Positions 1 through 9,868 of a DNA stretch of 9,868 bases are shown here, piece by piece (the stretch's first letter is position 1; each line of letters opens with the position of its first letter). Made by a program: the position numbers and the translations under genes. Where the stretch lies: the NCBI GenBank assembly GCA_937896185.1, contig CALBMG010000276.1, positions 1-9,868 on the forward strand. The letters run 5' to 3'. Origin of the DNA: an uncultured Microbacteriaceae bacterium. GTDB taxonomy: Bacteria > Actinomycetota > Actinomycetes > Actinomycetales > Microbacteriaceae. Below the pieces are notes generated by a model, which made no database searches, had not been told where the DNA came from, and saw only the letters and a list, made by a program, of their open reading frames with translations.

Positions 1-61
1 GACTCGAACCCCCAACCTTCTGATCCGTAGTCAGATGCTCTATCCATTGAGCTACGGGCGC
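1..61 (-). tRNA. tRNA-Arg(ACG), 3' end cut by window edge
   Basis: The minus strand reads a tRNA starting at 61: a 7-nt acceptor strand GCGCCCG, then TA, a D-arm beginning GCTC, an anticodon stem TCTGA/TCAGA closing the 7-nt loop CTACGGA (anticodon ACG), and a T-arm with GGTTCGAGTC running off the window at position 1. The roughly 15 nt forming the rest of the T-arm and the 3' acceptor strand are missing. ACG tRNAs normally carry inosine at position 34 and read CGU, CGC and CGA arginine codons; this is family knowledge. It is the boundary on one side of the restriction-like cassette, with tRNA-Ser(GCU) on the other. Confidence 0.95.
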
Positions 62-64
62 ACT

Positions 65-78
65 GTTGCCGAAGCAAC
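65..78 (-). other. UUCG tetraloop hairpin in the tRNA-Arg 5' leader
   Basis: The minus strand reads GTTGC-TTCG-GCAAC, a perfect 5-bp stem closed by C(UUCG)G, a classic very stable tetraloop. It lies 3 nt upstream of the first base of tRNA-Arg and downstream of the candidate tRNA promoter, so it would sit in the pre-tRNA leader. It has no T-tract, so it is not a terminator. It may help present the leader for RNase P processing, but that role is inferred. Confidence 0.5.
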
Positions 79-84
79 TTGTCT

Positions 85-112
85 ATCTTACCCACAAACC
101 AGCCCAGAGCAA
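85..112 (-). promoter_or_regulatory. Candidate sigma70-type promoter of tRNA-Arg
   Basis: On the minus strand a TTGCTC hexamer (107-112) is separated by 16 nt from TAAGAT (85-90). These match the -35 (TTG core) and -10 (TAnnnT) boxes acceptably. Transcription would start near 78, about 17 nt before the tRNA. An own promoter makes sense because the cassette upstream is probably acquired. The call rests on sequence pattern only. Confidence 0.5.
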
Positions 113-300
113 AAACTGGGCCTCTGGTGCGCAACTCTTTTCCTTTTTTCAGATCGTACTGTTGACGGCGAAGCAGTCGCCGCATCACAAGAACTATTTT
201 GGCTTCTTAATCTTGGTCTTTTTTTCCTTCGTGGGCTTCAGGTAAGGCACCGAGGCTCGCACCTCTTCTGGCTTCTTGTTATTTTTCGAACTGTTATCGG

Positions 301-699
301 TCAATTCACTCCCCAATTGTTCGTGTTTGCCCACAGAAACCATGCCAATGCTGTCAATCCGAAAATGAAAGTGCTGGTACTTACGTTGTTCAAAAACCTG
401 CTCAGTGCCGTGTAGCAGTTCTCTTTTTCTTTCTTTTTCCGATGAAGCCTGTCTAGTCGGAATATTCGGTCTGCTCGCTCGGTAACCAGGGAAAGAAGAA
501 CAGTCAGGACAGTAACAATCATGAAAATCCAAGACGCCCGGATTGACCATGTTTGAACTGGTTCAGCGATGTTGCCAATTAATGCGACGGACACCGCAAT
601 CACCCCGGAGGAAACAGCAACCAATATTTTGTCTGCTTCTCTGTAAGCGTTTGAAAGTTCATCTTCGAGGCGTTGTTTTCGTCTCTTCCTTTCGCCCAT
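301..699 (-). CDS. Small three-helix membrane protein, third gene of the methylase/nuclease cassette
   Basis: I do not recognise the family. The 132-residue protein starts with a highly charged, probably helical segment (residues 1-24, rich in R, K, E and D). Hydrophobic stretches follow at about 25-44 and 51-72, then a basic cytoplasmic-type segment (about 74-94, with an RKKKEK run), then a third hydrophobic stretch at about 109-124. Its ATG lies 2 nt after the TAG of the DUF262-HNH gene with only a weak ribosome site (AAAGG, about 13 nt away), so it is probably translated by coupling. By inference it belongs to the same functional module. The layout of a charged helix plus a membrane hairpin superficially resembles small membrane effectors such as SLATT-type proteins, but I see no diagnostic motif. 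The DNA looks visibly more AT-rich than the flanking housekeeping genes, consistent with acquisition. A Lys-rich open frame continues past its stop (see findings). It could also be an unrelated passenger gene. Confidence 0.68.
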   Translation of the reverse strand: MGERKRRKQRLEDELSNAYREADKILVAVSSGVIAVSVALIGNIAEPVQTWSIRASWIFMIVTVLTVLLSLVTERADRIFRLDRLHRKKKEKENCYTALSRFLNNVSTSTFIFGLTALAWFLWANTNNWGVN

Positions 700-701
700 A
701 A

Positions 702-1868
702 CTACTTGTTGCCTTTGGCTCGGTTATGTGTCTTACAGAGCATCTGGCAGTTATCGACCGAAGTCGCGCCGCCCTTGCTCCAGGCCTCGACGTGATCCGC
801 GTCCATCTCGTCCAGTTTCCAAGTCTTGACAGCGTTGGCATCCTTGCCGAGGGCGCAGAGTGGACAGTTCGAGATTCCCTTGCCCTGTGCCTCGGTGGTC
901 TGCTTGGTGTACACCGACTTCTTGGTTGGTTCGTCAAACACTCGGACCTCGAGCAACTTGGTATCGACCTCACCGCCGAGGACATGCTCCCAGATGCCTT
1001 TGCGGTTCTTGATGTAGGCATCGCCGTAGAGCGCTCGTATTCGCTCGGCTACCTTGGACGGGTTGTAGGCCTTGCCGTGGTACTGCTCGTAAAGGCGGCC
1101 CCACTCGAGCCCGCGCATCTCGTTCTCTACATCGGTGAATACAGTCGACACCCAGTCAATGACGGTGGTGAAGTAGGTCTTGACCTCGTTGATGTTCATG
1201 TTGAACCGGTGCTTGCTCATGTAGCCGCCGATGTTCTCCTTGCCGCCGGCGACCCATTCCAAGGCTCGCTCCCAGTATTCCTGGCGGATGACGGTACCGG
1301 CGATGTAAGCGCTCCATTTCTGGATGTTGGAGTTCTGCGAATTGCTGAACTCTTCCTTGCCAAGCGTCACGAACGGCCCGCTGTAAACCGCGTTCAGCAA
1401 CTCCTGGGCGTTGAGTGGAACACCCGCAATGTTGATTGTCTGGAACCACTCCTTGATCTCGGTCTCGGTGCCTTCACACTCATACACGAGCAACTTGGAG
1501 TCCATGATCTTCGCTTGCTTGTCGGCCGCGAGGCCACTGAAGTATTGCTCCATGCCGTTGTCATCTTTGATCGCGAACTTGCCGGTCACGAAGCGTCCGA
1601 AACTCGTGATGCGCTGCTGACCGTCCAACACCTCGAGGTTATCCGCGGAGACCTTGTTGAAGTAGATCAACCCCAGCGGATAGCCCTTTAATAGCGAGGT
1701 TATGACGGCGACATCGCGCTTACCGTCGGCGTAGATGTAGTTGCGCTGATACTCGGGCTGAATAGTCAGCCGGCCGGCGAGGCCATACAGCCCCTTGCCC
1801 TCGAGTTCGTTGTACTGAAACCCGTCCGAGACTTGCCGGACAGTGTATTCCTGGAGTTCGGTCTTCAC
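702..1868 (-). CDS. DUF262 (GmrSD N-terminal-like) + HNH endonuclease protein
   Basis: The 388-residue protein has two parts. The N-terminal DUF262/ParB-Srx-like domain shows [10 protein letters not shown] (37-46) and DGQQRITSF (82-90), the signature thought to bind nucleotide in GmrS, BrxU and SspE relatives. After a long helical middle comes a C-terminal HNH module: CPLC (335-338), the ADH motif (357-359), N373, then C378 and H381-N382, giving a zinc-stabilised beta-beta-alpha nuclease fold. Related proteins are NTP-stimulated nucleases acting against modified or foreign DNA; this is family knowledge. Here the adjacent methylase suggests a restriction partner, which is inference. The start is GTG at 1866-1868, overlapping the methylase TGA by 4 nt (GTGA), with a good ribosome site AGGAAGG at 1876-1882, 7 nt upstream. 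All HNH residues appear intact. An antisense open frame of 321 codons here is a shadow. Confidence 0.9.
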
Positions 1869-3028
1869 TTCGCTACCTTCCTGTGGCGGATGAGAATTCG
1901 CTGGTAAACCTTGACGTCATTTATTACTCCGGACATATTTAACGGGATTATGCCTGGTTTGCCGAAACGGCGAAAATATGCATCCTGTTGATCTTTTGCC
2001 GAATACCATTTAGTCCTGAATGGGTAGTTCGGGTCACTCTGCGCTAAAGTTCCGACTATCTCGAACTGCTCTGGGCTGTACTTGTGTAGGAAACTGATCG
2101 GCACACCCATAACACCATCGAAGTCACTCGGGATCGCATCCGTGAAGGACACCTCGATTGCCTCATAGTTGTCGTACTTCCGATAACCCTGGCCCTTGAT
2201 CTCCTTGTGCTTGCTGAACTTGATGTTGTCGGCTTGAGTCATAAGGGGCAGCGGCTGGTGGCGCTTGCCATGGTCGATGTTCGTGAACCAACAGGCATTG
2301 CCGAGGCGAGTGTAGTCACCCACATAACCTAGGCGGGCTGCCTTCTCGCGGTCACTTGGCGAGATATCAGCGCCTTCAGGCACCCGAAACACAAGGTCAC
2401 TTCCGTTCGCTGTGGCACCGAGCCACAGACGGTCACCCTGAATGAGTGGGAAGACTTCCTTGTACGTAATTGCGTTCATGTTGCCGATGATCACGAACTT
2501 CTTGTCTGCTTCGGTGATCCAGCCCAGGAACTCTCGAAAGAGCGAGAAGGGCGGGTTGGTCACGATGATGTCCGCTTCGTCGCGCAACGCGGTGACTTCA
2601 GCGCCGCGGAAGTCACCATCGCCATCGAGATACTGCCACTCAAGGTCGTCGACGTTGATAATGTTGTCGCCGGTTGTGTCGCGAGTAAGTGTGAAGATCT
2701 TGCCGTTCGCGGCAGTCTTGGACTCGTCAAACTGAGGGCTCTCAAACTCGAAGAGAGTGGGCTGAAGGTCAAGCTGCTTCGGCTTGCTGTTAGGCGCGAA
2801 ACTGGTGCTGATCAGTTTCTTCAGGCCGAGGCGCTCGAAGTTCTGGGCGAAATACTTAGTGAAGTTGCTCCACTCGGGATCATCGCAGGGCAGCAAGACC
2901 GTCTTGCCGCGGAACACGTCCGCATCGTAATCGAGATAGGCGTTGATTTCCTTCTCGATGTCATGAAACTGCGTGTAGAACTCGTCGTTCCTCGCCTTTT
3001 TTGCGTTCCCAAGATTTTCGTTAGCCAC
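1865..3028 (-). CDS. EcoRI-family adenine-specific DNA methyltransferase
   Basis: The 387-residue protein resembles the M.EcoRI family, which transfers methyl from S-adenosylmethionine to N6 of adenine. The N-terminal part has the family look ([11 protein letters not shown], 10-20; [12 protein letters not shown], 45-56). The catalytic motif IV is TNPPFS (157-162), followed by LFREFLGWI and a strand [10 protein letters not shown] (178-187). Length fits M.EcoRI (about 325) with extra residues. The recognition sequence cannot be read from the protein. It is the first gene of a three-gene cassette, so methylation would be expressed before cleavage, as a host-protecting system needs. The start is GTG at 3026-3028; no convincing Shine-Dalgarno sequence precedes it, and a TACGAT box sits 6 nt upstream, suggesting a leaderless message. 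It is not paired with an EcoRI-type PD-(D/E)XK nuclease here. An orphan methylase with an unrelated neighbour is the alternative, made unlikely by the GTGA overlap. Confidence 0.93.
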
Positions 3029-3034
3029 GGCTCA

Positions 3035-3040
3035 ATCGTA
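3035..3040 (-). promoter_or_regulatory. Candidate -10 box giving a leaderless methylase transcript
   Basis: TACGAT on the minus strand matches TAnnnT and ends 6 nt before the GTG start at 3028. With the usual spacing of about 7 nt, transcription would start at the G of GTG itself. No good -35 is visible: the best option, ATTAAA at 16 nt spacing, is poor. No ribosome-binding sequence precedes the start, which fits the leaderless initiation common in actinobacteria. Confidence 0.4.
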
Positions 3041-3054
3041 TTCCGAAGTTCCGA
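3041..3054 (-). repeat. Tandem TCGGAA repeat in the cassette promoter
   Basis: The minus strand reads TCGGAA-CT-TCGGAA, two identical hexamers 8 nt apart, immediately upstream of the candidate -10 box of the methylase gene. The position between the -10 and -35 regions is where an operator would act. It could be chance, since the unit is short. Confidence 0.35.
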
Positions 3055-3150
3055 CATTTAATCGACTCAACACAATGGCGGGCATCTGGGAGCCGTCAGC
3101 AACCCACAGGGTCGCTTCCTCCCAAATCCCGCAACACCCAGCCGCACAAA

Positions 3151-3178
3151 TAAAAAGACCCCCGAACAAGGGGGTCTT
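3151..3178 (-). terminator. Intrinsic terminator after tRNA-Ser(GCU)
   Basis: A perfect 9-bp stem, AAGACCCCC/GGGGGTCTT around a 6-nt loop (3155-3178), is followed on the minus strand by a T-rich tract (TTTTTATTT, beginning within the stem end). It lies 6 nt beyond the encoded CCA of tRNA-Ser. It ends the tRNA transcript and, since no other hairpin follows apbE, probably also read-through from the flavin operon, insulating the cassette downstream. The plus-strand side lacks a T-run, so it is one-directional. Confidence 0.87.
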
Positions 3179-3184
3179 CATATT

Positions 3185-3276
3185 TGGCGGAGACGGTGGG
3201 ATTTGAACCCACGGTACCCCGGAGGGTACTCCACCTTAGCAGGGTGGTGCACTAGGCCGAACTATGCGACGTCTCC
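3185..3276 (-). tRNA. tRNA-Ser(GCU)
   Basis: The minus strand folds as a complete class II tRNA: acceptor GGAGACG pairs with CGTCTCC, the anticodon stem CCACC/GGTGG closes the loop CTGCTAA (anticodon GCU, reading AGU and AGC serine codons), and a long variable arm has a GTACC/GGTAC stem, as expected for tRNA-Ser. The T-arm carries GGTTCAAATCC. The discriminator is G and the 3' CCA is encoded (3185-3187). A TATCAT box (3290-3295) lies 13 nt upstream as a weak -10 candidate, without a good -35. It follows apbE by 43 nt. Confidence 0.97.
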
Positions 3277-3319
3277 TAGTAACCCCTCAATGATACAGAC
3301 GAAATTGGTGGCCGGGAAA

Positions 3320-4090
3320 CTAGTGTGTGGCGGCGGGCTGTCGCAGCAGTTCCATCATCGCGGGGTTTGCCCGCACCTCGCCGTCGGCGTGGAATACGAG
3401 CACGGCGACCCCGGCGGTGCGCGTCGCCAGCTCGAGGGTGTCGCTGCCCCCGCTGACGATGGCAGTCGCCCACACGTCGCTGGTCACAATATCCGATGAC
3501 AATACGGTGGCTTGAATGATGGATCCGGTCGAGTCTGCGGCGCGCCAAATGTGTTCGCCGCGTTCGCTGGTGCCGCTGGTCGCGATGGCCGACCATGGCC
3601 CGCCGAGCCTGACGACTGCTGCGGGTTGACCCGACCCGTCGGGTTGTGCGATGCCCGTGACCCACGCGCCGGGTTCGCCGGATACGGTCATGTCGCCGCC
3701 CGCGTTGATGCTGAACGCGGTGAATCCGTGGGCGCGCATCACCGAGTGGGCTGCGGCGAGTGCGTCAGCTTTGACAATTCCGGACAGGTCGATGACCCCG
3801 TCGGGTCGGTGCGGGGTGAACGCGCCATGGGTGGCTTGCCGCCAATCCAGGGCTCGCGCATAGGTGTCACGAATGTCGTCGGACAGTTCCGCCAGCGTGA
3901 CGTCGCTGCGCGACAGTTGGCTGAGCGGCGATTCGGGGCGGTACAGCGAGTAGTCCCGGTCGTACAGGTCGAATACTTTTTCGATCCCGTCCAGTGCGGC
4001 GGTGGCTCGCGCCCGGTCGGTGTCGTCAGTGGAATCGGTGACGCGGATCGACACGGTCGTGCCCATCGTGTCAAAGATGTGGACGGTCAT
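3320..4090 (-). CDS. apbE: FAD:protein FMN transferase (ApbE family)
   Basis: ApbE enzymes split FAD and attach FMN through a phosphoester to a Thr or Ser of target flavoproteins, using Mg2+. The 256-residue protein shows the family motifs in order: FDTMGTTVS (6-14), DGVIDLSGIVKADAL (97-111), NAGGD (129-133), AIATSGTSERG (168-178), and ATVLSSDIVTSDVWATA (194-210), where the SD-x2-AT stretch matches the metal-binding A-D-x-AT region. It is shorter than many ApbE proteins and begins directly with the core, with no signal peptide or lipobox, implying a cytosolic enzyme. The ATG overlaps the stop of the FMN-binding gene (ATGA, 4087-4090), so enzyme and probable substrate are translationally coupled. 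It is the last gene of a three-gene electron-transfer operon. Confidence in the family is high; the substrate is inferred from context. Confidence 0.93.
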   Translation of the reverse strand: MTVHIFDTMGTTVSIRVTDSTDDTDRARATAALDGIEKVFDLYDRDYSLYRPESPLSQLSRSDVTLAELSDDIRDTYARALDWRQATHGAFTPHRPDGVIDLSGIVKADALAAAHSVMRAHGFTAFSINAGGDMTVSGEPGAWVTGIAQPDGSGQPAAVVRLGGPWSAIATSGTSERGEHIWRAADSTGSIIQATVLSSDIVTSDVWATAIVSGGSDTLELATRTAGVAVLVFHADGEVRANPAMMELLRQPAATH

Positions 4091-4620
4091 CCCGTGTACC
4101 CGGCGGCGTCCAGCGCGGATTGCAACGACTGCTTATAGGACTGCGAGGTGTAGGTCGCCCGGGAAATGTTGGTGATGTCGGCGGATTGGATGTCGAGGAC
4201 TTCGGCCAACAGGATGGGGATGGCCTGCTCGTTGATTTGAACACTCTTGCGGTCGTTCGAGGGGAACTGCAGCGTTTGCACGTCGGTGATGGCGCCACCC
4301 GAGATGACGACCTGGACTTGCATGGGTCCGAATCGGGTTTGCACGGTGTCGCCCACAAATGTGCCGTCTGTTCCCGCGGCCGCAGTGGTGGTTTCGGTGC
4401 TGGTCGATGTGTCCGTTGTTGATGTGTCGGTGGTCGAATCCGTTGCGGTATTCGTCGATTCTGTCGCCTGGGTGGTGTCGGTGGTCGCGGTGTGGTCGCT
4501 CGACGCAGTCGAGGTGGTGTCCACGTTTTCGGCGGCCAGACCGGCCTGTCCGATGTTCCAGCCGATGGCGATCAAGCTCGCTGTGGCGGCACCGGTGATG
4601 AAAGCTGACGTTGTGCGCAT
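4087..4620 (-). CDS. Exported FMN-binding domain protein, likely flavinylated
   Basis: The 177-residue protein has a hydrophobic N-terminal segment (about 6-30, ending GLAAEN) that is a signal peptide or membrane anchor. A low-complexity Thr/Ser/Asp linker (about 33-83) follows, then an FMN-binding domain of the NqrC/RnfG type (about 84-172), starting DGTFVGDTVQTRFGPMQV. The attachment motif, usually SGATxT/S, appears as SRATYTS (153-159), so T158 is the expected FMN acceptor; the Gly-to-Arg change is unusual. The linker probably holds the flavin domain away from the membrane in the cell-wall zone. A good ribosome site, TAAGGAG, overlaps the stop of the upstream reductase, and the gene overlaps apbE by 4 nt. 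It is the probable ApbE substrate and an electron carrier beyond the membrane reductase. Terminal acceptor unknown. Confidence 0.91.
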   Translation of the reverse strand: MRTTSAFITGAATASLIAIGWNIGQAGLAAENVDTTSTASSDHTATTDTTQATESTNTATDSTTDTSTTDTSTSTETTTAAAGTDGTFVGDTVQTRFGPMQVQVVISGGAITDVQTLQFPSNDRKSVQINEQAIPILLAEVLDIQSADITNISRATYTSQSYKQSLQSALDAAGYTG

Positions 4621-4629
4621 AGTGGCTCC

Positions 4630-6036
4630 TTACCAGGCGAATTCTTCCCAGTGCACGGCGTGCGCAGGGACTTTGTGTGCTGCGAGATCGGCGCGGACGT
4701 TCGCCATCCAATCGGTGGGTCCGCACATGTAGTAATCGCATTCACGGGGTTTGTGAACGTAGTGGGTGATATTTTCGCCGTTCGCCCATTCTTCGTGGGG
4801 CAACCACGATGCGGTGTTGGCGCGTCGGCCGCTGAGGGTAACCAACCGGGCTCCCCTGGCCCGGCACAGGTCGGTGATCTCGGTCACGAGGTAGGGCTCG
4901 GCGTCGCTGGCGCGCAGGAAGACGGTCACGTCTCCGCGGTGTGCGGGCATGTCCTCCAGCAGGGCGCGGATGGGTGCCGCCCCGATTCCTGCCGCCATCA
5001 ACACCACTTTGGGTGATGTGCGCACCGTCTCGGTGAAGACTCCGTACGGGCCTTCCGCCCACACGCGGGTGCCCACTCGGATTCGCTGCAGTGCTGTGGT
5101 GTTGTCACCCAATGCTCGCACTGTCAGTCGGATGTATCGTCCGTTGGGTGCGGCCGATACCGAGAAGGGGTGTGCTTCCCACAGCATTCGCGGTGTAATG
5201 AACCGCCATTGGCCGAAAGATCCCGAGGGGAATGCCCAGCGTTCGAGGCCACGACCGGTGATGTACACGGAGACCACTCCGGGGGCGATGGTGTCGACTC
5301 GTGCGACGACGAGGCGGTGGCGCAGGTTGTGCACGACAGGTGTGATGACGCGGAACACCAGCACGCTGAGGATGGTGGCTATGAACAGTACGGCCCAATA
5401 AATCCGTGCAGCAGTGCCTTCGGCAAACATTCCACCCCACTCGAACTGGTGGGGGATCGACAACACCAAAACCGCATAGGTCGCGAGGTGAATCGCATGC
5501 CAGACGGCGTAGGGCAGCACGCGACGGGCGGCAACAATGCTGCTGACGACGACCACGATCATGCCGATGAAGGCGAGGAAGGCCTTGAGCATGTCGCCGT
5601 CGGCGTCCCAATAGTTGACGACCTGCTGAATCACGGGTGTGTCGGTGGTCAGGGCAGTCCCCACGATGAGTCCGGCGAAGTGGGCGGCGATCAGGTAGAG
5701 GACCGGTTTGCCCAGTTGGTTGTGCAGGGTGAGAGCGCGGTCATGGCCGACCACTTTTTCGACTAGCGGCACTCGTGCGGCGAGGATAAACATGATGAGC
5801 AACAGGTTCGTTCCCACGAGCCCGGCGAGGATGCCAATTCCGATGATGGTTTCGGGAACTGTGCCAAAGTATCGGGCTCCACCGTCGGCAAAGAACAGGG
5901 CGACCGCCACTGCACTGGTCAGCGGCACCAGCGCTTCGAGGAAATCTTTGCGTGTGTATCGGCGAGAGCGCCGGGTGCGCAATGTGGCCGCACTGGGGAT
6001 TTGGCGTGTGCGGGGGCTGGTGGTTGCGATGTTCAC
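4630..6036 (-). CDS. Ferric-reductase-like transmembrane oxidoreductase (haem, FAD, NAD(P)H)
   Basis: The 468-residue protein combines a basic cytoplasmic N-terminus (1-30), about six transmembrane segments (about 33-230), an FAD-binding FR-type domain and a C-terminal NAD(P)H-binding domain. Candidate haem-ligand histidines sit at H105 and H119 in one helix region and H180/H183 and H196 in another, as in ferric-reductase-like membrane domains. The flavin site shows HPFSVSA (289-295), and the nucleotide site shows GIGAAPIRALL (350-360), CGP (438-440) and the terminal EEFAW. Known relatives pass electrons from cytosolic NAD(P)H through FAD and haem to the outer face of the membrane. Here the likely recipient is the FMN-binding protein encoded 9 nt downstream. 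The start is GTG at 6034-6036 with no good ribosome site; a slightly different start is possible. The physiological acceptor (iron, oxygen, quinone or a protein) is not shown by the sequence. Confidence 0.9.
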   Translation of the reverse strand: MNIATTSPRTRQIPSAATLRTRRSRRYTRKDFLEALVPLTSAVAVALFFADGGARYFGTVPETIIGIGILAGLVGTNLLLIMFILAARVPLVEKVVGHDRALTLHNQLGKPVLYLIAAHFAGLIVGTALTTDTPVIQQVVNYWDADGDMLKAFLAFIGMIVVVVSSIVAARRVLPYAVWHAIHLATYAVLVLSIPHQFEWGGMFAEGTAARIYWAVLFIATILSVLVFRVITPVVHNLRHRLVVARVDTIAPGVVSVYITGRGLERWAFPSGSFGQWRFITPRMLWEAHPFSVSAAPNGRYIRLTVRALGDNTTALQRIRVGTRVWAEGPYGVFTETVRTSPKVVLMAAGIGAAPIRALLEDMPAHRGDVTVFLRASDAEPYLVTEITDLCRARGARLVTLSGRRANTASWLPHEEWANGENITHYVHKPRECDYYMCGPTDWMANVRADLAAHKVPAHAVHWEEFAW

Positions 6037-6077
6037 GTGTGTAGTCCAGCGGTTCGGTCTGTGCGCCTGCTGTACGA

Positions 6078-6104
6078 AACCTATGAGCCGACTATGGATG
6101 TGAA
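6078..6104 (-). promoter_or_regulatory. Weak promoter candidate for the flavin electron-transfer operon
   Basis: In the 68-nt gap between the LCP gene and the reductase, the minus strand carries TTCACA (6099-6104, one mismatch to TTGACA) and, after 15 nt, TAGGTT (6078-6083, matching TAnnnT). The spacing is shorter than ideal. No terminator hairpin for the LCP gene is evident in the same gap, so read-through is also possible. Confidence 0.3.
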
Positions 6105-7331
6105 CTAGTTGGCGACCGAACAGGTGTACTGATCGGCGGTCTGACCCAACACGCCCTCGAGCTCATCTGTCGCAGCCGAGCTCGTGCCCGAATCGGTGGA
6201 CTCGGGCGCCGGGGTCTCGGTCGAGCCCGATTCCGTCGTGTCGTCGACCTGAGTCGAACCCACACCCGTTGCGTCACCGGCCAGCGTGAAGGGCTCGTCG
6301 GCACGAATCTTGTCAAACAATGCAGTGGCCAGCGACTCGACCGGTGCGACCTTGCCCGCGTACACCCCGCCAACCCCGGTGGTTCCCGGGTACTGCACAA
6401 ACACGATGTTCTCGCGCGGGATTTCCTTCAACACCAACGCCATCGCCACCATCACATCGAGGCCTGCGAGGCTGTTCGACAACGACATCGAGGTGGCCGC
6501 CACCTGAGCAATCGAATACAGCTTCGTGATGTCCGACAGCACGCCCTCGTCCTGCACCTTGCGAACCAACGACGACATGTACTGCTGCTGCGACGAAATA
6601 CGGCCCAGGTCGCTGCCGTCACCCACACCGTGACGCGAACGCAGGAACGCCAAGGCGTCATAACCTTCGATGGTGTAGTTGCCGGCCTCGGGGAAATACA
6701 GTCCCGTGTACTTGTCATCAATCGGGCCGTCGACACACACATCAACGCCACCTATTGCGGTCGACAGCTGCGCGACACCCTTGAAGGTCACGAGGCCCGC
6801 ATACGGAATATCAAGCCCCGTCAGGTTTTCGACCGTAAGCACGGCACAGGCCAGCCCGCCATAGCTGAGAGCCACATTGATGGGCTGCGCAGACATGGCA
6901 GCATAATTGCCCGAACCGTCTTCCATCGGGCACGACGGAATCGGAACCACCATGTCACGGGGAATCGACACAACCACGGCACTCTGGTGATCCTCGGCGA
7001 CGTGGACCAACAGGTTGACGTCGTTCAGTTCGCTCGAAAACGAACCAAAGCTGCCGTCCTGACCTTGACGCGTATCACTTCCGACAATGAGGATATTGAA
7101 CCCGCCATCATAGGAACCAATCGACGACAGGTTGAGCTGGGTTTCACCCTCGCCCACGAGCGAGACTTTGTCAATGCTGGAATTCAGTTTCCAGAACACG
7201 AGCCCGCCGACAGCAACACCCGAAACCAAGAGGGTGACCATGGCCAGACCGATAATCCGAACGATGAGGGACCACGGGTGACGTTCGGACTGTGCGCCGT
7301 GACGTGCGACGGGCGTGCCGTTCAATGCCAT
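6105..7331 (-). CDS. LytR-CpsA-Psr (LCP) family cell-wall glycopolymer transferase
   Basis: LCP proteins join undecaprenyl-linked glycopolymers (teichoic acid or arabinogalactan-type) to peptidoglycan outside the membrane. The 408-residue protein has a short cytoplasmic tail, one membrane helix (about 21-47) and the LCP domain (about 77-260) with the hallmarks NILIVGSDTR (79-88), VSIPRD (121-126), AIGGVDVCV (192-200) and FLRSRHGVGDGSDLGRISSQQQ (229-250), whose arginines and aspartates bind the pyrophosphate lipid and metal. A Ser/Thr/Glu-rich extracellular tail (about 350-395) ends the protein. I chose the ATG at 7329-7331 because it follows a strong AAGGGGGG ribosome site; the in-frame extension to 7409 runs back into the tRNA-Ser gene and is not coding. 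It begins 14 nt after that tRNA, so its message is probably released by tRNA 3' processing or starts upstream. Confidence 0.94.
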   Translation of the reverse strand: MALNGTPVARHGAQSERHPWSLIVRIIGLAMVTLLVSGVAVGGLVFWKLNSSIDKVSLVGEGETQLNLSSIGSYDGGFNILIVGSDTRQGQDGSFGSFSSELNDVNLLVHVAEDHQSAVVVSIPRDMVVPIPSCPMEDGSGNYAAMSAQPINVALSYGGLACAVLTVENLTGLDIPYAGLVTFKGVAQLSTAIGGVDVCVDGPIDDKYTGLYFPEAGNYTIEGYDALAFLRSRHGVGDGSDLGRISSQQQYMSSLVRKVQDEGVLSDITKLYSIAQVAATSMSLSNSLAGLDVMVAMALVLKEIPRENIVFVQYPGTTGVGGVYAGKVAPVESLATALFDKIRADEPFTLAGDATGVGSTQVDDTTESGSTETPAPESTDSGTSSAATDELEGVLGQTADQYTCSVAN

Positions 7332-7345
7332 GATCCCCCCTTCCG

Positions 7346-7430
7346 CGGAGGGCGCGGGATTCGAACCCGCGAGACATTTCTGCCCACTAGTTTTCAAGAC
7401 TAGCTCCATCGGCCGCTCGGACAGCCCTCC
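7346..7430 (-). tRNA. tRNA-Ser(UGA)
   Basis: The minus strand folds as a complete class II tRNA: acceptor GGAGGGC pairs with GCCCTCC, the anticodon stem CTAGT/ACTAG closes the loop CTTGAAA (anticodon UGA, reading UCN serine codons), a long variable arm contains GGCA-GAAA-TGTC, and the T-arm carries GGTTCGAATCC. The discriminator is G; the CCA end is not encoded, unlike the other serine tRNA in this window. It lies between the HAD phosphatase and the LCP gene and only about 850 bp downstream of serS, the enzyme that charges it. Confidence 0.97.
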
Positions 7431-7437
7431 GTGGGCA

Positions 7438-7443
7438 ATTCTA
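7438..7443 (-). promoter_or_regulatory. Candidate -10 box directly ahead of tRNA-Ser(UGA)
   Basis: TAGAAT on the minus strand is a near-consensus -10 box in the 24-nt gap between the HAD stop and the tRNA. Seven bases separate it from the tRNA, so transcription would begin at or next to the first tRNA base, leaving almost no 5' leader. No convincing -35 hexamer is visible at 16 to 18 nt spacing. Read-through from the pheA-serS operon is the alternative source of the transcript. Confidence 0.4.
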
Positions 7444-7454
7444 CCCGAGTAAAC

Positions 7455-8285
7455 CTATGAGCGAGCCGTGAGGGTGGCGAGCACTGCGGGAAGGCCCCCA
7501 TCGGCCTCGGCATGGGTGACCTCGTTGGCCGCAATTCGCACCTCATCCGGCGCCTGCCCCATGGCCACACCGCGACCAAATTCGGCCGCCCATTCCAGCA
7601 TCTGAATGTCGTTTCGGCCGTCGCCGACCGCCATCACCCGCGAACGATGGATACCGTGCGAGGCGCGCACCTTTTCCAGCGCGGTCGCCTTGTTGACCCC
7701 GAAAGGACCAATCTCGAGCCACGAGGTGTAGCCGATCGAATACGACACCTGGTGCAAACCCAACGTTGCAATCGACTCTTGAAACTCACGTTCCTGATCG
7801 GTCGGCGAGATAACGACCACCCGGGTGGCCTCTTCCGTCATCAATGCCTCGAGCGAGTGCACTTCTTGGGTGAAAACGTCGAGCCCCGCCTCGGGGAACC
7901 AGCCCAAATATTTGAGCAAACCCGTCTCGTCCTCCACGGCGTAATGCGCGGTCGGCAGCTTGCGGTGAATTGTCGCCAGCACCTCGTTGGGGTTGAACGT
8001 TTCGATATCGCCGCGACGGTAACCCGATTCCTCGGACTCGTCACGGTGCAAAATAATCGCACCATTCGCACACACCACAAATTGAGGTGTCAGATTCAAC
8101 TGCGCCAACACGGGCAGAGTCGCCGGGACGCTGCGGCCCGTCGCAATGGTGACCTCGTGGCCCTCATCGACAAGCCGCGAAACCTCGCGAACCGTCCACG
8201 GGTTCAAATCACCGCGATAATCCGACACGATAGTGCCATCGATGTCGAGGGCGACAAACCACCGTTCGTCCACAGAATCCGTCAT
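7455..8285 (-). CDS. Cof-type (HAD superfamily, IIB) phosphatase
   Basis: The 276-residue protein is a metal-dependent phosphatase of the HAD superfamily: motif I DIDGT (14-18) with the nucleophile D14 and acid/base D16, motif II TIATGR (46-51), motif III Lys in GVNKATAL (196-203), and motif IV VGDGRNDIQML (220-230) with D222 and D226. The large cap between motifs II and III (about 80-195) is typical of Cof-type enzymes, which act on small phosphorylated metabolites such as sugar phosphates or cofactors. The exact substrate cannot be told. The ATG at 8283-8285 shares one base with the serS stop (TAATG), so translation is coupled; the in-frame upstream extension to 8543 runs into serS and is not coding. 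Serine-synthetase-linked HAD genes are frequent in actinobacteria. Confidence 0.9.
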   Translation of the reverse strand: MTDSVDERWFVALDIDGTIVSDYRGDLNPWTVREVSRLVDEGHEVTIATGRSVPATLPVLAQLNLTPQFVVCANGAIILHRDESEESGYRRGDIETFNPNEVLATIHRKLPTAHYAVEDETGLLKYLGWFPEAGLDVFTQEVHSLEALMTEEATRVVVISPTDQEREFQESIATLGLHQVSYSIGYTSWLEIGPFGVNKATALEKVRASHGIHRSRVMAVGDGRNDIQMLEWAAEFGRGVAMGQAPDEVRIAANEVTHAEADGGLPAVLATLTARS

Positions 8286-9547
8286 TAGACGGGCATCGCG
8301 ACCGCGAGGCCGCCCAAATATGGACGCAGAACCTCGGGAATCACGACACTGCCGTCGGCCTGCTGATGGGTTTCCAAGATGGCGACCAACCAGCGCGTCG
8401 TCGCCAGGGTTCCGTTCAAGGTGGCAACTGTTTCGGTCGAGCCACCATCCGGGCGGTGGCGGATGTTCAGTCGGCGGGCCTGGAAAGTGGTGCAGTTCGA
8501 GGTCGACGTCAGTTCGCGGTACGCACCCTGGGTGGGAACCCACGCCTCGATGTCATATTTGCGGGCAGCGGACGAACCCAAGTCACCGGCGGCAACATCG
8601 ATCACACGGTACGCGAGACCCAACGATTGCAGCATGTCTTCCTGGAACGACAGCAGCTTTGCGTGCTCGGCCTCGGCCTCGGCGGGCGGGCAATACGAGA
8701 ACATTTCCAGCTTGTTGAACTGGTGCACGCGCAGGATTCCGCGGGTGTCCTTGCCATACGACCCCGCTTCACGGCGGTAGCACGTCGACCAGCCGGCGTA
8801 ACGCTTGGGCCCCTTCGACAGGTCGATGATTTCGTCGGAATGGTACCCGGCAAGAGCCACCTCGCTGGTGCCCGTCAAATACAGTTCATCCTCGGGCAGG
8901 TAATAGATTTCGTCCGAGTGGGCACCCAGGAAGCCGGTGCCGTTCATAACCTCGGGCCGCACCAGGGTGGGGGTGATCAGCGGGGTGAAACCAGCAGCCA
9001 AGGCGCGGTCCAAAGCCAGCGACATCAATGCCAGCTCCAGTCGGGCGCCAATTCCGGCGAGGAAGTAGAAACGCGAACCCGAAACCTTCACGCCGCGGGG
9101 CATGTCGATGGCACCCAAAAGTTCACCGATCTCGAGGTGATCGCGCGCCTCGAAATCGAAGGTGGGCTTCACGCCGACCTCTTTCAGCGTGACGAAATCG
9201 GCTTCGCCGCCGGCGGGAACACCGTCGATGATGATGTTGCCGATGCGCGACAGGGCGGCCGTCGACGCGGCCTCGGCGTCAGAGGCAACCGACTGGGCTT
9301 CCTTGACCTTGGCCGAAAGTTCCTGAGCGGCGGCCACGAGTGCGGCCTTCTCGTCCTTGGGCGCAGCGGCCACGAGCTTCCCGTGTGCGTTCTGTGCTGC
9401 GCGAAGTTCCTCGAACGCGGCAATAGTGTCGCGACGGTTCTGTTCCGCGGCAATCGCAGCATCGACCAATGCGACGTCGTCACCGCGGGCGATCAGCGAA
9501 TTGCGGATCAGGTCGGGGTTTTCGCGCAGAATCTGGATGTCAATCAT
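8285..9547 (-). CDS. serS: Seryl-tRNA synthetase
   Basis: This class II synthetase charges tRNA-Ser (and tRNA-Sec where present) with serine in the cytoplasm. The 420-residue protein has an N-terminal antiparallel coiled coil (about 28-100) that grips the long variable arm of tRNA-Ser. The catalytic core shows motif 1 (about 168-200), the serine-recognising TGTSEV (225-230), motif 2 with [22 protein letters not shown] (256-277), [13 protein letters not shown] (347-359) and motif 3 [14 protein letters not shown] (379-392). Length matches bacterial SerRS. I chose ATG at 9545-9547, giving the usual [10 protein letters not shown] start; it lies 2 nt after the pheA TAG, and the ORF extension upstream would overlap pheA. 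Both serine tRNAs of this window are downstream on the same strand. Identity is secure. Confidence 0.98.
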
Positions 9548-9549
9548 GT

Positions 9550-9868
9550 CTAACCGTTCACTGTTCCATCGATCAAGGACACAAGCCACCCGCGGGTGTC
9601 CGCGAACGCTGCATCAGAATATTGTGGCGCAACCGACGGGCGGTGGCCATCGGCGCGAGGATACGAACCCAAGAACTGCACGTTGGGGCTGTAACGCTTG
9701 AGGCCCATGAGTGCGTCCGCCACACGTTCGTCCGCAATGTGGCCGTCCGCGTCAATCACGAAACGATAGCGGCCGAGTTCGTCACCAATGGGGCGCGATT
9801 CCAGAAGGCTCATGTTGACACCACGGGTCGCGAACTGTTCGAGCATTTCCAACAACGCACCCGGACGG
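9550..9868 (-). CDS. pheA: Prephenate dehydratase, C-terminal part (5' end outside window)
   Basis: About 105 C-terminal residues are present, beginning [20 protein letters not shown] in the first visible frame. This is the start of the regulatory ACT domain, followed by LLESRP, the ESRP element that takes part in phenylalanine binding, and by [12 protein letters not shown] and a [17 protein letters not shown] stretch, all typical of prephenate dehydratase. The enzyme decarboxylates and dehydrates prephenate to phenylpyruvate in phenylalanine synthesis and is inhibited by phenylalanine through this domain. The catalytic domain lies beyond the window edge, so a broken gene cannot be excluded but nothing suggests one. 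The TAG stop (9550-9552) is 2 nt from the serS ATG. Confidence 0.93.

Follow-up and report, generated by a model that had tools for sequence, protein, structure and literature searches.

Which component of a restriction-like locus chooses the DNA site when an EcoRI-type methyltransferase is encoded next to a nuclease of another family? The question is raised by an operon on a contig of an uncultured Microbacteriaceae bacterium, analysed here as a window of 9,868 nucleotides (the whole stretch of DNA examined). The initial annotation described three genes, for a methylase, a DUF262-HNH nuclease and a small membrane protein, as one restriction-modification-like defence module with an unusual nuclease. 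Co-occurrence upheld this description for the first two genes and spoke against it for the third. The features discussed below are as follows, with V1 and V2 denoting variable segments of the methyltransferase.

301..699, minus strand: small membrane protein, 132 aa; apparently a lineage-specific accessory gene
702..1868, minus strand: DUF262-HNH nuclease, 388 aa, GTG start; PF03235 and PF01844
705..824, minus strand: HNH domain with zinc-ribbon residues, nuclease residues 349-388
1383..1763, minus strand: DUF262 domain (ParB/Srx-like, predicted NTP-dependent), nuclease residues 36-162
1865..3028, minus strand: EcoRI-family adenine methyltransferase, 387 aa, GTG start; PF13651, PADLOC MTase_II
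1907..2053, minus strand: V2, C-terminal hypervariable module, methyltransferase residues 326-374
2300..2425, minus strand: V1, first hypervariable segment, methyltransferase residues 202-243
2645..2680, minus strand: EF-hand/dockerin-like loop, methyltransferase residues 117-128
3185..3276, minus strand: tRNA-Ser(GCT), just 5' of the operon; possible insertion site

A conserved pair of methyltransferase and nuclease

The methyltransferase belongs to PF13651 over its full length (E 5.6e-122, profile positions 1-344 of 345) and matches the PADLOC MTase_II profile with 294.3 bits. The nuclease combines PF03235/GmrSD_N (E 2.1e-20) with PF01844/HNH (E 1.1e-7). PADLOC REase_II covers its residues 9-388, nearly the full length, with 285.7 bits. 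The system is therefore less under-described than was first proposed, as PADLOC already files the nuclease under a "Type II restriction enzyme" profile. The methylase motif NPPF and the HNH residues had been read as intact from the window, and a comparison of 117 methyltransferases and 117 nucleases agrees. NPPF (residues 158-161) is found in all 117 methyltransferases. All 117 nucleases keep Q37, P38, Q41, R42, DGQQR (82-86), C335, C338, D358, H359 and N373, and 116 keep Y40, C378, H381 and N382. ORF calls likewise reproduce the described arrangement on the minus strand, with GTGA shared by the methyltransferase stop and the nuclease start, and the membrane ORF starting 2 nt past the nuclease stop. 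The first Foldseek match of the nuclease model is BrxU (probability 0.99, E 1.7e-3), obtained with a low-confidence model (pLDDT 59.6). The methyltransferase model is poor (pLDDT 63.3) and a fold search with it was uninformative, giving no PDB match, so that V1 and V2 are not placeable at DNA. The structure-prediction alignments contained close relatives only (31 rows for A1, 32 for A2).

Both genes travel together. Among the best 80 of at least 522 confirmed nuclease relatives in genomes, 77 have a methyltransferase 5' of the nuclease on the same strand; it is a partial ORF in seven of these, and the gap lies between -60 and +40 nt in 66. In one case (L033) the nuclease comes from a draft genome without any PF13651 match. 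For the reverse view, PF13651 genes were drawn without regard to the nuclease from 1,191 genomes of four phyla, excluding four starting genomes and two sub-cut-off matches (L126, L130). Setting aside a broken gene (L104/L105), a contig-end fragment (L121) and a remnant with stops (L118) reduced 30 genes to 27 intact ones. Of these, 24 adjoin a DUF262-HNH nuclease (including L110, where the nuclease is split in two ORFs), one adjoins R.EcoRI, and two have neither within the stretch examined. The objection that such methylases might mostly occur without the DUF262-HNH gene thus fails, and R.EcoRI, which had been presented as the classical partner of M.EcoRI relatives, is a minority partner here. 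On viral contigs, a methyltransferase was found at 74 of 79 nuclease loci, counted with any redundancy left in, and a contig edge cuts four of the other five. One viral locus (L141) was counted once, under the methyltransferase scan, and another with the nuclease match upstream rather than downstream (L202) was scored as unpaired. A search of the loci collected for a methyltransferase-nuclease fusion in one ORF found none. Methyltransferase and nuclease form a conserved two-gene operon in many bacterial phyla, paired far beyond chance. Each of the two protein searches returned at least 8,000 relatives, so the modular class considered below may comprise thousands of proteins.

Variable modules beside a constant nuclease

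Two segments of the methyltransferase, with borders set by eye in window numbering, vary strongly between relatives. V2 is embedded in conserved flanks (GVPISFL..PEQFEIV before, Y.RI.IR after). The 217 pairs with full-length genes reduce to 161 distinct pairs, which hold 28 V1 classes and 65 V2 classes in 124 combinations. The window methyltransferase has one plain V2, a singleton class. V1 is shared in 52 of 320 same-V2 comparisons versus 37.6 +/- 7.1 after shuffling, with 74 of 2,000 shuffles reaching 52, although the comparisons are non-independent events and both shuffles and permutations leave shared ancestry in. V1 and V2 thus appear to assort almost independently, with linkage slightly above the shuffles. 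Module classes are discrete and recur on methyltransferase cores of less than 0.65 identity (35 V2 and 102 V1 comparisons at an identity of at least 0.75).

The nuclease has no hypervariable stretch and hardly tracks V1 or V2. This was assessed in 117 pairs with a nuclease score above 600. Nuclease identity was at least 0.9 in 25 comparisons, of which four at 0.98 or more were kept apart; in the remaining 21, with nucleases 90-98% identical, V2 differs in 18. With the methyltransferase core controlled for, nuclease identity shows no relation to V1 (partial r 0.024) and a weak one to V2 (0.072), a faint link for which 15 of 999 permutations reach the observed value. The variation of V1 and V2 and the constancy of the nuclease do not figure in the initial annotation.

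Methyltransferases that accompany R.EcoRI provide a natural control. R.EcoRI has a sequence specificity of its own. Seven of the 19 plasmid records that carry an R.EcoRI relative were fetched, and six entered the control. In the seventh (L299, annotated with another methyltransferase) and in a weak genome match (L296), a PF13651-family methyltransferase was not found. At core identities of 0.57-0.72, the six methyltransferases have a mean identity of 0.76 in V1 and 0.79 in V2 (12 comparisons). Among DUF262-paired genes with cores at 0.57-0.75, by contrast, both segments reach 0.5 in 15 of 4,510 comparisons. By these comparisons, V1 and V2 are fixed beside R.EcoRI and variable beside the DUF262-HNH nuclease. 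Three further genes beside R.EcoRI relatives (L113, L363, L341) carry the same two module classes, and none of the 161 DUF262-paired genes has both modules. Taken singly, EcoRI-class modules (identity of at least 0.5) occur in 10 of the 161 for V1 and two for V2. The core of L341 is closer to DUF262-paired genes (57-59% vs 47-51%). Its V1 is 0.59 identical to that of EcoRI, below ten DUF262-paired genes (0.67-0.69), and its V2 is 0.89 identical. What sets L341 apart in these alignments is hence the combination of V1 and V2, not V1 alone.

Simple repeats add a further layer of variation in V2. In eight related genes V2 contains such a repeat, and two or three reading frames lead to the same module strand; the nuclease follows six of these genes. 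In seven repeat loci, which were chosen after being noticed, 19 of 21 frames past the repeat end in a module strand versus 1 of 342 out-of-frame controls. A looser test, the same for both groups, gave two or three such frames in 8 of the 9 genes that have a repeat near V2 and in 11 of 205 that lack one. Near-identical copies with another repeat number were not found for L174 among phages and plasmids or for L154 among plasmids, and viral-contig protein scans with the L156 and L174 genes returned the contigs of origin along with less closely related ones. Two loci (L133, L142) encode two methyltransferases with different modules before one nuclease. The repeat loci, the tandem methyltransferases and the swaps to R.EcoRI all belong to relatives of the window operon.

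A methyltransferase as putative specificity subunit

A constant nuclease next to a variable methyltransferase suggests that the sequence to be cut is dictated to the nuclease by the methylating enzyme. We infer that V1 and V2 together are the target-recognition region of the methyltransferase. We know of no target site for any DUF262-paired methyltransferase, so the link from V1 and V2 to specificity draws on the R.EcoRI comparison and on analogy. In our judgement, the methyltransferase probably serves as the specificity subunit of a two-gene restriction-modification system, with V1 and V2 choosing the site, and the invariant, sequence-agnostic DUF262-HNH nuclease would cut DNA in which that site carries no adenine methylation. 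V1 and V2 would select the DNA site for both methylation and cutting, the nuclease would dock on the methyltransferase, and an unmethylated site would lead to nucleotide-dependent HNH cleavage. In relatives with repeats, slippage would switch the target of methylation and cutting at once. Docking might involve the segment with the EF-hand-like loop, a candidate docking or Ca2+ element. Conservation of the loop's segment is lower in solitary viral methyltransferases, and that of residues 76-125 drops strongly in solitary genes. Yet 8 of 17 solitary genes have the loop too, and by pattern it is missing from 41 of 151 paired genes (10 of the 161 were excluded as lacking the anchor motif).

Such shared specificity would follow the logic of Type I and Type III systems, with a GmrS-type nuclease as cutter and no helicase involved. 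The likeness to Type III Mod and Res lies in two genes, a variable methyltransferase region and a constant nuclease, a mark that the sequences bear with V1 and V2 as putative recognition region, and in the simple repeats of some relatives. In Type III systems, Mod alone modifies while restriction needs Mod and Res (passages of PMC3936762). The operon differs from them in its methyltransferase family and in that profile searches detected no helicase domain in the nuclease, unlike a Res subunit with its helicase motor. Instead of an on/off switch alone, the other frames past these repeats supply alternative module endings, a difference from phase-variable mod genes. Another parallel is the Helicobacter pylori Type IIG JHP1272/HP1353-HP1354, in which a homopolymer tract alters specificity via the C-terminal domain (also in passages of PMC3936762). 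There the endonuclease domain is part of the same gene, while here the genes are separate and up to three frames have alternative endings.

The EcoRI Type II system shares with the operon a methyltransferase of PF13651. The EcoRI pairs compared from E. coli, Klebsiella, Leuconostoc and Rhodococcus order R then M, here M precedes R, and their V1 and V2 are fixed rather than freely varying. Their nuclease is of the EcoRI family; no match to that family was detected among the ten window proteins scanned, and the operon has a DUF262-HNH nuclease in its place. We lean, with somewhat less assurance, towards a large class spanning phyla in which a universal GmrS-type HNH nuclease takes its specificity from an exchangeable EcoRI-type methyltransferase subunit. 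Two modules, each swappable independently, would form a combinatorial code, in some members slippage between up to three frames with prepared endings would retarget methylation and restriction together, and the EcoRI pair would be an offshoot with a single module combination frozen by a nuclease that has its own specificity. Most EcoRI-type methyltransferases of the sampled genomes adjoin a different, apparently specificity-free nuclease. Long-read methylation data could allow the target code of the class to be deduced from V1 and V2, and repeats with several usable frames would make for a very compact switch of defence target that retains self-protection. How a GmrS-type (DUF262) nuclease separates self from non-self becomes testable. 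Pairing, modules and repeat switch were undescribed among the matches listed for titles and abstracts of open PMC papers, a scope that leaves out most subscription papers and REBASE.

Alternative readings and the membrane gene

The nuclease itself could instead read DNA modification, as SspE does, unbound to the methyltransferase and with DUF262 recognizing N6-methyladenine on host DNA, or its absence, in any context. It would be switched by these marks, and differences in V1 and V2 would be of no consequence to it. The DUF262 proteins GmrSD, BrxU and SspE sense DNA modification, as described in parts of PMC12707154 and PMC8713573, and a context-free reader would equally explain an invariant nuclease. 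The nuclease of the window shares with these proteins the DUF262 N-terminal domain with DGQQR, a mark of GmrSD and Type IV enzymes, and a histidine-metal nuclease domain, in keeping with BrxU as first model match. Where they have DUF1524, the 388-aa protein has no such domain and carries HNH PF01844. Its partner is a base methyltransferase, while Type IV enzymes have none and SspE is accompanied by phosphorothioation genes; the phosphorothioation families that mark SspABCD-SspE had no match among the ten window proteins scanned. The nuclease is rarely found without a PF13651 methyltransferase in genome and viral loci, and the weaker conservation of residues 76-125 in solitary genes may point to a partner contact. 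A context-free reader would also be misled by any further adenine marks in the cell. Sensing of this kind therefore seems unlikely to us. An orthodox Type II system, with a nuclease that, like R.EcoRI, recognizes its own fixed short site and V1 and V2 varying for reasons other than specificity (e.g., escape from phage inhibitors), would fit the two separate genes, the PADLOC assignment of both proteins to Type II and the faint link between nuclease and V2. Speaking against it are modules conserved beside R.EcoRI and varying beside an invariant nuclease, their recurrence as discrete classes on diverged cores, and the two different methyltransferases preceding one nuclease. We consider it very improbable.

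The methyltransferase-nuclease pair is likely anti-phage. A membrane-linked abortive-infection module of all three genes, with the membrane protein as effector, is the least probable reading. In its favour, a third gene lies directly 3' of the nuclease in the window and in two other loci (L001, L427), both from Microbacteriaceae. The relative in L001 has 39% identity and a 4-nt overlap with the nuclease. Against it, no relative was found in the remaining loci compared or in L428-L431, and matches came from only 2 of 239 Microbacteriaceae genomes, one match being weak and covering 52 positions. A gene found in three Microbacteriaceae loci only does not belong to a module whose pair spans many phyla, contrary to the initial annotation, and the suggested roles in membrane damage or anchoring found no support. 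The protein gave no match at cut-off in Pfam or NCBIfam and weak matches in PADLOC and PHROGs, and a protein database search returned only itself. Assignment as SLATT or antiporter was rejected, the matches lying under curated cut-offs. Its sequence is strongly hydrophobic in two stretches, one inside residues 22-46 and the other inside 51-76. Judged from its distribution, it is a Microbacteriaceae add-on to the operon, encoded by an accessory gene.

Pairing of methyltransferase and nuclease

The operon lies on the minus strand of the 9,868-base contig that makes up the window, downstream of a tRNA gene.

3028..1865, minus strand: methyltransferase (PF13651 in the family scan; PADLOC Type II methyltransferase profile)
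1868..702, minus strand: nuclease (PF03235 and PF01844 in the family scan; PADLOC Type II restriction enzyme profile)
699..301, minus strand: membrane gene, third gene of the operon
3185-3276: tRNA-Ser(GCT), upstream of the operon

The pairing of methylase and nuclease proposed in the initial annotation recurs widely. A nuclease scan with one genome per species confirmed at least 522 relatives, and the best 80, from many phyla, were examined. A methyltransferase lies upstream on the same strand in 77 of these 80 loci, seven as a partial ORF, mostly at a contig edge. Intergenic distances range from -60 to +40 nt in 66 of the 77 pairs, and a 4-nt overlap is common. Two of the three remaining nuclease loci (L030, L057) start near a contig end; the third (L033) encodes a full nuclease (4454-5623), yet a PF13651 match is absent from the whole genome draft. 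Methylases of this family might instead have occurred mostly without the DUF262-HNH gene. PF13651 was searched in 1,191 genomes of four phyla drawn regardless of the nuclease; apart from those of the starting genomes, this gave 30 genes, of which 27 are intact. The nuclease adjoins 24 of the 27 intact genes, R.EcoRI adjoins one (L113), and neither was found within the sequenced stretch examined for two (L100, L120). On viral contigs, a methyltransferase accompanies the nuclease in 74/79 loci; the five exceptions comprise four at a contig edge and one weak match. No nuclease follows the viral methyltransferase in 30/79 loci, five of them near a contig end. A methyltransferase often alone and a nuclease nearly never alone is the pattern predicted for a restriction-modification pair. 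In three loci (L040, L041, L058), methyltransferase and nuclease are separated by a gene whose product of about 200 aa starts with MKGIIYIMTTAVSGL and is GIY-YIG-like by eye; L058 has an additional inserted gene that looks DUF3800-like by eye.

The PADLOC restriction enzyme profile covers residues 9-388 of the window's nuclease, nearly its full length, and the expected DUF262 and HNH residues are retained. BrxU is the nearest fold to the low-confidence nuclease model (pLDDT 59.6; Foldseek probability 0.99, E 1.7e-3), followed by ParB/Srx folds. Passages of PMC4619093 and PMC12707154 provide GmrSD and BrxU as models for nucleotide-stimulated cutting. By analogy, a nucleotide would be expected to stimulate cutting by the nuclease.

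A possible contact between the two proteins emerged from comparing 117 paired genes with 17 solitary viral methyltransferases, in counts that still include sequence relatedness. In solitary genes, the loss of conservation is concentrated at residues 76-125 (drop 0.22-0.26), and F93, D128 and W131 are the fixed positions losing most. An EF-hand-like loop (residues 117-128 of the window's methyltransferase) falls within the less-conserved segment, and its pattern occurs in 110/151 DUF262-paired, 8/17 solitary and 1/9 R.EcoRI-paired genes, the last being L341. The segment with this loop is the best candidate for a nuclease contact.

Variation in the hypervariable segments V1 and V2

The C-terminal V2 (residues 326-374) differs wholly in sequence and length among aligned close relatives, between conserved flanks (GVPISFL..PEQFEIV before, Y.RI.IR after). 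Among 117 distinct pairs, V1 (residues 202-243) forms a second hypervariable stretch, and the nuclease contains no hypervariable 20-residue block (block mean majority 0.62-0.94). Clustering at 50% identity of 161 distinct pairs yielded 28 V1 and 65 V2 classes in 124 combinations. The two modules assort nearly independently (V1 shared in 52/320 comparisons with the same V2 vs 37.6 in shuffles). The same modules recur on distant methyltransferase cores, with V2 at least 75% identical in 35 comparisons and V1 in 102 where cores are below 65% identical. The nuclease hardly follows V1 and V2. Between nucleases 90-98% identical, V2 is unrelated in 18/21 comparisons, and at 80-90% in 403/431. With core identity removed, the correlation of nuclease identity is 0.024 for V1 (reached by 199/999 permutations) and 0.072 for V2 (15/999); the correlation with the methyltransferase core is 0.285 (0/999).

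Genes paired with R.EcoRI served as control. R.EcoRI itself recognizes GAATTC, which M.EcoRI methylates, according to passages of PMC4081073. If V1 and V2 set specificity, both should be frozen beside R.EcoRI, and both were found frozen. Six R.EcoRI-paired methyltransferases, from Escherichia, Klebsiella (two), Leuconostoc, Rhodococcus and Staphylococcus (unannotated, located by ORF search), have one V1 and one V2 in common. At core identities of 57-72% (12 comparisons), mean identity is 0.76 for V1 and 0.79 for V2. DUF262-paired genes of core identity 0.57-0.75 have both modules at 0.5 or above in 15/4,510 comparisons. The same module classes appear in later-found genes beside R.EcoRI relatives (L113, L341 and L363, the last with a partial R ORF), and in split genes of a Helicobacter phage (L291). 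The site specificity of R.EcoRI relatives other than EcoRI is presumptive. L341 is the most telling additional case. Its methyltransferase, followed by an R.EcoRI relative, has a core 57-59% identical to DUF262-paired genes vs 47-51% to EcoRI-paired ones, together with a V2 0.89 identical to that of EcoRI and an EcoRI-class V1 (0.59). This V1 is no closer to that of EcoRI than the EcoRI-class V1 of ten of the 161 DUF262-paired genes (0.67-0.69). An EcoRI-class V2 occurs in 2/161, and both together in 0/161. At L299 (1417-3307), an R.EcoRI relative (47.6%) adjoins a gene annotated as a different kind of DNA methyltransferase.

Repeats and doubled methyltransferases

Eight genes (L060, L071, L095, L154, L156, L169, L172, L174) contain a simple repeat inside V2, namely (AG)n, (GA)n, (CA)n, (GAACA)n or A9. 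Two or three frames lead to different endings, each closing with the Y.RI.I+ strand. In the seven loci first seen, 19/21 frames after the repeat end in this strand vs 1/342 out-of-frame readings in genes without repeats (Fisher p 2e-28, for loci picked after being noticed). A looser scan found at least two such frames in 8/9 repeat genes vs 11/205 without repeat, the ninth (L218) having one. Six of the eight genes are followed by the nuclease gene, and the other two, the viral L169 and L172, lack it. A single nuclease follows a pair of complete methyltransferases that differ in V1 and V2 in L133 (3001-6529) and L142 (1549-4994). A nuclease with its own fixed site could hardly serve such repeat-frame and doubled methyltransferases; one guided by the methyltransferase could.

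Endings would be exchanged by repeat slippage in V2. For two repeat loci, searches for a copy differing in repeat number found none. The sole hint of slippage is at the protein level, where one TDRQ unit separates P0206 from P0229 within a repeat-like stretch. These two proteins, P0216 and P0236 are methyltransferases of 508-518 aa with two tandem V2 modules in one frame. A poly-G tract just before the GVPI motif measures 10 in L117 (1270-2515) and 9 in L114 (1453-2415). L117 has a complete V2 in a different frame, which suggests an on/off switch.

The pair is already in PADLOC as a putative Type II system, and passages of PMC3936762 describe a homopolymer tract that changes specificity in a one-protein Type IIG enzyme of Helicobacter pylori. 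The kind of system, restriction-modification, is thus known and, by the evidence here, the arrangement is new. No description of the pairing, modules or repeat switch was found among the entries listed from the open-access literature (PMC).

Membrane gene and surroundings of the operon

The three-gene cassette of the initial annotation holds within a narrow range. The protein search retrieved no relatives of the membrane protein. Among fetched loci, a 39%-identical relative lies immediately 3' of the nuclease in the Microbacteriaceae genome draft L001, and another follows the nuclease in L427; none occurs in any other fetched locus compared or in L428-L431. Matches were obtained in 2/239 Microbacteriaceae genomes, one weakly over 52 positions. 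In one lineage the membrane gene is a genuine part of the operon, but it does not belong to the general system.

The closest whole-genome nuclease found is 88% identical, from the family of Aurantimicrobium (Microbacteriaceae). The operon region has a G+C of about 0.46-0.58 vs mostly 0.57-0.66 elsewhere in the window (500-base windows), and the operon starts 156 nt downstream of tRNA-Ser(GCT), both as expected for an acquired island, which the operon may represent. In two further actinobacterial loci, too, a tRNA-Ser(GCT) (L038 704-795, L021 1672-1763) neighbours the pair, and it might be a common insertion site. Positions 1-65 of the window resemble by eye a tRNA gene end truncated by the contig edge, probably tRNA-Arg (no ARAGORN call), which would place the operon between two tRNA genes. 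The genes at 3320-6036 resemble a flavin-dependent electron transfer operon; adjoining or overlapping one another, they encode an ApbE family protein, a protein with an FMN-binding domain and a membrane protein similar to ferric reductases.
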